From positions 372,001 through 436,000 of the forward strand of contig NZ_JACCCH010000001.1 of NCBI RefSeq assembly GCF_013410945.1: a DNA stretch of 64,000 nucleotides, in the 5' to 3' direction. The stretch is from Leifsonia sp. AK011. Lineage in GTDB: Bacteria; Actinomycetota; Actinomycetes; Actinomycetales; Microbacteriaceae. Below, in pieces: positions 1 through 64,000 of the stretch. Position 1 is the stretch's first letter; each line of letters opens with the position of its first letter. Under the pieces are notes generated by a model. That model was not told the origin of the DNA and searched no databases. It worked only from the letters and a program-made list of their open reading frames with translations. A program made the position numbers and the translations under genes.

Positions 1-305
1 AACTGGGCACAACTGCGTACTCGGCGCCGCAGCATCCGGACGGGGCGGTGCGGCCTCTCCGCGAGAGCGCAGTTGCGACCAGTGGATGCCGCGCAACTAG
101 CCGCAACTGCGCACTCGGGCCCGCGGCATCCGTCCACCGCGGTGCGGCCCCTCCGCGAGAGTGCACTTGCCACTAGTGCGGCGCGCGCAACTGGTCACAA
201 GTGCGCACTCGGGCCCGCAGAATCCGCCCGGCGCAGCTTCGGCCCAGTCGAGAGTGCAGTTGCGACCAGTGGATGCCCGAGGCACTTGCCACAACTGCGC
301 ACTCG
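1..305. repeat. Tandem array of 94-bp hairpin-forming units
   Basis: Three full units (24-117, 118-211, 212-305) and the right end of a fourth (1-23) follow each other with an exact 94-base period. Each unit ends in a near-palindrome whose right arm reads CAACTGCGCACTCG or a close variant (ends at 23, 117, 211 and 305). Left arms such as CGAGAGTGCAGTTG start at 62, 156 and 249, leaving 24-29 bases of loop. Inter-unit sequence has diverged more than the arms. The array begins 3 bases past the hemY stop codon, so hemY read-through transcripts would carry it, and it continues off the left edge. No coding frame explains it. Confidence 0.85.
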
Positions 306-307
306 GG

Positions 308-1519
308 CTACGGGGCTAGCAGCGCGGCGGCGGTACGCTCCGCGTGGGCGACGATGCCGGCGATGCCGGAGCCTCCGACGGTCTCACCGACGACGATGTG
401 GTCGGTCGGAGTTGTGAGGGCTGCGGGGCGGGTCCACTCCACGCGGGCGAAGTCGAGGACCGCGGTCGGCGGCAGGTCCGTGCCGAGGAGGGCCGCGGCA
501 TCCGTGCGGGCGGTCTCGGCGAGGTTCTCGGGCTCGTCGTCGTACGACAGCCGCAGCACTTGCTTGCCCTCGGCGCGCTCGCGCAGCCACTCCCACTTCG
601 CGGTCGAGTGCGTGAGCGCCCGCGCGCGGATGCCTCGAGCCCCCTGTGCAACGAGCACCCCAGTCCCACGGGGCGCTGCGTCCAACTCCGGCGCATCCAC
701 CACGAGGGTGGCGACAACCACGTTCCGCCCGGCCACGGGTGCCACGATGCCGGGCGCAGCCACGATCACCGTGCCGGGCAGCCCCTCGAGCGCCGTCACC
801 CTCCGGTCGAACTCGACCGCGGCGCCGTACGTCTCCAGGTCGGCGGCGAGTTCCGTCACGAGCCTGTGGACTCCACCGCGGATGCCCTCCACGGCGGAAC
901 CTGCCGGAGCGGCACTGCGTAGCGACCGCACCGCGGCCGCGAGCGAACCCTGCTGGCTGTACGCGTGGCGCAATCCCGCGACGCGGTCGATCGAGAGCTT
1001 GTCGGGGTGGATCGAGTAGACGCCGTGCACAACGGGAGCGACGAGCCGTTCGAGCACGGCCGCCCCCATCCGGCGTCGGACGAGTTGCCCCAGCGTGAGC
1101 GACTGGCGCGCCCACAACGCAGGAATGAGGGAGTCGAGTTGAGCGCGGAACGCTGCAGCTCCGCCGACGACGGCGATGACATCCGCGGCGAGGGGTGTGC
1201 CCGGGATGCCGAGGAGGGCGGCGTCCGGCAGGGGCACGGCGGGGCCCGACACGGGGTGAAGCCACGCACCCATCGACGAGGGGGCAACGACCTGGTTGCC
1301 GAGGCCGATCTCCGCGGCGAGAGCGGCGACGGTTCCGCCGCGGATGGCGAAGCTCTCCGCGCCGGCGTCGAGGTCGAGGCCGGCGACGGTGTGCCGGGCG
1401 ACGGTTCCGCCGAGATGGTCGGATGCCTCGAGCACTGTCACCGCGCGGCCGGCCATCGCGAGCCGGCGAGCCACCACGAGACCGCCGATGCCGCCGCCGA
1501 TCACGGTGAAGTCAGTCAC
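308..1519 (-). CDS. hemY: Coproporphyrinogen/protoporphyrinogen oxidase HemY
   Basis: FAD-dependent oxidase of late heme synthesis. In Gram-positive bacteria this family usually oxidises coproporphyrinogen III in the coproporphyrin-dependent branch. The 403-residue product opens with the dinucleotide-binding motif GGGIGGLVVARRLA (about residues 8-21), followed by an acidic residue closing the Rossmann strand (VLEASDHLGG). It is slightly shorter than the usual 440-470 residues. It starts with GTG, and its start region follows hemE on the same strand after about 115 bases of short tandem repeats. The pairing with hemE and with hemA nearby supports the assignment; HemG- and HemJ-type enzymes have different folds. 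Confidence 0.93.
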   Translation of the reverse strand: MTDFTVIGGGIGGLVVARRLAMAGRAVTVLEASDHLGGTVARHTVAGLDLDAGAESFAIRGGTVAALAAEIGLGNQVVAPSSMGAWLHPVSGPAVPLPDAALLGIPGTPLAADVIAVVGGAAAFRAQLDSLIPALWARQSLTLGQLVRRRMGAAVLERLVAPVVHGVYSIHPDKLSIDRVAGLRHAYSQQGSLAAAVRSLRSAAPAGSAVEGIRGGVHRLVTELAADLETYGAAVEFDRRVTALEGLPGTVIVAAPGIVAPVAGRNVVVATLVVDAPELDAAPRGTGVLVAQGARGIRARALTHSTAKWEWLRERAEGKQVLRLSYDDEPENLAETARTDAAALLGTDLPPTAVLDFARVEWTRPAALTTPTDHIVVGETVGGSGIAGIVAHAERTAAALLAP

Positions 1520-1541
1520 GGGAGCCGCGCTTCGAGAGCCT

Positions 1542-1604
1542 CAGCGAACGAGGTTCGCCCACCAGCGAACGGGGTTCGCCCATCAACGAAGGGGCGTCGC
1601 CCAC
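1542..1604. repeat. Three tandem 21-bp repeats between hemE and hemY
   Basis: Units at 1542-1562, 1563-1583 and 1584-1604 begin CAGCGAACGAGG, CAGCGAACGGGG and CAACGAAGGGGC, and each ends with CGCCCAC or CGCCCAT. The first two contain the short palindrome GCGAAC-N3-GTTCGC, so each can form a small hairpin. They lie in the hemE-hemY intercistronic gap. A frame running from inside hemE stays open through them as 7-residue repeats, but it overlaps both genes out of frame and I do not consider it a gene. Confidence 0.8.
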
Positions 1605-1633
1605 GGGCGCGCGGGGTAGGCCGAGCGGTGCAC

Positions 1634-2689
1634 TCACCGCGAGTGCACCAGTTCCACGATGCGGGTGAGCACGTCGGGGTCGGTCTCGGGGGGCACGCCG
1701 TGGCCGAGATTGACGACGTGCGCGGGCGCGAGCATCCCGCGCTCCAGCACATCGATCACGTGTGCCTCGAGCACATGCCAGGGGGCACCCAACAGGGCGG
1801 GGTCGAGGTTGCCCTGCAAGGGAACACCACCGCCGAGGCGACGCTCGGCCTCGTCGAGCGGGATGCGCCAGTCGACCCCCATGGCCTCGACGCCGATCGA
1901 GTGCATCGCGTGCAGCACCTCACCGCTGCCCACACCGAAGTGCACGCGCGGCACGTCGAATCCGCGCAGGTGCGAGAGAGCGCGCTTCGAGTGTGGCGCG
2001 ACCCGGCGCACGTACTGCTGCTCGCTGAGCGACCCGACCCACGAGTCGAAGAGCTGGGCGGCGGATGCCCCGGCCAGCACCTGCGCCTTGAGGAACTCGC
2101 CCGTGACATCCGCGCACCAGTTGAGGAGCGCCGCCCACGTGTGGGGGTCGGAGTACATCAGAGTGCGCGCGCGCAGCTGGTCCTTGGACGGGCCGCCCTC
2201 GACCAGGTACGAGGCGAGCGTGAAGGGCGCACCCGCGAAGCCGATGAGCGGGGTGGTCCCGAGCTGCGAGACGGTGAGGGCGACGCCTTCGGTGATGGGT
2301 GCGAGGGCCTCGGGGTCGAGGGGGCGGAGGGCCGCGACATCCGCTGCCGTGCGGATCGGGTTCGCGATCACGGGCCCCTTGCCGGGAACGATCTCGACGT
2401 CGACACCCGCGAGCTTGACCGGGATGACGATGTCGCTGAAGAAGATCGCCGCGTCGACTCCGTGTCGGCGCACGGGCTGCAGCGTGATCTCGCTGGCCAG
2501 CGACGGCGTGAGGCAGGCGTCGAGCATCTGGGTGCCGACACGTAGCTCGCGGTACTCGGGCAGCGAGCGCCCGGCCTGACGCATGAACCAGACCGGAGTG
2601 ACCTCGGGGCGATCACCGCGATAAGCCCTGATCAGGGGCGCAGAAGCGGTGCGTCCGTCGACGAGGGGATGGTCCGTGGGGAGAGTCAC
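1634..2689 (-). CDS. hemE: Uroporphyrinogen decarboxylase HemE
   Basis: Cytosolic enzyme that removes four acetate carboxyls from uroporphyrinogen III to give coproporphyrinogen III. The 351-residue product is of normal length. It carries the N-terminal signature PVWFMRQAGRSLPEYRELR (about residues 32-50), which includes the substrate-binding arginines, and the second family motif GFAGAPFTLASYLVEGG (about 149-165). The start is GTG at 2689. The gene diverges from the iron-uptake operon, so the 75-base gap with the DtxR-type box is also its promoter region. hemY follows downstream on the same strand. Confidence 0.96.
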   Translation of the reverse strand: MTLPTDHPLVDGRTASAPLIRAYRGDRPEVTPVWFMRQAGRSLPEYRELRVGTQMLDACLTPSLASEITLQPVRRHGVDAAIFFSDIVIPVKLAGVDVEIVPGKGPVIANPIRTAADVAALRPLDPEALAPITEGVALTVSQLGTTPLIGFAGAPFTLASYLVEGGPSKDQLRARTLMYSDPHTWAALLNWCADVTGEFLKAQVLAGASAAQLFDSWVGSLSEQQYVRRVAPHSKRALSHLRGFDVPRVHFGVGSGEVLHAMHSIGVEAMGVDWRIPLDEAERRLGGGVPLQGNLDPALLGAPWHVLEAHVIDVLERGMLAPAHVVNLGHGVPPETDPDVLTRIVELVHSR

Positions 2690-2723
2690 CGGTTAACCCT
2701 ACCCACTAGAGCCTCCAACTTAA

Positions 2724-2742
2724 TTAGGTTAGGCTCCCCTAA
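2724..2742. promoter_or_regulatory. DtxR/IdeR-type iron box
   Basis: The 19-base element TTAGGTTAGGCTCCCCTAA matches 17 of 19 positions of the DtxR/IdeR operator consensus TWAGGTTAGSCTAACCTWA. It lies 22 bases before the TTG start of the siderophore-binding protein and 34 bases from the hemE start on the other strand. An Fe2+-loaded DtxR-family repressor would be expected to shut off uptake when iron is plentiful, and may also touch the hemE promoter. Confidence 0.9.
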
Positions 2743-2764
2743 CATCCCAACCGAAAGGAATCCC

Positions 2765-3781
2765 TTGAGTCTCCTGCGCCCGCTCGGCCTGGTGGCAATC
2801 GCCACCCTCGCCGTCTCGCTCACCGCCTGCTCCACGACCGCTCCCGCCGAGAGCTCGGCAAGCTCCGACCGCGTCTTCCCCGTGACGATCGAGCACGTCT
2901 ACGGTACGACGACGATCGAGTCGCAACCTGAGCGCGTGGCGACGGTGGCGTGGGCGAACCACGAGGTTCCGCTGGCCCTCGGCATCGTGCCGGTCGGCAT
3001 GAGCAAGGCGACCTGGGGCGACGATGACGGCGATGGCGTGCTGCCGTGGGTCGAGGACAAGCTCGAGGAACTCGGCGCGGAGACCCCTGTGCTCTTCGAC
3101 GAGACGGATGGCATCGACTTCGAGGCCGTGGCCGACACCCAGCCGGACGTGATCCTCGCCTCGTACTCCGGCATCACGCAGGAGGAGTACGACACCCTGT
3201 CGAAGATCGCACCCGTCGTCGCCTACCCCGACGTCGCGTGGGGCACGTCGATGAACGACATGATCCGCATGAACTCGACCGCGCTCGGCCTCGCCGACGA
3301 GGGTGAGGCCCTCATCAACGAGCTCGACGGCCAGATCGCCGACGCCCTCGCGGAGTACCCGGAGCTCGACGGCAAGAAGGTGCTGTTCTCCTACCTCGAC
3401 CCGTCGGACTTCAGCCAGGTCGGCTTCTACACGGGCCACGACACCCGCCCCGGCTTCCTCGAGAGCATCGGGTTGCCTGCACCGACGATCGTGGAAGAGG
3501 AGTCGGCGAACACCGACGAGTTCTATGTCACCGTGAGCTCCGAGGCGGCCGACCGCTTCGCCGACGTCGACGTGTTCGTCACCTACGGCGAGACCGACGG
3601 CACGATCATCCAGCAGCTGCAGGCCGACCCGCTGCTCTCGAAGATCCCCGCGATCGCCGAGGGCCGCATCGCCGTTCTCGAGAACTCAACCCCGCTCGCG
3701 GCGTCGGCGAACCCCTCACCGCTGTCGATCGGATGGGGCATCAGCGACTACTTCGGCGTGCTCGCGGCACCGCTGCGCTAG
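2765..3781 (+). CDS. Iron-siderophore ABC transporter substrate-binding lipoprotein
   Basis: Extracytoplasmic binding protein of the FecB/FepB type that hands ferric siderophore to the permeases encoded next. I place the start at TTG 2765, which follows AAAGGA at 2755-2760 and gives a short lipoprotein signal peptide with lipobox LTAC (Cys about residue 21). Upstream in-frame extension would run through the iron box and is unlikely. The mature part has the periplasmic-binding-protein core with ERVATVAWANHEVPLALG near the N-terminus and PDVILASYSGIT around residue 130. Its stop overlaps the permease start by one base (TAGTG). Substrate specificity cannot be read from the sequence. Confidence 0.92.
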   Translation: MSLLRPLGLVAIATLAVSLTACSTTAPAESSASSDRVFPVTIEHVYGTTTIESQPERVATVAWANHEVPLALGIVPVGMSKATWGDDDGDGVLPWVEDKLEELGAETPVLFDETDGIDFEAVADTQPDVILASYSGITQEEYDTLSKIAPVVAYPDVAWGTSMNDMIRMNSTALGLADEGEALINELDGQIADALAEYPELDGKKVLFSYLDPSDFSQVGFYTGHDTRPGFLESIGLPAPTIVEEESANTDEFYVTVSSEAADRFADVDVFVTYGETDGTIIQQLQADPLLSKIPAIAEGRIAVLENSTPLAASANPSPLSIGWGISDYFGVLAAPLR

Positions 3782-4830
3782 TGACCGCAAGCCCCAGCAC
3801 GCTGTCGGGTGCCGCACGTCAGGAGACGTTGCGGCGCCCGGCAGCGCTGCGCCTGGGCTGGCTGCTGGCAGGGGTGGCCCTGCTGGTCGTACTGTGCGCT
3901 GCATCCCTCGTCTTCGGAGCGAGGGATGTCTCGATCACCGACCTCGTCGGAGCCTTCTCCGGCAACGACACAACCTTCGGCGAAGCTGCCGTCATCAAGC
4001 GGATACCGCGGACAGTTCTCGCCGTTCTCGTGGGGGCAGCGCTCGCGATCGCGGGGGCGAGCATGCAGGGGGTCACGCGGAATCCGCTGGCCGACCCCGG
4101 CATTCTCGGCGTATCGTCGGGCGCTGCCCTCGCTGTCGTGATCGGCATCGCGGGCTTCGGCCTGAGCGAGCCGTACGGGATGGTCGGCCTCGCCATCGCG
4201 GGAGCGGCGCTGGCCGCTGTCGGCGTCTACACGGTCGGGTCGCTCGGCCGCGGTGGTGCAACACCCCTGAAGCTGACGCTCGCTGGAGCGGCTGTGTCGG
4301 CCGCGCTCAGCTCACTCGTGAGTGCAATCCTGCTGCCGCGAGTCGACGTGCTCACTCTGTACCAGTTCTGGCAGATCGGCGGCGTGGGCGGTGCCGACTG
4401 GGGTCGCATCGGTGCCGTCACCCCGATTCTGGTTGTGGGTGTCGTGCTCTGTTTCTTGAGTGCCCGCGGAATGAACATGCTCGCCCTCGGTGACGACCTC
4501 GCGTCGGGTCTCGGCGAGCGCGTCCTGCGCACGCGGCTCCTTGCGGCGATCGGCGCGATCGTGCTGTGCGGCGCCGCGACGGCGATCGCGGGCCCCATCG
4601 GGTTCGTCGGCCTCGTTGTTCCGCACGTGTGCCGCCTGCTCGTGGGCACCGACTTCCGCTGGCTGCTGCCGTTCTCGGCGGTACTCGGTGCTGCCCTCCT
4701 CGTCGCCGCGGACGTGCTCGGCCGAGTCGTCGCCCGACCGGAGGAGATCCAGGTCGGCATCATCACGGCCATTATCGGCGCCCCCTTCTTCATCTGGATC
4801 GTGCGCAGGCAGCGGGTGCGGGAGCTATGA
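3781..4830 (+). CDS. FecCD-family iron-siderophore permease, first subunit
   Basis: Integral membrane subunit of a type II ABC importer, 349 residues from GTG 3781. It shows about nine to ten hydrophobic segments and the FecCD signatures GASMQGVTRNPLADPGILG (about residues 95-113) and GPIGFVGLVVPHVCRLLVG (about 272-290). The start overlaps the preceding stop by one base, and the end overlaps the next permease by ATGA, as in a translationally coupled operon. It should heterodimerise with the product of 4827-5846. Confidence 0.94.
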   Translation: MTASPSTLSGAARQETLRRPAALRLGWLLAGVALLVVLCAASLVFGARDVSITDLVGAFSGNDTTFGEAAVIKRIPRTVLAVLVGAALAIAGASMQGVTRNPLADPGILGVSSGAALAVVIGIAGFGLSEPYGMVGLAIAGAALAAVGVYTVGSLGRGGATPLKLTLAGAAVSAALSSLVSAILLPRVDVLTLYQFWQIGGVGGADWGRIGAVTPILVVGVVLCFLSARGMNMLALGDDLASGLGERVLRTRLLAAIGAIVLCGAATAIAGPIGFVGLVVPHVCRLLVGTDFRWLLPFSAVLGAALLVAADVLGRVVARPEEIQVGIITAIIGAPFFIWIVRRQRVREL

Positions 4831-5846
4831 GTGTTGTTGTTCTTGGTCGCCGGCGGCGCGCTGTTCGGTGGCGCACTCTTCTGATCGTCGCGGCCGCGCT
4901 CGTGCTCGTCGCCTTCGCGGTCAGCCTCATGGTCGGCAACACCGTCTACTCGTTCAGCGATGTGCTGAGAGTGCTGCTCGGCGAGCAGGTGCCCGGCGCG
5001 AGCTTCACGGTCGGCGAGCTGCGCCTCCCGCGCGCGACGCTCGCCCTCCTCGCCGGCCTAAGCTTCGGGATGGCCGGCGCCACCTTCCAGACGATGCTCC
5101 GCAACCCGCTCGCCTCCCCCGATGTCATCGGCATCAGCGCTGGCGCGAGCGCCGCGGCCGTCGTCGGCATCGTCGTGTTCTCGTTGAACGAGACGACCGT
5201 GTCGTTGCTCGCGCTGGCAGCGGCGCTGGCGACGGCTGGCGTGATCTACCTCCTCTCCCACCGCGGCGAATTCTCGGGCATCCGGCTCATTCTCATCGGC
5301 ATCGGCATCGCCGCGATGCTCGAGAGCGTGGTCGCGTACGTGCTCTCGCGCGCTGCGCAGTGGGACCTGCAGGTCGCAATGCAGTGGCTCGCGGGCAGTC
5401 TCAACGGTGCAGGCTGGTCGCGGGTGGCGCCCGTGGCCCTCACGTGCCTGATCGCCGTGCCGGTGCTGCTCGTTCTGCAGCGGCCGCTCGGAGCCTTGCG
5501 ATTGGGGGATGACGCGGCATCCGCTCTCGGCGTGGGCGTGCAGCGCACCCGCCTCGGTCTCATCCTCGCCGCCGTCTGCCTGCTCGCTGTGGCAACGGCC
5601 TCGACGGGCCCGATCGCGTTCGTCGCGTTCATGTCAGGGCCGATCGCCGCGCGCATCTGGGGCCCTGGCTCGAACCTGCTGCTGCCCGCGGGGCTCGTGG
5701 GCGCGTTGCTCGTGCTCTCGGCGGACTTCCTCGGACAGTTCGCGCTCGACAACCGCTACCCGGTGGGCGTGATCACTGGTGTGCTCGGTGCTCCCTACCT
5801 CGTCTACCTGCTCATCCGAATGAACCGCAACGGAGGCTCGATATGA
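4827..5846 (+). CDS. FecCD-family iron-siderophore permease, second subunit
   Basis: Partner permease, 339 residues from ATG 4827. An Arg-rich cytoplasmic N-terminus is followed by about ten membrane segments. The family motif region GATFQTMLRNPLASPDVIGI lies near residues 88-107, and STGPIAFVAFMSGPIAARI is the counterpart of the ATPase-coupling loop. It overlaps the upstream permease and the downstream ATPase by 4 bases each. A start further upstream would sit inside the first permease and is not supported. Confidence 0.94.
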   Translation: MSVVVLGRRRRAVRWRTLLIVAAALVLVAFAVSLMVGNTVYSFSDVLRVLLGEQVPGASFTVGELRLPRATLALLAGLSFGMAGATFQTMLRNPLASPDVIGISAGASAAAVVGIVVFSLNETTVSLLALAAALATAGVIYLLSHRGEFSGIRLILIGIGIAAMLESVVAYVLSRAAQWDLQVAMQWLAGSLNGAGWSRVAPVALTCLIAVPVLLVLQRPLGALRLGDDAASALGVGVQRTRLGLILAAVCLLAVATASTGPIAFVAFMSGPIAARIWGPGSNLLLPAGLVGALLVLSADFLGQFALDNRYPVGVITGVLGAPYLVYLLIRMNRNGGSI

Positions 5847-6643
5847 CCCGCGAACGCACGCTCAGTGCGGAGTCGCTCACCCTCGCGTACGGCGATCGCA
5901 CCGTCGTCGAGGGACTCGACTACACGGTCGCACCCGGCAGGATCACGGCGATCGTCGGGGCGAACGGATGCGGCAAGTCCACGCTCCTCCGCGCCCTTGC
6001 CAGACTCCTCAGCCCCGCAGCAGGCCACGTTCTCCTCGACGGAACGGACCCACGCACTCGCCCCTCCAAGGAGGTCGCTCGCATCGTCGGGCTGCTCCCC
6101 CAGAGTCCGGTCGCGCCGGAGGGCATCGTCGTGTCCGACCTCGTGGGGCGCGGGCGGCACCCGCACCAGAACGCGTTCTCGCGGTGGAGCGCGGCCGACT
6201 ACGAGGCCGTGACGTCGGCGCTCGAGGCGACGGACACACTCGCGCTGGCCGACCGGGCGGTCGACGAGCTCTCCGGCGGGCAGCGGCAGCGAGTGTGGAT
6301 CGCCATGGCGCTCGCCCAGGACACCGACATCCTGCTCCTCGACGAGCCGACCACCTTCCTCGACGTGTCCCACCAAGTGGAGGTGCTCGACCTCCTCACC
6401 GACCTCAACCGTTCGCGCGGCACCACGATCGTCATGGTGCTGCACGACCTCAACCTCGCCGCGCGGTATGCGGACGAGCTCGTCGTGATGCGTGAAGGGG
6501 GAATCCTCGCGACCGGGGAGCCCCGCGGCATCCTGACGTCCGACCTGGTGCGCGAGGCGTTCGGCCTCGAGAGCACCATCATCCCCGACCCCGTGTCCGG
6601 CGATCCGCTCGTGATCCCGGCAGGAAGGCACCATGTCCGCTGA
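5843..6643 (+). CDS. Iron-siderophore ABC transporter ATPase (FecE/FepC type)
   Basis: Cytoplasmic ATPase that drives the two permeases. The 266 residues contain Walker A GANGCGKST (about residues 37-45), a Q-loop in GLLPQSP, the signature LSGGQRQRVWIAMALAQ (about 140-156), Walker B DILLLDEPTTFLDV and the switch histidine in VLHDLN. These are all the parts of a working ATPase. The next gene starts 11 bases before its end. Confidence 0.96.
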   Translation: MTRERTLSAESLTLAYGDRTVVEGLDYTVAPGRITAIVGANGCGKSTLLRALARLLSPAAGHVLLDGTDPRTRPSKEVARIVGLLPQSPVAPEGIVVSDLVGRGRHPHQNAFSRWSAADYEAVTSALEATDTLALADRAVDELSGGQRQRVWIAMALAQDTDILLLDEPTTFLDVSHQVEVLDLLTDLNRSRGTTIVMVLHDLNLAARYADELVVMREGGILATGEPRGILTSDLVREAFGLESTIIPDPVSGDPLVIPAGRHHVR

Positions 6644-7565
6644 CACACTCGTCTCACCGTTCCTCCTCGCGCGCGCCACCGTGACGGCGGTCGAACGGGT
6701 GTCGCCGAGCTTCGTGCGCGTGACCCTCGGCGGCCCCGAGATCACGGACCTCGGAACCCCCGGCGCCGTGCTCGACCAGCGCATCAAGCTCATCTTCCCG
6801 AGTCCGGGTGCGCCGCTTCCGTCGCTCGCTGGCACCGCCGACTGGTACCAAGAGTGGCTCGCCCTGCCCGAGAACACCCGTGGCTCGATGCGCACCTACT
6901 CGATCCGTGAACTGACGGTGGATGCCGCGGGCACAACCCTCACGATCGACTTCGTACTCCACCTCGACCCCACCTCCACGGGCCCGGCCTCGCTCTGGGC
7001 GAGCGCCGCAGCCCCCGGCCAGGAGATCCTCGTGCTTGGGCCTCGTCGCGGGCGCACCGATGGCGGCGGCATCGAGTACTACCCCGGAGACGCGAGCTCG
7101 ATCCTGCTCGCCGGTGACGAGACGGCGGCTCCGGCCATCGCGCGGATACTGGAGGACTCACCAGCCTCGACGCGGGGGGCCGCGTTCATCGAGGTGCCGG
7201 AGGCGGGTGACATCCTGCCGATAGCCGCGCCCGCTGGCGTGGAGATCACGTGGCTGCCGCGCGACGGTAAGGCTCATGGGGAGGCGCTCATTCCTGCTGT
7301 GCTCGAACATCTGGGCTCCCAGCCTGTCGACTCCGCGCCCGAGGTCCTGCCCGAGGGCGAGCTTCTGTGGGAGACCCCGACCTTCTCGGGCCTTGGGGAG
7401 GAGACATCGTCTGGCGATGTTCACGCCGACCGCTACTTCTGGATCGCGGGTGAGAGCGGCGTCGTCACAACCCTCCGCCGCCACCTCGTGAAGGGCCTCG
7501 GCATCGACCGCGGCCAGGTTGCGTTCATGGGCTACTGGCGCAAGGGCGTGGCGATGCGCGGGTAG
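6633..7565 (+). CDS. Siderophore-interacting protein (ferric-siderophore reductase)
   Basis: FAD-containing reductase of the SIP/ViuB family that releases iron from imported ferric siderophores in the cytoplasm. The 310 residues have an N-terminal FAD-binding barrel with the motif RTYSIREL (about 88-95) and a C-terminal SIP domain with YFWIAGESGVVTTLRRHLVK (about 267-286), ending in the family hallmark GYWRKG. It is the last gene of the iron operon, overlapping the ATPase gene by 11 bases. Confidence 0.94.
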   Translation: MSADTLVSPFLLARATVTAVERVSPSFVRVTLGGPEITDLGTPGAVLDQRIKLIFPSPGAPLPSLAGTADWYQEWLALPENTRGSMRTYSIRELTVDAAGTTLTIDFVLHLDPTSTGPASLWASAAAPGQEILVLGPRRGRTDGGGIEYYPGDASSILLAGDETAAPAIARILEDSPASTRGAAFIEVPEAGDILPIAAPAGVEITWLPRDGKAHGEALIPAVLEHLGSQPVDSAPEVLPEGELLWETPTFSGLGEETSSGDVHADRYFWIAGESGVVTTLRRHLVKGLGIDRGQVAFMGYWRKGVAMRG

Positions 7566-7599
7566 GTTTCCCTCAGCCGAGCGGGGTTAGCATGGGCTA

Positions 7600-8820
7600 G
7601 TGCTTCTGTGCCTGAGTTCCAACCATCAGAACGCATCGTTCGACCTCCTGGACAAGCTCTCCGTCATCGCCGAGGACACCACTCTTCGCCTCGTGAACTC
7701 GTCCGACTTCGTCAGCGGCGCGGTCGTGCTTGCCACGTGCAACCGCTTCGAGGCCTACCTCGACATCGACGAGCCACTCACGGCCGCCACCGCTGTCGCT
7801 GTGGTCTCCATGCTCGAGGCGCTCAGTGACTCCAGCGGCATCCCGGTGGCCGAGCTGCGGGCATCCATTCAGGTGCACCAGGGCACGGATGTCGCGACCC
7901 ACCTCTTCGCGGTCACCTCCGGCCTCGAGTCCGTCGTCGTCGGCGAGGACGAGATCGCTGGCCAGGTGGCCACGGCCCTAGGCCGCGCACGCCTCGGCGG
8001 AACCACGAGCCGCGACCTCGAGCGCCTGTTCCAGCGCGCCACCCGCACGAGCCGCGGCGTCAAGAACCAGACGGCCCTCGGCGGCGCCGGACGCTCGCTC
8101 GTGCGCCTCGCCCTCCAGCTTGCCTCCAGCCGCATCGACGACTGGTCGCGCATGCGCGTCCTGCTCGTCGGCACCGGCCAGTACGCCGCAACGACCGTCG
8201 CGGCCCTCCGCAACCTCGGCGCCTCCGACATCCGCGTGCACTCCCCGCGCGGACGCGGCGCCCCCTTCGCCGCCAAGTACGACCTCACCGTGAGCGATGA
8301 CTTCGAAGTCGACGTGATCATCACGTGCACCGCCAACGTCGTGCTCGGCGTCGACCGGTTCCCGGGTCGCCACGGCCGCCTCGTGATCGACCTGGGCCTT
8401 CCCCGCAACGTGGACCCCGCGGTCGCCTTCATTCCCGGCGTCGAGATGCTCGACCTCGAGACCATCAGCCTGCACGCTCCCCTCGAACAGCTCACCGCCC
8501 ACGACGACGCCCGGGCCATGGTTCGGGATGCCGCGCACCAGTTCGCCGCGGACACCGCCGCCGAACCCGCCATCGTCGCCCTCCGCAGCCACGTCTTCGA
8601 CGTCCTCGACGACGAACTCGCCCGAGCCTCAAGCCCTGAGGTGGAGCGGGCGCTCAAACACTTCGCGAGCGTGCTCGTTCACGCGCCCTCGGTGCGCGCG
8701 CGGGAGCTGGCGGCTGAGGGTCGGCTGGACGAGTTCGTGGCGGGGTTGAGCGCTGTGTTCGACGTGGCGCCTGGGGTCGCGGCATCCGCGGACGCGCGGC
8801 GCGAGGTTGGTTCGGCGTAG
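7600..8820 (+). CDS. hemA: Glutamyl-tRNA reductase HemA
   Basis: First committed enzyme of the C5 heme pathway, reducing Glu-tRNA to glutamate-1-semialdehyde with NADPH. The 406-residue product has the catalytic cysteine in ATCNRFE (Cys47), the motif VVVGEDEIAGQV (about 105-116), a Rossmann domain at about 180-310 (VLLVGTGQYAATTV) and a C-terminal dimerisation helix region. The start is GTG 7600. It lies 34 bases after the siderophore reductase, so it may be partly co-transcribed with iron uptake, tying heme precursor supply to iron. Confidence 0.95.
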   Translation: MLLCLSSNHQNASFDLLDKLSVIAEDTTLRLVNSSDFVSGAVVLATCNRFEAYLDIDEPLTAATAVAVVSMLEALSDSSGIPVAELRASIQVHQGTDVATHLFAVTSGLESVVVGEDEIAGQVATALGRARLGGTTSRDLERLFQRATRTSRGVKNQTALGGAGRSLVRLALQLASSRIDDWSRMRVLLVGTGQYAATTVAALRNLGASDIRVHSPRGRGAPFAAKYDLTVSDDFEVDVIITCTANVVLGVDRFPGRHGRLVIDLGLPRNVDPAVAFIPGVEMLDLETISLHAPLEQLTAHDDARAMVRDAAHQFAADTAAEPAIVALRSHVFDVLDDELARASSPEVERALKHFASVLVHAPSVRARELAAEGRLDEFVAGLSAVFDVAPGVAASADARREVGSA

Positions 8821-8828
8821 CTATCACC

Positions 8829-9509
8829 TCATGGAAGAGGCTTCGCATTGGAGCCCAGAAGCTCTCTGTTGAGGCCCAGGACGAGATCTTCTAGTGAGGA
8901 GAAACTTGGGGTAGCGAATCTGGAAACATCCACCGGGACCGCGGCGAAGCTGAGCGTGTAGCCACCCATATCCAGATACATCTCGAGCCGCCGAACTTCG
9001 AGGCGCGAGAATCGTGCTTTCCCCAGGCGAAACTCTCCGTGCTTCGGTTCGAGGGTTCTCACTACGACGGAGGGGTTCCCCAAGCTCAGTAACGACACTG
9101 ATCGGCTTCGGACACTGATCGCGTTGACTCGCGACAACTCGGCGACACTCGGGACATCGTGAGACTCACCGAGTGAAGCAAGCGCGGGATAGAAAACGAG
9201 GAGGCCCACTCCGTCCGGGAAATCGCGGACGAGCAAGGTCATGTTCGTCCGAATCCGTCTGCCGCGGACAGCGTGGCTCACGAAGAGGTAACAGACAAAG
9301 CCAACCAGGCAAAGACAAACGATTGTCCCCGCCACGATGTTGACGGTGAACGTGACATTGTCGCCATCTTCACCGGCTTTAACCGCTCTAGTGAACATCA
9401 CGATGAAGCCCAAGACGACTATTGGCAGTGCAATAGCGATCGAGATCAGATAGACCCGGAGTGAGTTTCCCGTGAGCCCACCGCCGGTTGCCTTGCGGGG
9501 TTCGCGCAT
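8829..9509 (-). CDS. Hypothetical membrane protein with two N-terminal helices
   Basis: I do not recognise a family. The 226 residues start at ATG 9509 with a short basic N-terminus (MREPRKATGGG), then two strong membrane segments at about residues 20-38 and 54-78. A soluble C-terminal two thirds follows, rich in beta-type sequence (SVSLLSLGNPSVVVRTL), resembling bacterial PH-like or lipid-facing domains only in general character. It is convergent with hemA, 8 bases between stops, and has no operon partner. Base composition is lower in GC than its neighbours, which hints at relaxed selection or more recent acquisition. Confidence 0.7.
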   Translation of the reverse strand: MREPRKATGGGLTGNSLRVYLISIAIALPIVVLGFIVMFTRAVKAGEDGDNVTFTVNIVAGTIVCLCLVGFVCYLFVSHAVRGRRIRTNMTLLVRDFPDGVGLLVFYPALASLGESHDVPSVAELSRVNAISVRSRSVSLLSLGNPSVVVRTLEPKHGEFRLGKARFSRLEVRRLEMYLDMGGYTLSFAAVPVDVSRFATPSFSSLEDLVLGLNRELLGSNAKPLP

Positions 9510-9633
9510 CGCTCTATCCTCTTTCGTATCCGTTCAGCCCGCTCAACATCCACGGCGCCGTGGCTAACTCCGTCAACACCCCCTGACGCAAGGACCGTTC
9601 ACAAAGTACTCAAGCTGCGTACTTATCTGCGTT

Positions 9634-9647
9634 CCCCCATATGGGGG
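9634..9647. promoter_or_regulatory. CCCCCATATGGGGG palindrome
   Basis: A perfect 14-base palindrome in the 185-base gap between the divergent membrane protein (start 9509) and acetyltransferase (start 9695). Similar CCCCCA-N-GGGGG elements occur at 16092-16106 and 44263-44276, each upstream of a surface gene. It may be an operator; the regulator is unknown. Confidence 0.45.
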
Positions 9648-9694
9648 CGAGAACGCACCACGGCCCCCGTACCCCACCCCGCTACCCTCGAACC

Positions 9695-10240
9695 ATGATC
9701 GCCCCCGACTACTTCCGCGACCAGCAGTCCCTCAAGTCCAGCAACCTGCGGCTCGAGCCGCTAGGCCCGCAGCACTTCGACGGGTCGTGGGCGACGTTGA
9801 ACGATGCGGAGTCGCGTCGGCTTGCTGGCATCCGTATCGAGCGCACTGAGCAGGAGCATCGTGACTGGCTCACCTCGCTCGCGGACGCTCACGATCGTGC
9901 GGACTGGGCGATCCTCACCGCGGATGATGGCACGTTCGTCGGCGAGATCGTGCTGAGCGAGTTCGAGCCGCACAACGAGGCGATGAACCTGCGCATCACG
10001 CTGTCGGGGGCGATGTTCGGTCGCGGATACGGATCCGAGGCGACCAAGGCCGTCGTCGACTACGGACTGCAGGTGGTCGGGCTGCACCGCATCAGCTTGC
10101 GCGTGGTCGACTTCAACACGCGGGCGCAGCGCGTCTACTCGAAGGTGGGGTTCCACCCTGAGGGACTGCTGCGGGACGCCTGGTTCTGGGACGGCGAGTG
10201 GTCCGACGTGGTCGTGATGGCGATCGTCGCGGGGCACTAG
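9695..10240 (+). CDS. GNAT-family N-acetyltransferase (RimJ/RimL-like)
   Basis: Acetyl-CoA-dependent acetyltransferase, 181 residues from ATG 9695. It has the RimJ/RimL-like layout: an N-terminal SNLRLEPLGPQHFDG strand-helix, a central GEIVLSEFEPHNEAMNLRI, the acetyl-CoA pyrophosphate loop MFGRGYGSEATKAVVDYG (about 107-124) and the typical ending GLHRISLRVVDFNTRAQRVY. The substrate cannot be told. An upstream in-frame start at 9641 would cross the CCCCC palindrome and is less likely. Confidence 0.88.
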   Translation: MIAPDYFRDQQSLKSSNLRLEPLGPQHFDGSWATLNDAESRRLAGIRIERTEQEHRDWLTSLADAHDRADWAILTADDGTFVGEIVLSEFEPHNEAMNLRITLSGAMFGRGYGSEATKAVVDYGLQVVGLHRISLRVVDFNTRAQRVYSKVGFHPEGLLRDAWFWDGEWSDVVVMAIVAGH

Positions 10241-10422
10241 CGCGGCGAGACTCCAGCGGTGGTGAGTTGCACCTTGGCGAGAGTCACCACGGGTGGAGTC
10301 TCGGCGGCAGGCGTGACGGGATGCACACGCTCGCGCCGACACGCCGGTGCGGGGTGTCTCGGGCCGGCGTGTCACGGAGGATCGGTGCATCCGGGGACCG
10401 CACCGCACGCTCAATCCGCTTC

Positions 10423-10476
10423 AGTTGCCCAGTTCGGCCAGTGCACAGCGCGAAACACTGGCCGAACTGGGCAACT
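10423..10476. terminator. Perfect 21-bp inverted repeat between convergent genes
   Basis: Arms at 10423-10443 and 10456-10476 are fully complementary (core GCCCAGTTCGGCCAGTG) with a 12-base loop. The element sits between the convergent acetyltransferase (stop 10240) and GH3 gene (stop 10497), where a two-way terminator is expected, although there is no U-tract. The preceding 180 bases hold no gene I can support. Confidence 0.65.
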
Positions 10477-10496
10477 CACGGGAGGGGAGCCGCGCC

Positions 10497-12734
10497 CTAC
10501 CTCCGGAACCACCCCGCGATCGTACGGATCACCGGGTTGTTCGCGACCGCGAGCAGCAGCGGCAGCATCCGCATTTGCTCCCCAACACCCGGGAAGCGCA
10601 TGAGTCGACGAATCGGCACCGTCGCGACCATGTCGAACACGTTGGCCCCGAGCTCATCGGCACCGCCCGCGCGGCGCATCGCGAACGACAGCACCGGTCC
10701 GGTCACCGGATGCTCGAGCAGGTCGGTCACGGACGATTCCAGCGTCAGCTTCCGTGGCGCGGGCCCGCGCTTGTGCACGGTCGCGGTGAGCGCGATGTCG
10801 TGCGCGTTATGTCCAATCTCGATGGCATACGAGCCGCCGTGCACGAGCCAGCCGTCGGTGAGGGTGTCCCAGTAGGCGAAGGCACGATCATCCAGCTCGA
10901 ACGTCACGACCATCGAGGCACCCGGCTCGAGCATCACCTTCTCGAAGCCGCGCAGTTCGCGCACCGGTCGCGACACCGGCGACGCCGCCGGCCCCACGTA
11001 CAGCTGCACCACGTGCGATCCCGAGCGCGAACCCGTGTTCGTCACCCGCACCGAGGCCGAACTCCCCGAAGCGACCAGATCACTGAACTCGAACGTCGTG
11101 TACCCGAGCCCGTGCCCGAACGGGTAGCGCACGGGCACGTCCACCGTCTCGTAGTACCGGTACCCCACGAACACGCCCTCGCCGTAGCGCACGACGTTGT
11201 TCTCTCCCGGAAAATTCAGGTAGCTCGGGGTGTCCTGCAGGCGGAACGGGATGCTCTCCGTCAACCGCCCCGAAGGTGCAACCACCCCGAACACAACATC
11301 GGCTACCGCCGGGCCTCCGGCCTGCCCGAGAAGCCACGCCTCCACGATGGACGCTACCGAGTCATGCCACGGCTCGAGGGTCACAACCCCGCCGTTGGTC
11401 AGCACGACCACCGTGCGCGGGTTCACCGCGGCGACGGCCTTGATGAGCGCGATTTGGTCGGCCGGCAGGTTGAGGTGGTCACGGTCGAAGCCCTCCGACT
11501 CCTCCATCGGCGGGAGGCCGACGAAGAGCACCGCCGCGTCTGCGGAGCGAGCTGCGTCCACCGCCTCATGGAGAAGTTGCTGATCAACGTGCTCGTCGAG
11601 ACGGTAACCGGGTGCGAAGGTTACATCGGCGATCTCCTCGAACGCGGGGAGCGCGGCATCCACTCGGGTGGGCGTGACCTGCGAGCTGCCGGCACCCTGG
11701 AACCGTGGGGTGCGGGCGAACTCGCCGATGACCGCGACGCTGGAGCCGGGGGTGAGCGGTAGCACCGAGCCCTCGTTGCGCAGGAGCACGATGGACTCGG
11801 CGGCGGCCTCACGCGCGAGACCGTGGCGTTCCACCACGTCGAGGTGGGGTGAACTATCGGAGACGGGCAACGCATCAACCCCGACCGTGCCGGAGCGGAG
11901 GCGGCGCACGAGCCGTCGCATCCGCTCGACGGAGAGGTCGAGCACGTCCTCGTCGAGGTCGCCGGAATCGAGTGCCGCCAGCAGAGCTGACCGAGAGTCC
12001 TTCTGCGGCCCCGGCATCTCGAGATCGAGCCCCGCCGCGAGAGCGGCAACGGCCCCGTCGACGGCACCCCAGTCCGAGAGCACGACGCCCTCGAAACCCC
12101 ACTCGTCGCGCAGCAGGTCAGTGAGCAGCCAGTGGTTCTCAGCAGCGGCCACCCCGTTGATGCGGTTGTACGAGCACATCACGGTCTCGGGCTTCTCGCG
12201 CTTCACGATGCGCTCGAAGGCGGGCAGGTAGATCTCGCGCAGCGTGCGGTCATCGACCTCGGCGCTCACCGTCATGCGCGCGGTCTCCTGGTTGTTGGCC
12301 GCGAAGTGCTTGAGGGATGCCCCGACCCCCCGTGACTGCACACCCCGCACCCACGCGGCCCCGAGCTCGCCACTCACGAACGGGTCCTCGGAGATGTACT
12401 CGAAGTTGCGCCCGCACAGCGGGGACCGCTTGATGTTCACGCCCGGGCCGAGCACGAGATTGACGCCCTGCTCGACGGCTTCCTCGCCGATGGCCTGGGC
12501 GACCCGCTCGATGAGTGAACGGTTCCAGCTCGAAGCCAGACCTACCGCTGGCGGGTAGCAGGTGGCGGGCTCGCTGCCGCCGAGGCCGAGGTTGTCGCCG
12601 TGGTTCGGCTGGTAGCGCAGCCCGTGCGGTCCGTCGCTCATCGTGATCGACGGGATGCCCGGAACCGCCGCCGTCGTCCAGTAGCTGTCGCCCACCACGA
12701 GGGAGGTCTTCTGCTGGCGGGTGAGCCGGGTCAT
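10497..12734 (-). CDS. Glycoside hydrolase family 3 beta-glucosidase
   Basis: Retaining exo-glycosidase, 745 residues, most likely a beta-glucosidase. Its domains in order are the GH3 N-terminal barrel with SDGPHGLRYQ near residue 33 and the nucleophile aspartate in GVVLSDWGAVDG (about 210-221), the GH3 C-terminal sandwich starting about residue 310 (ESIVLLRNEGSVLPL), and a fibronectin-III-like C-terminal domain with the hallmark GSRSGSHVVQLYV. No signal peptide is visible, so it is probably cytoplasmic and acts on imported oligosaccharides, though no transporter adjoins it. The C-terminal 90 residues after the FnIII-like domain are an unassigned extension. Confidence 0.93.
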   Translation of the reverse strand: MTRLTRQQKTSLVVGDSYWTTAAVPGIPSITMSDGPHGLRYQPNHGDNLGLGGSEPATCYPPAVGLASSWNRSLIERVAQAIGEEAVEQGVNLVLGPGVNIKRSPLCGRNFEYISEDPFVSGELGAAWVRGVQSRGVGASLKHFAANNQETARMTVSAEVDDRTLREIYLPAFERIVKREKPETVMCSYNRINGVAAAENHWLLTDLLRDEWGFEGVVLSDWGAVDGAVAALAAGLDLEMPGPQKDSRSALLAALDSGDLDEDVLDLSVERMRRLVRRLRSGTVGVDALPVSDSSPHLDVVERHGLAREAAAESIVLLRNEGSVLPLTPGSSVAVIGEFARTPRFQGAGSSQVTPTRVDAALPAFEEIADVTFAPGYRLDEHVDQQLLHEAVDAARSADAAVLFVGLPPMEESEGFDRDHLNLPADQIALIKAVAAVNPRTVVVLTNGGVVTLEPWHDSVASIVEAWLLGQAGGPAVADVVFGVVAPSGRLTESIPFRLQDTPSYLNFPGENNVVRYGEGVFVGYRYYETVDVPVRYPFGHGLGYTTFEFSDLVASGSSASVRVTNTGSRSGSHVVQLYVGPAASPVSRPVRELRGFEKVMLEPGASMVVTFELDDRAFAYWDTLTDGWLVHGGSYAIEIGHNAHDIALTATVHKRGPAPRKLTLESSVTDLLEHPVTGPVLSFAMRRAGGADELGANVFDMVATVPIRRLMRFPGVGEQMRMLPLLLAVANNPVIRTIAGWFRR

Positions 12735-12776
12735 GCCGCTACTTTACGGCGCGGACGCCGCACCTTCCCTGCTCGT

Positions 12777-12850
12777 TTCTCCGGAGCATCCGGCTCCAAC
12801 GCACAGGGGTAACGGGAATCACCGGCGTGTTGAGCGAAACCTCCGGAGAA
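12777..12850. repeat. Inverted repeat with 54-base spacer (element A)
   Basis: Arms TTCTCCGGAG (12777-12786) and CTCCGGAGAA (12841-12850) are perfectly complementary around a 54-base spacer. Arm sequence and spacer length match the element at 35585-35670. It lies upstream of the GH3 gene and downstream of the surface-protein gene. Confidence 0.6.
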
Positions 12851-12897
12851 GAGGAAATGGAGAACGAGGGGATGGGAAAGAAGAGCCGCCGTTAATG

Positions 12898-12939
12898 TCG
12901 TCAGGGTCCCCCCGGAATGACCCGGGAAGACCCTGACGA
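12898..12939. terminator. Terminator-like hairpin after the surface-protein gene
   Basis: An 11-base outer stem (TCGTCAGGGTC at 12898-12908 with GACCCTGACGA at 12929-12939) encloses a second stem CCCGG/CCGGG around AATGA. It lies 41 bases past the stop of the minus-strand surface protein. Confidence 0.7.
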
Positions 12940-12979
12940 GCTTGCTGTGGTGCTGTGGTGCTAGGCGCCTACCTGCCGA

Positions 12980-15868
12980 TTAGTCGGCGGTCGGCTTGCG
13001 ACGCAGGAAGTACAGTCCGAGACCCGTCAGGATCACGAGCAGTCCAGCCCACACGACACCCGCGGATGCCGCGGCACCGGTGAAGGCGAGCTGAGCGGGC
13101 GTCGGCGGGACGGCCGATGCGCACTCACCGGCGGGCAGAGCGAAGCTCAGCACGACGGGTTCGTCCTTCCACGCTTCGTTGAGCGTGTCGTCTTCGTTGG
13201 TCGGCGAGGCCACCAGCGTGATCGTGGTCGGCTCTGTCACCTTGTAGGTTCCCGCCTCGACGACCGTTCCGTTGACCGTCCACGTCACGTCGCCGAACTC
13301 GGCGCCGATCGTGTAGCTGCCATCCGTGGTGCAGGTGAGAGGGGTGGAGTCGTACGCGGGGAGCACGTCGGCGAGAGTCGGCGGCTCGTGCGGTCCGTCA
13401 CAGAGGGGCGTTGCATCCGGGTAGGCCAGGTCGATCACGAGTGACGGGTTCACGTGGACCGTCGCGGAGGTGATGCCACGCACCCAGGCGAAGTTGCCCG
13501 TGGTCTCCTGCCAGGTTCCATCGGAGAGCTGCTCCCAGCCCGGCCAACCGGTCGCGTTGCCCTCGGAGTCGACGGATGCACCGGGCCAGAGGTTCGCGCC
13601 ACTCAGCTCCCACTTGCCCGAAGTCTCGTTGTAGACGAGATCACCGAGGTCGATGGTCTGCTCGTTCGTGCCATCCGACAGCACGAGCGTTGCGTGCTTC
13701 GTCGGAACCTGGTTGTCGGGGTCGCTCATCGACACCGACCACGAGATCCACGGGGCGTCGAGCTTGCACTCGCCCGCCGCGAAGGAGCCCTCGAGGCTCG
13801 GCTGCTCCGGCGTGCAGTCCACCGCCGAGTCGACGGCGGTGAAGGTCCACGTGTGGGTGTCACCGGTCCAGTCGTCGGGTGCCGGGTTCGCGCCAGCGAG
13901 CGAGTAGCCGTTGAGTGCGGTCGCCGTGACGGTGTGCGTGCCGGGGGTGACCGAGGTGAACTCGTCCGTGACCACGACGTCGTCGATGCGGTACTCGACG
14001 TTGGCGTTGAGCTGGATGCGGATCCAGCTCGTAAGCTCGGTGGCGTCGGTGACCTCACAGGTCGAGGCGGTGGGGTCAGTCACCGTGACGACACAACCCT
14101 CTTCCGAGACCTCGGACGGCAGCGGTGCGCGCGTGGTGGTGACGGACTCGCCCTCGACCCACTCGCCGTAGCCCCACGTGAGCGTCTCGGTGTCGAAGAC
14201 CGGCTCCGCGGTGTACGTGGTGGTGACGATGGTCACGACGGTGTCGTCACAGTCGAAGGATGCAACGGGGCGCTGCTCGACCTTCGGCTCCGGCTTCTCG
14301 TACGTCGGGCACGGGCTGATCTCGAGCGAGAACGTCTTGCCCGCGGCGATCACCGTGTACGTGCCTCCTGCGGGGAGCACGTTCGGCGCGTCCACGACGA
14401 CGGACTCACCGGCGTCGACCGTGCGGTCGTAGACGCCCTGGAAACCCTGGAGGGAGAAGGTGACGGGCACGTTGCTGTCGGTGTTATCGTACGTGATCTT
14501 CACGGTGCGGTTACCCGCGGTGCCGTCGGTGTAGTACACGCAGTCGCCCACGACCTTGGTGACGTCGGGCGAGGTGTAGCACTCCTCGTCCTCGCCGGTG
14601 AGGTCGGCGCCGGGGGTTCCTGTTGCCGTTCCGGTCTTGACTCCGGATCCGTCAGCACCCCAGGTGATGACGAGCGGGTCGTTCGAGCGGGGGGTGGTGA
14701 GGGTGGAGTAGCCGGGGGTTGCCTGGAACGTCTGGCCTGCGCCGTAGGTGACCGTCACGGTCTCCTCGGACGGGTTGAAGATCTTCCAGGTGTTGTCGGC
14801 GTCGACAGCACACTCGGGCACGTAGGTGATCGTGAGCGCGACCGTGACGTCGTCACAGACGCCGCCGGTGTTCTTCGGTGCGAGCGGGCCACTCAGCGTG
14901 ATCGTCTTCTCGCCGTTGGGGAAGAGGTGGTCGGTGTTGGCGGTGGCGACGACCGAGTAGCTGTTCTCGGTGATGACGGGCGTGCCGAACGTCGCGTTCG
15001 AGATGGCGCCGAGGGCGAAGGTTGCGCTCTGCTCACAGGTGGGGGGCGTGATCACGACGGCAGCCGAGGCGTCCTTCGGCAGGTCGCCACAGGTCAGGCT
15101 CGCGCCATCGGCACCGAAGTGCCAGTTGTGTCCGTCGAACTGGATCCAGGTGACCGTGAACGGGCCGGTGATGTACGCGGAGTAGTTGTAGGTCAGGATG
15201 CCGGAGTTCTTCTGCTCGACCGTGATCGGCAGCCAGATCTGGCTTCCATCGAGTTTCGTGACGCGCAGCACGAGCCCCGAGCCCGCGTTGGCGACACCGC
15301 CCTGACCGGCGCTCTGCCACTGGTCGACGTAGGCGCTCGTCTGCTTCTCGACGCCGTTCTGGCGGATCGTCATGTTGATGTAGTTGCCGTTGGTGAGGGC
15401 GGCGTTCAGGTAGACGGTCGCGTTGGTGCAGTCCACGGTGTCGTCGTGCTGGGTGTAACAGGTCGCATTCGACGGAATGTTCAGCGTGCCCGTCTGGGAG
15501 ACGAGGTCACCCTGCGAGTGGTTGGTCCACTGCACGTTCACCTTGAAGGAGTAGTTTCCGGGAGTGACACCAGCCTGAACGCCGGTGACGTAGCTCGTGT
15601 TCTTGACGGTGAGGCCCACGAGGGTCGGCGTCGTGGTGACCGGATCACCCGAACCCGTGCTCTGCGACTTAATGGTCGCCGTCTCGTTCGGGTACGACGT
15701 GTCGCCCGTCACCTTCCAGGTGATGTCGAACTTGCCCGTGGTCGGGTTGCACGCGTAGGTGCCGGACACCGACGGGTGCGTGGCAGAGGCGGGGGCTGCG
15801 ACGGCGACGAACGAGAGGCCTAGGGCCAAGAGGACGGTCGAGGTGATCGCGAGGAACTTCTTCAGCAC
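12980..15868 (-). CDS. Large secreted surface protein with LAFTG cell-wall anchor
   Basis: A 962-residue exported protein of unknown binding role. The start is GTG 15868, preceded by AGGAG with a 9-base spacer, and it gives a typical signal peptide (VLKKFLAITSTVLLALG, cleavage after PASA, about residue 30). The body is Thr/Val/Ser-rich beta-sandwich-like sequence with several Cys pairs, including a segment GTHTVTATALNGYSLAGANP of the kind seen in surface repeats. The end is a sortase signal: LAFTG at 927-931, a hydrophobic stretch and a basic tail LRRKPTAD. LAxTG motifs are the known targets of class E sortases in actinobacteria; no sortase gene is in the window. Confidence 0.85.
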   Translation of the reverse strand: MLKKFLAITSTVLLALGLSFVAVAAPASATHPSVSGTYACNPTTGKFDITWKVTGDTSYPNETATIKSQSTGSGDPVTTTPTLVGLTVKNTSYVTGVQAGVTPGNYSFKVNVQWTNHSQGDLVSQTGTLNIPSNATCYTQHDDTVDCTNATVYLNAALTNGNYINMTIRQNGVEKQTSAYVDQWQSAGQGGVANAGSGLVLRVTKLDGSQIWLPITVEQKNSGILTYNYSAYITGPFTVTWIQFDGHNWHFGADGASLTCGDLPKDASAAVVITPPTCEQSATFALGAISNATFGTPVITENSYSVVATANTDHLFPNGEKTITLSGPLAPKNTGGVCDDVTVALTITYVPECAVDADNTWKIFNPSEETVTVTYGAGQTFQATPGYSTLTTPRSNDPLVITWGADGSGVKTGTATGTPGADLTGEDEECYTSPDVTKVVGDCVYYTDGTAGNRTVKITYDNTDSNVPVTFSLQGFQGVYDRTVDAGESVVVDAPNVLPAGGTYTVIAAGKTFSLEISPCPTYEKPEPKVEQRPVASFDCDDTVVTIVTTTYTAEPVFDTETLTWGYGEWVEGESVTTTRAPLPSEVSEEGCVVTVTDPTASTCEVTDATELTSWIRIQLNANVEYRIDDVVVTDEFTSVTPGTHTVTATALNGYSLAGANPAPDDWTGDTHTWTFTAVDSAVDCTPEQPSLEGSFAAGECKLDAPWISWSVSMSDPDNQVPTKHATLVLSDGTNEQTIDLGDLVYNETSGKWELSGANLWPGASVDSEGNATGWPGWEQLSDGTWQETTGNFAWVRGITSATVHVNPSLVIDLAYPDATPLCDGPHEPPTLADVLPAYDSTPLTCTTDGSYTIGAEFGDVTWTVNGTVVEAGTYKVTEPTTITLVASPTNEDDTLNEAWKDEPVVLSFALPAGECASAVPPTPAQLAFTGAAASAGVVWAGLLVILTGLGLYFLRRKPTAD

Positions 15869-16091
15869 TGGGGGAATCTCCTGGGTAAGGGAGTTCGGGC
15901 CGCGCCCAGCGTGGTGCGTCTCGGAAGGAGAATGCGCCTGATCGGGGTAAGGCTCGAGCGCGTTGGTTATCGGGGTTAAATCCATTCGGGTGTATGGACT
16001 TATCCAACGCGCCTTCACCGTAGCATGTCCGCAAAAGGGGGGACAAGCCGAAATACCGGATTCGTTACCTAAAGGGGTACAAGCCCGACTA

Positions 16092-16106
16092 CCCCCAGAA
16101 CGGGGG
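16092..16106. promoter_or_regulatory. CCCCCA-N4-GGGGG motif upstream of surface protein
   Basis: CCCCCAGAACGGGGG lies in the gap between the serine hydrolase stop (16110) and the surface-protein start (15868), about 225 bases upstream of that start. It resembles the elements at 9634-9647 and 44263-44276. The rest of the gap (15869-16109) shows no gene. Confidence 0.4.
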
Positions 16107-16109
16107 CCG

Positions 16110-17018
16110 TCAGTGCACGTACTCCAGGATGTCCATTCCTACGGTGCGCATCGCGTCGAGTACACGCAGCCGAGCCTGGAGCCCGTCGTCGTTGAACTGT
16201 ACGGACACGGCGTAGGCCACGGCCCGGTTGGTGCCGCGGAGGGCTCCGGCTTCGGCTCGGACACCGGCATCCGTTCCGGTCTTGTTGACGAGGAGCGTGT
16301 TGTGGTCGGCCCCGCGGTGCGAGAGCGGATCGAGACCGAACGCACTGGCCACCATGGAGAGGTCACTGTTGAGGGAGAGCCAGCCCATGACCCGCTGGCT
16401 CGTGAGCGGGTCCACCACCTCACCGCGCGCGAGAGCGGCGAACAGCCAGCTGAGCTCGGTCGTCGATCCGACGGACAGTTGGGGCGCGTCATCCGGCCCC
16501 CTGCTGTCGCGAACCAGGTCGAGCAGGGCGGTACGCATGAGACCGAGCGACTCCGTCCTCGCGCGCACGGCGCTCAGGCCGACCTCGCGCAGGAGCACAT
16601 TCGTCGCGAGGTTGTCGCTGGAGGCAGCGACAAGAGTGGCGAGGTCAGCGATGGGAAGCGATGGTGCCTGAAGGTGCTGCCACAGGCCGGAGTCGGCGAC
16701 GGCATCCTTCGCCGTTTTGTCGAGGATGCCGTAACCCGAGAACTCGCGGTTGGTCAGGCGCGCCGACACCTCAATGAGGAGGAGCACCTTGCCGATGCTC
16801 GCCGTCGGGAGCACGATCCGGTCGTCGATCGCGAGCAACGTCTTGCCCGAGTTGAGATCGATGACGCTCGCCGAGACCTGGGCCCCCTCGAACGCCAGCC
16901 GCCCGAGCGCGGCGAAAGTGCCGGCGAAGCTCTCGGCAACACCGGTTCCGGAGTGACGCGCGGCCCTCGGGGCACGCACTCGCTCCCAGCGCTCTCGGGT
17001 TCGGGTGATCTCTACCAA
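16110..17018 (-). CDS. Class A beta-lactamase-like serine hydrolase
   Basis: A 302-residue serine hydrolase with every class A active-site element: SxxK in TASIGK (Ser74, Lys77), SDN at 134-136, an omega-loop Glu in TTELSW (Glu188) and KTG at 246-248. It could be a beta-lactamase or a D-Ala-D-Ala-related enzyme. Unusually, no signal peptide or lipobox is visible, so as annotated it would be cytoplasmic, which argues against a plain resistance enzyme. The TTG start at 17018 overlaps the end of the M13 peptidase gene by 7 bases. The start is uncertain, and a later GTG near residue 14 is possible. Confidence 0.82.
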   Translation of the reverse strand: MVEITRTRERWERVRAPRAARHSGTGVAESFAGTFAALGRLAFEGAQVSASVIDLNSGKTLLAIDDRIVLPTASIGKVLLLIEVSARLTNREFSGYGILDKTAKDAVADSGLWQHLQAPSLPIADLATLVAASSDNLATNVLLREVGLSAVRARTESLGLMRTALLDLVRDSRGPDDAPQLSVGSTTELSWLFAALARGEVVDPLTSQRVMGWLSLNSDLSMVASAFGLDPLSHRGADHNTLLVNKTGTDAGVRAEAGALRGTNRAVAYAVSVQFNDDGLQARLRVLDAMRTVGMDILEYVH

Positions 17019-18976
17019 ATGGTGACGCGGTCCTTCGGGTCCAGCCAGAGTTCGTCGGATTCAGTCACACCAAAGCTCTCATAGAACTCGTCGATGTTGC
17101 GCACGATCTGGTTGCAGCGGAACTCGTTGGGCGAGTGCGGGTCGATCGTCAGCAGACGCACGACCTCCTCGTCGCGGGCCTTGATCTGCCAGGCCTGCGC
17201 CCACGAGAGGAAGAAGCGCTGCGCGCCCGTGAGGCCGTCGATCACCGGAGGCTCCTGGCCGTCCAACGAGATGAGGTAGGCCTTCCACGCGATCGACAGC
17301 CCGCCGAGGTCGCCGATGTTCTCGCCGATCGTGAGGGCACCGTTGACGTGGTGATCGGGAACCTGGCGCGGTGCGAGCGCGTCGTACTGCTCGATGAGGG
17401 ATGCCGTGCGCTCCTCGAATGCGGCGCGATCCTCGGGCGTCCACCAGTCGGTGAGCTTGCCGTCACCGTCGTACTTCGAGCCCTGGTCGTCGAAGCCGTG
17501 CCCGATCTCGTGGCCGATGACCGCGCCGATCGCACCGTAGTTGGCCGCGGCATCCCGATTCTCATCGAAGAAGGGGAACTGCAGGATGGCAGCAGGGAAG
17601 ACGATCTCGTTGAAGCCGGGGTTGTAGTACGCGTTGATGGTCTGCGGGGTCATGAACCACTCGTCGCGATCGAGGGGCTTGCCGATCTTGCCGAGCTCGC
17701 GCTGGAACTCGAACTCGTTCGTCGCGCGGATGTTGCCGATGAGGTCGGCGGCATCGATCTCGAGGCTCGAGTAGTCGCGCCACTTCACGGGGTAGCCGAT
17801 CTTGGGCGTGAATTTGCTGAGCTTCTCGAGCGCGCGCTCTCGCGTGGCAGGGCCCATCCACTCGAGCTTCTCGATGCTCTGGCGGTAGGCCTCGACGAGG
17901 TTCGCGACGAGCACGTCCATCGCGGTCTTCGCCGCCTCGGGGAAGTGGCGCTCGACGTAGATGTGACCGACGGCTTCGCCGAGAGCTCCCTCGACGAGGC
18001 TCACGCCCCGCTTCCAGCGGTCGCGCAACTGGGGCGTGCCGGTAAGGGTGCGGCCGTAGAAGTCGAAGTTGGTCTCGACGAACTCCTGTGAGAGGTACGC
18101 GGCGTTCGAGCGGACAACCTGCCATGCGAGCCAGTCCTGGAGCGCTTCGATGTTGTCCTCGCGCAGCACGGTCTGGAGCCCCTCGAGGAAGCTCGGCTGC
18201 CGAACGACGACCTCGTCGAACGAATGCTCCGGCACACCGAGCGCCGTGAGCCACACGTCCATGTCGAGAGAGCCCGCGAGCTCGTTCGCCCGCTGCCAGA
18301 GCATCGGGTTGTACGTCTTCTCGCTGTCGCGATTGGTGACGTTGTCCCAGTGGTGACTGGCCAGTTCGGTCTCGAGCGTCATGATGCGGCTGGCACGGGC
18401 TGCGGGCTCATCGAGACCGACAAGCCCGAGCATCCGCTCGATGAAGGCGACGTACTTGGTGCGGATCTCGGCGAAGTTGTCCTCGCGGTAGTACGACTCG
18501 TCTGGAAGACCGAGACCGGCCTGCTCGAGGAACACGAGGTAGCGGTCGGGCTGGCCGGGGTCGTTGTCGACGAACGCAGCGAAGAGGCCGGGGGCGCCAC
18601 CGCGCTCGAGGCGACCGAGCGTCGCGAGCACCTCGTCGATGGTGGATGCCGCGGCCGCCGTCTCGAGCAGCTCGGCGATCGGCTGGGCGCCGAGCGCCTG
18701 GATCCGCGCCTCATCCATGAAGCTCGCGTACAGGTCGCCGACCTTGCGTGCCTCAGTACCCGGCTCGGCGGACTGGGACTCGACGATGATGTCGCGCACC
18801 GCCTTCTCGGCCTCCTCGGCCAACAGATAGAAGGAGCCGTACCGCGCCTTGTCGCTCGGGATCTCGGTGCGCTCGATCCAGCGTTCGTTCACGTGGCGGA
18901 ACAGGTCGTCCTGGGGGCGGATGCTCGGCTCGAGCTCGTTCGTATCGATTCCAGCTGCAAGGGGGGCGTCGCTCAT
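17012..18976 (-). CDS. M13-family zinc metallopeptidase (PepO-like)
   Basis: Neprilysin-type oligopeptidase, 654 residues from ATG 18976. The zinc site HEIGH lies near residues 487-491, with the third ligand Glu in ENIGDLGGL. The substrate-binding motif NAYYNPGFNEIVFPAAILQ sits before the zinc site, and the C-terminus carries CNQIVRN, close to the family ending. There is no signal peptide, so it is a cytosolic oligopeptidase like PepO. A start 10 codons upstream is possible but has no better ribosome site. The serine hydrolase gene follows with a 7-base overlap. Confidence 0.94.
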   Translation of the reverse strand: MSDAPLAAGIDTNELEPSIRPQDDLFRHVNERWIERTEIPSDKARYGSFYLLAEEAEKAVRDIIVESQSAEPGTEARKVGDLYASFMDEARIQALGAQPIAELLETAAAASTIDEVLATLGRLERGGAPGLFAAFVDNDPGQPDRYLVFLEQAGLGLPDESYYREDNFAEIRTKYVAFIERMLGLVGLDEPAARASRIMTLETELASHHWDNVTNRDSEKTYNPMLWQRANELAGSLDMDVWLTALGVPEHSFDEVVVRQPSFLEGLQTVLREDNIEALQDWLAWQVVRSNAAYLSQEFVETNFDFYGRTLTGTPQLRDRWKRGVSLVEGALGEAVGHIYVERHFPEAAKTAMDVLVANLVEAYRQSIEKLEWMGPATRERALEKLSKFTPKIGYPVKWRDYSSLEIDAADLIGNIRATNEFEFQRELGKIGKPLDRDEWFMTPQTINAYYNPGFNEIVFPAAILQFPFFDENRDAAANYGAIGAVIGHEIGHGFDDQGSKYDGDGKLTDWWTPEDRAAFEERTASLIEQYDALAPRQVPDHHVNGALTIGENIGDLGGLSIAWKAYLISLDGQEPPVIDGLTGAQRFFLSWAQAWQIKARDEEVVRLLTIDPHSPNEFRCNQIVRNIDEFYESFGVTESDELWLDPKDRVTIW

Positions 18977-19019
18977 GCGAGAAAGCCTAGTTCGCTTGAG
19001 CGACACCGTTGCTGGGTGT

Positions 19020-19499
19020 CTAGCGACCTGCGAACAGGTTCACACCCACAGCCGCGAGTCCACCGCAGACCACACCCCACAGGATGATCGAGATGGTCTG
19101 CCAGAGGATGACCGCGTTGCGCGGAGCTCCGAAGGAGACGATCGCAGCGGAGGTGATCTGGCTCGGCAGCAGGAGCTGGCCCAGGAGACTCACGCCGGGC
19201 ACGCCCCAGCGGTCGAACCGCGCCTTGAGCTTCTGCCGACGAGGGGAGAGGACGGGCTCCTCGCGGTCCCGTGTTACCCGTTCACGCACACGATGTGCAG
19301 ACATCACGAAGATCAGCATCGAGACGATATTGCCGATGATCGCTGCGGGGATCGCGACGAACGGGGAGAGACCGGCGAGCACACCGACGATCGAGCCGAG
19401 GTACGACTCGACGAAGGGGATGGCTCCGAGCGCGATGATGCCGAGCCACTGGAGGGCCGGCGGGAGCCCTTCGGCGAAGTTCTGCAGGGTCTCGAGCAT
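19020..19499 (-). CDS. Small multidrug-export-like membrane protein
   Basis: A 159-residue membrane protein with about four helices in two pairs, with a conserved-looking turn in IPFVESYLGSIVGVLAGLSP (about 27-46) and LLPSQITSAAIVSFGAPR in the second half. It resembles the putative small multidrug-export family (PF06695, from memory) rather than SMR or DedA. It diverges from the tetR gene and shares its operator-filled promoter, so it is probably that repressor's target. The link to drug export is inference. Confidence 0.7.
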   Translation of the reverse strand: MLETLQNFAEGLPPALQWLGIIALGAIPFVESYLGSIVGVLAGLSPFVAIPAAIIGNIVSMLIFVMSAHRVRERVTRDREEPVLSPRRQKLKARFDRWGVPGVSLLGQLLLPSQITSAAIVSFGAPRNAVILWQTISIILWGVVCGGLAAVGVNLFAGR

Positions 19500-19512
19500 C
19501 GATTCGTCCTCC

Positions 19513-19572
19513 TAGTACACTGTGCTAACGATTCAGGCCAGACTAGCACACTGTGCTAGCACGTTGTACTAA
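19513..19572. promoter_or_regulatory. Three TetR operators between exporter and tetR
   Basis: TAGTACACTGTGCTAA (19513-19528), CTAGCACACTGTGCTAG (19543-19559, perfect 17-base palindrome) and TAGCACGTTGTACTAA (19557-19572) share the pattern TAGyACnnTGTrCTA. The second and third overlap by three bases. They fill the gap between the divergent 19499 and 19585 starts. Confidence 0.88.
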
Positions 19573-19584
19573 TGAGAGGTTATC

Positions 19585-20160
19585 GTGAGCCGTCGCGACG
19601 AGATCGTGGAGGCCGCCCAGGCGGTATTCGCTGAGGGCGGGGCATCCGCCATCACTGTGCGATCCGTTGCTGCTCGCGCTGGGATCGGCGCGAGCACTCT
19701 TCGCCACTACTTCCCCACCCAGCGTGACCTCCATGACGCCATCTTCTCGGCCGCATTCGACGCGAGCCTCGATGACCTGCGCATCAGCGACTCGTCGGTG
19801 CCGGCGCGCGAGCGGTTGGCGGAGTGCATCCAGCAGTTCATCACTCCCGTGGATGCTCCGGGCAACGCGCTCGAGCGCTGGGTCGAGTCGCTCGCCACGA
19901 TGATCACGTCCCGCGCTTCGGAAGAAATGCGAACCGCATGGTCAGCGTTCGCACGACAGGCCCACACTCGCGTGCGCTCGTGGCTCGACGTTCTCGCCGC
20001 TGAGGGGGCGCTTCTCCCCGGCAGCACCGACCGTCAGGCCCGGATGCTGCTCGCCCTTGTCGACGGACTCGCCCTGGCGATGATGGTGCCCGAATCCCGC
20101 CCGACCTCCGAGCAGGTGCGGGAGACCCTGGACGATGCGATCGCCGCGATCGTGCGCTAG
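19585..20160 (+). CDS. TetR-family repressor
   Basis: A 191-residue regulator from GTG 19585. The N-terminal TetR helix-turn-helix reads ITVRSVAARAGIGASTLRHY (about 26-45), followed by an all-helical ligand domain that ends in a conserved-looking DGLALAMMVP. Three copies of one palindrome directly upstream make autorepression and control of the divergent exporter likely. It is convergent with the acyltransferase gene, sharing the 4-base CTAG that holds both stop codons. Confidence 0.93.
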   Translation: MSRRDEIVEAAQAVFAEGGASAITVRSVAARAGIGASTLRHYFPTQRDLHDAIFSAAFDASLDDLRISDSSVPARERLAECIQQFITPVDAPGNALERWVESLATMITSRASEEMRTAWSAFARQAHTRVRSWLDVLAAEGALLPGSTDRQARMLLALVDGLALAMMVPESRPTSEQVRETLDDAIAAIVR

Positions 20161-21449
20161 CCCGGCTGCGGAGCCCGCTGTCCCCAGCGGCCGAGCATCA
20201 GGACGGCGACCGAAAGCAGAACGCTGCCCGTGACCGCGATCCAGAAGTCCATGAAGAACTGCATGACGAGGAACGACGGAATGAACGACAGCACCGCCGC
20301 GACGGCCACGACCGCGTTCGGCGGCGTCGAGGTGATCTCCCGCGGCGCCTCCCAGCGACCGACGATGAACGACAACCCGAAGACGGCGGCCAGCACCAAC
20401 ACATAGAGAAGAGGTCGTGACCACCACCACACGGCGCTTCCCGGCTCGGGAGCCGCGCCAGGAATGAGCAGCGTGATGCCCGTGATGATGAGGATCACCG
20501 GCAGGTGCCACAGGTAGATGGTCATGAGTCGGGTTCCCGCGAGGAAGACGACGGCCCGCGCGGCGTGGGTGTTCATGAGGGCGGCGAGCGCCGGGCGCAG
20601 GAGTCGCAGCACGCACGCCTGGGCGACGGCGAGCGCAACCAGCGGGAGCGTCGGCGGGTTGAGGTTCGTGAGCATGTTGTCGGAGTACGGGCCCCACGTC
20701 GTCAGGGGGATGAGGCTCGCGTAGGCCACGACGGCGATGAGGACCAGCTGCCATGCGGGGCGTCGGCCGAACCATCCGTCGGCGTACCAGAACCCGAGCT
20801 GCTGCACGAGGAGCCAGACGAAGAAGAGGTTGAGCAGGCCGACCTGTTGGATGCCCGTGCCGTATCGCACGGCATCCACGACGATCGCGCCCGCCAGCAG
20901 CACGACCAGGGTCGCCCTCGGAGCGCGAGTGTGCCACGCCACCATGAAGGGCACGAGTGCCTGGCACAGCGTGTACGCGGCGAGGAACCACAGCGGGGAG
21001 GCCGCGCCCTGCACCGCGAGTTGCACGAGCTCGGGCGCGACCGCGAGCAGCATCGCGGCCCCGATCACGACAACATAGAAGATGTACAGCGGCAGGGCCG
21101 GCTGCGCGAGGCGCAGCACGCGGTTGCGCACGTAGTCGGCAGCAGTTCCCCCGCGCCGCGTGAGGCTGCGCCAGGCCGTGATCGACGCGAACCCGCCCAC
21201 CACGAAGAAGAGCGGCATGATCTGCCCGGCCCAGGTCGCGAGTGGGAACCAGGGCGCAGCACCGACGGGACTCTCCGTCGGGGTCTGCGCGATGAGCTCG
21301 CCATCGGGGCCGACCCCCACACCCACCATGAGCAGGTGGATGAGCACCACGAGCAGCACGCAGAACACTCGAGCGAGGTCGAGTGTCAGGTCGCGCTTCG
21401 ACAGGTCGATGGATGCTGCGGCGGTCTGCGCCGTCGGAGTGCGTGCCAT
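20157..21449 (-). CDS. Membrane acyltransferase 3-family protein
   Basis: A 430-residue polytopic protein with about ten hydrophobic helices. It begins after a short polar tail with RDLTLDLARVFCVLLVVLIH, the helix 1 pattern of acyltransferase 3 (OafA-like) proteins with the catalytic-type His near residue 38. A later PLFFVVGGFASITAW segment matches the family's FFxxSG region. Such proteins O-acylate surface sugars, lipids or antibiotics; the substrate is not evident. The start ATG 21449 is clear. Confidence 0.85.
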   Translation of the reverse strand: MARTPTAQTAAASIDLSKRDLTLDLARVFCVLLVVLIHLLMVGVGVGPDGELIAQTPTESPVGAAPWFPLATWAGQIMPLFFVVGGFASITAWRSLTRRGGTAADYVRNRVLRLAQPALPLYIFYVVVIGAAMLLAVAPELVQLAVQGAASPLWFLAAYTLCQALVPFMVAWHTRAPRATLVVLLAGAIVVDAVRYGTGIQQVGLLNLFFVWLLVQQLGFWYADGWFGRRPAWQLVLIAVVAYASLIPLTTWGPYSDNMLTNLNPPTLPLVALAVAQACVLRLLRPALAALMNTHAARAVVFLAGTRLMTIYLWHLPVILIITGITLLIPGAAPEPGSAVWWWSRPLLYVLVLAAVFGLSFIVGRWEAPREITSTPPNAVVAVAAVLSFIPSFLVMQFFMDFWIAVTGSVLLSVAVLMLGRWGQRAPQPG

Positions 21450-21582
21450 ACGACCAGCCTAGGAAGGCTCAGCGTCCTGGTGGCGATATTCACAGGCTCG
21501 GTGCTCCCCCTAACCTCTTGTGGCCAGCGCTGCCGTGGGCGAGGCGGACCGCGACGTGAATGTGCCGTACCGGGAGACGTTC

Positions 21583-21626
21583 GAGGGGGCCTCGCAGTCA
21601 ACGCTGTTGAGTGCTGAAGCCCCCTC
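21583..21626. terminator. Hairpin after the hydrolase gene
   Basis: GAGGGGGC (21583-21590) pairs with GCCCCCTC (21619-21626) around a 28-base loop, 6 bases past the minus-strand hydrolase stop. The rest of the 21450-21631 gap shows no gene. Confidence 0.5.
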
Positions 21627-21631
21627 TGAGA

Positions 21632-22486
21632 TCAGTTGGCGAACGCTCGCTCGAGAAGAACCGACGTGTGCTCCGCAATCGCGTCGACCTCCTCCTCAAG
21701 AGCGAAGTGGCCAGTGTCGAGGAGGATCACTTCGGTGTCCGGCACATCCCTCTGGAATGCGACCGCCCCTGCCGGAATGAAGAACGGATCGTTCTTGCCC
21801 CAGATGGCGAGAACCTTCGGCTGGCGACGCCGCAACCAGGCCTGCCACACCGGGTACTGCGCGGGGTTGTTCTGGTAGTCCCAGAGGATCGCCTTCATGT
21901 ACTCCGACCGGCCCGGCAGATCGAGGATGGCCTGATCCGCGATCGCCTGATCAGGATCAACGTGCTCCGGGTTCCTCGCGCCGACCTGCCACTGCATCCG
22001 CGTTCCCGCGAGGCTCACGAATGCGTCGACGGTCGGCTGACCCTTCTCGCGATCCTGCCACCACTCCGCGAGGCCTGCGACTCCCGGCCCGAAGCCGTCT
22101 ACATAGGCATTTCCGCTCTGCGTGACGATGCCGCGAACGCGCTCATCGTGCTCAAGCGCGACCCGGAATCCGACCGGCGCTCCAAGGTCGAACATGTACA
22201 GCACGTACTCAGCGACACCGAGCTGGTCGATCGCATCGCGAACAACCTCCGCAATCCGATCGAACGTCGGAGACTCCGGTAGCGGATCTGAACTCCCGAA
22301 CCCTGGGTAGTCGATGGCAACGACGTGCCACTGGGGTGCAAGCCGGTCGATGAGGCGCGTGAACGCGCGGGTGCTCGACGGGAACCCTGGCAGCAATACC
22401 AGCGTCGGCTTGGACGAATCACCTGCCTCCCGAACAAAGATGTTGAGTCCATCGACCTCGATGGTGCGGTAGCTGAGTGCAGACAT
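21632..22486 (-). CDS. Alpha/beta hydrolase, epoxide-hydrolase/dehalogenase type
   Basis: A 284-residue alpha/beta hydrolase. The oxyanion region is LPGFPSSTRAF (about 32-42) and the nucleophile elbow is YMFDLGAPVG. It carries Asp100 rather than Ser, the pattern of epoxide hydrolases and haloalkane dehalogenases. The catalytic His lies in LLDTGHFALEEE near residue 259, and WGKNDPFF supplies the acid region. The substrate is unknown. It diverges from a CGNR-type regulator, which probably controls it. Confidence 0.86.
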   Translation of the reverse strand: MSALSYRTIEVDGLNIFVREAGDSSKPTLVLLPGFPSSTRAFTRLIDRLAPQWHVVAIDYPGFGSSDPLPESPTFDRIAEVVRDAIDQLGVAEYVLYMFDLGAPVGFRVALEHDERVRGIVTQSGNAYVDGFGPGVAGLAEWWQDREKGQPTVDAFVSLAGTRMQWQVGARNPEHVDPDQAIADQAILDLPGRSEYMKAILWDYQNNPAQYPVWQAWLRRRQPKVLAIWGKNDPFFIPAGAVAFQRDVPDTEVILLDTGHFALEEEVDAIAEHTSVLLERAFAN

Positions 22487-22615
22487 GTTTCTCTCCTTGA
22501 GGACTTGGTGCAGCCGGAGGGGACTCTCACGACTAACCGTTAATTATTTGTTTTGGAGGTTACGCAGGTTCATGCTAACTTGTCAACACGACGTTTAGTG
22601 GTTACGGAGATTCGG

Positions 22616-23233
22616 ATGAAACTGAGCAACGTGATGGGGCTGGGAGACAACACCGCTCTCGATTTCCTCAACAGCACGGTCACCCAAGGGGCCTCGACCT
22701 TCGAGTTCATCGAGAGCGGTCACGCCCTTGTCGGGTGGCTTCACGCCGCCGGACTCGTCTCTCACGACGAGAGCAGGGCTTTGCTGCAGATGCCGATCTC
22801 GGAGCTCGATGCACAAGCCGCCCAGGCCAGAGAGCTCAGGGAGTGGTTGCGATCTGAGGTGGCTCGCTGGGCGGAGTTGGAGAAAGGCGAGGTGTCGATT
22901 GACGCTTCGGTTCGCCTGAATGAGCTCATGGCCGTAGACGATTTCTTCCGCCAACTCGACTCGCGTGGAGACCTCGTGCTCCAGCGCCGATGGAGCAGCC
23001 CGCGTCAACTACTGGCCCCGATCGCTCACGTTTTCGCGGAACTTCTGAGCATGGGCGAAACCGCCTACGTCAGGAGATGCGAAGGAACGGGATGCACCAT
23101 GTGGTTCTACGACCACACGAAGTCGCATCGCCGCCGCTGGTGCTCGATGGCGCTGTGCGGCAACCGCGAGAAGGCACGCAATCACCGTCTGCGACAAGCG
23201 ACGGCAACTTCAAGTGAACGGACGGCAGGATGA
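22616..23233 (+). CDS. CGNR zinc-finger/ABATE-domain regulator
   Basis: A 205-residue protein with an N-terminal ABATE-like domain opening DNTALDFLNS and a C-terminal CGNR zinc finger: cysteines in CEGTGC, then CSMALCGNREKARNHR. This pairing is typical of putative actinobacterial stress regulators. I chose ATG 22616 after ACGGAG, since an upstream extension to 22553 lies in the divergent promoter. The next gene overlaps by ATGA. The 130 bases to the hydrolase start contain AT-rich TAACCGTTAATTA, a possible operator. Confidence 0.85.
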   Translation: MKLSNVMGLGDNTALDFLNSTVTQGASTFEFIESGHALVGWLHAAGLVSHDESRALLQMPISELDAQAAQARELREWLRSEVARWAELEKGEVSIDASVRLNELMAVDDFFRQLDSRGDLVLQRRWSSPRQLLAPIAHVFAELLSMGETAYVRRCEGTGCTMWFYDHTKSHRRRWCSMALCGNREKARNHRLRQATATSSERTAG

Positions 23234-23574
23234 TGGACAAGCACAAGCAGCCCCAGACGTATCCGGTGATGGATGGAGCACAGTCGGCGCCCAGGGCAGA
23301 TCAGGTCGCAGGGATTGTGCAGCGGGTCTGGGCGGAGTCGAGGGTGTACCACTCAGACGTCGAGCCGATGCTGAGACAGTGGCTGGAAGCCGTGCATGTC
23401 AGCGTGGAGGCCAAGGAGTTCGATGCGCTGCTGACCAAGGCTCGCGGGGAATTCGCTCGCGTGGCAACACCGTCAGACACTGACACGAATCCTCACTGCC
23501 CAGCGGGAACACTCGTCGAGTGCCTCTACTGGGACGTCCAGACGCTCGAGCGCGGAGGAACTCTTCAAGCCTAG
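23230..23574 (+). CDS. Hypothetical small protein
   Basis: A 114-residue protein I do not recognise. It is polar with no membrane segment. A helical middle (RADQVAGIVQRVWAESRVYH) is followed by a C-terminal HCPAGTLVECLYWDVQTLERG with two Cys and a His. It overlaps the CGNR gene by ATGA, so it is translated with it, and its stop shares CTAG with the convergent tetR gene. This is a probable real gene of unknown role. Confidence 0.6.
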   Translation: MMDKHKQPQTYPVMDGAQSAPRADQVAGIVQRVWAESRVYHSDVEPMLRQWLEAVHVSVEAKEFDALLTKARGEFARVATPSDTDTNPHCPAGTLVECLYWDVQTLERGGTLQA

Positions 23575-24236
23575 GCAGGCGTCTGCGCGGAAGCCTCATG
23601 TGAGAGCCCGACCGCGAACGCCTGCAGAAAGCGTGTCAGGCGCGGCTCGAAGTCGAGAGCAACGTGAGCCCACTGGGGCTCCTGCGCGTATAGCCCTGCC
23701 AGCGTTGGCGTGGGATGCGCTACCTGCCAGAGGCTTCCGGCCATGATGCCAGCAGCCGCGGACAGCTGTGAGGCGCGGTCGACATCCAGGGTGCCGGCGC
23801 GGACGAGTTCAGCGACGATCTCGTCGGATGCAGCGAACGCACTCGACTTGTAGCGCCTGGCCCGTTCAACGTCGACGTCGCCTTCGAGCCGTATCGCGAC
23901 GTGCGTGAGGAGATCGCAGAACACGGGAAGCGTGACGATCGTGCTCGCGAGCACGGTTGCCAGGTCCTTCGGCGCGAGGCCGATGAGGCCAGAGAACCTC
24001 GCCTTGACCGCTTCGGCCCACTGACGCCATCCGCGTTCGGCGAGTTCAAGGAGGAGCTCCTCCTTGCTCGCGTAGTAGCGCCGCACACCTGTGCGATGCA
24101 ATCCGACACGATCGGTCACCTCAGCGATCGTCACGTATCGAACACCGCCGCGCTCGAGCGCAATCGCCTCCGCGGCCGCCAGGAGATCCTCCGAACGCTG
24201 CGTCTTGTCTTCCTCAGATCGTGCACGTTCACGCAT
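23571..24236 (-). CDS. TetR-family repressor
   Basis: A 221-residue TetR protein from ATG 24236. The helix-turn-helix VTIAEVTDRVGLHRTGVRRY lies at about 29-48, and the ligand domain ends in DFEPRLTRFLQAF. It diverges from the quinone oxidoreductase gene. Two copies of a 20-base palindrome between them (24248-24267, 24293-24312) are its likely operators. A longer frame upstream would cross both operators, so the shorter start is preferred. Confidence 0.92.
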   Translation of the reverse strand: MRERARSEEDKTQRSEDLLAAAEAIALERGGVRYVTIAEVTDRVGLHRTGVRRYYASKEELLLELAERGWRQWAEAVKARFSGLIGLAPKDLATVLASTIVTLPVFCDLLTHVAIRLEGDVDVERARRYKSSAFAASDEIVAELVRAGTLDVDRASQLSAAAGIMAGSLWQVAHPTPTLAGLYAQEPQWAHVALDFEPRLTRFLQAFAVGLSHEASAQTPA

Positions 24237-24245
24237 CGCATCAGG

Positions 24246-24312
24246 ATAACGCAACTCATGATGTGTTATTCGCAGAAAGATGCTACTGTCAGAACGCATC
24301 ACATGATGCGTT
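24246..24312. promoter_or_regulatory. Two TetR operators between tetR and oxidoreductase
   Basis: AACGCAACTCATGATGTGTT (24248-24267) and AACGCATCACATGATGCGTT (24293-24312) are two versions of one 20-base near-palindrome, centres 45 bases apart. Confidence 0.88.
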
Positions 24313-24354
24313 AAGTCATCGGCGCCCTGCGTCGACATCTAGGAGCCACATCTC

Positions 24355-25344
24355 ATGCATGCTGTTGAAGCCGTTGAATTCGGCGCCCCCTCTGTTCTTC
24401 GAGTGATCGAGCTTCCCGACCCGGTTCCGGGTCCGGGCGAGGTCACGATCGACGTGTCGCATGCTGCCGTGGGATTGATCGACCTGCTCATGCGTCAAGG
24501 TCAGTTCAAGGACGCCCCGGGGATGCCCCAACCCCCGTTCGTCCCCGGCCTCGAGGTGACAGGCGCAATCCGGGCCCTCGGCGAGGGTGTGACCGGTTTC
24601 TCGGTCGGCGAGAAGGTGGTTGCCCTGTCGTCAGGCGGCAGTGGTGGCTACTCGTCGATCAAGGTGGCCGGGGCATCCCAAATCGTGTCGATTGAGGGCG
24701 CTGGCATTGACCCCGCCATCGCGGTGTCCGTGATCCCCAACGCTGCGATGGTGCACGTCGCGATGACCGCCGTGGCACATCTCCGCGAAGGCGAAACTGT
24801 GCTTGTGCACGGAGCACTCGGTGGATTCGCATCAGCGGTTCCCGGCGTTGCCAAGCGCCTCGGCGCATCTCGCGTCGTCGGCACCGTTCGCCCCAGCAAG
24901 CTTGAGGCGGCGCAGGCCACGAAACTTCCCTACGACCTCATAGTGGACTCAACCGACCTGGGCACGCTCGGCGACGAGCGCTTCGACATCATCATCGACA
25001 GCGTTGGCGGCGACCTTCGTAGCGCGAGCCTTGGCCTCCTCCGCCCCGGAGGCAGACTGATCGTGGCCGGAAATGCAAGCAACGACTGGGCCCACACGGT
25101 GCCGACGAACACTCTGTGGTTGGGAAGCCTGACGGTCTCCGGATTCAACGCCGGAGCCTTCCTGCCCACCCACCCAGAGCTTCTCGCGCCTGCGCTGAAA
25201 GCGGCGGTCGAGGTTGTCTCGGCCGGGCTCGGCCAGACCGTCGTGGACGTCCACAGTTTCAGTGACGCTGTTGCGGCTCACACCCGCATGGAAGACCGCA
25301 CACTGGATGGCCGTGTTGTGCTCGTCCCTGACACGAATCGCTGA
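24355..25344 (+). CDS. NADPH:quinone oxidoreductase-like MDR protein
   Basis: A 329-residue medium-chain dehydrogenase/reductase of the zinc-free quinone oxidoreductase branch. The N-terminal GroES-like domain contains PPFVPGLEVTGAIRALG (about 57-73) and the Rossmann domain VLVHGALGGFASAVPGVAK (about 150-168). The zinc-ligand residues of alcohol dehydrogenases are absent. The gene diverges from the TetR gene and has two of its operators upstream, so it is probably an inducible detoxification enzyme. The true substrate is unknown. Confidence 0.9.
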   Translation: MHAVEAVEFGAPSVLRVIELPDPVPGPGEVTIDVSHAAVGLIDLLMRQGQFKDAPGMPQPPFVPGLEVTGAIRALGEGVTGFSVGEKVVALSSGGSGGYSSIKVAGASQIVSIEGAGIDPAIAVSVIPNAAMVHVAMTAVAHLREGETVLVHGALGGFASAVPGVAKRLGASRVVGTVRPSKLEAAQATKLPYDLIVDSTDLGTLGDERFDIIIDSVGGDLRSASLGLLRPGGRLIVAGNASNDWAHTVPTNTLWLGSLTVSGFNAGAFLPTHPELLAPALKAAVEVVSAGLGQTVVDVHSFSDAVAAHTRMEDRTLDGRVVLVPDTNR

Positions 25345-25459
25345 CCCGCACCGAGTGCTTCCTTGAGCCGATCCGGCCTCGTCCCGCTACGCGGGGCGTG
25401 CCCGGAACTCTGCTCTGATCACGGACGGCCCCAGCGTCAAGGACGCCGCCCGATGTTCC

Positions 25460-25879
25460 TCACACCAGCTCGGATGGTTCCTGGCGGGAATCGTAGGCGA
25501 TGCGGTGGTCGACGATCGCGTCCTGGTTCGCGGCCGCCCAGGCGGCCAGCCGGAGCACTGGCTCGGTGAGAGTGCGGCCAAGCTCAGTGGTCTCATATTC
25601 GACACGTGGCGGAACCGCGGCATAGACGGTCCGTTCGATCAGTCCGTCCCGCTCCAGAGCGCGAAGGGTGATCGTCAGCATGCGCCGTGAGATGCCGGGG
25701 GTGGTCTTGAGCAACTGAGTGAAGCGCTGCGGCCCATCCTCCAGGATCCCGATCAGGAGCAGGCTCCACTTATCACCCACGCGGTCGAGGACGGAGCGAA
25801 AAATGTCGGGGTCGTGCTCGGTACACATTCGCCCCATTGAGCGCAGCAGCTCATCGCCCTGTCGCATCGTCGACGTCAT
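25460..25879 (-). CDS. HxlR-family transcriptional regulator
   Basis: A 139-residue winged-helix protein of the HxlR/DUF24 type. An N-terminal Cys (MCTEH, about residue 19) is followed by GDKWSLLLIGILEDGPQRFT, then the recognition region GISRRMLTITLRALERDGLI (about 62-81) and EYETTELG. Many HxlR members sense electrophiles through that Cys. It diverges from the luciferase-like genes. The 115-base gap to the quinone oxidoreductase holds only a short hairpin, CCCGC-TAC-GCGGG, near 25384. Confidence 0.92.
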   Translation of the reverse strand: MTSTMRQGDELLRSMGRMCTEHDPDIFRSVLDRVGDKWSLLLIGILEDGPQRFTQLLKTTPGISRRMLTITLRALERDGLIERTVYAAVPPRVEYETTELGRTLTEPVLRLAAWAAANQDAIVDHRIAYDSRQEPSELV

Positions 25880-25902
25880 GCCGCGCCTCCTGTTGCTCGT
25901 CG

Positions 25903-25975
25903 GTTACTTCGGGGTAACTCGGGTTTAGTTGAAGTGACCGGTTACCGAAGTGTACACCAGTAACTAACAGTAACT
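25903..25975. promoter_or_regulatory. HxlR-type operator cluster
   Basis: GTTACTTCGGGGTAAC (25903-25918) is a GTTAC-N6-GTAAC inverted repeat. GTTACCGAAGTGTACA (25941-25956) and a direct pair AGTAACTA/AGTAACTC (25959-25977) repeat the GTTAC/GTAAC half-sites. All lie between the divergent hxlR and luciferase-like starts. Confidence 0.7.
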
Positions 25976-25987
25976 CGAAGGAACGAC

Positions 25988-27040
25988 ATGAGGAACATCG
26001 AATTCGGTCTCGACACATTCGCCTACGCCACCGACGACGGGCGCGGTGGGGAGGTTGCCGGCGACCAGGTGATCCGGAACCTGATCGAGGAGGCGGTGCT
26101 TGCTGAGGAGGTTGGCATCGACTCCTTCAATATTGGCGAGCACTACCGCAAGGACCTCATGGACACCGCGAGCCCCGTGATCCTTGCCTCGATCGCGAGT
26201 CGGACTACCAGATTGCGCGTTGGCACCGCCGTCACTGTGCTGAGCACTCAGGATCCCGTGAGGGTGTTCCACAACTTCTCCACCCTTGATGCGGTCTCCG
26301 ACGGACGCGCTCAACTGATTGTGGGAAGGGGTTCGGCCAGTGAGTCCTTCCCGCTGTTCGGGTACGACCTCTCCGACTACGAGGAGCTCTTCGAGGAGAA
26401 GCTCGAGTTGTTCACGCGGCTGTTGCGGGAGAAGCAGGTCACCTGGTCGGGGAAGTACCGTCCGCCGCTGAACAACGAGGTCGTCAACCCACCCCTTCCG
26501 TCAGGCCATCTCCCAACGTGGGTTGCCGTTGGAGGCAGTCCCCAATCGGTCGTGAGGGCGGCCAGATACGGGCTACCACTGATGCTCGCGATCATCGGCG
26601 GGCATCCGACTCGATTCCGCCCCTATGTTGACCTGTTCCACCGCACGACTGCTGAGTTCGGCCACGGCCGCCAGAAAGTCGGCATCCATTCGCCGGGCCT
26701 GATCGCTGAGACTGATCAGGCGGCAATCGACCTGCAGTGGCCATACTGGCGAGCGCTCTTCGAGCAGGAGGCGCGCATCCGAGGCTGGCAGGTGCCGAGC
26801 AAGGACCACTATCTCGCCGAGGTACAGGGCGGATCCCTCTACGTCGGATCACCCGACACCATCGCTCCCCGCATCGCCAACGCGATTCGCGGCCTCGGCG
26901 CGGACCGCTTCGACCTCGCCTACGCCAGCGGTCACGTTCCGCATGAAGTGCGGATGCGCAACATTGAACTCTTCGGTCGAGAGGTCATCCCGCAGGTCCG
27001 CGAACTTCTCGCCCAGAACACGACAGAGGTGACCGCATGA
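25988..27040 (+). CDS. LLM-class flavin-dependent oxidoreductase, first copy
   Basis: A 350-residue luciferase-like TIM-barrel oxidoreductase that uses FMN or F420. Family features include FNIGEHYRKDLMDTASP (about 49-65), RTTRLRVGTAVTVLSTQDPV and GRAQLIVGRGSASESFPLFG. About half of the residues match the next gene by eye, so the pair arose by duplication. It starts at ATG 25988 and ends overlapping the next gene by ATGA. The downstream F420-NADP reductase-like gene suggests F420. Confidence 0.92.
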   Translation: MRNIEFGLDTFAYATDDGRGGEVAGDQVIRNLIEEAVLAEEVGIDSFNIGEHYRKDLMDTASPVILASIASRTTRLRVGTAVTVLSTQDPVRVFHNFSTLDAVSDGRAQLIVGRGSASESFPLFGYDLSDYEELFEEKLELFTRLLREKQVTWSGKYRPPLNNEVVNPPLPSGHLPTWVAVGGSPQSVVRAARYGLPLMLAIIGGHPTRFRPYVDLFHRTTAEFGHGRQKVGIHSPGLIAETDQAAIDLQWPYWRALFEQEARIRGWQVPSKDHYLAEVQGGSLYVGSPDTIAPRIANAIRGLGADRFDLAYASGHVPHEVRMRNIELFGREVIPQVRELLAQNTTEVTA

Positions 27041-28104
27041 GCACGCAACACATCGAATTCGGTCTCAATTCATTCGGCGAGCTCATAGGCGACGGTACTG
27101 GGCGTACCGGCAGCCCCGCCGACAGCGTCCGAGCGATCGTCGAGGAGGCAGTGCTGGCCGAGAAGGTCGGCATCGACATCTTCAGTATCGGCGAGCACTA
27201 CCGGCCCGAGATGGTCGACTCCGCAAACCACGTCATCCTGGGAACGATCGCTGGCCGCACCGAGAGTATCCGACTCGGGACGTCGGTCACCGTGCTCAGC
27301 ACCAATGACCCGGTGCGGATCTACGCAGAAGCCGCAACCCTTCAGGCACTCTCCCATGGTCGAGCCCAGCTGGTCGTCGGCCGCGCCTCCGCGACCGAAT
27401 CATTCCCGCTTTTCGGCTACGACCTGGCCGACTACGAAACCCTGTTCGAGGAGAAGCTCGATCTCCTGGCGCAGCTGATGCGAAACCAACCAGTGACATG
27501 GTCCGGCTCGACTCGCAGCTCCCTCACCAACCAATCCGTCCAACCCGCCATCGAGCCTGACTCGATTCCGGTGTGGGTCGGGGTCGGAGGCAGCCCCCAG
27601 TCGGTGATCAGGGCAGCGCGCTACAGAATGCCGCTCATGCTCGCGATAGTCGGAGGCAACCCCTCGCGTTTCGCACCCTTTGTCGACCTGTATCACCGTG
27701 CACTGCAGGAACTCGGACACGCCCCCCTGCCGATAGCGGAACACTCCCTCGGCTTCTTTGCCGCCACAGACGAGGAGGCACGCGACACCTATTGGCCGCT
27801 CTGGAAAGCTCGCATGACTGACATCAGCCGTGAACGGGGATTCCGCGCCCCGACTCCAGAGAACTTCTACGCCGAAACACAGGGAGGAGCACTATTCGTC
27901 GGTTCACCCGAAACTATGGCCAACCGAATTGCCAGCACCATCCGAACTCTCGGCCTCAGCCGTTTCGATCTGAAGTACGACGTCGTTGACATGCCACCCG
28001 AGCTCCGATTCCAGAGCATCGAGCTCTTCGGCCGCGAAGTCATCCCTCGCGTGCGGGAATTGCTCGCGAAAGATGAGGAGGCCGCCGGTGGCACAGATCA
28101 CTGA
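27037..28104 (+). CDS. LLM-class flavin-dependent oxidoreductase, second copy
   Basis: A 355-residue paralogue of the preceding protein with the same landmarks: FSIGEHYRPEMVDSANHVIL (about 50-69), GRAQLVVGRASATESFPLFG and a GGSPQSVIRAARYRMPLMLA block. The pair may form a heterodimer, as bacterial luciferases do, or act on different substrates. Its end overlaps the reductase gene that follows by 17 bases. It is co-transcribed with 25988-27040 from the HxlR-controlled promoter. Confidence 0.92.
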   Translation: MSTQHIEFGLNSFGELIGDGTGRTGSPADSVRAIVEEAVLAEKVGIDIFSIGEHYRPEMVDSANHVILGTIAGRTESIRLGTSVTVLSTNDPVRIYAEAATLQALSHGRAQLVVGRASATESFPLFGYDLADYETLFEEKLDLLAQLMRNQPVTWSGSTRSSLTNQSVQPAIEPDSIPVWVGVGGSPQSVIRAARYRMPLMLAIVGGNPSRFAPFVDLYHRALQELGHAPLPIAEHSLGFFAATDEEARDTYWPLWKARMTDISRERGFRAPTPENFYAETQGGALFVGSPETMANRIASTIRTLGLSRFDLKYDVVDMPPELRFQSIELFGREVIPRVRELLAKDEEAAGGTDH

Positions 28105-28774
28105 CACGACACAGCGACTGGGGATCGTCGGCGCGGGGAAGATAGGCACATCGATCGCGCGGGCCGCCGTCGCCGCGGGCTACGAAGTCACCATCTCGGG
28201 ATCGGGGTCGATCGACCGCAGCGCACTCACCATCGAGATCCTCGCACCTGGAGCCCACGCCGCGACCACCGCACAAGTCGTCGAATCCCACAAACTCATC
28301 GTGCTCGCCGTACCCACTCACAAATTCCGCGAACTCGATCACGACCTCTTCAACGGAAAAGTGGTCATCGACGCCATGAACTACTGGGAACCCATCGACG
28401 GCTCTGACCCGGAACTCGCCGAGGCGGAGCACGGCTCGAGCACGATAGTGCAGGCGTGGTTCGACTCGGCGAAAGTGGTCAAGAGCTTCAACCAACTCGG
28501 TTACCACCAATTCGACGAACACCGTCAGCCCGACCCAACTGGGGTCCGAACCGCAATCGCCGCGGCCAGCAACCACCCCGACGCACTCGAGGTCGTGCTG
28601 CAACTCATTGACGATCTAGGCTTCGACCCTGTTCACGCTGGCTCTCTCGAAGCAGGGAAAGCACTAGATCCCGGAGGGCCCGGCTTCGGCGCCGCGCTGC
28701 CCGCAGACCAACTGACCGCTGCCCTGTCGCAACTTGCGACCGCCAGCGGCTGGGCGAGCATCGCCACCTCGTAG
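28088..28774 (+). CDS. F420-dependent NADP reductase-like protein
   Basis: A 228-residue Rossmann protein of the NADP-oxidoreductase, coenzyme F420-dependent family. It opens RLGIVGAGKIGTSIARAAVA (about 10-29) and continues with KLIVLAVPTHKFREL and VVIDAMNYWEP. I chose GTG 28088, preceded by GATGAGGAG; an ATG five codons earlier is possible. It overlaps the second luciferase-like gene by 17 bases. Such enzymes move hydride between NADPH and F420, which would supply the two neighbours with reduced cofactor. The cofactor is inferred from family and context. Confidence 0.85.
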   Translation: MAQITDTTQRLGIVGAGKIGTSIARAAVAAGYEVTISGSGSIDRSALTIEILAPGAHAATTAQVVESHKLIVLAVPTHKFRELDHDLFNGKVVIDAMNYWEPIDGSDPELAEAEHGSSTIVQAWFDSAKVVKSFNQLGYHQFDEHRQPDPTGVRTAIAAASNHPDALEVVLQLIDDLGFDPVHAGSLEAGKALDPGGPGFGAALPADQLTAALSQLATASGWASIATS

Positions 28775-28785
28775 TCCCAGCACCT

Positions 28786-28820
28786 GTTGATACGTTTCTA
28801 CGTTCTATCGTAGAATCAAC
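28786..28820. promoter_or_regulatory. Palindrome in front of the ArsR-like gene
   Basis: TTCTACG-TTCTAT-CGTAGAA (28796-28815), flanked by GTTGAT and ATCAAC, ends 3 bases before the ATG at 28823. It is a likely autoregulatory operator. Confidence 0.75.
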
Positions 28821-28822
28821 AC

Positions 28823-29353
28823 ATGATCGACAACGACACGGATGCCCTCCGCCTCGCCATAACGTCACTCTCCGATCGCGTGGCAGCGCTCGAGGGCGCT
28901 CGCAACACGCAGACGGAGGCGATGGCGGCGACCGGGGACGCCCTGTGGGCGCTCGCGGGGCTCCGTGAGCGGCTGGCCGAGCATCCGTCGACCGCGAAGG
29001 GTGCCGTGATGATCGTCGGCTCCGTCACCACGCCGACGGGAGCCCCCGTCGAGTGGCAGCAGGGCGCGGGCACGGAGGGACTCTTCGAGGTCGACTGGAG
29101 CGAGCGGGCTGCGGGGTTCGCGGCGCTCGCCCATCCCGTGCGTCTTGAGCTCCTGCGACACGTCATGTCGGGCACCACCACGACGTCGGGGCTCGCCGCG
29201 ATCGAATCGCTCGGAACCACCGGCCAGCTGCACCACCACCTCCGGCAGCTGCTCGCGACGGGGTGGCTCAAGCAGAGCGGGCGCGGCAGCTACGAGGTGC
29301 CCGCCGCGCGCGCGGTGCCGTTGCTGGCGTGCCTCGTGGCGGTGGAACGATGA
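28823..29353 (+). CDS. ArsR-like winged-helix regulator
   Basis: A 176-residue protein. An N-terminal helical segment (TDALRLAITSLSDRVAALEG) of coiled-coil character precedes an ArsR-type winged helix: FAALAHPVRLELLRHVMSG (about 99-117) and TTGQLHHHLRQLLATGWLKQ (about 132-151). The coiled-coil extension is unusual for plain ArsR proteins and no metal-binding CxC motif is seen. It overlaps the M23 peptidase gene by ATGA. Confidence 0.87.
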   Translation: MIDNDTDALRLAITSLSDRVAALEGARNTQTEAMAATGDALWALAGLRERLAEHPSTAKGAVMIVGSVTTPTGAPVEWQQGAGTEGLFEVDWSERAAGFAALAHPVRLELLRHVMSGTTTTSGLAAIESLGTTGQLHHHLRQLLATGWLKQSGRGSYEVPAARAVPLLACLVAVER

Positions 29354-30156
29354 AGCGAGCGGCGCTCGGCCTCTACCGGGTGCGCGGCGTGATTCTCATC
29401 GTGATCGTTGTGGCGATGCTGGCCACGATCCCGCTGCGACTCGTCGCACCATCACTCGGGGACGTGGCGACGATTGTCATCCGTGTGGGCATCGGTGGGT
29501 TGGCCCTCGTCGCGGTGCTTGCAGTGGTCGGGTGGAGACTGCTGCCGCAGCATCCGCCGGTCACGGTCACGCCTCCCGTGAGTGGGCGATGGCTCGCGCT
29601 GAACAGCCCAGCCACGAAGGTACCGAGCCACGGCATCCGGGCCTACGGGCAGACCTACGCGATCGACCTCGTGTACGACCCAGCCGATGGGTCGCGGCCG
29701 GCCTTCGGGGGAACACCGTTCCGCACTGCCTCCGCGTATCCGGCCCTCGGGCAACCGGTGCTCGCCATGGTCGACGGCGTGGTCGTGACGGCGTCCGACG
29801 GCCTACGGGACCACCGGGCTCGCTCGAACTGGTTCGCACTCCTCTATATGTTCGCCGAGGGTGCCGTTCGCGAGATCGGCGGCCCGCGCTTCGTGATCGG
29901 CAACCACGTCGTGATCCGAACGGATGACGGCATCTACGCGCTCGTCGCCCACCTCCGCCGCGGATCCATCGCCGTCGCACCCGGCGACCGCGTGGTCGCA
30001 GGCCAGGTGATCGCGGCGTGCGGCAACAGCGGCAACACGACGGAGCCGCACGTGCACGCGCAGCTCATGGATCGGGCGTCCGCGTGGACCGGGCAAGGGA
30101 TCCCGTTCGAGTACGAGGGGCTACCGGTGCCGGCGGATGGGGAGTACCTGGGTTAG
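29350..30156 (+). CDS. Membrane-bound M23 (LytM-like) peptidase
   Basis: A 268-residue protein with two membrane helices (about 13-31 and 42-61) and an outward-facing M23 domain. The zinc residues are visible as His and Asp in SHGIRAYGQTYAIDLVYD and the HxH in PHVHAQL (about 238-244), with an additional His in VAHLRRG. M23 enzymes cut peptidoglycan cross-links or bind them when inactive; here the catalytic set looks complete. ATG 29350 overlaps the regulator gene, so the two form one unit and the regulator probably controls a wall-remodelling enzyme. Confidence 0.87.
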   Translation: MKRAALGLYRVRGVILIVIVVAMLATIPLRLVAPSLGDVATIVIRVGIGGLALVAVLAVVGWRLLPQHPPVTVTPPVSGRWLALNSPATKVPSHGIRAYGQTYAIDLVYDPADGSRPAFGGTPFRTASAYPALGQPVLAMVDGVVVTASDGLRDHRARSNWFALLYMFAEGAVREIGGPRFVIGNHVVIRTDDGIYALVAHLRRGSIAVAPGDRVVAGQVIAACGNSGNTTEPHVHAQLMDRASAWTGQGIPFEYEGLPVPADGEYLG

Positions 30157-30177
30157 CGCCCTCGGCTCCCTGCCCAC

Positions 30178-30912
30178 CTATGGCGTGCGGCGGCGAAGAG
30201 TGAGGGAGGCGACGGCGAGGGATGCCACGGCAAAGGCCCCAACGACGATAAGCGGTGACGCGACATCCCAGCCCTCCTCGCCCGCAGTGACCGCGTTGAT
30301 GGCATCGACCGCGTAGCTCAGCGGGAGCCAGTCCGAGATGGCCTGAAGTACGTCGGGCATCTCGTCGCGGGGTAGGAGCAGGCCGCCCAGGAAGATCTGC
30401 GGGAACACGACGACGGGCATGAACTGCACCGCCTGGAACTCTGTACTCGCGAAGGCGCTCGCGAGTAGGCCCAGGGCCGTGCCCAGAATCGCGTCGAGCA
30501 CCGCCACCAGCCCGAGTTGCCAGAGTGGTCCATCGACCTCGAGTCCGCAGACGCCAACGGCGAAGGAGACGGTGATGATCGCCTGCAGCGTGGCCATGGT
30601 GCCGAAGGCGATGGCGTAGCCGACGATGAAGTCGCTCTTGCCGAGGGGTGTCGACAGGAGTCGCTCGAGGGTGCCCGACCGGCGCTCGCGCAGGGTCGTC
30701 ACCGAGGTGATCAGGAACATCACGATGAAGGGGAACAGCGCGAGGATCGGCGCCCCGAACTGCTGGAAGACCCCCTCGGTATCGGTGAACATCCACGCGA
30801 AGAGTCCCACGAGGAGGCTGGGTGCAAAGAGCATGAGGACGATGGAGCGCGGGTCGTGCGAGAGCTGACGGAGTACGCGCCCGGCCGTCGCGAAGGTCGA
30901 GGTGACGCTCAT
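30178..30912 (-). CDS. ABC-2 type export permease
   Basis: A 244-residue membrane protein with six helices in the ABC-2 pattern. It has a cytoplasmic N-terminus, RQLSHDPRSIVLMLFAPSLL at about 15-34, the conserved block TLRERRSGTLERLLSTPL (about 73-90) and MPVVVFPQIFLGGLLLP near residue 170. It is translated with the ATPase through an ATGA overlap. The cargo could be a drug or a lipid; it is not evident. Confidence 0.92.
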   Translation of the reverse strand: MSVTSTFATAGRVLRQLSHDPRSIVLMLFAPSLLVGLFAWMFTDTEGVFQQFGAPILALFPFIVMFLITSVTTLRERRSGTLERLLSTPLGKSDFIVGYAIAFGTMATLQAIITVSFAVGVCGLEVDGPLWQLGLVAVLDAILGTALGLLASAFASTEFQAVQFMPVVVFPQIFLGGLLLPRDEMPDVLQAISDWLPLSYAVDAINAVTAGEEGWDVASPLIVVGAFAVASLAVASLTLRRRTP

Positions 30913-31628
30913 GCCGCCCTCCCGTGTCGCTCAATCATCGTGAGGAATGCCGAGTCGGGATCGGATGCCCCGGTCTCCTCGAGCAGGCCCTGCGGGGTCG
31001 TGTGTGCCACGAGCTGGCCGTCGCGCAGCAGCACGAGGTCGTCGCAACGCAGTGCTTCATCCATGACGTGGCTCGAGACCAGAAGCGTTGCTCCGCCGTC
31101 GGCCAGCTCACGGAAGATGCTCCACAGGCTCTCCCTGAGCACAGGGTCGAGTCCCACCGTCGGCTCGTCGAGAACGAGCACCTCCGGGGCACCCAGCATG
31201 GCGACCGCAAGCGACACCCTGCTGCGCTGGCCTCCGCTCAGGGAACTGACGCGCTGACCGGCCTGCCGGGAGAGTTCGACCTGATCGATCACCCTCTCCA
31301 CGTCGGCGCGCGGTGCGCGCAGGACTCGGGCGAAGTAGGCCAGGTTCTGGCGCACCGTCAGGTCGTCGTAGACCGAGGCCGCCTGGGTGGCGTAGGCCAC
31401 GCGACGACGGAGCACGGGCGATCCCGCCGGCTCGCCGAGCACGGTGACCGTGCCCGAAGTGATCTTCTGCACGCCGACGATGGAGCGCATGAGCGTCGAC
31501 TTGCCGCATCCCGAGGGCCCGAGGAGCCCCGTGATTCTGCCGGAGGATATGGCTATCGAGAAGTCGTCGAAGACCGTGGTCGACCCTCGCTTCACCGTCA
31601 GACCAGTTACATCAAGTGAATTATTCAT
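30909..31628 (-). CDS. ABC-2 type exporter ATPase
   Basis: A 239-residue ATPase with Walker A GPSGCGKST (about 37-45), the signature LSGGQRSRVSLAVAMLG (about 129-145), Walker B EVLVLDEPTVGLDP and switch His in SSHVMDEA, as in DrrA/CcmA-type exporters. Its start codon lies within the first of two repeats of an operator-like sequence, suggesting that the TetR protein from the gene just upstream blocks expression there. It is followed by the permease gene with ATGA overlap. Confidence 0.93.
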   Translation of the reverse strand: MNNSLDVTGLTVKRGSTTVFDDFSIAISSGRITGLLGPSGCGKSTLMRSIVGVQKITSGTVTVLGEPAGSPVLRRRVAYATQAASVYDDLTVRQNLAYFARVLRAPRADVERVIDQVELSRQAGQRVSSLSGGQRSRVSLAVAMLGAPEVLVLDEPTVGLDPVLRESLWSIFRELADGGATLLVSSHVMDEALRCDDLVLLRDGQLVAHTTPQGLLEETGASDPDSAFLTMIERHGRAA

Positions 31629-31647
31629 CGTGTGGTGAATTATTCAC
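31616..31647. promoter_or_regulatory. Paired near-palindromes at the exporter start
   Basis: GTGAATTATTCA (31616-31627) and GTGAATTATTCAC (31635-31647) are two copies of one near-palindromic word 19 bases apart. The first covers the ATPase start codon and the second lies between the tetR stop and that start. They are AT-rich islands in GC-rich DNA, typical of TetR operators. Confidence 0.75.
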
Positions 31648-31663
31648 TCGGGATGCAACGGTG

Positions 31664-32305
31664 TCAAGGATCGACGAGATACCTCTGCACGGTGGCTCCG
31701 ACGCGGGTCACCAGTTCATCCACTGAGGCATCCCTCAGCGCAGGCAACTCGAGGATGTAGCGGGTCACGATCAGGCCGGCGATCTGGCTCGCGACGAGCG
31801 ACGCACGGAGCGTGGCATCCTCGCCCTCCAGCGAATCCGCGATTCGGCTGAGGAGTTCCCGTGACAGGAAGCCCGCGAGTAGGGGCGTCGTGAGCCGATT
31901 GCCGATCGCCGCGCGCATGATGAGGGTTCCCCTCTTGCGCGTGTCCGGCTCCTCCCAGGATTCGAGCACGTAGCGCACGATGCGTTCACCGAGCTGATCC
32001 CGCGGACCCTCAAGCAGAAGGGGCACCTCCCGGTCGGGTCTCATGGGGGCATCGACCGTCGCGCCGAACAGGTCGGCCTTCGTGCCGAAGTAGTGATGGA
32101 TGAGGGCAGCATCGACGTTGGCGCGGCCTGCGATGCCACGAATCGTTGCGGCGTCGTACCCGAGTTCGCCGAACTCCTCTACGGCGGCCGACAGAATCAC
32201 TTGCCGAGTGTCATCACGCTCTCCGCGCCGCGGTCGACCGCGGCGACGTGGGGGCACGGCGTACTGCATCTGGCCAGCATAGGTCGAGGCATCGCGCGCC
32301 GTCAT
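31664..32305 (-). CDS. TetR-family regulator of the exporter
   Basis: A 213-residue protein with a basic N-terminal stretch PPRRRGRPRRGERDDTRQ and a TetR helix-turn-helix YDAATIRGIAGRANVDAALI (about 48-67), then HHYFGTKADLF. The C-terminal part, with PMRPDREVPLLLEGP, fits the TetR_C subfamily that often controls ABC-2 exporters. ATG 32305 is the likely start; ATG 32269 is an alternative. It is followed by the exporter genes on the same strand, with the operators between. Confidence 0.9.
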   Translation of the reverse strand: MTARDASTYAGQMQYAVPPRRRGRPRRGERDDTRQVILSAAVEEFGELGYDAATIRGIAGRANVDAALIHHYFGTKADLFGATVDAPMRPDREVPLLLEGPRDQLGERIVRYVLESWEEPDTRKRGTLIMRAAIGNRLTTPLLAGFLSRELLSRIADSLEGEDATLRASLVASQIAGLIVTRYILELPALRDASVDELVTRVGATVQRYLVDP

Positions 32306-32336
32306 GGGAGGAGCGGCTCCCAGCACGGATGCGCGC

Positions 32337-33395
32337 CTACTGCGGCGGCGCCGTCGTGTTGCCCACGCGCAGCGCCGCGGTGAACGCCTGCGGCTCCGTT
32401 TCTCCGTGTGCCAGCAGCTCCACCGCCGCGCGGCCGGCAGCACGGCCCTTGTCGACCGAGGGCTGGGCCATCGTCGTCAGCTCGTAGTCGCCGGCACCCT
32501 CGATGCGCACACCGTCGAAGCCGATCACGCTGAGGTCGCGTGGAACGGTGAGCCCCGCCTCCTCCGCTGCACGGATGACACCCAGCGCGAGCAGGTCGCT
32601 CTGGGCGATGACGGCAGTCGGTCGCGGTTCGGCCTCGAGCACCGAGCGGCCCGCCACGAGTCCGTCCTCGACGGATGATCCCCCCGCCACAACTCCAGGC
32701 ACATCGGGGAACACGTCGCGCGCACCGCGGATCCGTTCGAGTGTGGTGTGCACGCGACTGGCAGCCTCGGCCTGGGCCGTGAGGGGCCCTGTGGTGTGGG
32801 TTCCCTCGAGCGGGAGCGTCACGAGGGCAACACGGCGATGGCCGAGATCGTGCAGGTGGCGAGCGGCGCTGGCTGTGGCATCCCGGTTGTCGAGGTCGAT
32901 GTGGAGCACACCATCCATGGGGTCGGCCTCGATGGCCACGATCGGGATGCCACGCTGCCGGAACGCCGTCACGGGTGCGTCGAGTTCACGGCTGCACCCG
33001 ACCATGATCACCCCATCGACCGGGGCGGCGGCGAGTGTCGCGTGGTTGTCGCCGGTGTCCGTTAACAAGAGGAGTGAGTAGCCTGCGAGCCCGAGCTCCT
33101 CGGAGACTCCGTCGAGCATGGCGATGTTGACGGGGTCGCGGAAGGCATCGCTCAGGCGGTCCTCCATGACGACGCCGATGATGCCCGAACGTCCCCGGCG
33201 AAGTGATTGAGCGCGCGGGTCGGGGCCGGCGTAGTTGAGCTGCTCTGCGGCCGCGAGCACCTTGGCGCGCGTCGACTCGGAGACGGGCCCGGCCCCGCTG
33301 AAAGCGAGCGATGCCGTGGAGGCGGAGACACCCGCGAGCGCAGCAACGGCCGCGAGCGTGGGGCGCTCTGGGCTCTGGCTTGCCTCGGTCCGCAT
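32337..33395 (-). CDS. LacI-family repressor
   Basis: A 352-residue regulator. The N-terminal LacI helix-turn-helix is PTLAAVAALAGVSASTASLA (about 12-31), with hinge RAQSLRRGRSG and a sugar-binding-type effector domain opening IIGVVMEDRLSDAF. ATG 33395 is the likely start. It diverges from an MFS transporter gene and the shared gap holds two LacI-style palindromes. The effector is unknown. Confidence 0.94.
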   Translation of the reverse strand: MRTEASQSPERPTLAAVAALAGVSASTASLAFSGAGPVSESTRAKVLAAAEQLNYAGPDPRAQSLRRGRSGIIGVVMEDRLSDAFRDPVNIAMLDGVSEELGLAGYSLLLLTDTGDNHATLAAAPVDGVIMVGCSRELDAPVTAFRQRGIPIVAIEADPMDGVLHIDLDNRDATASAARHLHDLGHRRVALVTLPLEGTHTTGPLTAQAEAASRVHTTLERIRGARDVFPDVPGVVAGGSSVEDGLVAGRSVLEAEPRPTAVIAQSDLLALGVIRAAEEAGLTVPRDLSVIGFDGVRIEGAGDYELTTMAQPSVDKGRAAGRAAVELLAHGETEPQAFTAALRVGNTTAPPQ

Positions 33396-33409
33396 GGGTT
33401 GGTAGCTTA

Positions 33410-33439
33410 GTCGAATCGATTCGGTCGAATCGATTCGAC
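33410..33439. promoter_or_regulatory. Tandem LacI operators
   Basis: GTCGAATCGATTCGGT (33410-33425) and GTCGAATCGATTCGAC (33424-33439, perfect 16-base palindrome) lie 14 bases apart between the divergent lacI and MFS starts. The central CGATTCG/CGAATCG half-sites and even palindrome fit LacI-family binding. Confidence 0.88.
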
Positions 33440-33463
33440 CTCGCACAAGCACCGACGGACATC

Positions 33464-34711
33464 ATGACGCAGACCCTCACCCACCGCCAGAACATTGCCT
33501 GGCGCAACGCCACGTTCGCGGTCTTCGCCCTGCCCGGACTCGTGCTCGCGTCCTGGGCAGCACGCCTCCCCGCCGTGCGCGACTCGCTCGGAATCGGCCT
33601 CGACCAGGTGGGCGTTCTCGTGTTCGGCATCGCCGCGGGTTCGATCTTCGGCCTCGTGCTCTCGAGCCACATCATCGCCCGCTTCGGCGCACGAACCACG
33701 ATCCTTGCGGGCCTCACCGTCGTCGCGGCGGGTGTCGCGGTCGCAGGCATCGGCGCAACCACGGCGGTGTTCGGCGTCGTGTTCCTCGGCCTGTTCATGT
33801 TCGGCTTCTCATCGGGCATCACGGATGTCGCGATGAACGTCTCGGGCGCAGCCAACGAGCGCGCCCTGGGCAAGGCGATCATGCCGATCTTCCACGCCTT
33901 CTTCAGCTTCGGCACCATGGTGGGTGCGGGTCTCGGCGCACTCGCCGCGGCGCTCGCGATTCCGGTCGTGATCCACATGGGCATCGTCGCGGTGCTCGTG
34001 CTCATCGGGGCTCTCTCCACGTTCCGCTTCCTGCAGAGCGAGAAGGTCATGGAGGACGGCGAGCAGATCCCCGCGGATGACCACTCCCAGACCTGGCGCG
34101 GGCGCCTCTCGATCTGGCGCGACCCGCGCACCATCCTCATCGGTCTCGTGGTGCTCGCCGCCGCCTTCGCCGAGGGCACGGCCAACGACTGGCTGACGCT
34201 CGCCATGGTTGACGGCCACGGTGTGGACGAGGCGACCGGCGCTCTCGTGTTCGGTGTGTTCGTCACCGCCATGACAGCAGGTCGCCTCGGTGGCGTCGTG
34301 CTGCTGAACAAGTTCGGACGCGTTCCCGTGCTGCGGGCATCCTTCGTCCTTGCCGGCGTCGGCCTGCTCGTGATGATCGTCGTGCCCGACCCCATCGTCG
34401 CCACCGTCGGCGCTATCGCCTGGGGTCTCGGGTCTGCTCTCGGCTTCCCGATCGGGATGTCAGCAGCCGCCGACGACCCGAAGACCGCAGCCGCACGGGT
34501 GAGCGCCGTCGCCACCATCGGCTACCTGGCATTCCTTGCAGGGCCTCCGGTCATCGGCGTGCTGGGCGAGCAGGTGGGCATCCTGAATGCACTTCTCGTC
34601 GCGCTCGTGCTCTGCGCGATCGGCGTGTTCGTCTCAGGTGCGACGCGGGAGCCGTCGCGCACCCCCGCGAAGGCGGACACCTTCGCGGACCCGGGCGTTC
34701 CCTCCACCTGA
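33464..34711 (+). CDS. MFS transporter (YbjJ-like)
   Basis: A 415-residue transporter with twelve predicted helices and a central cytoplasmic loop (residues about 190-225, LQSEKVMEDGEQIPADDHSQ). The segment WAARLPAVRDSLGIG near residue 28 and GITDVAMNVSGAANER near 118 resemble YbjJ/FucP-like MFS members. The start ATG 33464 follows the tandem operators. Regulation by the divergent LacI protein suggests a sugar or nucleoside-type substrate, but this is inference. Confidence 0.9.
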   Translation: MTQTLTHRQNIAWRNATFAVFALPGLVLASWAARLPAVRDSLGIGLDQVGVLVFGIAAGSIFGLVLSSHIIARFGARTTILAGLTVVAAGVAVAGIGATTAVFGVVFLGLFMFGFSSGITDVAMNVSGAANERALGKAIMPIFHAFFSFGTMVGAGLGALAAALAIPVVIHMGIVAVLVLIGALSTFRFLQSEKVMEDGEQIPADDHSQTWRGRLSIWRDPRTILIGLVVLAAAFAEGTANDWLTLAMVDGHGVDEATGALVFGVFVTAMTAGRLGGVVLLNKFGRVPVLRASFVLAGVGLLVMIVVPDPIVATVGAIAWGLGSALGFPIGMSAAADDPKTAAARVSAVATIGYLAFLAGPPVIGVLGEQVGILNALLVALVLCAIGVFVSGATREPSRTPAKADTFADPGVPST

Positions 34712-34715
34712 CCTC

Positions 34716-34800
34716 ATCCCAAATGCAGGAGTTCCGGGCTCCAGTAGCCTGCGTGTGGCGTCGGCCGAGCATCCGTCGCCGAATCTCCTGCATTTGGGAT
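34716..34800. repeat. Inverted repeat with 53-base spacer (element C)
   Basis: Perfect 16-base arms ATCCCAAATGCAGGAG (34716-34731) and CTCCTGCATTTGGGAT (34785-34800) around 53 bases, between the MFS stop and nucS. As in elements A and B the inner arm ends are GGAG and CTCC. Confidence 0.75.
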
Positions 34801-34855
34801 CTGCACGGGGGGAGGAGCCCTGCCTCGTGCATGTGGGTCCGCTACCGTTGACGCA

Positions 34856-35551
34856 ATGAGACTCGTCATTGCCCGCTGCTCCGTCGACTACGCGGGTCGA
34901 CTGTCCGCGCACCTGCCGCTCGCGACGCGGCTGCTCCTCTTAAAGGCGGATGGCAGCGTGCTCGTGCACTCCGACTCCCTGAGCTACAAGCCGCTCAACT
35001 GGATGAGCCCGCCGTGCACACTCGCGGTGCTCGAGCCGGATGAGGAGCAGGCGGAAGCCGGCGTCACCGAAGTGTGGAAGGTTGCCCAAGCGAAGACCGC
35101 CGACCTCCTCGTGATCTCCATTCACGAGGTCCTGCATGACACGAAGCACGAGCTCGGCATCGACCCCGGCCTGCAGAAGGACGGCGTGGAGGCCCACCTC
35201 CAGAAGCTCCTCGCCGAGCACATCGAACTCCTGGGCGACGGCCACCGTCTCGTGCGCCGCGAGTACATGACCGCGATCGGCCCCGTCGACATCCTCGCAA
35301 CGGATGCCACGGGCAAGAGTGTCGCCGTCGAGATCAAGCGCCGCGGCGACATCGACGGGGTCGAACAGCTCACTCGTTACCTCGAACTGATGAACCGCGA
35401 CCCCCTGCTCGCACCCGTCGCCGGGGTGTTCGCGGCCCAGGAGATCAAGCCGCAGGCTCGCACGCTCGCGGAGGACCGTGGCATCCGTTGCCTCGTTCTC
35501 GACTACGACGCGATGCGTGGCATGGACGACTCCCACTCGCGCCTGTTCTAG
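34856..35551 (+). CDS. nucS: Mismatch-specific endonuclease NucS/EndoMS
   Basis: Replaces MutS/MutL in actinobacteria by cutting both strands at base mismatches. The 231-residue product has the N-terminal dimerisation/DNA-binding domain ([16 protein letters not shown]) and a C-terminal RecB-like nuclease with catalytic Asp145 (GPVDILA), Glu159 and Lys161 (AVEIKRRGD). The C-terminal tail ends DSHSRLF, which fits the conserved beta-clamp-binding end. The gene stands alone, flanked on both sides by long inverted repeats. Confidence 0.96.
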
Positions 35552-35584
35552 GTCGCTGCGCGCTGCGGCCTGCGTCCCCACTGT

Positions 35585-35670
35585 TCACTCTTCTCCGGAG
35601 CTTGGGCGGCCAGATCACACTGGTTGCGGATTCTGACCCCGTCGGAAGTCAACCCTCCGGAAAAGAGTGA
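35585..35670. repeat. Inverted repeat with 54-base spacer (element B)
   Basis: TCACTCTTCTCCGGAG (35585-35600) and CTCCGGAAAAGAGTGA (35655-35670) match at 15 of 16 positions around 54 bases. Arms share TTCTCCGGAG with element A at 12777-12850. It follows nucS and could act as its terminator, but the long spacer is unusual for that. Confidence 0.75.
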
Positions 35671-35773
35671 AAAGACAGTCGTGGGCGTTGGACGGGAGCC
35701 TCGCGACGTCAGGCACCACTCGACTGGTGAGGGCTTCTCGCCCTAGAGTTGTGCGTGGGCAGGGGGGTCAGGA

Positions 35774-36817
35774 GTGGCCGAGGCAGGCGTTGTCGTTGAG
35801 GCATCGGATGCAGAGCTCACCGAGCGCATCCGATCCGGTGATACGCGCGCGTTCGCGGAACTGTGGCAGCGCCACTACCGCCCCGCGTATCGAGCGGCGA
35901 TGCAGTTCTCCCGCATCATGGAACCCGACGACCTTCTCTCCGAGGCGTACCTGCGCGTGTACCAGCAGCTGCTGGCCGGGCGCGGGCCGACCTCTGCCTT
36001 CCGTCCGTACCTCTATACCGTGATCCGCAACATCGCGACGACCCGGGGCACCGCCCGCACCCTCCCCACGGACCCGCTCGAGGAGGACCCGGAGGATGAA
36101 CGTACGCACGACGACCCTCTCGTGACATCCCTCGAGCGTTCCCTGACGACCCAGGCGTTCCGTTCCCTCCCCGAGCGCTGGCAGACCGTGCTCTGGTACA
36201 CGGAGATCGAGGGCATGGACCCGCACGAGGTTGCGCCCCTCCTCGGACTGTCGGCGAACGGTGTCGCCTCCCTCGCCATGCGCGCGCGGGAGGGCCTTCG
36301 CGAGGCGTGGCTCCAGGCGCACGTGCACGACGCCGGCAACTCCGCGGAGTGCGAGTGGGCCGTCTCCAAGATGGGCGGCTATGCACGGCACAACCTGAGC
36401 GCGCGCGACAGCGCTCGCATCGAGAGGCACCTCGACAACTGCACGAAGTGCCTGCTCGTCGCCTCGGAGGTCGAGGAGGTCGGGTCGCGGCTCGCCCTCG
36501 TACTCATCCCGCTGGCCCTCGGCGGTGTTGCGGGAGCCGGCTACCTTCAAGCACTGTCGCAGCCGTCGGCCGCCGCCATGGCCGACGCGGTGATTCCCTC
36601 GCTGCCCCAGGCCGGCGAGACGGCTTCGCAGTCGGATGCCATGGCCCTCCCCCTCCTCGGAACGTACACGCTCGCCATGGTGGCGGGCCGTCGCGCCAAG
36701 GTCATTGCGATCGTTGGAGCGGTGATCCTGATCGGCAGTTTCGCGCTGGGAATCTCGCGCGCACTCGATGCTCCGCAGGAGCCGAGCACGCCCCCCACGA
36801 TCTCGACCACCCCGTAA
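35774..36817 (+). CDS. ECF sigma factor fused to an anti-sigma-like membrane tail
   Basis: A 347-residue protein from GTG 35774. Residues 1-180 are an ECF sigma factor: region 2 (AFAELWQRHYRPAYRAAMQF, then LLSEAYLRVYQQL) and region 4 (LPERWQTVLWYTEIEGMDPH, then LLGLSANGVASLAMRAREGL). It continues into a zinc anti-sigma-like motif (YARHNLSARD, then HLDNCTKC near 220-227). Two hydrophobic segments (about 243-258 and 310-327) separated by a Ser/Ala/Gln-rich stretch follow. The fusion suggests a membrane-held sigma factor that controls itself. A weak hairpin, AGAACT/AGTTCT, follows the stop. Confidence 0.9.
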   Translation: MAEAGVVVEASDAELTERIRSGDTRAFAELWQRHYRPAYRAAMQFSRIMEPDDLLSEAYLRVYQQLLAGRGPTSAFRPYLYTVIRNIATTRGTARTLPTDPLEEDPEDERTHDDPLVTSLERSLTTQAFRSLPERWQTVLWYTEIEGMDPHEVAPLLGLSANGVASLAMRAREGLREAWLQAHVHDAGNSAECEWAVSKMGGYARHNLSARDSARIERHLDNCTKCLLVASEVEEVGSRLALVLIPLALGGVAGAGYLQALSQPSAAAMADAVIPSLPQAGETASQSDAMALPLLGTYTLAMVAGRRAKVIAIVGAVILIGSFALGISRALDAPQEPSTPPTISTTP

Positions 36818-36895
36818 AGAACTCTCCTCAAAAAAGTTCTGAGTTTCGCGACATAGTTCCGCGACTTCGGAGTCCTCTCTAATGAAGTGCCCATC

Positions 36896-36972
36896 GCTTC
36901 ACCCGCCTCGGCGGGGCCGGTAGCCGGTATCGCGGAGTCCCCAGCCCAGCGGTACCGGCCACCGGGCGAAGC
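36896..36972 (+). ncRNA. Structured leader upstream of wecB
   Basis: Nested complementary segments: GCTTCaCCCG (36896-36905) with CGGGcGAAGC (36963-36972), then GGCCGGTA (36915-36922) with TACCGGCC (36953-36960). A competing local hairpin CCCGC-CTCG-GCGGG lies at 36902-36915. It ends 22 bases before the wecB start, and the mutually exclusive pairings are what a cis-regulatory RNA would show. It does not match a riboswitch class I can recall. Confidence 0.45.
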
Positions 36973-36994
36973 ACGATCTGATACCGAGGTTGCG

Positions 36995-38233
36995 ATGCTC
37001 AAGGTGATGGTTGTGTACGGCACCCGTCCCGAGGCGATCAAGGTCGCCCCGGTCATCCGCGCCCTCGAGGCAACACCGGACATCGAGCTCGACGTGGTGG
37101 TCACGGGCCAGCATCGCTCCATGCTCGACCAGGTCAACACACTCTTCGGCATCACGCCCCGCATCGATCTCGATATCATGACCGACCGCCAGGGGCTCAC
37201 GGGCCTTGCCGCGAGGGCGCTCGAGGGCGTCGGCCGCGTCATTGCCGACGCCCGACCCGATGCGATCCTGGTGCAGGGCGACACCTCCACTGCGGCCGCC
37301 GCCGCACTGGCCGGCTACTACAGCGAGGTACCGGTCTTCCACCTCGAGGCAGGGCTGCGCTCGGGTCGCCTCGACTCGCCCTTCCCCGAGGAGGGCAACC
37401 GACGCATCGTCGGCCAGCTGGCCGACCTTCACTTCGCGCCCACCCCCACGGCGCGCGACAACCTCCTGGCCGAGGGTGTGGATCCGGCTCGCGTGGTCGT
37501 CACGGGCAACACCGTGATCGATGCACTGCTGCACGCGGTGGCGACACCGCCGGAGCTGAGCGAGGAGATCGGTCGCGTCATCCGCTCGGACCGACGCATC
37601 GTGCTGGTCACGAGCCACCGTCGGGAGTCCTGGGAGACCGGGCTTGCGTCCACCGCGCGAGCGATCGGCCGACTCGTGGATGCCCGCACCGACGTGCACG
37701 TACTGATCCCATTGCACCGCAATCCGGTCGTGCGCGAGGCGTTCGCGGAGTGGCTCCCGCCGCATGAACGCGTGACCGTCGTCGACCCGCTCGACTACCA
37801 CGAGTTCACCGCGGTCATGGCGGCAAGCCACCTCGTGCTCACCGATTCCGGCGGTGTGCAGGAGGAGGCACCGAGCCTCGGACGGCCGGTGCTGGTCACG
37901 CGCGACACGACAGAGCGTCCCGAGGGCGTCGACGCGGGTGCAGCGAAACTCGTCGGGACCGACGAGGACGTGATTCTCGCGGAGGTGACTCGCCTACTCG
38001 ACGACGAGTCGGCCTACGAGTCGATGGCGCGAGCGGTGAACCCCTACGGTGATGGCGGCGCGGCTATGCGCGTGGCCGCGGCTATCCAGGAGTTCTTCGG
38101 CATCGGGTCGAGAACGCCGGACTTCGACCCCGGGCTCGCTGTCACTCTGATGGCCGCGCAGGCGATGACGAGCGGGATCGACATCCACAGGACAAGTGTC
38201 GAGGGGAGCAGGGCCTCGGCGAGCGCCAGGTGA
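36995..38233 (+). CDS. wecB: Non-hydrolysing UDP-GlcNAc 2-epimerase WecB
   Basis: Makes UDP-ManNAc from UDP-GlcNAc for wall teichoic-like or other surface polymers. The 412-residue product carries the family landmarks VYGTRPEAIKVAPVI (about 7-21), HLEAGLRSGRLDSPFPEEGN (about 117-136), VTSHRRESWE and TDSGGVQEEAPSLGRPVLV (about 283-301). ATG 36995 opens the true homologous region. The last 40 or so residues (after EFFGIGS) extend beyond the usual end and overlap the convergent membrane-protein gene for 190 bases. Confidence 0.94.
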   Translation: MLKVMVVYGTRPEAIKVAPVIRALEATPDIELDVVVTGQHRSMLDQVNTLFGITPRIDLDIMTDRQGLTGLAARALEGVGRVIADARPDAILVQGDTSTAAAAALAGYYSEVPVFHLEAGLRSGRLDSPFPEEGNRRIVGQLADLHFAPTPTARDNLLAEGVDPARVVVTGNTVIDALLHAVATPPELSEEIGRVIRSDRRIVLVTSHRRESWETGLASTARAIGRLVDARTDVHVLIPLHRNPVVREAFAEWLPPHERVTVVDPLDYHEFTAVMAASHLVLTDSGGVQEEAPSLGRPVLVTRDTTERPEGVDAGAAKLVGTDEDVILAEVTRLLDDESAYESMARAVNPYGDGGAAMRVAAAIQEFFGIGSRTPDFDPGLAVTLMAAQAMTSGIDIHRTSVEGSRASASAR

Positions 38234-39768
38234 GGCCCGAGCAGGGTCGCCCAGAACACCAGCGCCGACCCCACCAGGAGGAAGAGGGTCGCCCAGCCGA
38301 GGCTTCGACTTCGCACAGACCCGGCCTGCGCGAAGGCCAGCGCAAGCGCGATGAGAATGCCCGCGATCTGCCCGGCGGGAATCAGCAGCGGCACCGAGTA
38401 CAGCACCTGGCTGCCCCACTGCACCGGAATCCAGCGGCGATCGTGCACGAGATCGCCGTCGGCATCGAGGCGCACATCGAGGAAGTTGCCGCGATTCTCG
38501 AGCAGGGGGGATGCCAGGGCCGCCATGCCGCGATCGGCGAGCGCCACCATCCGTTCCGGATGCGTCAGGTGGAACAGCAGCACCCGGGTGGCGCCGATCT
38601 CGGCGAACCCGTCGTCGGCCATGACCCGTGAGGCGGCGACGGATGTTCGTGCCTGCCCGCTCGCGTCGGCGAGCCCCGGATCGAGACCGAACCACTCGAG
38701 ATCCGCCTCCGGCGTGGAGCTGGACGGGAGGATGGTGAGGAAGATCGTGTCGTACACGTCGTCGGTGTGGTCGCGCGTCGAGAGCGAGGCCACCTGCGCC
38801 CCCGCAACCCCGAGCAGCAGAACGCTCGCGACGATCGCGGGCACCCGACGCGCTACCGCCCGGCCGAACGCACGCCGCCGGTCGCCGCGGAGCACGCGCC
38901 CCGTCGGCCTGGACCGCGAGCGCTCCGCGTCCCGCAATCGCGGCACCCAGAGGAGTCCGGCGACGAAGCCGGGCACGAACGCGAGACCGACCACCGACGT
39001 GCTCGCCACGAGCAGGGCGATCACGACGGCGAGCCCGAGCGCGAGGATGCCACGAGGCGGCACATCGATCGTGGTCACACGTTCCGCGTACCCACCCCAC
39101 AGGATCAGGAGCGCCACGAACGCGGCGAGCACCGACACGAGCTCGACACCCTGCAGGTCGGCAGAGACGAAGAAGTCCACGAAGGAGCTGTCGAGCAGGA
39201 GGACCAGAATGCCGCCGGCGACGACCAGCCGGAAGGCGGTCGCCCCGGGCAGGTAGCGAATGAGCGCGACGAGGAGGGCGGCCACGACGAGCGCGAGAAG
39301 GGCGCCGAGCACGCGCAGGTCGAGTCCGCCACCGAACGGGATCGAGAGCAGGCGCGCCAACCCCACGAGGAGGTAGTACGAGGAGAAGGGGGGCGCGTCG
39401 CCCGTGGGGCAGGCGAGTCCGTACCATCCGGTCTGCGACCACTGCGGATAGATCGCGAGCGCCGAGTTCGCGTCGAACGGCCGGTCGTTGCCGAGGCCGA
39501 GGCCGCAGAGCAGCCGGAAACCGTCGCCGTTGTCCCCCATACCCACGACGCTCGGTACGAACAGCCTCACGAGGAGCACGACGAGCGCGACCACACCCCC
39601 GATGATGGCGGCAGCCCACGCGCGCGGACGGTTCTCGAACTCCCCCGGTGAGATGCGCTCCATGACACGGCCGACGCCCTCGGCCAGGGTGATGCGTCGC
39701 TGGGTGCGCGTGCGCAACATGTGGCGAGCGCGGCGCGGACCTTCGGGCTGCGGCTCACTGTGCGACAT
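38044..39768 (-). CDS. Polytopic membrane protein, GT-C-like
   Basis: A 574-residue membrane protein with about ten to twelve helices. An Arg-rich cytoplasmic N-terminus and the first helix (about 50-70) lead to an external motif VGMGDNGDGFRLLCGLGLG (about 75-93). An acidic pair right after helix 1 is what GT-C glycosyltransferases and WsfD-like proteins show. A soluble loop (about 320-445) precedes the last three helices. I infer, but cannot prove, a polyprenyl-sugar-dependent transferase. It is the last gene of the exosortase operon, overlapping the lipoprotein gene by 14 bases, and its C-terminus runs 190 bases into wecB on the other strand. Confidence 0.8.
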   Translation of the reverse strand: MSHSEPQPEGPRRARHMLRTRTQRRITLAEGVGRVMERISPGEFENRPRAWAAAIIGGVVALVVLLVRLFVPSVVGMGDNGDGFRLLCGLGLGNDRPFDANSALAIYPQWSQTGWYGLACPTGDAPPFSSYYLLVGLARLLSIPFGGGLDLRVLGALLALVVAALLVALIRYLPGATAFRLVVAGGILVLLLDSSFVDFFVSADLQGVELVSVLAAFVALLILWGGYAERVTTIDVPPRGILALGLAVVIALLVASTSVVGLAFVPGFVAGLLWVPRLRDAERSRSRPTGRVLRGDRRRAFGRAVARRVPAIVASVLLLGVAGAQVASLSTRDHTDDVYDTIFLTILPSSSTPEADLEWFGLDPGLADASGQARTSVAASRVMADDGFAEIGATRVLLFHLTHPERMVALADRGMAALASPLLENRGNFLDVRLDADGDLVHDRRWIPVQWGSQVLYSVPLLIPAGQIAGILIALALAFAQAGSVRSRSLGWATLFLLVGSALVFWATLLGPHLALAEALLPSTLVLWMSIPLVIACAAIRVTASPGSKSGVLDPMPKNSWIAAATRIAAPPSP

Positions 39769-40561
39769 CGGCGTCCTCCGTCACGACACAGCGCAGCGTG
39801 AGGCCGCCGTTCGACTCGGTGTGGAGCACGCCGGAGACCCCCTCGACGGTGCGGCCCGTCAGCGTGCCCCACTCGGTCGCGGCCGGCACGCACTGCTGCA
39901 CGATCTCGAGCTCGCTGGGCTCCGACGTCTGCGGAATCCACATGTTGATGTCGCGCGAGGTGTGGGGCTCGCTGCACCGCACGTCGGCATCGCCCGTGTA
40001 GCAACGCAGCAGCGGGTCGGCGTTGCCTGACGCCGCAGCATCCCGGAACGCGGACTCGACACCCACCGGCCAGAACGCCTCTGTCTCACTGCCCACCATC
40101 ACGAGGTCGCAGCGCACCCACCGTTCGCCGGTCGCCCACTGCTCAGGAGTGGGCAGGAACGCCATCGACGAGAGTCCGTAGAGTGCCTGCCGGTCGTTCG
40201 CACCCACGTAGGCGCGCACGACCGAGCCGGAGCACGCCTGCTCCGAGATGTCGAGCCGCTCCTCCAGGGCGGGGTATCGCCCAGAGAACCGGGTGACGGA
40301 TGCCAGGTCCCCGATCATGTACGTCTCGGTCGTGTGCTCCGCCCCGCACTCGACCGTCGGGGACGTATCGCTCAGCACGGCGAAATGCTCAGGACGATCG
40401 AGGACGTGGCACTCGCCGACGGCAGGCGCCGGGTCCTCGGGCGAGGGGGTCGAGGAGAGAGGTGCGGCGCTGCACGCGGCGAGCAGGAGCACGGCGCATC
40501 CGATGACCGCGATGCGCCAGGAGCCGGGCGTCAGCGGCGTCGCCCGAGGAGGGCCAGCCAC
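39755..40561 (-). CDS. Septum_form-like lipoprotein
   Basis: A 268-residue lipoprotein from GTG 40561, with a signal peptide ending in lipobox LLAAC (Cys about residue 30). A rare CTG start at the CTGA overlap with the exosortase stop is the alternative. The body shows two imperfect Septum_form-type units: VGECHVL then VECGAEHTTETYMIGDL, and later LRCYTGDADVRCSEPHTSRD, each with paired Cys and a conserved H-x-x-E/R spacing. The family name comes from a septum-formation annotation with little biochemistry. Its place inside the exosortase operon is unusual. Confidence 0.78.
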   Translation of the reverse strand: MAGPPRATPLTPGSWRIAVIGCAVLLLAACSAAPLSSTPSPEDPAPAVGECHVLDRPEHFAVLSDTSPTVECGAEHTTETYMIGDLASVTRFSGRYPALEERLDISEQACSGSVVRAYVGANDRQALYGLSSMAFLPTPEQWATGERWVRCDLVMVGSETEAFWPVGVESAFRDAAASGNADPLLRCYTGDADVRCSEPHTSRDINMWIPQTSEPSELEIVQQCVPAATEWGTLTGRTVEGVSGVLHTESNGGLTLRCVVTEDADVAQ

Positions 40562-41130
40562 CCGCTCGGGATGGAGACCCGACCGGTGGTCGCGATGAGC
40601 AGCAGCAGCACGAGGGCGGCCGCCGAGCACAGGAGCACGAGCACCGACCCGACGTAGTGGTGCATGATCTCGAAACCCCCGCGCCCCCACAACTGCAAGG
40701 CTACGCCGACGAGCACGAAACGAGCCAGATTCGCCCCTATCGCGAGCGGGAGGGCCACGAGCAGCCCGCGGAGCACCCACGCGAGGCGGTACCGCGGAAA
40801 GAGAAGGAGAAGACCTGCCAGCACGAGCACGGGTGTGGCGAGCACGATCGACGTGCACAGGGGGGTGATGAGGAACCCGAGTACCTCGCCCGTGCCGAGC
40901 CCGATGTAGATGAGGTGCTCGTGCGAAGTCGACTGGCCGTAGGTGAAGAGGCCCATGATGAATGCGGTGAGCTTGGCCTCGACGGCGATGACGGCCGTCG
41001 AGTTGAGCGCGAGCAGGAGAGCGGATCCGAGCAGGGCGGCCGCCACGAGGAGCGACCCGCGCTGCGACACCGGGCGGGTGGCCGCCCGCCGGCCGTGCGA
41101 CGTTGCTCGTGTCTCCGTCGTCGCGGTCAT
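40531..41130 (-). CDS. Exosortase/archaeosortase-family transpeptidase
   Basis: A 199-residue, six-helix membrane protein with the exosortase active-site set: Cys92 in PLCTSIVLATP, Arg137 in the NxxR motif of GANLARF, and His157/His158 in FEIMHHYVG. Exosortases are membrane proteases/transpeptidases that process C-terminal tripartite sorting signals on exported proteins. It is compact compared with the 250-500 residues of proteobacterial EpsH-type enzymes and similar in size to actinobacterial forms. It overlaps the GT2 gene by ATGA and the lipoprotein gene by 31 bases. The likely substrate is encoded at 42748-44043. Confidence 0.88.
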   Translation of the reverse strand: MTATTETRATSHGRRAATRPVSQRGSLLVAAALLGSALLLALNSTAVIAVEAKLTAFIMGLFTYGQSTSHEHLIYIGLGTGEVLGFLITPLCTSIVLATPVLVLAGLLLLFPRYRLAWVLRGLLVALPLAIGANLARFVLVGVALQLWGRGGFEIMHHYVGSVLVLLCSAAALVLLLLIATTGRVSIPSGWLALLGRRR

Positions 41131-42488
41131 GTCTCCCTCGCTACGAGTCGCAGGTTGTCGCGCTCGGCGTTGCGCCGCGTCTTCGTCCAGTTGTCCTTGC
41201 CGAGAACGAGGCGCGTGAGCGCCCGCACGACAGAGATGTAGGTCTGGTACATGTACAGCCAGTAGCCGAACGCCCAGCCGATGGCGGCGCCGATGCTCGC
41301 CTCACGCGCGACCTGCTGGCGGTAGATGATCGCCCAGATGCCGAAGGGCGCGATGCCCGTCACGAGGATGAGCGGAATCAACCACCACGCCTGGGCGAGG
41401 AACAGCGCGAAGCTGCCGGCGTAGAGGGTTCCGGATGCCACCATCGCGATGAACGCGGCGGGCCAGAGCACGATCCCCGCAAGCTGGATGAAGGGGAGCA
41501 ACAGGAAGTAGGTCGCCTCGAGGGATCCCGCATTGGTGAAGTTCTCGGACCGGAAGATGCTCGGCAGGTAGCGTGCACACTGCATGCCGCCCTGGCACCA
41601 GCGAACTCGCTGGGTCAGCAGACGGCGAGTGGATGGCAGGGCCTCCTGTTCCACGTGGGTGTCGTGCATGTACGTGTTCTGGTAGCCGGCCAGCACGACG
41701 TGGACACCCAGCTCGTAGTCTTCGAGGAGCGAGCCGTGCCAGGGGTTGCCCGACATCTCCGACACCCTGTCGAGCGCGGACAGCCGGCTGAACTGCCCGT
41801 TGCCGCCGAGTCCGACCGAGAAGGTGCGGAGTCGCAGGCACTGCATCGCGGCGATGGTCGTGCGGAACTCGATGTCCTGCATCCTGACGAGGTAGCGACC
41901 CCACGCCTGGCGGAGGCGCGAGTGCTCTCCGTCGAGGGGGGTCGCGTCGTCCCGGTTGCTCATCCAGACCGCGGCCTGCGCAGCACCGATGGCCGGGTTG
42001 GCGAAGGCCCGAGGCCCTGCCGCTTGGTGGAAGGCGTTCGGTGCGAGACGACCGTCAGCATCCACCACGGCCACGACCGTGTGGCTGCGATCGGCGTCAC
42101 GCGGCAGCCACCGGCTCAGAACGCGGTACGCCTCGTTGAGTGCGGCACCCTTGCCCTGGCGGGCATGGGGCCGGTGGCGGCGCACGAGATGCACGAAGGG
42201 GTCAGACGCCGCAGCTGACTCCACGATCGAGGCTGTCGAGTCGTCGCTCGCATCGTCGATCACCCAGACGTGCACCGACGGGAAGCTCGTGCGGAGACGC
42301 TCGATCGTCGCCCCGATGACGGTCTCCTCGTCGCGGCACGGCACGAAGACGTGCCATCCGAACTGACCGGGGTCGCCCTCCGGGTCCTTCTGGCGCCGGA
42401 GGAACGGAACGAGGATGAGCAGTACGTACGCGAGGAACATCACGAGCAGCACGAAGGCGAGTGCCTGTGCGGATTCGCTGGCTGGCAT
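41127..42488 (-). CDS. GT2-family membrane glycosyltransferase
   Basis: A 453-residue processive-type GT2 enzyme. An N-terminal helix (about 10-30) precedes the GT-A domain with Asp78-Asp79 in VIDDASDDST, the DxD at 143-145 (VVDADGRL), catalytic ED at 256-257 (LLEDYELG) and QRVRW at 293-297. Three C-terminal helices follow, as in BcsA and chitin/hyaluronan synthase-like proteins. No PilZ domain is present. It is translated with the exosortase gene (ATGA overlap). It could build an exopolymer that is attached to, or exported with, the sorted protein. Confidence 0.9.
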   Translation of the reverse strand: MPASESAQALAFVLLVMFLAYVLLILVPFLRRQKDPEGDPGQFGWHVFVPCRDEETVIGATIERLRTSFPSVHVWVIDDASDDSTASIVESAAASDPFVHLVRRHRPHARQGKGAALNEAYRVLSRWLPRDADRSHTVVAVVDADGRLAPNAFHQAAGPRAFANPAIGAAQAAVWMSNRDDATPLDGEHSRLRQAWGRYLVRMQDIEFRTTIAAMQCLRLRTFSVGLGGNGQFSRLSALDRVSEMSGNPWHGSLLEDYELGVHVVLAGYQNTYMHDTHVEQEALPSTRRLLTQRVRWCQGGMQCARYLPSIFRSENFTNAGSLEATYFLLLPFIQLAGIVLWPAAFIAMVASGTLYAGSFALFLAQAWWLIPLILVTGIAPFGIWAIIYRQQVAREASIGAAIGWAFGYWLYMYQTYISVVRALTRLVLGKDNWTKTRRNAERDNLRLVARET

Positions 42489-42505
42489 TCCTGCATCCCC
42501 TCCCC

Positions 42506-42541
42506 GATGATCCCAGCCGGCCCGATCCGGCCGGGATCATC
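42506..42541. promoter_or_regulatory. Intercistronic hairpin before the GT2 gene
   Basis: GATGATCCCAGCCGG (42506-42520) pairs with CCGGCCGGGATCATC (42527-42541) at 14 of 15 positions around a 6-base loop, between the 54-residue peptide gene and the GT2 gene. With no U-tract it is more likely a processing or attenuation site than a full terminator. Confidence 0.6.
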
Positions 42542-42568
42542 CCCACTGTGAGCTTGCGTGTTCTGTTG

Positions 42569-42733
42569 TCAGGCGTGACGTGGTGCCCGCCGTGCGCGGC
42601 TGCGCATGGCGACCCGCACCAGGAGGAACCCCAGGACGAGCACCGCGATGGCGATCACGAAGTACCACCCGAAGGGCAGAGCTAGACCGGTTGCGGCGAG
42701 GCCGCCTCCGATGGGTCCGTAGTTTCCACTCAT
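42569..42733 (-). CDS. 54-residue peptide consisting of a LAATG sorting signal
   Basis: A short gene between the surface protein and the GT2 enzyme. ATG 42733 is preceded by AGAGGA. The product has 11 polar/Gly residues, LAATG at 12-16, a membrane segment (about residues 20-40) and a basic tail with RSRARRAPRH. This is the layout of a LAxTG sortase signal, with almost no protein in front of it and no signal peptide. It lies 14 bases past the surface-protein stop, so it is co-transcribed. It might be a minimal anchored peptide, a chaperone-like subunit of the exosortase machinery, or just a small membrane protein. Confidence 0.75.
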   Translation of the reverse strand: MSGNYGPIGGGLAATGLALPFGWYFVIAIAVLVLGFLLVRVAMRSRARRAPRHA

Positions 42734-42747
42734 GTCGGCTCGTCCTC

Positions 42748-44043
42748 TCAGCTCGCGGCCGCGGTGCGGCGACGACTGGCGAGCACGATGACCGCGCCCA
42801 GGGCCGCGGCACCGAGGATGCCGCCCGCGATGAGCAGGCTCTCCGGGTTGGCGACGGGGACGCCCTCGATGCCGGCATTGGGACCGACGGTCGCGTTGGC
42901 CAGGGCGATCTCCGCGATCGAGCCCTCGGTGCCGAGGCCGATCGTGAGGGCGTTCTGGGTGAACGAGCCGTCCGGGTTGGTCGTCTTGTTGTTGACGTTC
43001 AGTTGGGCCACTGCGTCGATCGCGTCACCGAGGGGACCACCGAGGTCGGCGGCGAGATCGGAGAGGATCGGCGTGATGAGGCCGTTTGCGATGTCGATCG
43101 CCGCCTGGAGCGCGATGCCCACGAGCGGGAAGGTCGCGACGAGAGCCGATACCTCGGTGAGGGTGTCGTTGACGATGTTCGTGAGTTTTGTCACGATGGC
43201 TTCCGGCAGGTACTGGAGGAGGTTGGTGCCCTCAGGCAGGTCCTGCAGGCTCGCGACGCCAGCTTCGGCGAGCAGCTCATCGAGGGTGATCTCGATCGTC
43301 CCGCCCGGCGTGATCGGGTTCTCAACCTCGACGCCGGTCAGCGTCTGAACTGTGCCGAGGAGGGTCGTGAGCACCGGGGACAGCTCGCCGAGCGTGCCAT
43401 CGAGCACGGTCCCGCCGGTTCCGACTGTCAGGCCGGCGATCGTGTAGTCACCCGAAGGAGCGGCGCCACCCGACGGCTGCTGAGCACTTGCCGCGACGGC
43501 GCCGATACCGATGTTGAGGTTGACAAGGTCGGTGCCGCCGAGGAGAGCGGCAGAGCCGACCTCGATGCTGGCCGAGTCGCCGGCACCCGGCGTACCCAGG
43601 TTGCTGCCGGTCGGTGTTGTGTCGCTACCAAGAAGGCTGGGCGCGGTGCTGACCGTGCCGGAGAAGGCGACGGATGATCCGTCCGGGCGTGCCTCCGCGT
43701 ACTGGCCGACCGCCCCGAGCTGGAGGAATCCGGAGTCGCCGAAGACGTCGATGCCCGGGGCGATCTGGATGTTCAGCGCACCGAGGGCCGTGGCGTCCAG
43801 CGGCACGTCGGCGACGACGGTCGGCCCGCCGTCGGTGTTCACGGCGGTGGCACCGGCGAGCGTGAGCAGCCCGTCGATGGGCTCACCGCCGAGCGTCGCG
43901 GTGAGCAACCGACCCTCGCCCTGCGAGACGACTGGCGCTGCGGATGCTGCAGAAGGCAACACAAGAACGGCGGCTGTGCCAAGCGCGATTGCGGCGAAGG
44001 CACCGGTTCGAAGGGTGCGAGAACGGACGGCGAAACTATTCAT
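42748..44043 (-). CDS. Secreted surface protein with exosortase-type C-terminus
   Basis: A 431-residue exported protein from ATG 44043, preceded by AAGGAT. The signal peptide is cleaved near ASA-A at residue 35. The body is Gly/Ala/Leu/Thr-rich with a regular beta-like pattern and few charged residues. It ends with a tripartite signal: NPES at 399-402, a hydrophobic stretch and ASRRRTAAAS. The whole resembles the actinobacterial choice-of-anchor families (G type, from memory). The tail lacks LPxTG, so the exosortase in the same operon is the natural processing enzyme. It is divergent from the pilin gene. Confidence 0.82.
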   Translation of the reverse strand: MNSFAVRSRTLRTGAFAAIALGTAAVLVLPSAASAAPVVSQGEGRLLTATLGGEPIDGLLTLAGATAVNTDGGPTVVADVPLDATALGALNIQIAPGIDVFGDSGFLQLGAVGQYAEARPDGSSVAFSGTVSTAPSLLGSDTTPTGSNLGTPGAGDSASIEVGSAALLGGTDLVNLNIGIGAVAASAQQPSGGAAPSGDYTIAGLTVGTGGTVLDGTLGELSPVLTTLLGTVQTLTGVEVENPITPGGTIEITLDELLAEAGVASLQDLPEGTNLLQYLPEAIVTKLTNIVNDTLTEVSALVATFPLVGIALQAAIDIANGLITPILSDLAADLGGPLGDAIDAVAQLNVNNKTTNPDGSFTQNALTIGLGTEGSIAEIALANATVGPNAGIEGVPVANPESLLIAGGILGAAALGAVIVLASRRRTAAAS

Positions 44044-44379
44044 GGCTGGGATCCTTCTTCTTGTCACAGAAGTAGTTACGGCAGATGCCCCGCTCCCCAG
44101 CCAGGTCATCCAATTGCTTTTCAGGATTGCACGCTCTGGAACGAACTTCAACCCCCGGGATTCACGAAAGTGAAACTCTGATCACCGAGCGTTGAGCCAA
44201 TCCCGGATGTTTTCTCGGATTTTTTTCGGACTCGTTACATATCTATTGCACAAGCGCCGGTACCCCCATTCGGGGGGTACCCCCGGGTATTTAATGGGGG
44301 AAGCTACGGGTACAGTCGCAGCTCGAAGACACGTCAGCTTCACGTTCGCCACGTCGAGCACTGAATCATCGGGGAGATC
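44044..44379. promoter_or_regulatory. Divergent promoter region between surface protein and Flp pilin
   Basis: These 336 bases contain no gene I can support. They hold a run of T (around 44220-44226), an unusually AT-rich stretch (GTTACATATCTATTG, about 44234-44248) and the hairpin GGTACCCCC-ATTCG-GGGGGTACC at about 44259-44282, which contains the CCCCCATTCGGGGG motif (44263-44276). A second CCCCCGGGTA follows. Both the pilus and exosortase operons must be driven from here. Confidence 0.6.
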
Positions 44380-44589
44380 ATGTTCACCTACATCGCAGCA
44401 TCCATCTCATCCATCGGTCGCCGTCTCTCGCGCGAGGAGGAGGGTGCGACGGCCGTCGAGTACGGGCTCATCGTGGGCCTCATCGCCGTCGCCCTCATCG
44501 TCGCCGTCGGTGCACTCACCGGCGGATTGCAGAACATGTTCTCCGGTATCGGCGACATGCTGACCAACAACGCTCCACCGAGTGACTAA
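44380..44589 (+). CDS. flp: Flp-type pilin
   Basis: A 69-residue major pilin subunit of a Tad pilus. The leader ends REEEG-ATAVEYGLI, so a TadV/CpaA-type prepilin peptidase should cut after Gly22 and leave Glu at mature position +5. A hydrophobic helix follows (about 28-48), with a short polar end. ATG 44380 follows GGGGAG. It is the first gene of the plus-strand pilus operon. Confidence 0.95.
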   Translation: MFTYIAASISSIGRRLSREEEGATAVEYGLIVGLIAVALIVAVGALTGGLQNMFSGIGDMLTNNAPPSD

Positions 44590-44625
44590 CCGGGGTCCAT
44601 CGTTCACCGCCTCCTCTCGCAGCAC

Positions 44626-45021
44626 GTGAAGCGCTTACGGGAGACTTCGGAACTCGGCGCTGCGGCTGTCGAGTTCGCGCTCGTCCTGCCCGTGTTGTTG
44701 GTATTACTCCTCGGGATCGTCGAGTTCGGCACGGCCTTCAATGCGCAGATCCTTTTGACCAACGCCGCGCGCGAAGCGGCCAGGAGCATGACTCTCTCGG
44801 GCGATGAGACCGAGGCCGTCGCGGCGGCCGACGCGGCGACGCAACCGATCGGCCTCACCGTCACCGAAGCGGATGTCACGTTCACCGTGTCCCCCGCGGG
44901 ACCATGCGTCAGCCCGGCCAGGCTGAGCGTCGACGTCACGGTGGAGAAACCGCTTCTGACCGGCCTTTTCGGCGCCACTATTCCACTCACGGGAAAGGCG
45001 ACACGACAGTGCGGCGGCTGA
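44626..45021 (+). CDS. tadE: TadE-like minor pilin
   Basis: A 131-residue pseudopilin. The N-terminal TadE signature GAAAVEFALVLPVLLVLLLG (about 11-30) and a small outward domain with a Cys pair (GPC and QCGG) fit the TadE family. The start is GTG 44626. Its end overlaps the TadG-like gene by 13 bases. TadE and TadF/TadG proteins are thought to help initiate or shape Flp pili. Confidence 0.9.
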   Translation: MKRLRETSELGAAAVEFALVLPVLLVLLLGIVEFGTAFNAQILLTNAAREAARSMTLSGDETEAVAAADAATQPIGLTVTEADVTFTVSPAGPCVSPARLSVDVTVEKPLLTGLFGATIPLTGKATRQCGG

Positions 45022-46130
45022 TCGGGGAACTCCGTCACAACGAGGAGGGTGCGAGCGCCATCTTCGTCGCGATGACCATGACGATCGTGCTCATCGTGGC
45101 CGCCCTCGTGATCGACGTCGGCGCTGCAACGGCGCGCAACTCGCAGCTCCAGGATGCCGCGGATGCCGCGGCCCTCGCCCTCGCGCAGCAGTGCTACGAG
45201 TCCCCCGCCACCACGGTGCTGAACGGCTGTGACCCGGTGGTGCGCTCGAGCTCCGCGTCGACCGCCACCGAGATCGCGGTGGCCACCCTCAACGACGGGG
45301 CCGCGGAACTCGTGGGCGCCCCGGTGTTCGACGCGAACACGGTGACCGTGCAGCTGCTGAGCGTGCAGCCGGCGCTGTTCTCGTGGGCAGCGGGCGAGGG
45401 CGACACGACCGTGGGTGCGAGCGCCGTCGCACAGTGGAACCCGGCCGCGGTCGCGCTGCCGCTGGCGATCAATGCCTGCACGCTCCCCGACCCGGGCACG
45501 GACACGGTGTTCATCGGAACGGGGGCGTACGACGGCGTCGACACGCTTCTGTCGTCCATCACCAGCCTGCTGACGGGAACCTCGGTACCCGACTACGTCG
45601 GGAACATCCTGACCTGCGGTACGAATGTGCTCGCAGGCGGGTGGCTCGGCGATGCCGACGAGGAATGCACCTTCGACCCGAACGTGAAGACCTACGTGGT
45701 GAGCACGCTCAACAAGCTCGTACCGGTCAGCGCGTGCGTTCCCGTCATCCAGACCCTCATCGGCAAGCGGGTCATCGTGCCCGTCTACGACAACGCCACG
45801 TCAACCGTCGTCGATTCGCTGCTCGGCAACGTCACGATCGTTGGGTACGCCGAGATCGTAGTGACCGGCTACGACTTCGATGGGCTTGCCGCCATCGGCG
45901 ACGACGACCTCGTGTCGTTCCCCAGCGGCACCGACCCGGGGTGCAGTGGTTCCGTGCAGGACTTCCTCGGGGTTGACCTCGGAATCGTAGGGAGTCTCCT
46001 CGATCCGCTGTTCGACCAGCTCCTCCCGACCGTGCTGGCCTGCCAGGGCCTCCAGGGCCAGCTGGTCGACGACAGCCTGACCGCTGAAGAAGCCAGCGCC
46101 GCCCTGATCCCCTACCGCCTTGTCGCCTGA
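45009..46130 (+). CDS. TadG-like pilus-assembly protein
   Basis: A 373-residue protein from GTG 45009. The N-terminal TadE/TadG-like motif EEGASAIFVAMTMTIVLIVA (about 12-31) is followed by NSQLQDAADAAALALAQQC, the standard TadG-like N-terminus. The outward part (about 60-373) has several Cys and long hydrophobic strands but no vWA domain, unlike full TadG proteins. It overlaps tadE. It probably sits in the membrane at the pilus base or is incorporated as a minor subunit. Confidence 0.85.
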   Translation: MRRLIGELRHNEEGASAIFVAMTMTIVLIVAALVIDVGAATARNSQLQDAADAAALALAQQCYESPATTVLNGCDPVVRSSSASTATEIAVATLNDGAAELVGAPVFDANTVTVQLLSVQPALFSWAAGEGDTTVGASAVAQWNPAAVALPLAINACTLPDPGTDTVFIGTGAYDGVDTLLSSITSLLTGTSVPDYVGNILTCGTNVLAGGWLGDADEECTFDPNVKTYVVSTLNKLVPVSACVPVIQTLIGKRVIVPVYDNATSTVVDSLLGNVTIVGYAEIVVTGYDFDGLAAIGDDDLVSFPSGTDPGCSGSVQDFLGVDLGIVGSLLDPLFDQLLPTVLACQGLQGQLVDDSLTAEEASAALIPYRLVA

Positions 46131-46154
46131 CCGCCGCCACAACAGAAAGTCCTG

Positions 46155-46883
46155 ATGAGAACTCGAATCGTAGCCCTCGTGATCGCCGTAGTCCTGGCTG
46201 TTGTCGGAGGCGTGCTCCTGGTCAGCTATGTGCGCGGTGCCGACCAGCGAGCCTCCGAGGGGGCGGAACTGACGCCCGTCCTCGTCGTGACAACCGAGGT
46301 GCCCCGCGGTGCCACGGCCAAGCAGCTCGAGCTGTTCGTCGAGGAGCGGTCGGTGCCCGCAGCATTCCTCGCCGAGGGCGCGATCACAAGCCTCGATGAG
46401 CTGGCCGATCTCGGCGACCTCGTGACGACGGCAGCACTCGTGCCGGGCGAGCAGGTCGTGCGCGAGCGTTTCGACACGGCAGAGTCGTTCGTCGACCGCG
46501 GCGGTTCCGTTCTCATCCCCGAGGGACTCCAGGAGGTCTCGGTTTCGCTGGATGCACCGCGCGTCCTCGACGGAAGACTCAGTCCCGGCGACACCGTGGG
46601 CATCTTCGTGAGCGTCGAGGGCGACGGGACCGCTCCGCGGCAGACTCGTCCGCTGCTCGAGAAAGTGCTCGTCACTGCGGTCTCGGGCGGCACCGCGGTC
46701 GCGGAGGATGGCACGATCACGGGCGCGCAGGGCACGGTCACAGTGACTGTCGCGGTCTCGGAACGCGACGCGCAGGCGATCATCTACGCCCGCGAGTACG
46801 CGCAGCTCTGGTTCACGAAGCAGGACCCCGACACCACGCCCAGCGGCCGCACACCCTTCACCATCCAGGAACTCCTCACGTGA
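46155..46883 (+). CDS. cpaB: CpaB/RcpC-like pilus protein with SAF domain
   Basis: A 242-residue protein. It has an N-terminal membrane helix (about 6-24), then a SAF-like domain (LVVTTEVPRGATAKQLELFV, about 43-62) and an RcpC/CpaB core (VSVSLDAPRVLDGRLSPGDT, about 128-147). In Gram-negatives this stabilises the secretin. In actinobacteria, which have no outer membrane, it probably guides the pilus through the wall. It overlaps the next gene by 4 bases. Confidence 0.9.
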   Translation: MRTRIVALVIAVVLAVVGGVLLVSYVRGADQRASEGAELTPVLVVTTEVPRGATAKQLELFVEERSVPAAFLAEGAITSLDELADLGDLVTTAALVPGEQVVRERFDTAESFVDRGGSVLIPEGLQEVSVSLDAPRVLDGRLSPGDTVGIFVSVEGDGTAPRQTRPLLEKVLVTAVSGGTAVAEDGTITGAQGTVTVTVAVSERDAQAIIYAREYAQLWFTKQDPDTTPSGRTPFTIQELLT

Positions 46884-48025
46884 CGCGCGTCGTGCTCATC
46901 GGACCGGACAGCTCGCTCGAGGACCAGGCGCGGCTGCTCCTCGGCGACCAGGTCCTGGTCATCGCACCGGCGGAGACCGGACTGCTCCTGACGCGGTTGC
47001 TCCGGCTGGACGCGCGGCCCCACCTCGTGGTGTTCGGCGCCTACGTTCCGCCAGAGCAGAGCCTGGAGCTCGCGCGATCACTCCGCCTCACCGTGCCCAC
47101 GCTCGCTGTCGCGGGGAGCCGCGACGCGCTCACCGCGGAAGATACGGCCGCGGGCATAGCCTTCGTGCTCCCCCACGGGGCGGAGCTGGAGGATGTCGAC
47201 GCGCTCTTCGTGCAGGCATCCGATCGGGCCGCGCGCGCCGCCTCGCAACTCTCCTCACCCCGCGAGTTGCGACCCCGCGGCGAGATCGTGGTCGTGACCG
47301 CGCCGAAGGGCGGGGTCGGCAAGACCACGATCGCGACCAATGTCGCGCTCGTGCTCGCGGCCATCCGGCCCCACGAGGTGGTGCTCGTCGACCTCGACCT
47401 CCAGTTCGGCGATGTGGCGGAGGCCCTGGCGCTCTCGCCGCTGAACTCGATGGCCGAGGCGGTCGGGTCCGCGGCATCCCGCGACGTGCTCCTCGTCAAG
47501 CACACTCTCACCATGCACTCGAGCGGGCTGCTGGTCCTCGCGGCGCCACCCTCCCCCGTGCACGCGGATCGCATCAGCGCAACGGATGTCGCGATCGTGC
47601 TGCGCCAGCTCGCCCAGGAGTACGCGTACGTGGTGGTCGACACCGCGCCGGGACTGTCGGAGCACACGCTTGCGGCCATCGACGAAGCATCCCAGGTCAT
47701 CACGGTCACGAGCCCCGACGTCACGAGCATCAACGGACTGTCGAAGGAACTCGTGGTGCTGCGTGAGCTCGGGATGCTTCCTACCCCGCACCATCTCGTG
47801 CTCAACATGGCCGACCGCTGGTCGGCTCGCGTGAGCGACATCGAGTCCTCGCTGGGTGAGTCGGTGTCGCTCTCGGTCCCGCGCTCGAACGCGGTCGGGC
47901 GCTCGACCAACCGCGGGGTCCCCGTCGTGCTCGACAGCCCCCGCGACAGGGCGTCGGCCCAGCTGCGAGTGCTGGGCAAGCGCATCGATACCGAGCAGAC
48001 CCCCCGCCGAAAGGATGCCCGATGA
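46880..48025 (+). CDS. CpaE/TadZ-like pilus localisation ATPase
   Basis: A 381-residue MinD/ParA-type ATPase from GTG 46880, with an atypical receiver-like N-terminal domain (1-125) and the deviant Walker A KGGVGKTT at 143-150 within VVVTAPKGGVG. Walker A' VDLDLQFGD and switch VVVDTAPGLSEHTLAAI are also present. Such proteins position the Tad machine in the cell. The gene overlaps its neighbours by 4 bases on both sides. Confidence 0.92.
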   Translation: MTRVVLIGPDSSLEDQARLLLGDQVLVIAPAETGLLLTRLLRLDARPHLVVFGAYVPPEQSLELARSLRLTVPTLAVAGSRDALTAEDTAAGIAFVLPHGAELEDVDALFVQASDRAARAASQLSSPRELRPRGEIVVVTAPKGGVGKTTIATNVALVLAAIRPHEVVLVDLDLQFGDVAEALALSPLNSMAEAVGSAASRDVLLVKHTLTMHSSGLLVLAAPPSPVHADRISATDVAIVLRQLAQEYAYVVVDTAPGLSEHTLAAIDEASQVITVTSPDVTSINGLSKELVVLRELGMLPTPHHLVLNMADRWSARVSDIESSLGESVSLSVPRSNAVGRSTNRGVPVVLDSPRDRASAQLRVLGKRIDTEQTPRRKDAR

Positions 48026-49533
48026 GCCTCTCCGACCGCCTGGATGCCGCGCGCAATCGCCGACAGCCTGCACCTCTCGTCGAGCCCCCCGCCGCATCCC
48101 CTCCACTGCCCACGTGGCCGATCACGCCTCCGCCTGCCGTGCCCACGGCGTTCGCACCGCCTCCGACCGCGCCCGCACCACCGGAACCAGCGCCGGTTGC
48201 GGCAGCACCGGAAAGCGCGGAGCCGCAGGAGTCGCCCGAGTACGTCGCCCTGCGCCAGCAGATCTCCGACGTGCTCACCGACCGGATCGGCACCCGCATC
48301 AACGACGCGCGGCTGAGCGAGCAGGAGCTCGACGCCGCAGTGCGCCGCGAACTCGCCTCGATCATCGACGAACGCGGCGCGCGCCTGACCGAGCAGGAGC
48401 GCATCAGCCTCATCCGCGAGCTGGCGGACGAGGCGCTCGGGCTGGGGCCACTCCAGGCGCTGCTCGATGACCCCACCGTGAGCGAGATCATGGTGAACGG
48501 CCCTGACCACGTCTACGTCGAGCGCCGTGGTCGCATCCAGCGTGTGTCGACGAGCTTCCGCTCCGAGGATCGCCTTCGCCGGGTGATCGAGCGTATCGTC
48601 TCCCGCGTGGGGCGCCGCATCGACGAGTCATCCCCCCTCGTCGATGCCCGACTGTCCGACGGTTCGCGCGTGAACGCGATCATCCCGCCTCTCGCCGTGA
48701 GTGGGCCGTCCCTCACGATCCGCAAGTTCGCGGTTGATCCGTACAAAGCCGGCGACATGGTCGAGCTCGGAACCCTGAGCGACTCCATGGTCGACCTTCT
48801 GCGCGCGTGCGTTCGCGCGCGCCTCAACATCATCGTCTCGGGCGGCACGGGCACCGGCAAGACGACCCTCCTCAACGTGCTCTCCTCGTTCATCCCACCG
48901 GACGAGCGCATCGTCACGATCGAGGACTCCGTCGAGCTGCAGCTGCAGCAGGAGCACGTGGTCCGCCTCGAGAGCCGCCCGTCGAACCTCGAGGGGCGCG
49001 GCGAGATCACCATCCGCGACCTCGTGCGCAACTCGCTGCGCATGCGTCCCGATCGCATCGTCGTCGGCGAGTGCCGCGGCGGCGAGACCCTGGACATGCT
49101 GCAGTCGATGAACACCGGTCACGACGGTTCGCTCTCCACCATCCACGCCAACTCACCCCGAGACGCGATCGCACGCCTGGAGACGCTCGCGCTCATGGCC
49201 GGCATGGACCTGCCCCACCGCGCGATCCGCGAGCAGATCGCCTCCGCGGTCGACGTCATCATCCACATCACGCGTCTTCGGGATGGCACGCGCCGGGTGA
49301 CCCACATCACCGAGGTTCTCGGCATGGAGAACGACATCATCACGATGCAGGACGTCTACCGGTTCGACTTCTCGGCGGGCGTGGACTCGTCCGGACGGTT
49401 CCTCGGGACCTCGCAGCCCACCGGCATCCGACCGCGATTCCTCTCGCGCTTCGAGGAGGTCGGTGTGCCGTTCAACCCCGCAGCCTTCATCGCGGCACCC
49501 GTGGAGCCAGGACAGACGCAGGGGTGGCAATGA
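48022..49533 (+). CDS. tadA: TadA/CpaF-type pilus assembly ATPase
   Basis: A 503-residue hexameric secretion ATPase. A Pro/Ala-rich N-terminus (about 15-70) leads into the T2SSE core: IMVNGPDHVYVERRGRIQ, Walker A GGTGTGKTT at about 273-281, EDSVELQLQQEHVVRLESRP (Asp box), Walker B RMRPDRIVVGE and the His box TGHDGSLSTIHA. It powers Flp assembly with the TadB/TadC membrane platform encoded next. Overlap with the next gene is ATGA. Confidence 0.96.
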   Translation: MSLSDRLDAARNRRQPAPLVEPPAASPPLPTWPITPPPAVPTAFAPPPTAPAPPEPAPVAAAPESAEPQESPEYVALRQQISDVLTDRIGTRINDARLSEQELDAAVRRELASIIDERGARLTEQERISLIRELADEALGLGPLQALLDDPTVSEIMVNGPDHVYVERRGRIQRVSTSFRSEDRLRRVIERIVSRVGRRIDESSPLVDARLSDGSRVNAIIPPLAVSGPSLTIRKFAVDPYKAGDMVELGTLSDSMVDLLRACVRARLNIIVSGGTGTGKTTLLNVLSSFIPPDERIVTIEDSVELQLQQEHVVRLESRPSNLEGRGEITIRDLVRNSLRMRPDRIVVGECRGGETLDMLQSMNTGHDGSLSTIHANSPRDAIARLETLALMAGMDLPHRAIREQIASAVDVIIHITRLRDGTRRVTHITEVLGMENDIITMQDVYRFDFSAGVDSSGRFLGTSQPTGIRPRFLSRFEEVGVPFNPAAFIAAPVEPGQTQGWQ

Positions 49534-50453
49534 CTCCGATCCTCCTGGGCCTCCTGCTGCTCTTCGTCGCGGTCGGCGTCGTCGTGTTCGTGGTGGCAGC
49601 GCCACGCTCGACGACCGGCGATCACGCAGCGGATCGCCTGCGCGAGTGGGGCAGGGTCGCGTCCGCCCGCGCGGATGTCGCGGTCAAGCGGAGCGGGTCG
49701 GGCGTTGTCGGCATGGTGGAGCTCGCTGGCATCCATCTGAGCGCTGGCGCCGTCGTGCTCCTGATCTCTGTCGCCGCCGCCGGAGCCGCCGTGCTCGGGA
49801 TGATCGTGGCGCTGAGCCGCCCGTCACTCATCGCCTGGCTCCTCCCCGTGCTCCTTCCGGTCGTCGTGCTCGTGGTCGCGCGACTGCTGCTCACGCACAG
49901 GATCGACAAGCGCCGCCAGGCCTTCAGCGAGCAACTCGAGGGCACCCTGCAGTTGCTCGCGAGCGGGCTCCGGGCCGGCCACAGCCTCCAGCGCGCCGTC
50001 GACTCGGTCAGCACGGACTCGGCGAGCCCGACAGCCGAGGAGTTCACGCGCGTCGTCAACGAGCACCGGCTCGGGCGCCCGCTGAGCGACGCGATGCTAG
50101 CCGTCGCAACCCGGATGCAGAGCGACGACCTCGCGTGGACTGCGCAGGCCGTCGCCATCCATCGTGAGGTCGGTGGCAACCTCAGCGAGGTGCTCGACCA
50201 CGTGGCTGAGACGATCCGCGAGCGCCAGCAGATCAGGCGGCAGGTCGCGACACTCAGCTCCGAGGGCCGCGTCTCGGCGATCGTGCTCATGGCACTGCCC
50301 GTGGGAATCGCGCTGCTCCTCAGCGTGCTCTCCCCCGGCTACCTCGCCCTCTTCGTCACGACCCCGATCGGGTTCCTGCTGCTCGGCGTGTGCCTGGTGC
50401 TCTTCATCGTCGGCAGCCTGTGGTTGCGCGCCATCACGAGGATCCGGTTCTGA
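49530..50453 (+). CDS. tadB: TadB-like pilus membrane platform protein
   Basis: A 307-residue membrane protein. It begins at ATG 49530, shares ATGA with tadA, and has two N-terminal helix pairs, a T2SSF cytoplasmic domain (FSEQLEGTLQLLASGLRAGH, about 131-150) and two final helices. Its partner, TadC, follows 2 bases later. Confidence 0.93.
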   Translation: MTPILLGLLLLFVAVGVVVFVVAAPRSTTGDHAADRLREWGRVASARADVAVKRSGSGVVGMVELAGIHLSAGAVVLLISVAAAGAAVLGMIVALSRPSLIAWLLPVLLPVVVLVVARLLLTHRIDKRRQAFSEQLEGTLQLLASGLRAGHSLQRAVDSVSTDSASPTAEEFTRVVNEHRLGRPLSDAMLAVATRMQSDDLAWTAQAVAIHREVGGNLSEVLDHVAETIRERQQIRRQVATLSSEGRVSAIVLMALPVGIALLLSVLSPGYLALFVTTPIGFLLLGVCLVLFIVGSLWLRAITRIRF

Positions 50454-50455
50454 CC

Positions 50456-51292
50456 ATGTCCTTCGCCCTCGGCATCCTCGGCCCGCTCCTCCTCGCAGCG
50501 GCGCTGCCGCTGTTCGTGCTCGCCGTGTTCCCGGGTCGCGGCACTGCAACCGCGAGCGCGCGGCCACGAGTTGCGCACACAGCGCCACCGCCGTTCGCGC
50601 CACGTGCGCTCATCCAGCGTATGGAACGCAACCTGCAGCTGGCCGGCCTCACGAACCAGTGGTCGCTGCGCACGCTCGTGATCGCCAAGCTCCTGCTCCT
50701 GCTCGCCGGTCTCGGTGTCGCTGCGCTCCTGATCTGGTGGCAGCCCTCGGCAACGATCGTGATCGTGGGCCTCGTACTTGTGGTCGGCGGCTACTTCGTG
50801 CCGGACCTCATCGTGTACGGGCGGGCCAAGGAGCGGCAGGACACCATCCAGCTCGAGCTCGCGGACACCCTCGACCAGATCCTCATCTCGGTCGAGGCCG
50901 GACTCGGGCTGGAGACGGCAATCGACCGGGCCGGCAGGCACGGGCGGGGGCCACTCGCAGCCGAACTGGCTCGCACCGTGCAGGACATGCGGGTCGGGGC
51001 ATCCCGCCGCGAGGCGTACTCGGCCCTCGCCGCCCGCACCGACGTCGTGGACCTGCAGCGGTTCGCCCGCGCGATCATGCAGGCCGACGAGTACGGCGTC
51101 TCGATCGGCCAGGTCGTGCGTACCCAGGCGAAGGACCTGCGCGCGAAGCGTCGCCAGCGAGCCGAGGAGAAGGCGATGCGCGTACCGGTGCAGGTGCTGT
51201 TCCCCCTCATGTTCTGCATCCTGCCGGTGCTCTTCATCATCGTGCTGGGGCCGGCGGCGGCCAACCTCATCCGCTCGTTCGGGGCATTGTAG
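50456..51292 (+). CDS. tadC: TadC-like pilus membrane platform protein
   Basis: A 278-residue protein of the same T2SSF fold as TadB. The conserved block LADTLDQILISVEAGLGLET (about 135-154) lies between helices and the C-terminus VQVLFPLMFCILPVLFIIVL is typical of TadC. ATG 50456 follows the tadB stop directly. It closes the visible pilus operon; no tadD, prepilin peptidase or further tad gene follows. Confidence 0.93.
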   Translation: MSFALGILGPLLLAAALPLFVLAVFPGRGTATASARPRVAHTAPPPFAPRALIQRMERNLQLAGLTNQWSLRTLVIAKLLLLLAGLGVAALLIWWQPSATIVIVGLVLVVGGYFVPDLIVYGRAKERQDTIQLELADTLDQILISVEAGLGLETAIDRAGRHGRGPLAAELARTVQDMRVGASRREAYSALAARTDVVDLQRFARAIMQADEYGVSIGQVVRTQAKDLRAKRRQRAEEKAMRVPVQVLFPLMFCILPVLFIIVLGPAAANLIRSFGAL

Positions 51293-51318
51293 CGGGCGCA
51301 GCGTAGGCTCGGGATGCC

Positions 51319-51975
51319 ATGACTAGCCCTTACACCTGCATCCTCTTCGACCTCGACGGCACCATCGCCGACTCGGCGCCAGGCATCACCGCGTCGCTCG
51401 GTCACGTCTTCGCGGAACTCGGGTTACCCGTCCCGAGCGAGACCGAACTGCGCGCGTGGGTGGGCCCGCCGCTGCTCGACGCCTTCCGCGACCGCGCCGG
51501 CATGAGCCCGGAGGAGTCGGCCGTCGCCCTCGCGATCTACCGCGACCACTACATCTCGCGCGGTACCAAGTCGAGCCCGATCTTCGAGGGGATCCCGGCG
51601 GTGCTCAAGGCGATCCACACCGCGGGGGTGCCACTCTCGCTCGCGACGTCGAAGCCCGAGTTCCCGGCATCCGTCATCCTCGACCACGGCAACCTCACGC
51701 AGTACTTCAGGGTGCTCTCCGGTGCGTCGATCGATGAGATCCGCTCGGCCAAGAAGGACGTGATCTCGGAGGCCATCACACGTTTCCGGATGGTCGGGGT
51801 CGATGTCTCGCGCCCGATCATGGTCGGCGACCGGGACTACGACATCGAGGGAGCAGCGGCCAATGGCATCCCGTCGATCTTCGTCGAGTGGGGCTACGGC
51901 AAGCCGGAAGAAGCCAAGGGTTCGCTGACGACGGTCGCGACCCCCGCCGAGCTCATCCCCCTGCTCCTCGGCTGA
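51319..51975 (+). CDS. HAD-superfamily phosphatase (phosphoglycolate phosphatase-like)
   Basis: A 218-residue HAD hydrolase. Motif I DLDGTIADS (nucleophile Asp, about residue 11), motif II SLATSKPE, motif III Lys near KDVISEAITRF and motif IV MVGDRDYDIEGA are all visible, with an alpha-helical cap of the GPH type. It could act on phosphoglycolate or another small phosphate ester. It follows tadC by 26 bases but has no obvious part in pili. Confidence 0.9.
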   Translation: MTSPYTCILFDLDGTIADSAPGITASLGHVFAELGLPVPSETELRAWVGPPLLDAFRDRAGMSPEESAVALAIYRDHYISRGTKSSPIFEGIPAVLKAIHTAGVPLSLATSKPEFPASVILDHGNLTQYFRVLSGASIDEIRSAKKDVISEAITRFRMVGVDVSRPIMVGDRDYDIEGAAANGIPSIFVEWGYGKPEEAKGSLTTVATPAELIPLLLG

Positions 51976-52008
51976 CCCATCCCCCGCCCCGCACGGCGGG
52001 CGCCGAAA

Positions 52009-52224
52009 CTAGGGGGTCGGGCAGTGCATGCGCGTCGAACGGTGGTCGGTGCTGCGCTCGAACGTGTGGCCATCCATGGGGTTGCCGCACAGCGGACACG
52101 GCTTCTGGCCCGTCGGCGGGAGCGGCTCGGTCTCGTACGGTCCCACCTGCGCCGGGCCCATGAATGGGAAGAGCGCGCGGTTGAGACGCTGCCACCAGGC
52201 CGGTTTCGAATGTACTGTGTCCAC
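52009..52224 (-). CDS. Small zinc-ribbon-like protein
   Basis: A hypothetical protein of about 71 residues with KPCPLCGNPMDGHTF (one CxxC) and a final His/Cys pair in STRMHCPTP, which together could bind one zinc. The N-terminal half (WWQRLNRALFPFMGPAQVG) is amphipathic. I choose GTG 52224; TTG 52230 abuts the OhrR-like operator, so the true start is unsure and the transcript may be leaderless. It diverges from the marR gene. Confidence 0.65.
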   Translation of the reverse strand: MDTVHSKPAWWQRLNRALFPFMGPAQVGPYETEPLPPTGQKPCPLCGNPMDGHTFERSTDHRSTRMHCPTP

Positions 52225-52230
52225 AAACAA

Positions 52231-52242
52231 TTAGTATACTAA
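52231..52242. promoter_or_regulatory. TTAGTATACTAA operator of the OhrR-like regulator
   Basis: A perfect 12-base palindrome, AT-rich against its surroundings, 4 bases before the marR start. It also covers the promoter of the divergent zinc-ribbon gene. Confidence 0.8.
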
Positions 52243-52246
52243 GTAA

Positions 52247-52693
52247 ATGACGATCGTCGATACGAGCATCCCGGATCCCCTCGCCCTCGACCGCCAGGTC
52301 TGCTTCGCCCTCGCCGCCACCTCGCGTGGAGTCATCGGGCTCTACCGCCCGATCCTCGAACCGCTGGGTCTCACGCACCCGCAGTACCTCGTGATGCTCG
52401 CGCTCTGGGAACGCAGCCCCCGCACCGTGCGCGACCTCGGCGAGACGCTGCTGCTCGAGCCCGCGACCCTGTCGCCCCTGCTCAAGCGTCTCGAGGAGGC
52501 AGGCCTCATCACGCGCCGCCGCAACCCTGCTGACGAGCGCGCCCTCGACGTGAGCCTCACCGACAAGGGTGTCGCCCTGCGCAGCAGGGCGGAGGCCGTC
52601 CCCGGTCAGGTCGTGGAGCGCCTCGGGATGCCACTGGCCGAGCTCGAATCGATCCGCGACTCGCTCACGGCTCTCCTCGACCACCTCCGCTGA
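52247..52693 (+). CDS. OhrR-like MarR-family regulator
   Basis: A 148-residue winged-helix protein. Its N-terminus LDRQVCFALAATSR carries Cys19 in the position of the peroxide-sensing cysteine of OhrR, and the wing/recognition region is EPATLSPLLKRLEEAGLITR (about 74-93) then RRRNPADERALDVSLTD. It probably senses organic hydroperoxides. No ohr gene adjoins it; the only visible partner is the divergent zinc-ribbon protein. Confidence 0.9.
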   Translation: MTIVDTSIPDPLALDRQVCFALAATSRGVIGLYRPILEPLGLTHPQYLVMLALWERSPRTVRDLGETLLLEPATLSPLLKRLEEAGLITRRRNPADERALDVSLTDKGVALRSRAEAVPGQVVERLGMPLAELESIRDSLTALLDHLR

Positions 52694-52740
52694 GGCCGCG
52701 CGGCTCGCGCTGCGCCCACGTCCGCGTCCGCGTCCGCGAA

Positions 52741-53757
52741 CTACCGCGCGAGCCGCTCGACCACTGCGCCGTAGACGCGCGGGAGCCGGGCGGCGAGCGG
52801 CACGATGCCCCCGCGCAGGGGGCTGCGGGCTGCGGCAACCAGCCCGCTCGTCAGGACGCGGAAGTCGCGTGTCACGCGCCTCCACTCGCGCTCGTAGCCG
52901 GCTCCGCCCAGGAGGGAGGCGACCGCGACGCGCGCCTGGTCGATGCCGAGCCGGAGTCCCTCACCCGTGATCGCGTCGACGTAGCCGGAGGCGTCTCCCA
53001 CGAGGAGCACGCGCCCGAGTCGCACCCGCGCGGCCCGCTGCCGGAACGGGCCGGCACCGCGCCGAGTGCTTGCGGGCGCGGCATCCGCGAGCGCTGTAGC
53101 GAGCTCGGGGATCGACCGCACGACGGCGTCGAAGTCGGCGTGCTGCGCGCCGAGCATTGCGATGCCCACAGTGTCGTGGGCGATCGGGGTGACATACACC
53201 TCGGCGTCCTCGGCCCAGTACACCTCGATGAGATCGTTCCAGGGCGCGACCTCGAAGTGCTGTCGAATCCCGAAGCGCCTGCCGCGGCGCACGGGCCGGT
53301 CCAGCCCGAGCGTGCGCCTCACGCCCGAGTGGAGGCCATCGCAGGCGAGGAGCCAGGATGCCCGCACCCCCGCCGCGCTCACGCCCGTGGCATCCTGCTC
53401 GATGCCGTCGACCCGACCGTCCACGAAGCGCACGCCGAGCTCGCTGGCCCTGTCGGCGAGCTCCGACTGCAGCACCGTGCGACGGACCCCTCTCCCGACG
53501 CCCGTCTCGAACCGGTGGTCGGCGCGCTTGGACGCGTTCCGGTAGCTGACTCCGCGCAGAGGCATCCCGGCGGGATCCACACCGAGCCGCTGGAGCAACG
53601 GCAGCGCACCGGGCATGAGCCCCTCGCCGCACGCCTTGTCGATGGGGCCCTCGCGTGGTTCCACGAGGGCAACGGTGAGTCCGGCGAGCCTCGCCTCGAT
53701 CGCGGCGGCGAGCCCGACGGGTCCACCACCGGCGACGAGCACGTCGACGTCGTTCAC
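52741..53757 (-). CDS. FAD-dependent hydroxylase of the phenolic-lipid operon
   Basis: A 338-residue flavoprotein from GTG 53757, sharing GTGA with the methyltransferase stop. The FAD-binding motif VLVAGGGPVGLAAAIEARLA (about 6-25), DG motif LLACDGLHSGVRR (about 147-159) and GD motif VLLVGDASGYVDAITGEGL (about 256-274) mark a PHBH/geranylgeranyl-reductase-like monooxygenase. By position it matches SrsC, the hydroxylase of Streptomyces griseus phenolic lipids. The product structure is inference. Confidence 0.88.
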   Translation of the reverse strand: MNDVDVLVAGGGPVGLAAAIEARLAGLTVALVEPREGPIDKACGEGLMPGALPLLQRLGVDPAGMPLRGVSYRNASKRADHRFETGVGRGVRRTVLQSELADRASELGVRFVDGRVDGIEQDATGVSAAGVRASWLLACDGLHSGVRRTLGLDRPVRRGRRFGIRQHFEVAPWNDLIEVYWAEDAEVYVTPIAHDTVGIAMLGAQHADFDAVVRSIPELATALADAAPASTRRGAGPFRQRAARVRLGRVLLVGDASGYVDAITGEGLRLGIDQARVAVASLLGGAGYEREWRRVTRDFRVLTSGLVAAARSPLRGGIVPLAARLPRVYGAVVERLAR

Positions 53758-54272
53758 AGTTGTCGCAGCGCCCGGTTCTCGGTGGGGATACGGAATCCCA
53801 ACAGCAGCACGGCGTTGAGCACCGTGAACGCGATCGCCGTGATCCACGCGGTGTGCACGAGCGGGAGCGCGATGCCCTCGACGGCCACGATCACGTAGTT
53901 GGGATGGCTGAACCAGCGGTAGAGACCACGATCCGCGACCCGGCCAGCACCCGGCACGACGATCACGCGCGTGTTCCACTGCGTGCCGAGCGAGGCGATG
54001 ATCCAGTACCGCGCCGCCTGGCACGCGATAGCGATCACGAGCATCGGCCAGCCGAGCCACGGGATGAACGGCCGCTGCAGCAGCACGACCTCCGCGATGC
54101 ACGACAGCAGAAGGCCGGTGTGCAGCGCCACCATCCAGGGGAAGTGCCGCTGGCCGTACTCGATACCTCCGCGGGCGAACGCGGCGGCGGCATTACGCTT
54201 CGAGACGACGAGTTCGAAGATGCGCTCGCCTCCCGTCGCGAGCACGAAGGCGACGTAGAGGATCACGCTCAC
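53754..54272 (-). CDS. ICMT-type methyltransferase of the phenolic-lipid operon
   Basis: A 172-residue integral membrane methyltransferase with four to five helices and the isoprenylcysteine-methyltransferase signature GLYRWFSHPNYVIVAVEGIA (about 122-141). BpsB in Bacillus and SrsB in Streptomyces are enzymes of this kind that O-methylate products of a neighbouring type III polyketide synthase. GTG 54272 overlaps the synthase stop by 4 bases, and its stop overlaps the hydroxylase start. Confidence 0.9.
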   Translation of the reverse strand: MSVILYVAFVLATGGERIFELVVSKRNAAAAFARGGIEYGQRHFPWMVALHTGLLLSCIAEVVLLQRPFIPWLGWPMLVIAIACQAARYWIIASLGTQWNTRVIVVPGAGRVADRGLYRWFSHPNYVIVAVEGIALPLVHTAWITAIAFTVLNAVLLLGFRIPTENRALRQL

Positions 54273-55315
54273 GGCAGCTCCAGCAGGACGAACTCGGCGC
54301 TGACCCCGGGCCCGAGCGCGAACAGGAGTCCGGGGCCCGACGCCCCGGACTCGATCGTGTCCGCGAGCACGTGGAGAACCGCCGACGACGAGAGGTTGCC
54401 CACCTTGTCCAGCGAGGCCCAACTTGCCGCGAACTCGGAACGGTCGACCCCGAGCGAGCGCTCGAACGCCTCGAGCACGCGCGGGCCGCCGGGGTGTGCG
54501 ACCCAGGTCGCGACATCCTGCACCGTCATGCCGTGGTCGCCGAGGAAGGCAGCGACCTCGGCGGGGAAGTGCCTGTCGATCACGTCCGCGACGCCCGCGG
54601 TGAGCACGATCTCGAAGCCCGAGCCGCCGACGTTCCACCCGATCACCTCGGTCGAGTCCGGGTAGAACGAGCTTCGCGTGTCGACGACGCGGATGCCCGG
54701 CTCACCCCGGTCGTCGCCCACAAGCACCACGGCCGCAGCCCCGTCCCCGAACAACCCGGTCGCGACGAAGTTCGCCATCGTCTCGTCGTCGCGCTGCAGC
54801 GTGAGCGAGCACAGCTCCACGCTGAGCAGCACGCCAACCTCGCCGGGATGACCCGCCAGGTAGTCGTTGACGCGTGCGAGCCCCGCGGCTCCCCCTACAC
54901 AACCGAGGCCGAACGAGGGAAGGCGCTTCACGTCGGCGCGCAGGCCGAGCCGTTGCACGAGGAGCGCGTCGACGGACGGCGCAGAGATACCCGTGACCGA
55001 CGTGAACATCACGAAGTCGACGTCCGGCGGTTCGAGACCGCTCTCCGCGAGCGCGGTGCGCAGTGCGCGCTCGGCGAGATCGGTGGCGCAGCTGATGAAC
55101 AGGTCGTTCGTCTCGCGGAAGGTTCCGAGCTCCCGGTAGCGCTCGAGCGGGAGCGCCGTGTGCCGCCGTCCGATGCCGGATGCGGCGTGCATCCGTTCGA
55201 GCACGGCCCGCTTGCCGGGCGCGGCCGAGATCAGCGGCGCGAGCTCGGCTGTGATCTCAGCCTGCGTGTACGAATAGTCAGGCAGCACGGGGGCGACCGC
55301 TGCAATGCGACTCAT
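54269..55315 (-). CDS. Type III polyketide synthase
   Basis: A 348-residue chalcone-synthase-like enzyme that condenses malonyl-CoA onto fatty acyl starters, giving alkylresorcinols or alkylpyrones. The catalytic Cys139 lies in FGLGCVGGAAGLAR, with His in WVAHPGGPRV (about 269-278) and Asn in KVGNLSSSAVLH (about 304-315). It starts the three-gene operon synthase-methyltransferase-hydroxylase, as in srsABC of Streptomyces griseus and bpsAB of Bacillus subtilis. The product is most likely a membrane phenolic lipid. Confidence 0.94.
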   Translation of the reverse strand: MSRIAAVAPVLPDYSYTQAEITAELAPLISAAPGKRAVLERMHAASGIGRRHTALPLERYRELGTFRETNDLFISCATDLAERALRTALAESGLEPPDVDFVMFTSVTGISAPSVDALLVQRLGLRADVKRLPSFGLGCVGGAAGLARVNDYLAGHPGEVGVLLSVELCSLTLQRDDETMANFVATGLFGDGAAAVVLVGDDRGEPGIRVVDTRSSFYPDSTEVIGWNVGGSGFEIVLTAGVADVIDRHFPAEVAAFLGDHGMTVQDVATWVAHPGGPRVLEAFERSLGVDRSEFAASWASLDKVGNLSSSAVLHVLADTIESGASGPGLLFALGPGVSAEFVLLELP

Positions 55316-55340
55316 GCAGCGACGCTACGCCACTGTGGTG

Positions 55341-55709
55341 CTATTCGGTGACCGTCACGGTGAACTCGAGGGGCTGGATGCCACCCTGCTCGTTCGTCAT
55401 GGTGACCTCGGTCTCGCCGACGGCCTTGGCCGTGAAACCGGGGTTGAAGACGGCGGAGCCGTCCTCGCGGCCCTGCGTGAACTCGAGGATCGCGCCATCC
55501 GCGATCTCCGCGGTGTAGCTGTCGACCGCGAGGTCACCCGTATTGATGTTGAGCACCTGGCCGACGACGAGGTCGACGTTCGTACCCTGCAGGTCGTTGG
55601 CCTCGACCGTGACCGGGGCGATGACGGGCGTGTTCGGCGAGCACGCCGAGAGACTGAAGACCGCCGAGACGACGATGGCTGCGGCGGCGAAGGTGCGAAG
55701 AGTGTTCAT
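55341..55709 (-). CDS. Small lipoprotein upstream of the polyketide synthase
   Basis: A 122-residue lipoprotein from ATG 55709. The signal peptide ends in lipobox SLSAC (Cys about residue 23). The mature part is an Ig-like beta domain (VEANDLQGTNVDLVVGQVLN, later GETEVTMTNEQGG) of unknown binding role. It lies 25 bases before the polyketide synthase start on the same strand, so the two may be co-transcribed, but a functional link is not established. Confidence 0.75.
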   Translation of the reverse strand: MNTLRTFAAAAIVVSAVFSLSACSPNTPVIAPVTVEANDLQGTNVDLVVGQVLNINTGDLAVDSYTAEIADGAILEFTQGREDGSAVFNPGFTAKAVGETEVTMTNEQGGIQPLEFTVTVTE

Positions 55710-55897
55710 GCGGACAGTCTGCTGGGCGACCCGAGTGCCGATCAAGAGCCGCGAACAGGGGGCGCGGGAGGTGATCTCCCCGTCCCATGTCCCCCTTAAG
55801 GACGTCTGGTATCACCCCCTGTACCCCGATAAGTTGGGGGGACTGCGGAGCTATCAGGGGTGGTGACACCGCAGCGTTCATCGTCAGGGGGTAACGA

Positions 55898-57523
55898 GTG
55901 CGATCACACATCAGCAGGATGCTCGCCGCAGTTGCGGCGGCGGTGCTTCTCTCCGTGGGCCTCGTCGTGCCCGCCCAGGCGGCGACCGGCCCCGCCGGGG
56001 ACGTCTACTCACTCGTCAACCAGCAGCGCGCCGCCAACGGCCTCGGCCCGCTGCTCACGGATCCCACGCTCGACTTCGCCGCGCAGGTCTGGGCGCAGTA
56101 CCTCGCCGACAACGGTCTCTTCCAGCACAGCAGCGCCGACTGGCGATCGGCCATGATCTCCGGCGGCGGCTGGACCTTCTCCGGCGAGAACATCGCAGCG
56201 GGCCACACGTCCGCGTCGCAGGTGATGAACGCGTGGATGAACTCGGCGGGCCACCGTGCCAACATCCTGAACTCCAGCTACGTCGGCGTCGGCGTCGGAT
56301 ACGTCAAGGGTGGACCCTACGGCCACTACTGGGTGCAGATCTTTGCCGGCAGTCAGCCCCGTGTCATCCCGGGCAATGCTCCCGTGATCTCGGGGTCAGC
56401 ATCGATCGGCGGCACCCTCAACGCCTCGCTGAGCGGCTGGCCCTCCGATGTGTCGATCGGCTGGCGCTGGGAGTCGGGGGGCACCGTCATCCCGGGCGCG
56501 ACGTCCTCGAGCTACAAGCCCTCCCTGACCGACATGGGCAACACCATCACCGCCACGGTAACGGGCACCAAGTACGGCCACTACCCCGCGTCGAAGACCT
56601 CCAACCCGACTGCACCGGTCTCGGGATCCGTGACGTCGTCGCGGCTCGCCGGCTCGAACCGCTACGAGACCTCCGCCGTGATCTCGCAGAGCGGGTTCGC
56701 GCCGGGTGTCCCCATCGCCTACGTCGCCTCCGGCCTCGGGTTCCCGGACGCACTCGGGGCCGCCCCCGCCGCGGCCAAGCTCGGCGGGCCCCTCCTTCTC
56801 ACCGAGACCGGCACCCTGCCGCCCTCCGTCGATCAGGAACTCCGTCGCCTGCAGCCTGGGCGCATCGTCGTCGTGGGCAGCACTCCGTCTGTGGATGACA
56901 CCGTCCTCGCGCAGCTCGAAGCCATCGCCCCCACCACCAGGGTGGCCGGCCCCGATCGCTACGCCACCTCGCGGGCGATCGTCGACGACGCCTTCGACAG
57001 CGCCTCCGTCGCCTACATCGCGACCGGCCTGGACTTCCCGGACGCCCTCACCGCGAGTGCGGCCGCCGCCCGGCTCGACGGACCCGTCATCCTCGTCAAC
57101 GGCGGACTGTCGACGATCGACTCGTCCACGGTGCCGCTCCTGCAGTCGCTGGGGGTCACGACGGTACGGATCGTCGGGGGCACGGACACCGTGAGTGGTG
57201 GCATCCAGTCGGCCCTCTCCAACGCAGGATTCTCGGTCAGTCGCCTCTCGGGAGCGAACCGCTACGAGACGGCCAACGCCATCAACGTGCAGGCGTTCGG
57301 CACTGCTCCCACTGTGTACCTGGCATCGGGCCAGACCTTCCCCGACGCGTTGGCTGGCGCAGCACTCGCCGGAAGCAAGGATGCTCCGCTCTACCTCTCG
57401 GCGAGTGCGTGCATCCCGGAGTCGGTGTCGCGAGCCCTCACCTCGATCCAGGCCACACAGGTGGTTCTGCTCGGTGGAACCCCGACCCTGAGCTCCGGAG
57501 TGGCCAACTTCGACCGCTGCTAG
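55898..57523 (+). CDS. Secreted CAP-domain protein with three cell-wall-binding repeats
   Basis: A 541-residue exported protein from GTG 55898. The signal peptide is cleaved near AQA-A (residue 28). Residues 29-150 are a CAP/SCP domain (VYSLVNQQRAANGLGPLL, then GENIAAG and NAWMNSAGHRANIL). Residues 155-245 are an Ig-like domain, and from about 250 come three CWB2 repeats starting SRLAGSNRYETS, TRVAGPDRYATS and SRLSGANRYETA. These repeats bind secondary cell-wall polymers in clostridia. The 150-base upstream region has several G/C-rich stretches but no gene. Confidence 0.9.
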   Translation: MRSHISRMLAAVAAAVLLSVGLVVPAQAATGPAGDVYSLVNQQRAANGLGPLLTDPTLDFAAQVWAQYLADNGLFQHSSADWRSAMISGGGWTFSGENIAAGHTSASQVMNAWMNSAGHRANILNSSYVGVGVGYVKGGPYGHYWVQIFAGSQPRVIPGNAPVISGSASIGGTLNASLSGWPSDVSIGWRWESGGTVIPGATSSSYKPSLTDMGNTITATVTGTKYGHYPASKTSNPTAPVSGSVTSSRLAGSNRYETSAVISQSGFAPGVPIAYVASGLGFPDALGAAPAAAKLGGPLLLTETGTLPPSVDQELRRLQPGRIVVVGSTPSVDDTVLAQLEAIAPTTRVAGPDRYATSRAIVDDAFDSASVAYIATGLDFPDALTASAAAARLDGPVILVNGGLSTIDSSTVPLLQSLGVTTVRIVGGTDTVSGGIQSALSNAGFSVSRLSGANRYETANAINVQAFGTAPTVYLASGQTFPDALAGAALAGSKDAPLYLSASACIPESVSRALTSIQATQVVLLGGTPTLSSGVANFDRC

Positions 57524-57565
57524 ACCGGCACGACACCACCGGTCCGCCGACGACGGTCGAGCCGG

Positions 57566-59716
57566 TTACGGCAGTCCGCCGCCGCCGTACTTGCCGTCGA
57601 TGACGGCGAGGGTCGCGGCCATGATGCGGTGGCGCAACTGGTTGCCCGCGACATCCGCGTAGACGTACTGCGCGAGCGGGAACTCGCCCACGGTGTTGCC
57701 GACCCACACGGCCGTCGCCACACGCGTGGTCGATGTGACGATCCAGGTCTGGATGGAATCATCGGTGGTTCCGGTCTTGCCGAGCACCGGAATACCATCG
57801 CCCGGGTTCGAGGCAGAGCCGGTGCCGCCCGTCATGACCGCCTGGAGCGCGATGGACGCCTGAGCGGCGATCTCGGGCGCGATGGCCTGGCGACAGTCCC
57901 TCGTCTGGCCGGGCAGCTCGAGGTTGTCGGGAGTGACCACCTTGTCGAGCACGATCGGCTTGCAGTACACGCCGCCGGCCGCGATGGCCGCGTACGCACC
58001 AGCCATGCTGAGCGGGGTGACCTGGTTGGTGCCGAGCACCGACGACGGGTTGGTCCACAGCGGGTCACCGTCTGCTCGCTCGACGCCGAGCGCCTCAGCG
58101 GCGGCACGGATGGCGCACAGGTCGAGCTTGAGGGCCATCGAGATGAAGGCACCGTTCACAGAGCCTGCCGTCGCCGAGGCCACCGACATCGCGCCGCCGC
58201 CGCCGGAGTCGTTCTTGAACGGGTACGGCCCGCCCCACGGGCCGCGGCTGTCCGCACACGTGTCGACGAAGGCGGACTGCTGCACCGTTCGGGCCGACCC
58301 GTCCACAGTGTCGGAGAGCTTGTGTCCGGCCTGCAGCCAGGCCACGAGCGTGAAGAGTTTGTAGGTCGAGCCCGACTGGAAGCCCGAGGAGCCGCCGTAG
58401 GCGTACGACGTGTTGTAGTTGACCGCCGAGGTGCCAGCCCCGCCGCCAGCACTGCTGTCGTCGAACGTCTTGTTCTCGGCCATCGTGAGCACGCGGCCGG
58501 AGCCGACCTCGACCGATGTCGTGGCCGCACCGAGGGCGAAGCCCGGCTCATTGCCCGGTGCCCAGAAGTTGGTCTGGTTGTGCGCGTTCGTCTGGATGTC
58601 GAGATCGAGCGTGGTGTACAGGTCGTATCCGCCCTGACGCCAGTTTTCGAGGCGCTCGACGGGCGTCGCCCCCAGTGCCTCGAAGTTCTCGATGTTCTTG
58701 ACGACGTAGTCGCAGAACCAGCGCGCCTCGACCTTGGCGTTGACACAGCCGCTGCCACCCTCGACGGGGGCGAGGGTCGAGGCATCCACCGGCAGGGCGA
58801 GAGCGGCATCGCGCTCGTCCTTCGTGATGCTGCCCACGTCGTACATGGCGTGCAGGATCACGTCGCGGCGCTTCTGGTTGGCGGCGAAGTTGTCCGGGTT
58901 GTCGAGACCCCGCTCGCCCGGGTACTGCACGATCGCGATGAGGCTCGCGGCCTGCTCGAGCGTGAGGTCCTTGGCCGCGCGACCGTAGTAGCGCTGGGCC
59001 GCCGCCTCAATACCGTAAGTGTTATCCCCGAAGAACGAGATGTTCAGGTACGCGGTGATGATCTCCTGCTTCGTGTACCGCTTCTCGAGACCGATCGCGT
59101 ACTTCATCTCGGCGAGCTTGCGCTCGAAGCTCTGCGCGGTCGCCTCCTCGTAGGCGGCATCGCGCAGCACGCCGGTCGGCTGCTCGAGGGCGCGCTGCAC
59201 GAAGAGGTTCTTGACCAGCTGCATGGTGATCGTGGATGCACCGCTGTCGACGCCGCTCTTGACGAAGTTGCCGAGCACCGCACGCATCACGGAGTTGGCG
59301 TCGACACCGTTGTGCTCGTAGAACCGGTGGTCCTCACCGTCGATCGCCGCGGCGATCGCGAACGGCGAGATCTGGTCGTAGTCGACGGCCTGGCGGTTCT
59401 GCAGGTAGACGGTCGCGATGGGGGTGTAGCCATTGACGTTGCCCGGCGCGGTGGACTGCGCCCAGATGGTGTTCCGCTCGTTGGGGCGGTCGACGACCAG
59501 GTACTCGGGCAGCTCCTCGAAGATGCCGGTCGTGCTCGCGGCGACGACACCCGTGACGCCGACGACAGGCGCAGCGCCCAGCGCTACGAGCATGCCGCCA
59601 AGCAGGCTGAGGCTGAGGATTCCGGCCACGCCCTTCAGGACGCGCACGCCGGCGTTCTCCGGCTTGCGCACTGCCGGGTGGTGTCGGAGGTACCAGGGCC
59701 TCGTGTCCCTCACCAC
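57566..59716 (-). CDS. Class A penicillin-binding protein
   Basis: A 716-residue bifunctional peptidoglycan synthase. A cytoplasmic tail and one membrane helix (about 28-60) precede the GT51 transglycosylase (DGEDHRFYEHNGVDANSVMR, about 104-123, with the catalytic Glu) and the transpeptidase: SxxK in GSTYKLFTL (about 434-442), SVNG and GKTGTT (about 640-645). GTG 59716 shares one base with the upstream GTPase stop, giving translational coupling; GTG 59713 is equally possible. Confidence 0.93.
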   Translation of the reverse strand: MVRDTRPWYLRHHPAVRKPENAGVRVLKGVAGILSLSLLGGMLVALGAAPVVGVTGVVAASTTGIFEELPEYLVVDRPNERNTIWAQSTAPGNVNGYTPIATVYLQNRQAVDYDQISPFAIAAAIDGEDHRFYEHNGVDANSVMRAVLGNFVKSGVDSGASTITMQLVKNLFVQRALEQPTGVLRDAAYEEATAQSFERKLAEMKYAIGLEKRYTKQEIITAYLNISFFGDNTYGIEAAAQRYYGRAAKDLTLEQAASLIAIVQYPGERGLDNPDNFAANQKRRDVILHAMYDVGSITKDERDAALALPVDASTLAPVEGGSGCVNAKVEARWFCDYVVKNIENFEALGATPVERLENWRQGGYDLYTTLDLDIQTNAHNQTNFWAPGNEPGFALGAATTSVEVGSGRVLTMAENKTFDDSSAGGGAGTSAVNYNTSYAYGGSSGFQSGSTYKLFTLVAWLQAGHKLSDTVDGSARTVQQSAFVDTCADSRGPWGGPYPFKNDSGGGGAMSVASATAGSVNGAFISMALKLDLCAIRAAAEALGVERADGDPLWTNPSSVLGTNQVTPLSMAGAYAAIAAGGVYCKPIVLDKVVTPDNLELPGQTRDCRQAIAPEIAAQASIALQAVMTGGTGSASNPGDGIPVLGKTGTTDDSIQTWIVTSTTRVATAVWVGNTVGEFPLAQYVYADVAGNQLRHRIMAATLAVIDGKYGGGGLP

Positions 59717-61317
59717 TACCTCACCACCTTCTTGCCGCCGCCGGCGGCCTTCTCGAGCGCATTCGCAAACATGGTCGCACGTTCCAATTCCGCGGAGATG
59801 GGAGTCATCACAAGATCGCGTGCAACCACGTCGACCTGCGCCAACAGAGATCTGCGAGCCCGTCGCCTGCGGTGCGCCCCGACTACCCCAGCGAGCGCGG
59901 CCCCCGCAATACCCAGAACGACTCCGAGCAGAACTCCTCCCAGTATAAGTAGCGTTGTGAGGGGCCATCCCTCGACGACGGGCACTCTGGGGGCAGTGAT
60001 GCCGATGGTGGGGAGAAGAGCGAGGGCGAGGAGCCACAGCACTCCGGCGAGCGCCGCGAGGACCGATACCCACTGCAGGATGGAGAAGAGCACCCACCAC
60101 CACGATGCACGGGTCGGCAGGGCCGCCCGCGCGATCGCGAGGTCCAGCGCTCCCGGCAGCCGGTCGAGCGCTCGGGAGGCGGTGTCGCGGATGCTCGCCC
60201 GCCAGTTCTCCGCGAGGGGCTCGGCCGCGGCATCCGCGTAGCTCCGCACCGCGAGTGACACGCGCGCCTGCGCGCCCGCGTTCATGGCGGGCATGCTCGT
60301 GCGATGGAGGTCGGGGTCGCTGCCCTTCCTGGTCCTCAGACCCAGACGGGTGAGCGGATCGGGGCGGAACCGCAGGATCCACGAGACGACGGGCCAGCCG
60401 GTCGCCTGTCCCGAGCGCTTGCGGTACGAGGCCGCGACGGCCGCCGCGACCGTGTCAGCCCCCGCCGCGACGGCGAGCTGCTCGGTCAGCGCGGATTCGA
60501 GGGAGCGTGGGAGCTTGGCCGGGCGGCCGGGCGCCGGGATTTCCGCGGCGATGGCGGCGGCATCCGCCTCGAGGCGCGCGGTGATGGTGGCCTTCTCCGC
60601 GGCGAGCGCGCCGATCGCCCCGCGCAGGTCGTCGATGCCGACACCCGTCGCGGCACTCACGGGCAGCACGCGCACCGATGGCAGGCCGTCGGCCGCGAGC
60701 AGGCCGCGCAGCGAGTCGACCACCCTGCCGACATCGGCTGCGGGCAGCAGGTCCACCTGGTTGAGCACGACAAGCGTTACGGCACCGTGGCGCGAGTAGT
60801 TGGCGAGGAAGTCGGCGTGCAGCACAGCGTCCGCGTACTTCTGGGGGTCGACGACCCACACGAGCACGTCGACCTGGCCCGCGAGGCGCTCGGCGACCTG
60901 TCGGTGGGCGAGCTCCACGGAATCGAAATCGGGGAGGTCGAGAAGCACGAGCATCGGCGCGCGCGGGTCGAGCGGTGCCTCTCCGACGTGGCGATCGCGC
61001 ACCTCGAGCCAGTCGAGGAGGGGCACGGCACCCGCGGGTTCCCAGGTGACGGCGAGGGGCTCCGAGGTGGTCGGGCGACGAACGTGGCTGCGGGCGATGT
61101 CACTACCCACGAGGGCGTTCAGCAGGCTCGACTTGCCCGACCCCGTCGCCCCGAACAGCCCCACGACCGTGTGGTCGGCCGAGAGTGCGCGTCGACCCTC
61201 GGTGCGCGCCACCACGGCGTCGATGCGCACGAGAAGGGCCTCGGGCTCACGACCGGTGCCGAGCTCACGGATGTCACGGAGCGCTTCGATCCGCGCATCC
61301 AGGGTGCCAGCGCTCAT
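59716..61317 (-). CDS. Dynamin-like GTPase, second of a pair
   Basis: A 533-residue protein with an N-terminal GTPase domain: G1 GATGSGKSS (about 55-63), G3 LLDLPDFDSVE, G4 LNQVDLL, then a long helical middle and two membrane helices near residue 410-470 (VLAALAGVLWLLALALLPTI, later LLILGGVLLGVVLGIAGAA). This YfjP/dynamin-like layout fits membrane remodelling. It is coupled to its neighbour by ATGA overlap and to the downstream PBP gene, so the three may act together in wall or septum synthesis. Confidence 0.87.
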   Translation of the reverse strand: MSAGTLDARIEALRDIRELGTGREPEALLVRIDAVVARTEGRRALSADHTVVGLFGATGSGKSSLLNALVGSDIARSHVRRPTTSEPLAVTWEPAGAVPLLDWLEVRDRHVGEAPLDPRAPMLVLLDLPDFDSVELAHRQVAERLAGQVDVLVWVVDPQKYADAVLHADFLANYSRHGAVTLVVLNQVDLLPAADVGRVVDSLRGLLAADGLPSVRVLPVSAATGVGIDDLRGAIGALAAEKATITARLEADAAAIAAEIPAPGRPAKLPRSLESALTEQLAVAAGADTVAAAVAASYRKRSGQATGWPVVSWILRFRPDPLTRLGLRTRKGSDPDLHRTSMPAMNAGAQARVSLAVRSYADAAAEPLAENWRASIRDTASRALDRLPGALDLAIARAALPTRASWWWVLFSILQWVSVLAALAGVLWLLALALLPTIGITAPRVPVVEGWPLTTLLILGGVLLGVVLGIAGAALAGVVGAHRRRRARRSLLAQVDVVARDLVMTPISAELERATMFANALEKAAGGGKKVVR

Positions 61318-63065
61318 GCCCTCTGCTCCCGCACCGCGGACACGAGGGATGCCGCGGCCTCCCGCAGCCCCTCGGGCGTCGGGCCCCGACGCACTCCCGC
61401 AAGCAGCACGGAGTACCGGTCGGCCTGGGTGGCCAGCAACGCGTCAACGCGAGCACCGAGGTCGTCGCGCGCGGATTTCGCGAGACGCCGCACCGCATCC
61501 TCGCCGAAGATCGTCTCGAGCAGCTTCTGCCCGAGAACGGCGGAGCCGCCCGCGATCACGAGCTCACCTCCCGTGAGGCCGCCCGTGGAGGCGAAGACGA
61601 CGATCATGAGGGCGACGGTCACCGCGTTGAGACCGAGCGAGAGCACCCGCGCGCGCGTCCGCTTGCCGCCGACGTTGTCGCTGATGAGCTGCATGACGCC
61701 GGCCTGCCAGTCGCGAATCATGGCGGATGCCTCTGCCCCGAAGCCGGGGCTCGGTGCTGAAAGTTCCGGGTGCCCCTCGAGCAGTGCCCGACCGGCACTG
61801 CTGCGCTGGAGCTCGCGCCACGCGCCCGCGGATGCGCGACTCGCCTGGTCGACGATCACCGCGTGGAGCCCGTGCTCGATCGTCGTCTCGACGTCGACGA
61901 CGGGCTGTGGAACACCGCGGAACCACGCGCTCACCGAGTCGCGTGTCCGCGAGAACCAGGACTCGACAGTGCGGAACACGTCGGACGTGCCGACGAAGTC
62001 CTGCCAGCGGGCGAGCACCTCGCCGCGCAGCAGGGCACCGTCCTGGGTCGCGGCGTCAATGCCCGCGTCCGCGGAGGAGAACTCGAGCCGCACCGCCTCG
62101 TCGGCCTCGTTGGTCCACGCGAGCTGGGCCGCCCGCGCGGTCGCGATACCGTTCACGCGACGCGCGAGATCCTCCACGGCACCGGTGAGGGTCGCGGCGG
62201 CGATCCGCGCGCGCTCCGCTTTGTCGCCCGCGATTCCGGAGAGCCAGTCGCGGATGCCGGCTGCCGCGGCGATCGGCAGCATGCCCGAGTCGTCCAGCGG
62301 CTGTTCCGTCACGGTGAAGACCGGTGCGGCTCCGAGACCGCGCTCGGCGAGCATCCTGCCCAAGTCCTCGCGCACGTCGTCGGCAGCGCCAGGCGGCACG
62401 CGGTTGAGTACGACTCCCACGGTGATGGCACGGGATGCCGCGTCATCCAGTAATCGCCACGGCACGGCATCCGCGTACCGGTTGGCCGTCGTGACGAAGA
62501 GCCACAGGTCGGCTGCTGCGAGCAACTGGTTCGCGAGTGCGCGGTTCTCGTCGGCAACGGAGTCGATGTCGGGGGCGTCGATGATGGCCACCGAGTCGGG
62601 GATTCGGTCGTCGGCGAGCAGCACGAGCTCACCGATCCGCGAGGCGTCGGGGGTCTCACCCGCGGTCGACGCCGTCTCTGACGGCCCCGCGAGGCGACCG
62701 CGCACGCGCGCGAGTCCCGGCAGGATGCGGTCGGACGCGAACCACCCGGCATCGGTCGGGGCGTGCACGAGGATCGGCTGCCGCGTCGTGGGGCGGATGA
62801 CGCCTGCCCGCGTGACGGGAGACCCGACGATCGCGTTGACGATGGTCGACTTCCCGGCGCCCGTGGAACCACCGACCACCGCGAGAAGAGGGGCGTCGAG
62901 GTCGGTCAGGCGGGGGCGGATGTAGTCGTCGATCTGCCGCACGGCCGCTGCCGCGGCATCCCGAGCCTCGGGTGCGCCGTCGAGCGGGAGGGGGAGGGCC
63001 ACGTCGCTGAGGGTCGCCCGCACCGCTTCGAGGCGCTCGCGCGCAGTCAGTGCCGGGGGAGTCAC
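61314..63065 (-). CDS. Dynamin-like GTPase, first of a pair
   Basis: A 583-residue GTPase from GTG 63065. G1 GGSTGAGKST (about 65-74), G3 IIDAPDIDSV (about 157-166) and G4 VLNRVPP are seen, followed by a helical stalk and a hydrophobic hairpin (LGLNAVTVALMIVVFASTGG, about 480-499). Paired dynamin-like proteins (DynA/DynB) support sporulation septation in Streptomyces; these are at best distant analogues. It overlaps the next GTPase gene by 4 bases. Confidence 0.87.
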   Translation of the reverse strand: MTPPALTARERLEAVRATLSDVALPLPLDGAPEARDAAAAAVRQIDDYIRPRLTDLDAPLLAVVGGSTGAGKSTIVNAIVGSPVTRAGVIRPTTRQPILVHAPTDAGWFASDRILPGLARVRGRLAGPSETASTAGETPDASRIGELVLLADDRIPDSVAIIDAPDIDSVADENRALANQLLAAADLWLFVTTANRYADAVPWRLLDDAASRAITVGVVLNRVPPGAADDVREDLGRMLAERGLGAAPVFTVTEQPLDDSGMLPIAAAAGIRDWLSGIAGDKAERARIAAATLTGAVEDLARRVNGIATARAAQLAWTNEADEAVRLEFSSADAGIDAATQDGALLRGEVLARWQDFVGTSDVFRTVESWFSRTRDSVSAWFRGVPQPVVDVETTIEHGLHAVIVDQASRASAGAWRELQRSSAGRALLEGHPELSAPSPGFGAEASAMIRDWQAGVMQLISDNVGGKRTRARVLSLGLNAVTVALMIVVFASTGGLTGGELVIAGGSAVLGQKLLETIFGEDAVRRLAKSARDDLGARVDALLATQADRYSVLLAGVRRGPTPEGLREAAASLVSAVREQRA

Positions 63066-63124
63066 CTATAAAGGATGCCTCAGGTTGGCTGGATTCGCGG
63101 TGGCAGTTTGGTAACGCCTCGAGC

Positions 63125-63349
63125 TCACTCCGCGGGCGGTGGAGGCGGCGTGGTGCCGGGCTGCTGGCCCTTGCCGCCGCTGAGCAGCTTCCAAATGGCG
63201 AAGCCCGCGCCCGCGAAGACCGCCAGGTCGTCGGCGAGGCCGAGCGGACCCGTGAGCAACTCAGGGATCACATCGATCGGCGACACCCCGTAGAGCAGCG
63301 CGCCGATGGCCACGGCCACTGCTGCTGCGATCTGGCGTCCACGGGACAT
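63125..63349 (-). CDS. YkvA/DUF1232-like small membrane protein
   Basis: A 74-residue protein with one or two membrane segments and the DUF1232 signature GVSPIDVIPELLTGPLGLAD (about 21-40). A Pro-rich tail (TTPPPPPAE) is unusual. Its function is unknown; it lies between the GTPase pair and the lipoprotein, on the same strand as the former. Confidence 0.85.
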   Translation of the reverse strand: MSRGRQIAAAVAVAIGALLYGVSPIDVIPELLTGPLGLADDLAVFAGAGFAIWKLLSGGKGQQPGTTPPPPPAE

Positions 63350-63420
63350 GCCCCCAGCCTAGGCGCGACCCCGCGCTTCGCTAGTGTGATGAGAAACAAT
63401 CAGCGTGCGAGGAGACACCG

Positions 63421-63924
63421 ATGCTCAAACTCACCACTCTCGTTACGACCGCCGCCCTCGCGCTCGTCACGGCAACCGCACTGGCGGGATGCTCCATCGT
63501 CGGGGACCTCCTCGGCCCTGGCTCAGCGGTGAGGGACGACGAGGGCCAGGTTGTAGAAGAGGGAGACGTCGACGTCTTCTCCCTCGCGGTCGGGGACTGC
63601 TTCGACGATGAGGGCAGCTCGGAGGAGATCACCTCGGTGCCGATCGTTCCCTGCGACCAGCCGCACGACAACGAGGTGTTCCACGAGTTCGAGATCACGG
63701 ACGGCGAGTTCCCCGGTGATGACGCCGTCTCCTCCGAAGCCGACGAGAAGTGCGTTGCCGCCTTCGACGCCTTCGCGGGTATCGCCTACGAGGACTCGAC
63801 CCTCGACGTCTTCAGTCTGCGGCCGACGGCGTCGGGCTGGGACCAGGGCGACCGTCTCGTGCAGTGCGCCATCTACGACCCGGCTCAGCAGGTGAGCGGA
63901 ACCCTCAGCAACGCTGCGTACTAG
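63421..63924 (+). CDS. Septum_form-like lipoprotein
   Basis: A 167-residue lipoprotein from ATG 63421. The signal peptide ends in lipobox LAGC (Cys about residue 23). A Septum_form domain follows, with VGDCFDDEGS, VPIVPCDQPHDNEVFHEFE and a final Cys in LVQCAIYD. Acidic residues dominate, as is usual in these proteins. It is followed by a strong terminator. Compare the duplicated relative in the exosortase operon. Confidence 0.88.
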   Translation: MLKLTTLVTTAALALVTATALAGCSIVGDLLGPGSAVRDDEGQVVEEGDVDVFSLAVGDCFDDEGSSEEITSVPIVPCDQPHDNEVFHEFEITDGEFPGDDAVSSEADEKCVAAFDAFAGIAYEDSTLDVFSLRPTASGWDQGDRLVQCAIYDPAQQVSGTLSNAAY

Positions 63925-63944
63925 CGCAGCACCCTCACCAAACG

Positions 63945-63986
63945 AAATAGAGAAGGCCGCCCCCAGAGGGACGGCCTTCTCTATTT
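63945..63986. terminator. Terminator after the lipoprotein gene
   Basis: AAATAGAGAAGGCCG (63945-63959) pairs with CGGCCTTCTCTATTT (63972-63986), a perfect 15-base stem with a 12-base loop and a T-rich 3' side: a classical intrinsic terminator. Confidence 0.92.
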
Positions 63987-64000
63987 CGGTGCGCGAGGGG

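Follow-up and report, generated by a model that had tools for sequence, protein, structure and literature searches.

The window, that is, the whole stretch of 64,000 nucleotides analysed from the 3.0-Mb genome of Leifsonia sp. AK011, carries an exosortase locus on its minus strand. An ORF check of the window found all six minus-strand ORFs of the initial annotation, in the order described there. Overlaps occur among four of the six, and the short peptide gene is flanked by gaps of 80 and 14 bases. The wecB gene at 36998-38233 had been absent from that gene list. By profile matches, most parts of the locus are already listed in NCBIfam. The genes are as follows.

42748..44043, minus strand: secreted choice-of-anchor G protein of 431 aa with a Sec signal peptide and PVV-CTERM, the substrate (NF033766, NF051874)
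42569..42733, minus strand: mini-protein of 54 aa, predicted sortase substrate without a signal peptide (homologues at 48/49 exosortase loci)
41127..42488, minus strand: GT2 glycosyltransferase of the processive-synthase type (NF053846)
40531..41130, minus strand: exosortase of the XrtS type, 199 aa (NF033767, TIGR04178, invariant Cys/Arg/His)
39755..about 40561, minus strand: Septum_form-domain lipoprotein with a GTG start and an approximate 5' end (PF13845, lipobox LLAAC)
38044..39768, minus strand: WsfD-like polytopic GT-C glycosyltransferase (NF051875)
36998..38233, plus strand: WecB, non-hydrolysing UDP-GlcNAc 2-epimerase, convergent with the operon (TIGR00236)

Divergent from the operon is a Tad pilus locus (Flp-like, TadE, CpaB, TadZ/CpaE-like, TadA and membrane proteins; 44380-51292, plus strand), and the same Tad/exosortase arrangement is seen in Arenivirga and kin (L017/L018). 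Upstream of wecB lies a gene for an ECF-type sigma factor that has a membrane region at its C terminus (35774-36817, plus strand); L018 has a similar gene in that place.

The 199-residue protein was confirmed as an exosortase by HMM search: it passes the general exosortase signature TIGR04178 (exo_archaeo) with 33.3 bits (cut-off 23). With NF033767 (XrtS) it scored 144.4 bits as a protein, which is 0.6 bit short of the cut-off of 145, and 145 in the genome scan with its neighbours in frame, where it counted as a pass; in the exosortase tree it nests among relatives exceeding this cut-off. The PF09721 match is weak and below the gathering score (22.8 vs 25.7 bits), and PF09721 is the model of one Pfam family, not defining for the whole exosortase/archaeosortase superfamily. 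Cys92, Arg137 and His157 are the predicted catalytic residues. They are invariant in eight relatives and still invariant across 32 (alignment numbering one higher); His158, which had been proposed along with them, is not conserved. The AlphaFold (AF2) model of the exosortase is confident (mean pLDDT 90.4), helical and of membrane type. A fold search of the exosortase and substrate models against the PDB gave no match at E < 0.001, and no fold was assigned. Exosortases of this kind are rare: they were found in 9 of 200 sampled Microbacteriaceae genomes and in none of three other sampled genomes of the genus.

The substrate passes NF033766 (choice-of-anchor G; 119.6 bits, cut-off 45) and NF051874 (PVV-CTERM; 47.6 bits, cut-off 27). 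Its C-terminus consists of GVPVANP, a membrane helix and RRR, and the NPES-hydrophobic-RRR tail had been read correctly (GVPVANPESLLIAGG...SRRRTAAAS). A profile scan of the whole genome found one PVV-CTERM protein over the curated cut-off and one choice-of-anchor G protein. Because these proteins are single in the genome and the gene order is conserved (see below), one exosortase with one dedicated substrate is supported. Recognisable CTERM tails similar to that of the window are encoded at most other exosortase loci. At one of them (L127:11759-14098) three tandem paralogous substrates with tails of the form DDIPAVAP or DDIPIVAP, helix and basic residues lie beside one exosortase.

For the neighbourhood survey, 80 loci were collected through a GT2 alignment, and further ones with exosortase profiles or with the fused exosortase described below. 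The GT2-based collection biases that part of the sample toward GT2-bearing loci, and the loci found by exosortase profile serve as a check. The final table holds 51 loci with an exosortase, two of which (L143, L144) form a distant outgroup and were set aside, leaving 49; these share descent, with the Microbacterium loci near-copies, so the counts below are not independent trials. The gene order proved to be conserved in Microbacteriaceae and beyond. Neither of the two outcomes that would have spoken against the reading of the locus, failure of the exosortase models or an unconserved neighbourhood in relatives, was observed. The core comprises the exosortase, the GT2 and the mini-protein, to which most loci add a substrate with a recognisable CTERM. 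We conclude that the actinobacterial locus is genuine and self-contained, and that it serves to anchor proteins. The earlier proposal of a self-contained sorting system therefore stands for the dedicated exosortase with its own substrate and conserved order, but not for the joining to a polymer in the form proposed.

The GT2 passes NF053846 (XrtP-associated glycosyltransferase) with 615.5 bits (cut-off 520), and its motifs DAD, LEDYELG and QRVRW are invariant in the alignment. A GT2 is found nearby in 49/49 loci, and GT2s of the processive type lie beside exosortases even in loci found without using GT2. Some GT2 relatives occur without an exosortase: those of Brevibacterium, Nesterenkonia and Zimmermannella (L055, L058, L060, L061, L066, L068) lie between histidine-kinase-like and response-regulator-like genes, and three firmicute loci (L090, L094, L096) have a GT2 and a polytopic protein with no exosortase seen. 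WecB (TIGR00236, 450.9 bits, cut-off 210) likely supplies UDP-ManNAc to the GT2; wecB is within 6.5 kb of the exosortase in 39/49 loci, adjacent and co-directional in many. The lipoprotein (PF13845, Septum_form, 60 bits, cut-off 25; lipobox LLAAC) and the polytopic protein, which passes NF051875 (WsfD glycan hexose transferase, 181.1 bits, cut-off 80), occur together in 15 of the 49 loci and neither is ever found alone. On the exosortase tree the pair requires about seven changes, clustered, with repeated gain or loss. It is an optional, inseparable module. Since they are present in 15/49 loci and always paired, the GT-C and the lipoprotein cannot be core, and the suggestion that the substrate is joined to a polymer made by the GT2 and GT-C proteins is unsupported as it was put. 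The window encodes a second Septum_form-like protein at about 63418 (plus strand), which scores 109 bits with the lipoprotein profile.

After the GT2, no partner accompanies the exosortase more consistently than the mini-protein. We scanned within 3 kb for ORFs 36-105 residues long that combine xxxTG with a helix and a basic tail (a Met-Tyr start was not required). Such an ORF was found on the same strand in 45/48 exosortase loci, as against 3/48 on the opposite strand and 6/43 at GT2 loci without an exosortase. A Met-Tyr start was seen in 40/48 on the same strand, 0/48 on the opposite strand and 2/43 at the exosortase-free GT2 loci. After hand checks of the 49 loci, a mini-protein was recorded in 48 (46 free genes, in L053 a copy on the opposite strand whose motif is degenerate, and the fused copy in L130); none was found in L049. 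It is present in all of the loci found by exosortase profile rather than by GT2 (L013-L020, L123-L130, L142). In two loci from another family of the phylum (L132/L142) it is a separate gene just upstream of the exosortase and in the same frame. The divergent exosortases L143/L144 have no mini-protein at their loci, so the pairing does not extend beyond the XrtP/R/S branch. Whether the mini-protein is a partner of the GT2 instead of the exosortase was considered; loci with a GT2 alone speak against it, apart from two exceptions, the Met-Tyr mini-proteins beside the GT2 at L057:13599 and L069:9725 in genomes without a detectable exosortase. The initial annotation had found no established role for the peptide, and the literature searched gives none either; the peptide nevertheless occurs at 48 of 49 exosortase loci and carries a sortase tag.

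The mini-protein of the window reads MSGNYGPIGGG, LAATG, a membrane helix and a basic tail, and the family has the same build: an outer tail rich in Gly, a motif that is usually LAxTG, a single membrane helix and a basic tail. In a set of 35 non-redundant copies, Met-Tyr opens 31 (32 once the start of L124 is corrected), and three, that of the window among them, begin with Met-Ser-Gly. [LIVM][AP]xTG is kept in 31/35 and TG in 34/35; the tail ahead of the motif is Gly/Ala-rich and without Cys. In most mini-proteins 7-30 residues precede the predicted cut site. When L124:3051-3188 is extended upstream, about 60 residues of almost nothing but Gly lie between Met-Tyr and LPFTG. Some sortase motifs are poor, such as SVMTGG in Curtobacterium and LAAAG in S. 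shenzhenensis. Tyr is absent from the tails of the relatives L025 and L027. O-glycosylation of Tyr was considered as an explanation of the Met-Tyr start, but Met-Ser-Gly relatives that have no Tyr weaken it. NF058583 (LAXTG motif-containing small protein) gave 28 bits with the window copy (cut-off 65, not passed). It matched 15 of 32 scanned mini-proteins weakly at E < 0.001 (best 2.1e-10); the bit scores read, for the window copy and others, reach 40.8 at best, well under the cut-off. A Pfam scan found no model covering the family.

By its LPXTG-like motif, helix and basic tail, the mini-protein fits a predicted sortase substrate. One of the three sortases encoded in the window genome is of class E. 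All 17 of its readable conventional sortase substrates carry LAxTG, 10/17 as LAATG, so the LAATG of the mini-protein is the commonest sorting signal among them. In two Amycolatopsis operons a class E sortase gene (profile score 202 bits, cut-off 160) comes last, directly after exosortase, GT2, lipoprotein and WsfD (L067:13945-14634, L081:13988-14662). Sortases were found in 11 of 12 genomes tested; the twelfth genome is 66% complete. Mini-protein and substrate motifs are both of the LPxTG type in G378 and G345; in G463 and G932 the mini-proteins are LAxTG and the substrates mostly LAxTG. They disagree in G387 and G235 (in G387 the peptide has LAATG vs LPDTG in the substrates). In Gryllotalpicola, whose mini-protein is without LAxTG, no conventional LPXTG-type substrate was found at E 0.01 and there is a single sortase. 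At one locus (L130:6614-7312) the mini-protein is fused to the N terminus of the exosortase in one ORF of 233 aa (MYKPP...RLPYTG...-exosortase), which reads MYKPPVAVAPLVLGVTTSRLPYTGF-helix-RVGRR and then runs on into the exosortase. The fusion agrees with the predicted topology, in which the mini-protein would be N-out and C-in and the exosortase N terminus inside; it is known from this locus alone, in a genome 68% complete, and a stop-codon error is possible.

The sortase tag on an exosortase-paired mini-protein points to a relay between the two enzymes. The reading we prefer, though we put it at somewhat less than an even chance, is that the substrate is fixed to the wall via the mini-protein as adaptor, by the exosortase and then by a class E sortase. 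The substrate would be exported by Sec and held in the membrane by its C-terminal helix, and Cys92 of the exosortase would attack near the VPVANP motif to give an acyl-enzyme. The mini-protein would be exported N terminus first, and its exposed N-terminal end (an amine), on a flexible Gly-rich arm, is the putative acceptor. The ArtA model, which proposes an amine acceptor, is a precedent in the superfamily (PMC7157517). The housekeeping class E sortase is predicted to cut the mini-protein at LAAT|G and join it to peptidoglycan; class E sortases use LAXTG (PMC5148588). In the end a short adaptor would link the substrate to the wall. The polymer of the GT2 may surround the displayed substrate or be bound by it, and the lipoprotein and WsfD may modify the GT2 glycan in some lineages. 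More generally, actinobacterial exosortases and class E sortases may form one relay with the leaderless mini-protein as a double-ended tether, a proposal that we regard as rather doubtful. The tether is favoured by the same-strand mini-protein at 45/48 exosortases, the L130 fusion, the Amycolatopsis sortase gene and the LAATG match. Against it are the Met-Ser-Gly N terminus in the window and two relatives where most others have Met-Tyr, the poor motifs of Curtobacterium and S. shenzhenensis, the imperfect agreement with genome substrates (G387) and the Met-Tyr mini-proteins at GT2 loci without a detectable exosortase (L057, L069). In addition, the fused copy in L130 would be consumed if a sortase cuts it, and a sortase gene adjoins two loci alone.

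Two other explanations are each unlikely, to a similar degree. The exosortase may cut the substrate and hand it to the GT2 polysaccharide or a lipid-linked precursor, with the mini-protein acting elsewhere. This would suit the processive-type GT2 beside every exosortase, including the loci found without GT2, and the nucleotide sugar from wecB (39/49 loci), but it leaves the mini-protein, its conservation and its fusion to the exosortase unexplained. We also know of no exosortase-family product that is a polysaccharide linkage, which counts against such a transfer. The mini-protein itself points to peptidoglycan and a class E sortase, in place of a polysaccharide or in addition to one. Alternatively, the mini-protein may stay with the exosortase for good, as a subunit or chaperone, with an LAxTG that is vestigial or recruits a sortase without being cut, and the substrate may be lipid-anchored as with ArtA or released. 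The L130 fusion, the degenerate motifs in a few lineages and the ArtA precedent (PMC7157517) are in keeping with a subunit, but [LIVM][AP]xTG is retained in 31/35 copies and TG in 34/35, and the motif equals the sortase signal of the window genome. Less probable again is that the wall-anchored mini-protein primes the GT2 polymer or serves as its point of attachment, with the substrate attached separately: a glycan could sit on a Tyr or Ser close to the N terminus, and the Met-Tyr mini-proteins beside GT2 in two exosortase-free genomes keep a glycan reading alive, but the Met-Tyr peptide is missing at 41/43 GT2 loci without an exosortase, the tails of L025 and L027 have no Tyr, and in L130 the fusion partner of the mini-protein is the exosortase rather than the GT2.

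To our knowledge, no acceptor is known for a bacterial exosortase. If the mini-protein is a regular partner across a whole exosortase branch, the acceptor question becomes testable. The wall-fixing relay, if true, would be a new way of attaching proteins to the cell wall, would give the first defined acceptor for a bacterial exosortase, and would connect exosortase and sortase, two protein-sorting enzymes treated as separate systems. Attention is also drawn to a barely described family of genes of about 55 residues, mostly unnamed by current models.

The exosortase locus belongs to a catalogued kind. Literature searches for XrtS, PVV-CTERM and choice-of-anchor G gave nothing relevant, and no paper on the system was found. 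Among the actinobacterial exosortases S, R and P (NF033767, NF012138, NF012139), the window exosortase groups with XrtS and has in common with them the C-terminal substrate signal, the GT2 partner and the neighbourhood, whereas the mini-protein, WecB and the lipoprotein-WsfD pair are not described as parts in the papers found. The substrate passes both models of a PVV-CTERM choice-of-anchor G protein (NF051874, NF033766) with no notable difference. The small protein of NF058583, to which the mini-proteins match weakly, has a one-line family description without an exosortase link. With the Streptomyces LAXTG substrates of class E sortase (PMC5148588) the mini-protein shares LAxTG, helix and basic tail, but unlike them it is without a globular domain and a signal peptide. 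Archaeosortase ArtA (PMC7157517) is of the same superfamily as the window exosortase, with Cys/Arg/His and a proposed amine acceptor; that acceptor is an archaeal membrane lipid, whereas a wall-bound peptide is proposed here. New with respect to the sources searched is the near-universal pairing of XrtP/R/S exosortases with a sortase-tagged mini-protein.
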